A stretch of 12,218 bases of DNA from an uncultured bacterium (GTDB taxonomy: Bacteria > Patescibacteriota > Saccharimonadia > Saccharimonadales > Saccharimonadaceae). The notes below the pieces were generated by a model. The model searched no databases and had not been told where the DNA came from. It saw only the letters and a list, made by a program, of their open reading frames with translations. The stretch covers positions 1-12,218 of the forward strand of contig CALMQN010000101.1 in NCBI GenBank assembly GCA_937872185.1, in the 5' to 3' direction. The position numbers and the translations under genes are program-made. Position 1 is the first letter of the stretch. Every line of letters begins with the position of its first letter. Of this stretch, positions 1-12,218 are shown piece by piece.

Positions 1-1533
1 CGATAATCGGATACGGTTGAAACAGTTTGATAGTTTGCAAAAAGCAACGATGATCGTTCGATGAACCAAAAAGTTCGCGTTAATCGTGGTGACGCAGTCA
101 AGGCTGGCACTACTTTGATCGAAGGTGCATCAATCGCTGACGGCGAATTGGCGCTGGGTGCTGATTTGACTGTGGCCTTTATGCCATGGGGCGGTTATAA
201 CATGGACGACGCTATCGTCCTGTCACAGCGTGTTGTCCAAGACGACACACTGACCAGCATCAACATCAAAGATTACACGGTTGAAGTGCGTGAAACCAAA
301 CTGGGTCCAGAAATCGTCACTCGCGATATTCCAAATGTGAGCGAAGAGTCACTCCGTCACTTGGACGAGAGCGGTATCGTGCAACTGGGTTCAGAGGTTA
401 AATCTGGTGACGTATTAGTCGGTAAGATTACACCAAAGGGTGAACAAGAACTATCAAGCGAAGAACGATTGCTGCGTGCAATCTTTGGTGAAAAAGCCAA
501 GGATGTTCGTGATACCTCACAGCGCATGAACAATGCTGGTGGTGGTAAAGTCGTTGGCGTTAAGATCTTTAGCCGTGAAAATGGTCACGAATTGAAAGCA
601 GGCGTTCTTATGCAGATCCAGATCTTTGTTGCACAACTGCGCAAGATTTCGGTCGGTGACAAGTTAGCTGGACGACACGGTAACAAGGGTGTTGTTGCGC
701 GAATCTTGCCAATCGAAGACATGCCATTTATGGAAGATGGTACGGCGGTTGACGTGGTATTGAACCCACTGGGCGTGCCATCACGTATGAACATTGGACA
801 GCTGTTTGAAACCCACTTGGGCATGGCTGCTCGTGCACTAGGATACAAAGTTGCAAGCCCACCGTTTAACGGTGTACCAAACGACACGATTAGTGATGAA
901 CTTGAAAAAGCTGGCTTTGCCCGCGACGGTAAGTTCCAATTATTCGATGGTCGTGACGGTAGCGCATTTGAAGAGCGCACAACTGTTGGTGTGATGCACA
1001 TGATTAAGCTACACCACATGGTAAGCGACAAGATTCACGCCCGTTCAACTGGTCCATACACGATGGTGACCCAACAGCCACTTGGTGGTAAGGCTCAAAA
1101 CGGTGGACAGCGATTCGGTGAAATGGAAGTCTGGGCACTTGAAGCATACGGCGCAGCCGCAACACTTCAGGAAATGATTACGATCAAATCCGACGATGTA
1201 TACGGACGTGCAAAGGCATATGAGTCAATCATCAAGGACGAACCAATTGTTGGTCCAAAATTACCAGAATCATTTAACGTGTTGGTCAAGGAGCTGCAAG
1301 GTTTGGGACTGCGTGTTGATTTGCTGGACGAGTCTGAGGATGCCATCATCGACGCTGAACAAGTGATCGGTGCGGTTATCAACGGCGAGCCAGTTGCAGC
1401 TATCCCAGCACTTGGTGATGATGACGATAGCGAAGAAACTATTCTGGATGAAGCAGATGACTTTGGTGATCTGGGCGATGGAGTAACGATTCAGGATATT
1501 GATGAAGTAGAAGAAATCAAGGAGGAGGCGTAA
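1..1533 (+). CDS. rpoB: RNA polymerase beta subunit, C-terminal part (5' truncated by window; frame break near 39-43)
   Basis: This is the C-terminal part of the catalytic beta subunit of RNA polymerase. From base 61 there are 490 open codons with clear beta signatures: FMPWGGYN then DD (residues 40-50 counted from base 61), GDILVG-like [35 protein letters not shown] (the active-site lysine segment), [20 protein letters not shown] and [19 protein letters not shown] near the C terminus. It ends in an acidic tail. The ATG at 61 is internal, because homology to the conserved SN..x..NQ segment continues upstream. In the frame of 61 there are stops at 28-30 and 31-33, while the frame starting at base 2 is open to 61. 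A one-base change in the A5 run at 39-43 would join them. The rifampicin region lies upstream of the window. The stop is one base from rpoC, so the two are co-transcribed and probably translationally coupled. The fragment has no cysteine. Identity is certain; the frame break may be a sequencing error. Confidence 0.95.
1519..1525 (+). promoter_or_regulatory. Shine-Dalgarno site of rpoC
   Basis: AAGGAGG lies inside the last codons of rpoB, nine bases before the rpoC ATG at 1535. It fixes the rpoC start and shows that SD-led initiation is used for core genes here. Confidence 0.85.
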
Positions 1534-1534
1534 T

Positions 1535-4500
1535 ATGTCACGGATTCTAGCAAACAACGGTATTGCCGACTTTGACGCAGTACGCCTAGCAGTCGCGAGT
1601 CCCGAGGACATTCTGAAATGGAGCCACGGTGAAGTCACGAAACCAGAGACAATTAACTATCGTACGCAAAAACCAGAGCGCGATGGTTTGTTCTGTGAAC
1701 GAATTTTCGGTCCAGTCAAAGACATCAACCCACACGATAACAAGTTAAAGGGTGTTCGCTCACGCGAAGCTGCGATCGACAAGAACGGTGACTTGGTTAC
1801 TAAATCTATCGTTCGCCGCGAACGCATGGCACACATTACGCTAGCGGCCCCTGTTGCCCACATCTGGTTTATGCGCGGTACACCATCAGCAATGAGCTTG
1901 CTGCTTGGCATTACCGTTCGTAACCTGGAACGCATCGCTTACTTTGCAACCTACGTTATCCTAAAATCAGACGACACCAAGCGCGACCAGTACTTGGCCG
2001 ACCTGGAAGCCGAAACTGAAGCGGGACGTGCTGCGATTAAGATTCGTTACGAACGTGAAGCTGGTACCGGTGAAGCAGAACCTGACCCATCGATTGACGT
2101 AAAGGCACTTGCTGAACAAATGTCACGCGAAGTTGAAGAATTGAACGAAAACTACACCATCAAAAAAGCTCAACTGGAGAGCCTTGTAAAGGGTGCTTTG
2201 ATTAATGAAGTCGATTTCCGTGCACTTCCTGAAGAGTACGAAGACTTGGTTGAAGTTGGTATGGGTGGAACAGCGCTGAAGGCACTGCTTGATGAGATCA
2301 AGTTGCCAGAGCTGATTGCTCAGCTTACTGAAGAAGTTGCTGGTGCCAAGGGACAACGCGAGAAGAAATTGCAGAAGCGCCTGAAGGTGCTTGAAGGTAT
2401 GGCAGCTGCTGGTATTAAGCCAAGTAGCCTGACATTGACCGTTCTTCCAGTGATTCCTCCGGATCTTCGCCCAATGGTACAGCTGACTGGTGGCCGCTTT
2501 GCGACATCAGACTTAAACGACCTGTATCGTCGTGTGATCAACCGTAACAACCGTTTGAAGAAACTGATCGACCTGAACGCGCCTGAAGTGATCCGTCGTA
2601 ACGAAATGCGCATGCTGCAAGAAGCAGTTGACGCATTGATCGACAACTCGGCAGCACGTGGTGGTCGCGCAGTGAACGCAACCGGTGGACGTCGCCGTCT
2701 GAAATCTATTTCAGACATGTTGAAGGGTAAGCAGGGACGCTTCCGTCAGAACTTGTTGGGTAAGCGTGTTGATTATTCTGGACGTTCTGTGATCGTTGTT
2801 GGTCCAAAACTAAAGATTAACCAATGTGGTCTGCCAAAGCAGATGGCGTTAGAGCTGTTTAAGCCGTTTGTTATTAGCTGGTTGATTCGCGGTGAACATG
2901 CACACAACATCCGCTCTGCAACTCGTTTGATCGAAGCTGGTGATGCACTCGTATGGGACGCACTTGATGCCGTTATCGAAGGCAAGTATGTACTGCTAAA
3001 CCGTGCACCATCACTGCACCGTTTGTCTATCCAGGCGTTCCAACCAAAATTGGTTGAAGGTAAAGCGATCCACTTGCATCCATTGGTTGCAAACGGATTT
3101 AACGCCGACTACGACGGTGACCAGATGGCTGTTCACTTGCCACTTTCAAAGGAAGCGCAAAAGGAAGCTCGCGAGCTGATGAGCGCAACCAATAACTTGC
3201 TGAAGCCTGCTGATGGTGCACCAGTGCTGAACATCGGGCAAGACGTTGTGCTGGGTAACTACTACCTGACATACGTTAAGCCAAGTGCGCAGACTGACGA
3301 GATCAAAGCATACAGCTCGGTATTTGAAGCTGAAATGGCATATGACCAAAAGCACTTGCAGCTACAAAGCCCAATCCGTGTCTTTGCCAAGGGCAAGATT
3401 CGCGAAACAACACTAGGCCGTGTCTTCTTTAACGAGATTCTGCCTGAAGATTTCCCATACGATAACAATGTCCAAAGCAAGAAACAACTAAAAAAGGTAT
3501 TGGCCAAGATCTTTACCGATTATGACGCTGAAACAACTGCTCAGACTGCTGACCGCATGAAGGGCCTGGCCTTCCGATTTGCGACAATTGCCGCTGTGTC
3601 GACTGGTAAAGATGACTACTTGCACTTTGACGAGATCGCAGAATTCGTTGCCGAAGGTGACGCCAAGACGGCATTGATCTCTGAACAGTTTGACCAAGGG
3701 TTGATCACTGAAGAGGAGCGTTATGGCCTGACCGTCGCCTCATGGCGTGCAGTTGACCGCAACGTGACCGAGTTTTTGCAGGGTGAGCTGAAGAACATGG
3801 ACACCAGCATTAGTGTGATGGTGAACAGTGGTGCGCGTGGTGATATTTCGAACGTGAAGCTGGCATCTGCAATGGTGGGAATCATGGTGGACGCAGCAAA
3901 CCGCGAAATCGAACTGCCAATCCGCAGTAACTATAAAGATGGTTTGAGCTCACTTGAGCAGTTTGTGGCTACTCGTGGTGCACGTAAGGGTCTGATCGAC
4001 ACCGCGCTGAAGACTGCCGACTCGGGATATCTGACACGCCGTTTGGTTGATGTGTCACAAGATGTGTTTACAGTTGAAGACGAATCAGGTGATGACGAAG
4101 GCTTTGCGATTGCCAGGAGTGAATCAGAACTGACCATGATCGACTTTGGTAACCGTTTGTTCGGTCGCTACACCGCAGAAGCAGTTCCTGGCCACATTAA
4201 GGCCGACGAGCTGATTACGCGTGAAATCGCCGATGCAATCGAAAACGACAGCGAAGTAACAAGCGTAAAGATTCAGTCAGTACTGTCAACCAAGAACCTT
4301 CGTGGTATTCCACGCAAGAGTTACGGTATTGACATGGCATCAGGCAAATTGATCGCTGGTGCACAGCCTGTTGGTGTCATCGCAGCACAGTCTGTTGGTG
4401 AGCCTGGTACGCAGCTGACACTAAAGACCTTCCACGCCGGTGGTGTGGCAGGTGGGGACATTACACAAGGTTTGCCACGTGTTGAAGAGTTGTTTGAAGC

Positions 4501-5395
4501 TCGTTCACCAAAGGGTCAGGCATTTGTCACTGAAGTCACCGGACTGGTTGATGTATGGGAAGACGGCAAGAAATATGTCGTTCAGGTAACCCCAGAAGCT
4601 GGTCACGTTGAACGCTTGGAACTGGAAGGTCGTACCGCCACTGTTAAATCTGGCAGCAATGTCAAGGTTGGTGACGTACTGGCATCTGGCGAAAGCGAAT
4701 CAAAGCCACTAGTTGCACCATTTGATGGACTAGTTGAAGTCACCAAAAAGATGATCATTATCGCAGCGAACGCAAGTTCACCTGTGAAATATGAGATTCC
4801 TGGTAGCACGCAATTGGTTGTTGCCGCTGGTGACGTTGTCGAAGCGGGTGACCGTTTGACAATCGGTTCACTGAACCTGCACGACCTGATGCGCCTGAAG
4901 GGTACTGAAGCAACACAACGTTACATCATTAACGAAGTGCTTCGTATCTATGCTGCACAGGGTCAAGACGTTGCTGACAAGCACCTTGAGATCATCGTCC
5001 GCCAAATGTTTAGCCGTGTTCAGGTCGAAGACCCAGGCGACGGTACATTTGTAACGGGTGATATCGTTTCAAAGGCAGCTGTCGTTGAAGCAAACGCGGT
5101 ACTTGCACCAGAAAAGAAAGAGCTTGTCGGATACACCCAGTTGCTGCTTGGTATTACCAAGGTGTCAATCTGGTCTGACAGCTTCTTGTCGGCTGCATCG
5201 TTCCAGGACACAACTCGTGTACTGATCAACGCTGCGGTATCTGGTCGCGTTGACCGCCTACATGGACTGAAGGAAAATGTGATCATTGGTCGCAAGATCC
5301 CAGTCGGTACCGGTGCCCGTCGTGCTGACGGCACGCTCGAAATTGACGACGAACTCGCTGACGAGATCGCCGAAGATATCGAACTCGCCGCATAG
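1535..5395 (+). CDS. rpoC: RNA polymerase beta' subunit, lacking both zinc-binding cysteine sets
   Basis: Beta' forms the other half of the RNA polymerase active centre in the cytoplasm. The 1286-residue length suits a family member without the large trigger-loop insertion found in E. coli. Visible landmarks are RDGLFCERIFGPVKD (49-63), VRRERM (93-98), LKGKQGRFRQNLLGKRVDYSGRS, the catalytic loop NADYDGDQMAVH with the three metal-binding aspartates D525, D527 and D529, the trigger-loop start TFHAGG with H967, GLPRVEELFEAR, and LKENVIIG near the end. Two things are odd. The catalytic loop has Tyr526 where Phe is near-universal. All four cysteines of the N-terminal zinc site align to P66, D68, I81 and N84, and those of the second site to S851, T919, P926 and S929. 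Only C54 and C431 remain. A charged segment at about 150-290 resembles the equivalent region of actinobacterial beta'. The gene follows rpoB by one base and ends before a hairpin terminator. Confidence 0.98.
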   Translation: MSRILANNGIADFDAVRLAVASPEDILKWSHGEVTKPETINYRTQKPERDGLFCERIFGPVKDINPHDNKLKGVRSREAAIDKNGDLVTKSIVRRERMAHITLAAPVAHIWFMRGTPSAMSLLLGITVRNLERIAYFATYVILKSDDTKRDQYLADLEAETEAGRAAIKIRYEREAGTGEAEPDPSIDVKALAEQMSREVEELNENYTIKKAQLESLVKGALINEVDFRALPEEYEDLVEVGMGGTALKALLDEIKLPELIAQLTEEVAGAKGQREKKLQKRLKVLEGMAAAGIKPSSLTLTVLPVIPPDLRPMVQLTGGRFATSDLNDLYRRVINRNNRLKKLIDLNAPEVIRRNEMRMLQEAVDALIDNSAARGGRAVNATGGRRRLKSISDMLKGKQGRFRQNLLGKRVDYSGRSVIVVGPKLKINQCGLPKQMALELFKPFVISWLIRGEHAHNIRSATRLIEAGDALVWDALDAVIEGKYVLLNRAPSLHRLSIQAFQPKLVEGKAIHLHPLVANGFNADYDGDQMAVHLPLSKEAQKEARELMSATNNLLKPADGAPVLNIGQDVVLGNYYLTYVKPSAQTDEIKAYSSVFEAEMAYDQKHLQLQSPIRVFAKGKIRETTLGRVFFNEILPEDFPYDNNVQSKKQLKKVLAKIFTDYDAETTAQTADRMKGLAFRFATIAAVSTGKDDYLHFDEIAEFVAEGDAKTALISEQFDQGLITEEERYGLTVASWRAVDRNVTEFLQGELKNMDTSISVMVNSGARGDISNVKLASAMVGIMVDAANREIELPIRSNYKDGLSSLEQFVATRGARKGLIDTALKTADSGYLTRRLVDVSQDVFTVEDESGDDEGFAIARSESELTMIDFGNRLFGRYTAEAVPGHIKADELITREIADAIENDSEVTSVKIQSVLSTKNLRGIPRKSYGIDMASGKLIAGAQPVGVIAAQSVGEPGTQLTLKTFHAGGVAGGDITQGLPRVEELFEARSPKGQAFVTEVTGLVDVWEDGKKYVVQVTPEAGHVERLELEGRTATVKSGSNVKVGDVLASGESESKPLVAPFDGLVEVTKKMIIIAANASSPVKYEIPGSTQLVVAAGDVVEAGDRLTIGSLNLHDLMRLKGTEATQRYIINEVLRIYAAQGQDVADKHLEIIVRQMFSRVQVEDPGDGTFVTGDIVSKAAVVEANAVLAPEKKELVGYTQLLLGITKVSIWSDSFLSAASFQDTTRVLINAAVSGRVDRLHGLKENVIIGRKIPVGTGARRADGTLEIDDELADEIAEDIELAA

Positions 5396-5409
5396 ACGAA
5401 ATACGGACA

Positions 5410-5446
5410 AGAAAGAGGCATCAGACACGATGTCTCTTTCTATTTG
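5410..5446 (+). terminator. Intrinsic terminator after rpoBC
   Basis: A 13-bp stem pairs 5410-5422 with 5429-5441 (one G-U pair) around a 6-base loop at 5423-5428. It starts 15 bases after the rpoC stop. The T-run is weak (TTTCTATTTG), so termination may be partial, but position and stem strength support the end of the rpoBC transcript. Confidence 0.75.
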
Positions 5447-5470
5447 TGGACGCATATATGACGCTCAAGC

Positions 5471-5499
5471 TTGTACGAATAGAGATGGAAAGGTACATT
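5471..5499 (+). promoter_or_regulatory. Promoter of the 217-aa unknown gene, leaderless geometry
   Basis: TTGTAC (5471-5476) and TACATT (5494-5499) are 17 bases apart. The ATG at 5507 lies seven bases after the -10 box, where transcription would be expected to start. No Shine-Dalgarno site precedes it, so a leaderless mRNA is inferred. Confidence 0.5.
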
Positions 5500-5506
5500 A
5501 TATCTA

Positions 5507-6160
5507 ATGGATGCAGGCAATGTAATGAAATTCGCCGAACCAACTGTTCGGCCAGAGAACGTAGAGATCGACGCGGACGAACGGCGAGCAGTTTATGTTC
5601 AGTTTGATCGACTTTGTAAGATGCTTGAGCTAAGAGCAACGAGTTTTAATAGTCACGCCAACAAGTGGCCGTATCAAGAAGGTTACGCCGAGGTCTTTGG
5701 CGCCTATTATCAGCAGGACATGCCCGATGGATCGTATCTATGGATAGATTATTCGACAGGTACCCAGGACGAAAAAGATAAGCAAGCGGTAATAACCGTA
5801 GAAGAACATGCACCTGACGCAACATTGTTGAAGAGTTACAAGTTTATCGTGAAAAACGAGACGGTTTACTATGATGGGGGCCAAATGGGCGATGCGGAAA
5901 ATCGAATCAAAGAGCATTCGAGTACCTATGGCCTAATTGCCATTCTGACGCTTACAGAGTATAACGCAAAGCATGGCCGGGGAAGCGAGCGAGCGAGCGC
6001 TCAATCTGGCCTAGCTATGTTTGATAATGACGCAAGCAATGAGTATCTGAAACATAGACTTGGCTATGGCTATCGCCCGATGAAACTCGACGAAATCCAA
6101 AAGCTGAGGGATGTGCTTCGTCAGGCTGTGCCTGCGCCAGTTAAAGACATTTTTGCTTGA
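5507..6160 (+). CDS. Hypothetical protein (217 aa), soluble, unrecognised
   Basis: I do not recognise this protein. It has 217 residues, no signal peptide and no membrane segment, so it is probably cytoplasmic. The middle (about 60-130) alternates hydrophobic and charged residues as in beta strands, for example SYLWIDYSTG, QAVITVEEHA and SYKFIVKNETVYYDGG. The flanking parts look helical, for example RRAVYVQFDRLCKMLEL near the start and LDEIQKLRDVLRQAV near the end. The single cysteine is in RLCKML. Its position between rpoC and rpsL is unusual, as these are adjacent in most bacteria. The start at 5507 is chosen because a -10 box sits seven bases upstream; a second in-frame ATG lies at 5525. 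A perfect four-fold AGCG repeat at 5984-5999 is inside the gene. It has its own promoter and is probably monocistronic. Real gene: likely. Function: unknown. Confidence 0.8.
   Translation: MDAGNVMKFAEPTVRPENVEIDADERRAVYVQFDRLCKMLELRATSFNSHANKWPYQEGYAEVFGAYYQQDMPDGSYLWIDYSTGTQDEKDKQAVITVEEHAPDATLLKSYKFIVKNETVYYDGGQMGDAENRIKEHSSTYGLIAILTLTEYNAKHGRGSERASAQSGLAMFDNDASNEYLKHRLGYGYRPMKLDEIQKLRDVLRQAVPAPVKDIFA
5984..5999 (+). repeat. (AGCG)x4 tetranucleotide repeat inside the unknown gene
   Basis: Four perfect AGCG units lie in tandem. The unit length is not a multiple of three, so loss or gain of one unit would shift the reading frame of the 217-aa gene. The tract is short and may be chance. Confidence 0.6.
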
Positions 6161-6194
6161 GCAACAGGCAGGATCTAAGCGTCTCTGTGGGACA

Positions 6195-6223
6195 TTGTCA
6201 TTTCTGCGTGGATCTGTTAGAAT
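6195..6223 (+). promoter_or_regulatory. Strong promoter-like site in the rpoC-rpsL gap
   Basis: TTGTCA (6195-6200, five of six consensus) and TAGAAT (6218-6223, five of six) are 17 bases apart, and TGT directly before the -10 gives an extended -10. The start would be near 6230. No convincing gene follows: only 8- and 12-codon frames begin at 6229 and 6225. It may give rpsL a roughly 200-nt leader or make a small RNA. Confidence 0.55.
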
Positions 6224-6229
6224 TATGAA

Positions 6230-6430
6230 TGAGTTTCCTCTTACGAAGCGTGTGAGTTATTGAATGTGTACGAATTCACGCGATGACAGTAAGTATGACA
6301 CAGGGCGGATATGCTGAATCCAATCTGTAAAATATAGTCAAAGAATGTTGAAGATGCCTGAAATTAACGTTTCATTCATGGATTGCAACAGTCTGATTAT
6401 TAAATTGTAATAATAAAATTTGGAGTATTA
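6230..6430 (+). other. Gene-free stretch before rpsL: possible structured leader or small RNA
   Basis: No coding region is supported in the 270 bases between 6160 and 6431. Two hairpins can be drawn. In one, GCGTG (6248-6252) pairs with CACGC (6277-6281), with a further AGTT/AATT helix inside. In the other, ACAGG (6300-6304) pairs with TCTGT (6324-6328) around GGAT/ATCC (6307-6310 with 6318-6321). Neither is followed by a T-run, so they are not terminators. No known RNA family is recognised. Confidence 0.3.
6383..6411 (+). promoter_or_regulatory. Promoter of rpsL-rpsG-fusA
   Basis: TTGCAA (6383-6388) and TGTAAT (6406-6411) are 17 bases apart in an AT-rich stretch. Transcription would start near 6418, giving a leader of about 12 bases that just contains the GGAG (6422-6425) five bases before the rpsL ATG. 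Confidence 0.6.
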
Positions 6431-6844
6431 ATGCCAACAATCAATCAATTAGTGCGAAAACCACGCAAGACTGCTGCCACAAAAAGCAAGTCACCTGCGC
6501 TTGGTCGTTCATACAACGCACTAAAAACCCGCTATAGCGATCAACCTGGCCCACTTAAACGTGGTGTCTGTATTAAAGTAACGACAAAAACACCAAAGAA
6601 ACCTAACTCGGCACTGCGCAAGGTTGCACGTGTTCGCTTGACCAACGGTCAAGAAGTTTGGGCATACATTGGTGGCGAAGGTCACAACCTACAGGAACAC
6701 GCCGTTGTGCTGGTTCGTGGTGGTCGTGTGCCAGATCTTCCAGGTGTTCGTTATCACATCGTCCGTGGTGCCTTGGATCTTCAAGGTGTTGCAAAACGCA
6801 AACAGGGCCGTAGCAAATACGGTGCTAAGAAGGAGGATAAGTAG
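6431..6844 (+). CDS. rpsL: 30S ribosomal protein S12, long form, with Pro at the streptomycin-linked Lys position
   Basis: S12 sits at the decoding centre of the 30S subunit and controls translational accuracy. The 137-residue protein carries [11 protein letters not shown] (K56 corresponds to E. coli K43 counting Met), [24 protein letters not shown] and RKQGRSKYG. It has the roughly 13-residue insertion near residues 25-42 also found in Bacillus-type S12. At residue 101, in GGRVPDLPG, it has Pro where E. coli has Lys88, a position at which changes cause streptomycin resistance. The next residue, D102, the aspartate methylthiolated by RimO in E. coli, is kept. GGAG lies five bases before the ATG. 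It is the first gene of the rpsL-rpsG-fusA operon, and its 3' end contains the ribosome binding site for rpsG. Confidence 0.98.
6830..6836 (+). promoter_or_regulatory. Shine-Dalgarno site of rpsG
   Basis: AAGGAGG lies in the last codons of rpsL, ten bases before the rpsG ATG at 6847. The rpsL stop at 6842-6844 is two bases before that ATG, which favours coupled translation. Confidence 0.8.
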
Positions 6845-6846
6845 TC

Positions 6847-7326
6847 ATGCCTCGTAAAGTAACCGCAAGTTTACAACGCAAACTGAACCCTGACCGCAAG
6901 TACCAAAGCGTTATGGTGCAGCGTCTTATCAACAAGTCTATGCTTGATGGCAAAAAACTTGTTGCTGAACGTGCCGTTTACACTGCACTCGAAACTGCCG
7001 CTAAAAAACTAAACAGCGAAGACCCGCTTGAAGTATTTGAACGTGCGCTGAAAAACGTGTCACCAAACTTCGAAGTGAAGTCTCGTCGTGTTGGTGGGGC
7101 AAACTATCAAATCCCGTTCCCAGTTGAAGGCCACCGTCGTTTGCACTATGCATTCACTTGGTTGGTTCAATCAGCACGGGCACGTAAGGGCATCCCTTAC
7201 TCACAACGCCTTGCGCTTGAAATCATCGATGCGTACAACGAAGCAGGTGCTGCATTCAAGAAGAAGGAAGACACTCACAAGATGGCTGAAGCTAACCGAG
7301 CCTTTGCTCACTTTGCAAGGGGTTAG
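6847..7326 (+). CDS. rpsG: 30S ribosomal protein S7
   Basis: S7 nucleates folding of the 3' major domain of 16S rRNA and lines the tRNA exit side of the small subunit. The 159-residue length is typical. Diagnostic segments are the N-terminal [21 protein letters not shown] (about 33-49), the rRNA-binding [14 protein letters not shown] [16 protein letters not shown] (about 76-91), and the C-terminal [26 protein letters not shown] tail. It contains no cysteine. It starts two bases after rpsL and ends two bases before fusA, so the three genes form one operon. In E. coli S7 represses this operon by binding the rpsL-rpsG gap; here that gap is only two bases, so that form of control has no room. Confidence 0.98.
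7317..7322 (+). promoter_or_regulatory. Shine-Dalgarno-like site of fusA
   Basis: AAGGGG ends six bases before the fusA ATG at 7329 and overlaps the last codons of rpsG. It is a weaker match than the sites of rpoC and rpsG; coupling to rpsG may compensate. Confidence 0.55.
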
Positions 7327-7328
7327 TT

Positions 7329-9425
7329 ATGGCTGAACGAACTGTTGCTTTAAAAGATTTGCGTAACATTGGGATTATCGCGCACATTGACGCCGGTAAA
7401 ACCACCACAACCGAAGGTATTTTGTACCGTACAGGTATCAACCACAAAATCGGTGAAGTTCGTGGCGCCAATGGCGACAGCGCAACGACCGACTGGATGG
7501 CACAAGAGAAAGAACGTGGGATCACGATCACATCAGCTGCTGTGACGTGTTTTTGGCGCGATCACAAAATCAACATCATCGACACACCTGGTCACATCGA
7601 CTTTACTGCTGAAGTAGAGCGATCACTGCGTGTTTTGGACGGTGCTGTAACGATCTTTGACGGTAAGATGGGTGTTGAAGCACAATCTGAAACTGTATGG
7701 CGCCAAGCCAACAAATACGGCGTGCCACGTATCTGTTTTATCAACAAGATCAACCAAACTGGTGGTGATTTTTACAAATCGCTTGATACAATTCACGCTC
7801 GTCTTTCAAAACAAGCGCTACCAGTCCACCTTCCAATTGGTTTCGAAAAAGACATCAATGGTGTTGTTGACCTGGTCGACATGAAAGCTTACACATACAC
7901 GGATTACGCAGACCACGAATTGGTTCAGGGTGAGATCCCTGCAGACATGCTTGAAAAAGCAAAGCATGCACGAAGCCTGTTGGTTGAAGCGGCTGTTGAA
8001 GCCGACGACGAACTGTTCGAACGATTCCTTGATAAGGGTGAAGATTCAATTACTATCCCAGAGCTAAAGTCAGCACTACGCAAGCGTGTTCTTGCTGGTA
8101 ACTTCTTCCTGGTAAGCGGTGGTGATGGCCGTGGTGTCATCGTTGAAAAACTGCTTGATATCATGGTTGATTATCTGCCATCTCCACTGGATGTGAGCGG
8201 CATTTGGGGCGTCAACCCTAAAAACGGTGATGAAATCGAACGTAAACCAGCTGAAACTGAACCACTTGCCGGATTGGCCTTTAAAATCGCGACCGACCCT
8301 TTTGTCGGTAAGTTGATTTTCGTCCGTGTGTATAGCGGTAAATTGACCGCTGGATCATACGTTCTTAACACCACAACTGGTGAAAAAGAGCGTGTTGGCC
8401 GTATCGTTCGTATGCACGCTGACAAGCGCGAAGAGATCGATTCAGTCAGCGCCGGTGATATTGCGGCTGTTATTGGCCTAAAAGACACCTTTACTGGTCA
8501 TACACTTGCTGATCCTGCGCATCCAATTGCGCTTGAAAGCATTACCTTCCCAGACCCACCTGTGTCGATTGCTGTTGAGCCAAAGACAAAGGCCGACCAA
8601 GAAAAAATGGGCGTTGCTTTGCAACGTTTGGCTGAAGAAGACCCAACATTCCGTGTTCACACCGACGAAGAGACTGGCCAGACGATTATGTCGGGAATGG
8701 GTGAATTGCACCTGGATATCCTGATTGACCGTATGAAGCGCGAGTTTAACGTCGAAGCAAACATTGGTGAGCCTCAAGTTGCCTTCCGCGAATCGATCAA
8801 GGGTACTTCAAAAGTCCAAGGTAAGCATGCCAAGCAATCTGGTGGACGTGGTCAATACGGTGACGTATGGATCGAGTTCGAGCCAAATGAAGTTGGTAAA
8901 GGATTTGAGTTCTTTGACGCAGTTAAGGGCGGTGTTGTTCCAAAAGAATACATCAAACCTGTTGAACAAGGTGTAAAAGAAACGCTTCTTGGCGGTGTGA
9001 TCGCTGGTTACCCTGTTGTTGACGTCAAGGCGACGCTATACGACGGTAGCTACCACGATGTGGACTCAAGCGAACTGGCCTTTAAGTTAGCGGGTGCACT
9101 TGCAACACGCGAAGGCATCAAGCAAGCGAAGCCAATTTTGCTTGAACCGGTCATGCGCGTTGAAGCAACGACTCCTGAAGAGTTCATGGGTGACGTCATT
9201 GGCGACCTTAACGCTCGCCGTGGCCGCATTGAATCTATGGAAGACCTAAACGGTGGCGCCAAGTTGATTAAGGCCATCGTGCCACTATCAACGATGTTTG
9301 GATACACCAACGACCTACGCTCAATGAGCCAAGGCCGCGCCGCAAGTTCGATGGAATTGGCACAGTACGAAGAAGTACCACCAAACGTTGCGCAAGAGAT
9401 CATCGAAAAACGATCAAGCAAATAG
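7329..9425 (+). CDS. fusA: Elongation factor G with divergent guanine-specificity motif (NKIN)
   Basis: EF-G is the cytoplasmic GTPase that drives tRNA-mRNA translocation and helps recycle ribosomes. The 698-residue length and all five domains fit the family. The GTPase domain has G1 AHIDAGKT (18-25), G2 RGIT (63-66) and G3 DTPGH (85-89) with the catalytic His89. Domain II follows DYLPSPLDV. Domain IV has [11 protein letters not shown], and the end has [13 protein letters not shown] and FGYTNDLRS. Two GTP-base contacts are unusual: G4 reads N139-K140-I141-N142 where EF-G normally has NKMD, and G5 reads S263-G264-G265-D266 where SA followed by Phe, Leu or Lys is usual. In EF-Tu, Asp to Asn at this G4 position is known to shift specificity from GTP to XTP. 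The rest of the protein is well conserved, so it is presumably functional. It is the last gene of the rpsL operon, two bases after rpsG and before a strong terminator. Confidence 0.98.
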
Positions 9426-9443
9426 GTAAGAACTGTACCTGCC

Positions 9444-9472
9444 AAAACCTCCGCAACCATGCGGAGGTTTTT
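9444..9472 (+). terminator. Intrinsic terminator after fusA
   Basis: An 11-bp stem pairs 9444-9454 with 9461-9471 around loop AACCAT (9455-9460), with a GC-rich core (CCTCCGC/GCGGAGG) and a T5 run at 9468-9472. It lies 18 bases after the fusA stop. The A-run on the 5' side could let it act on the other strand as well. Confidence 0.93.
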
Positions 9473-9480
9473 GGTTGTGC

Positions 9481-9508
9481 TTGCAATGTACGTAAAGCGT
9501 TATAGAAT
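9481..9508 (+). promoter_or_regulatory. Promoter of the 224-aa unknown gene
   Basis: TTGCAA (9481-9486) and TAGAAT (9503-9508) are 16 bases apart, just after the fusA terminator. The ATG at 9520 is 11 bases past the -10, leaving a leader of only about four or five bases and no Shine-Dalgarno site. Confidence 0.55.
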
Positions 9509-9519
9509 AGCAAAATAGT

Positions 9520-10194
9520 ATGCCAGCAAAAGAAGATTTTCCTGAACGTGAACCCATTGGTGAAATGTCGACAGTTCGTCGGTATTACGCTGATATTTCA
9601 ATGCCAAATCTTGATAAAGCAGGTGCGATGTTCGCGGTTGACAATTTTTTCGTTGGTACAGGTATCGTTGATGATGACGATAGTCTTGAAATGGTTCATC
9701 GGGAAGTTGTGCGCATTATGTCAATGTATCCAACTGCCCAAGCTCGTCACGAAAGATTAATGATGCTGCCAGTGCTGACGGTCGCACCGTATGTCGAGCT
9801 GTCACGATCGCCGCAACAAGTCGGCGCCTGGTACAAAGAAGTTATCGAGCGTTTGATCACCAAGGCCGGGCCGACGCATGACCTGACATGTATCGAAGAA
9901 TCAGACCAGTTAGCAAGGGATGAATGTGTTAATAGCGAGGTATGTCCAGTGATTACCACGGCACGCGTGTTGGTTATGCCGATTTACGAACCTGATTTTA
10001 ATGATTTGCCGTATCTTGTTGACCCTCGTCAAGCCTTTTTGGTTGCCAAGGCCAAGCTCGACGTCGCGAAAGTATTTAAATTGGGCGACAGTGGGCTGAT
10101 GAAGTATAACTTTGGACAGTACGTGGAATCTGTTCGCATGTATTTTGGACTTGAGGACACAGCTCGCACAAGTACTGGTGAAGAATCAGAATAG
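9520..10194 (+). CDS. Hypothetical protein (224 aa), soluble, unrecognised
   Basis: I do not recognise this protein. Its 224 residues contain no signal peptide and no membrane segment, so a cytoplasmic location is likely. An acidic run DDDDS occurs at 51-55. Helical-looking stretches include MVHREVVRIMSMY (58-70) and VGAWYKEVIERLITKAG (101-117). Three cysteines at 124, 136 and 142 are clustered, which stands out in a locus that is otherwise almost cysteine-free; they could bind a metal or form a disulfide, but no known motif is seen. A hydrophobic beta-like stretch ARVLVMPIY is at 148-156 and an acidic Ser/Thr-rich tail ends the protein. The start at 9520 fits the promoter; an in-frame ATG at residue 16 is the alternative. 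It separates fusA from tuf, which are commonly adjacent. Confidence 0.8.
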   Translation: MPAKEDFPEREPIGEMSTVRRYYADISMPNLDKAGAMFAVDNFFVGTGIVDDDDSLEMVHREVVRIMSMYPTAQARHERLMMLPVLTVAPYVELSRSPQQVGAWYKEVIERLITKAGPTHDLTCIEESDQLARDECVNSEVCPVITTARVLVMPIYEPDFNDLPYLVDPRQAFLVAKAKLDVAKVFKLGDSGLMKYNFGQYVESVRMYFGLEDTARTSTGEESE

Positions 10195-10232
10195 CCGTGA
10201 CCAGATGGTACTAGGGTAAAAACAATTTGGTG

Positions 10233-10241
10233 TGGTATGAT
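10233..10241 (+). promoter_or_regulatory. Extended -10 promoter of the first membrane gene
   Basis: TGG followed by TATGAT (10236-10241) forms an extended -10 element. No good -35 box is seen. Transcription would begin at about 10248-10249, exactly at the ATG at 10249. The box overlaps the earlier ATG at 10237, so that codon would not be in the mRNA. Confidence 0.6.
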
Positions 10242-10248
10242 AAGGCCT

Positions 10249-10668
10249 ATGCTTACCCGTATGATTTATTTCGGATACATTTCACTTTATGCCAGCTTAA
10301 ACCTTATCGTCGGCATCCAAATTATCGGATCATTTGCCTATAATCCCGTCATAGACGCGCGTCATATTGCCGATTTGATACTTGCGGTGATCGTGCTGTC
10401 AATCAGCGTGCTTTGCTTTGTGGGGTTGTCAAAACGTCACGACAACAAACCCCGAACAGTCAACCTGCGTCGTCATATTGGGCATGCCCTGACGCGCGCG
10501 CTGCTGCCGCTGCTGGTGATAAGTCTTTTTGTCAATCTTTATATCAGCCCATCGGTAAACTTGCTTATTGCGAGTATCCTTTCGGTGTTGGCTGCGGCGA
10601 CAACGTTTTTACTGGTGAGGCACCGACTGCACAGTGCGCCGTTTCAGGCGCCATATCGCAAAAAGTAG
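10249..10668 (+). CDS. Small four-helix membrane protein (139 aa), paralog of the next gene
   Basis: An unrecognised integral membrane protein. From ATG 10249 it has 139 residues and four hydrophobic segments at about 6-30, 41-61, 83-100 and 102-123. The loop at 62-80 is basic and contains KRHDNKPRTVNLRRHIG, which by the positive-inside rule is cytoplasmic and puts both ends inside. The C terminus is also basic. The start at 10249 is preferred over 10237 because the -10 box covers 10237. The TM2-loop-TM3 part aligns without gaps to the following gene (shared RH.N.P....LRR.IG and a following PL.I..L.V.L pattern), so the two look like a diverged tandem duplication. It lacks the large outside loop of its neighbour. 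Each gene has its own extended -10 promoter, so they need not be co-transcribed. No function can be assigned. Confidence 0.75.
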   Translation: MLTRMIYFGYISLYASLNLIVGIQIIGSFAYNPVIDARHIADLILAVIVLSISVLCFVGLSKRHDNKPRTVNLRRHIGHALTRALLPLLVISLFVNLYISPSVNLLIASILSVLAAATTFLLVRHRLHSAPFQAPYRKK

Positions 10669-10687
10669 GTAGCTCCATCACTGCAAT

Positions 10688-10694
10688 GGGGGGG
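10688..10694 (+). repeat. G7 homopolymer upstream of the second membrane gene
   Basis: Seven consecutive G lie about 28-34 bases upstream of the predicted transcription start, in the short gap between the two membrane genes. It is the longest G-run I noticed in the window. Length changes here would alter -35 to -10 spacing. Confidence 0.6.
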
Positions 10695-10706
10695 TTAAGC
10701 GGCTTA

Positions 10707-10715
10707 TGCTATAGT
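10707..10715 (+). promoter_or_regulatory. Extended -10 promoter of the second membrane gene
   Basis: TGC followed by TATAGT (10710-10715) is an extended -10 element. Six bases separate it from the ATG at 10722, so the transcript should begin at or next to the A of the start codon. A run of seven G (10688-10694) covers the region where a -35 box would be. Confidence 0.6.
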
Positions 10716-10721
10716 GATCGT

Positions 10722-11306
10722 ATGAACAAGCTGTACTACGTCATTTTGGTCGTGTTTGGGATTATTGGTGTGTTTAGCGCTGCCCAGGCGGTTATTACGA
10801 TTATCGCACTGCCCATGTACTGGGAGGCGATTGGGATAGCAAACATCATAAGCGGGACGCTTATTGCGATTGGTGGCATCCTTGCGTTGATGTTATTTTT
10901 TGCACGACATAAAAATGATCCCAAGGCTATCCGTTTGCGACGACTGATCGGCAAGGTGCTGGGTTATGCGGTTATTCCGCTGACTATCGTCATGTTGCTG
11001 GTGAGTTTATCGCAGACATCCTTCATTCAGTCTGCATACTGCAACCTTGAGCAGGTGCCGGGGTCGGGTAGTGGAGGGCTGGGCGTGCTTGGATACCAAG
11101 ACGAGCTGAGCGTTGAATATGTATGCAATATCGCTACGTTCGATATATCACGTATTGCGATGTCTGCCGATCATACAGAGGCCGTCCCAATTTCGTATGA
11201 GCTTTTGGCGACATACGGCGGGACAGTTATTGTATTGGTCGCCGTTGCCACGATGGTTTTAGCCCAAACGCGAAATCTTGCAAATACGCCTCAAACAAAA
11301 CGATAA
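10722..11306 (+). CDS. Four-helix membrane protein (194 aa) with a cysteine-bearing outside loop
   Basis: An unrecognised integral membrane protein of 194 residues. Hydrophobic segments lie at about 5-30, 37-60, 78-97 and 160-181. The short loop 61-77 is strongly basic (RHKNDPKAIRLRRLIGK) and so cytoplasmic, as are both ends. This puts the 98-159 segment outside the cell. That loop carries a Gly/Ser run PGSGSGGLG (113-121) and two cysteines, C107 and C135, which could form a disulfide. Residues about 40-97 align with the upstream 139-aa protein: the two TM2 segments are the same length up to the RH pair, and the cytoplasmic motif RH.N.P....LRR.IG is shared. The outside loop is the main difference. 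The start at 10722 is chosen from the extended -10 placement; the frame remains open upstream to an ATG at 10413, but that would overlap the previous gene. No Shine-Dalgarno site is present. Function is unknown; a surface role is only a guess. Confidence 0.78.
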   Translation: MNKLYYVILVVFGIIGVFSAAQAVITIIALPMYWEAIGIANIISGTLIAIGGILALMLFFARHKNDPKAIRLRRLIGKVLGYAVIPLTIVMLLVSLSQTSFIQSAYCNLEQVPGSGSGGLGVLGYQDELSVEYVCNIATFDISRIAMSADHTEAVPISYELLATYGGTVIVLVAVATMVLAQTRNLANTPQTKR

Positions 11307-11312
11307 AAACTC

Positions 11313-11341
11313 TTTACGAACAGTAATAAAGCCTGTATAAT
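11313..11341 (+). promoter_or_regulatory. Promoter of tuf
   Basis: TTTACG (11313-11318) and a perfect TATAAT (11336-11341) are 17 bases apart. The start would fall near 11348-11349, giving a leader of about 59 bases. It is the best -10 match in the window, as expected for one of the most highly expressed genes. Confidence 0.8.
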
Positions 11342-11354
11342 TGGGCTCATACGT

Positions 11355-11377
11355 CGTGAGGTGGTATTATCCTCATG
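11355..11377 (+). promoter_or_regulatory. Hairpin in the tuf leader
   Basis: CGTGAGG (11355-11361) pairs with CCTCATG (11371-11377), seven pairs including one G-U, around a nine-base loop. It lies close to the predicted 5' end of the tuf mRNA, upstream of the AAGGAG. It could stabilise the message or regulate it. The 3' arm contains an ATG that opens a five-codon frame. Confidence 0.45.
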
Positions 11378-11392
11378 CGAAAAATAATTTAA
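11375..11392 (+). CDS. Possible five-codon leader peptide (MRKII) before tuf
   Basis: ATG at 11375 is followed by four sense codons and a TAA at 11390-11392 whose last two bases are the first two of the tuf AAGGAG. Its ATG is in the 3' arm of the leader hairpin. A GAGG at 11358-11361 lies in the 5' arm. The arrangement could couple hairpin opening to tuf translation, but a frame this short may be chance. Confidence 0.15.
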   Translation: MRKII

Positions 11393-11396
11393 GGAG
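11391..11396 (+). promoter_or_regulatory. Shine-Dalgarno site of tuf
   Basis: AAGGAG lies eleven bases before the ATG at 11408 in an otherwise A/T-only stretch, which favours open mRNA and high translation. It supports 11408 as the start. Confidence 0.8.
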
Positions 11397-11407
11397 AATA
11401 AATTAAA

Positions 11408-12218
11408 ATGGCAGATTTCGATCGCACCAAGCCTCACGTTAACGTCGGTACTATGGGTCACGTTGACCACGGTAAAACAACTCTTACCGCAGCAATTACT
11501 GCAACTTTGGCAAAGCGCCTTCCAAGTGCGGTTAACAAAGCTGTTGCATACGACCAAATCGACAACGCCCCTGAAGAGCGTGCACGTGGTATCACCATTG
11601 CATCATCTCACCAGGAATACGAGTCAGAAAACCGTCACTACGCACACGTTGACATGCCAGGACACGCAGACTACGTCAAAAACATGATCACCGGTGCTGC
11701 GCAGATCGACGGCGCAATCTTGGTGGTTGCTGCAAACGATGGTCCACTGCCACAAACCCGTGAGCACGTTTTGCTTGCTAAGCAGGTTGGTGTGCCAAAG
11801 ATCCTTGTTTTTCTAAACAAAATGGACTTGGCTGACCCTGAACTAGTAGAACTGGTTGAAATGGACATTCGTGAACTGCTTGCTAAAAACGGCTTTGACG
11901 AAGACGCTCCTATCATCAAGGGTTCTGCAACAAAAGCACTTGAAGGCGATTCTGCATCTGAAGACGCAATCATGGAATTGGTTGCTGCACTTGATAGCTA
12001 TGTTCCAGAACCAGTACGCGACCTAGACAAGCCATTCCTGATGCCTATCGAAGACGTGTTCTCGATCAAGGGTCGTGGAACAGTTGCAACCGGTCGTATC
12101 GAACAGGGTATCGTTAAATTGAACGACCCAGTTGAAATCGTTGGTATCCACCCATCACAACAAACTGTTGTGACTGGTATCGAAGCTTTCAAAAAGAACC
12201 TTGACCAAGGACAAGCTG
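11408..12218 (+). CDS. tuf: Elongation factor Tu, N-terminal 270 residues (3' truncated by window)
   Basis: EF-Tu is the cytoplasmic GTPase that delivers aminoacyl-tRNA to the ribosomal A site. The visible part covers the G domain and the start of domain 2. It has G1 GHVDHGKT (17-24), RGITI in the switch I/G2 region, G3 D82-M83-P84-G85-H86 with the catalytic His, G4 NKMD (137-140) and G5 GSA near 175, then [13 protein letters not shown] and [11 protein letters not shown] at the start of domain 2. The G3 second residue is Met where Cys is usual (E. coli Cys81), and Cys137 and Cys255 of E. coli are also replaced, so the fragment has no cysteine. Unlike EF-G here, its NKxD is normal. The frame is open to the window end, and the full protein should be about 395 residues. 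It has its own strong promoter and is not co-transcribed with fusA, from which it is separated by three unknown genes. Confidence 0.98.

Follow-up and report, generated by a model that had tools for sequence, protein, structure and literature searches.

The β′ subunit of bacterial RNA polymerase (RpoC) has two zinc sites, here called Zn1 and Zn2, each held by four cysteines, and both are standard parts of the enzyme; a report from 1999 is said to have given a β′ zinc site a role in enzyme assembly. In Escherichia coli, Zn1 lies where RNA leaves the enzyme, at the exit channel, and serves as the putRNA landing site (PMC9378689). When the zinc importer ZupT is deleted in C. metallidurans, synthesis of RpoC is disturbed and the protein collects in inclusion bodies (PMC12632275). 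A close described case of a retained protein with replaced ligand cysteines comes from the ribosome; under zinc shortage, E. coli swaps bL31 and bL36 for zinc-free paralogues (YkgM/YkgO), and Cys-free forms of both proteins exist elsewhere (PMC10038286). Among the titles and abstract openings listed, with subscription papers mostly outside the scope, we found no report of a zinc-free RNA polymerase or of zinc-site loss in Saccharibacteria.

The window analyzed here is a stretch of 12,218 nucleotides from an uncultured member of the order Saccharimonadales (Saccharibacteria; hereafter the order). Positions 1535 to 5395 on the plus strand form a single, intact open frame of 1286 amino acids, which scored 1400.3 bits against the TIGR02386 rpoC profile (cut-off 963.5) and is thus a full-length RpoC. 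It shares with the canonical β′ subunit the domain set (five Rpb1 Pfam domains), the catalytic Mg-binding motif NAD[FY]DGD, present as NADYDGDQM, the genomic context, and the predicted fold of the Zn2 module. The gene order is rpoB-rpoC-(unnamed ORF)-rpsL-rpsG-fusA, and the named genes all lie on the plus strand: the C-terminal part of rpoB, which is cut by the window start (61 to 1533), rpsL for ribosomal protein S12 (6431 to 6844), rpsG for ribosomal protein S7 (6847 to 7326), and fusA for elongation factor G (7329 to 9425). The rpoC match is the only one in its own assembly (653,035 bases in 148 contigs). By contrast with the canonical subunit, this β′ has none of the eight zinc-ligand cysteines and carries new conserved residues at both sites. 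The whole protein contains two cysteines, C54 (1694 to 1696) and C431 (2825 to 2827), and these non-ligand residues are Cys in 89/89 loci of the order.

The initial annotation had assigned a replacement residue to each of the eight ligand cysteines, and an alignment with 209 RpoC loci upheld all of these assignments. The loci comprised 89 from the order (the window's own included), 20 from other orders of the class, and 100 from other classes of the phylum; they are part of the genomes with rpoC matches, and no match was obtained in 7 of 60, 3 of 147, and 3 of 192 genomes. In the Zn1 region (residues 55–100; 1697 to 1834, plus strand), which is Cys-free, the ligand set CxC...CxxC is absent and PxD...IxxN is found instead: P66 (1730 to 1732), D68 (1736 to 1738), I81 (1775 to 1777), and N84 (1784 to 1786), the last in a D-K-N-G turn. 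All four columns are Cys in 120/120 loci outside the order, whereas zero of four are Cys in 89/89 loci inside, without a single relic. Within the order, residue 66 is Pro in 86/89 loci, residue 68 is Asp in 89/89, residue 81 is Val or Ile in 88/89, and residue 84 is Asn in 72/89, followed by an invariant G85 (89/89).

The spacing of Zn1 is unchanged despite the loss of its cysteines, as had been noticed initially. Alignment of solved β′ chains to the window gave identical spacing with the CxC...CxxC set gone, and a fixed-length DNA pattern of 123 bases, written for a Zn1 region with none of the four cysteines, matched the window once (1706 to 1828) and had 0 matches in each of 200 shuffles, so the Zn1 spacing is exact. 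Applied to 189 loci, the pattern gave 88 matches, corresponding to 88/89 order loci and 0/100 others. L102 was the sole order locus missed by the pattern, and its translated Zn1 is still Cys-free.

In Zn2, the tetrad is likewise absent from the window. Its four columns, which correspond to C814, C888, C895, and C898 of E. coli in the numbering of the initial annotation, are occupied by S851 in segment 842–860 (4058 to 4114, plus strand) and by T919, P926, and S929 in segment 914–934 (4274 to 4336, plus strand). These columns are Cys in 119, 119, 118, and 119 of the 120 loci outside the order, respectively. The complete tetrad occurs in 0/89 loci inside the order and in 118/120 outside, the exceptions being L169 and L349. 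In the order, one or more Cys persist within or close to Zn2 in 20/89 loci, six of which (L073, L081, L086, L087, L106, and L107) retain two; these single or paired cysteines look like relics of stepwise decay. L169 and L349 belong to f51, a Patescibacteria family outside the order, which resembles the order in an independent loss of the Zn2 cysteines and differs from it in retaining Zn1 in 5/5 and the Zn2 tetrad in 3/5 members read. In L169, the independent loss resulted in a Zn2 loop, GIPQIAYG (GIPxxAYG type), that resembles GIPRKSYG of the window. Structure prediction, which had been proposed for residues 55–100 and 840–935, answered for one site of the two. A fragment model with an overall mean pLDDT of 64.8 and a pTM of 0.48 retained the fold of the Zn2 module, segment 914–934 included, and this module is predicted to fold without zinc; over Zn1, a prediction of residues 1–340 had pLDDT below 50, with ten-residue means of 27–44 over residues 1–110, and gives no reading either way.

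Elsewhere in the class and phylum, 118/120 loci keep all eight cysteines. Close relatives with all eight cysteines would have refuted the initial annotation; the nearest such relatives among the loci read are not close, as they belong to other orders of the class and share at most 57% full-length identity with the RpoC of the window. It had also invoked a host-dependent life, but host dependence alone does not explain the loss, because those 118/120 loci belong to a phylum that is inferred to be episymbiotic, although the prevalence of this lifestyle is described as poorly known (PMC13059738). In a separate collection of named species, the 123-base pattern found at least 119 stretches, a scan that omits T-initial codons at four positions and is no proof that Zn1 loss is confined to Saccharibacteria. 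All 119 listed stretches encode an RpoC of Saccharibacteria type, at least 60% identical to that of the window in the best tblastn piece, and lack Cys at the four Zn1 positions, as the pattern demanded. Among the matches listed, 67 of 80 titles name Saccharibacteria or Saccharimonadales, and the other 13 give bacterium only, Patescibacteria group, Nomurabacteria (L218), or Chaera renei. The nearest 120 protein records listed include seven with an organism, namely, five Candidatus Saccharibacteria/Saccharimonadales, one Patescibacteria group bacterium, and one Streptomyces caniscabiei; the last is probably a mixed or mislabelled assembly.

The losses were mapped, as had been proposed initially, on a maximum-likelihood tree of 67 RpoC proteins out of 210 (the window plus 28 from the order, 16 from the class, and 22 from the phylum), from which both site regions had been removed. 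The order was monophyletic (SH-aLRT 99), with a family that has all eight cysteines (f35) as its sister group; two long rows (L098 and L101) are of doubtful placement. On this tree, a single change accounts for Zn1 and falls at the base of the order; the full Zn2 tetrad requires two, in the order and in f51, with 2 to 7 changes for single Zn2 positions. Tree and alignment together thus reconstruct a single, basal loss of Zn1 in the order, whose lineage also lost Zn2 but has kept scattered Cys relics there. Judged from the encoded proteins, the loss of both β′ zinc sites is an order-wide, ancestral trait of this order of Saccharibacteria.

Other zinc proteins were read in 14 genomes, a small, author-chosen set of nine from the order and five from other orders of the class. 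uS14 was without its tetrad in 9/9 order genomes, the window's own included, with one relic Cys in 3/9, and had the tetrad in 4/4 others. bL31 was Cys-free in 9/9 order genomes, again including the window's own, and carried the tetrad in 5/5 others. The Cys ligands of bL36 were replaced (SPDD...N) in 8/8 order genomes with a match and present in 4/4 others, and the DnaG ribbon was SP(F/W)...DFS in 8/8 order genomes and of the CPFH...CFGC type in 3/4 others, a count that leaves out a second, shorter match in G063. Loss of the ligand set of uS14, bL31, bL36, or DnaG was seen in 1 of 17 cases among class relatives outside the order. One such relative, G060, lost the DnaG ribbon ligands separately and kept its RpoC cysteines, which indicates that the losses are separable. 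The window's own assembly, which is 86% complete, gave no match for bL36 or the DnaG ribbon, and these two losses therefore rest on relatives. As far as their sequences tell, the gene-expression machines sampled would no longer carry these zinc ligands.

Among the 14 genomes, bL36, uS14, and bL31 each gave one match per genome wherever they were matched at all, and zinc and zinc-free forms were not found together in one genome, either for rpoC in the window's own genome or for these three proteins in the 14. Since no Saccharibacteria genome searched has more than one bL31 or one bL36 match, the zinc-free state looks constitutive. The bL31 and bL36 of the order are of the same kind as YkgM/YkgO, in which the protein is kept and the ligand cysteines are replaced (PMC10038286); unlike that pair, they give no hint that zinc-bearing and zinc-free copies stand in for one another, and the replacement in the order reaches RNA polymerase and primase. 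Because Cys-free bL31 and bL36 are known elsewhere, they are of limited value as indicators of zinc economy.

Several further families were read as well. bL33 was without its tetrad in 8/8 order genomes read and also in 4/5 class relatives; bL32 was unmatched in the order, and the three class relatives over the cut-off lack its tetrad, so that neither protein tracks the order. The TopA zinc ribbon (PF01396) had no match in 14/14 genomes, order and non-order alike, and is uninformative, as is ZnuA (PF01297), found in 1/9 order and 1/5 other class genomes. The RecR zinc finger (PF02132) matched in 0/9 order and 4/5 other class genomes, which could reflect either absence of RecR or loss of its cysteines. 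A zinc-free cell was considered and rejected. In G009, an order genome whose RpoC is 94% identical to that of the window, zinc-type CxxC motifs persist in DnaJ, MutM, MsrB, and UvrA, all over their family cut-offs, and a zinc alcohol dehydrogenase-like ORF, below all cut-offs shown, also keeps a zinc-type Cys motif; zinc is thus probably still used. The zinc-poor life suggested initially thus gains from the loss of ligands in several core machines and is limited by the persistence of these proteins.

The companion suggestion of a cysteine-poor life was not supported. In 400-kb samples, mechanical ORFs of at least 150 amino acids contained 0.54% Cys in G009 and 0.42% in G061, a class relative with zinc sites, whereas the ranking was reversed in 47 reciprocal-best pairs (0.33% in G009 versus 0.44% in G061). 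The figures point both ways, and general cysteine avoidance is therefore not clear; a cysteine-poor proteome was rejected as the cause, and C54 and C431 are kept throughout the order.

Several explanations of the missing ligands were weighed. An artefact, whether a sequencing or assembly error, an incorrect genetic code, or a pseudogene accompanied by an intact gene, could be suspected from the fragmentation of the assembly into 148 contigs, but it is practically negligible, because the frame is intact and the sole rpoC match in its assembly, and a Cys-free Zn1 recurs in 89/89 order loci and at least 119 stretches of a separate collection. It is also very improbable that alternative residues, such as H67, D68, E78, or D82, still hold zinc or a different metal at these sites. 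Conservation of H67 (83/89), D68 (89/89), and D82 (88/89) would suit such a site; however, three of the eight positions hold poor ligands, residue 66 being P/I/Q/S (mostly Pro), residue 81 V/I/R (mostly Val or Ile), and residue 926 P/S/G/A/N (mostly Pro) across 89/89 order loci. In addition, H67 is replaced by Asn or Tyr in 6/89 order loci and in 10/119 loci of the named collection, and position 84 is sometimes Lys or Arg in both sets. By sequence, then, neither zinc site could form, in keeping with the zinc-free polymerase proposed initially, and the β′ folds would have to be held otherwise.

The remaining explanations concern why the zinc was given up. Zinc-thiolate sites might have been shed as a protection from oxidation or zinc toxicity at the surface of the host rather than to save zinc. 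The losses fall in ligand sets rich in Cys, RpoC retains two cysteines that are not ligands, and knockout of rpmJ (bL36) makes E. coli resistant to zinc; but the paper on these knockouts calls zinc binding by ribosomal proteins unrelated to the resistance seen (PMC10038286), and zinc-type Cys motifs remain in DnaJ, UvrA, and MutM of the relative sampled, leaving this explanation improbable. More serious, though in our judgment still somewhat unlikely, is relaxed selection, under which the zinc sites were dispensable in a small-genome epibiont and eroded without any gain from zinc saving. The stepwise Zn2 relics in the order, the independent erosion of Zn2 in 2/5 genomes read of f51, and the separate loss of the DnaG ribbon in G060 are as expected from it. 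Against it, Zn1 has left no Cys relic and its replacements are near-invariant (D68 and G85 in 89/89, E78 in 86/89), a pattern that resembles purifying selection acting on a new solution. Ligands are also missing from several unrelated zinc proteins of the same lineage, and nearly all loci elsewhere in the phylum retain their eight RpoC cysteines.

We therefore favor, as the likely explanation, an ancestral and fixed stripping of zinc from the gene-expression machinery, with a β′ subunit free of structural zinc and zinc economy as the common cause. Within it, zinc economy is a plausible driving force, with drift as its main rival. Both β′ folds would be kept through replacement contacts. In Zn1, the D-K-N-G hairpin turn may stand in for the C-D-x-C-G knuckle, and a new charged set (N65, D68, R77, E78, and D/E86) may have been added; in Zn2, a G-I/V-P-x-x-S/A-Y-G loop may serve, aided by packing in the enzyme. 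Selection would have stripped zinc from abundant zinc-holding machines, such as RNA polymerase and the ribosome, while some other zinc proteins keep theirs. A fuller version could equally prove right or wrong: that primase, RNA polymerase, and ribosome are all without structural zinc across Saccharimonadales, a state fixed once in the common ancestor as a zinc economy, with assembly of RNA polymerase independent of zinc and zinc reserved for a few other proteins.

The initial observation is right and understated: the trait is ancestral, spans the order, and is accompanied by a broader loss of ligands for structural zinc. With the β′ subunit of the window, the only one found in its genome, RNA polymerase very probably binds no structural zinc and, under the fuller version above, would be a bacterial enzyme found in nature that assembles independently of zinc. 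A large natural lineage without both β′ zinc sites offers a ready test of the role of zinc in the enzyme. Judging by the parallel losses in primase and ribosomal proteins, a cell may be able to dispense with zinc along much of its gene-expression path, and how little zinc it can live on becomes a testable question. These bacteria may be a lineage that expresses its genes with unusually little structural zinc.

Outside Saccharimonadales, the second Cys4 zinc site of RpoC (Zn2) has eroded independently in family f51 of Patescibacteria, at loci L169 (genome G195) and L349 (G216), both of which still carry an intact first site (Zn1); L169 has also reached a GIPxxAYG loop by convergence. The DnaG zinc ribbon has been lost independently in G060 (L432), a relative from the window's class outside the order, and the RpoC of this genome retains all eight cysteines.

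Two RpoC sequences of Saccharibacteria type were found under other names, namely, protein P0107, labelled Streptomyces caniscabiei, and locus L218, labelled Nomurabacteria; these records are probably mislabelled or derived from mixed assemblies. In L243 (OX335598.1), the rpoC reading frame seems to shift downstream of the Zn1 region, ahead of the catalytic motif. Within the rpoC match, one in-frame TAG codon was reported for L018 (G011) and two for G045, both relatives from the order. In the window, no Pfam match was obtained for the ORF between rpoC and rpsL (5507-6160) or for those downstream of fusA (9520-10194, 10237-10668, and 10413-11306).

The RecR zinc-finger model matched none of the nine order genomes searched (G000, G009, G013, G035, G028, G101, G050, G040, and G081) and four of the five genomes from other orders of the class. 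In the order genomes, RecR may be either absent or devoid of cysteines.
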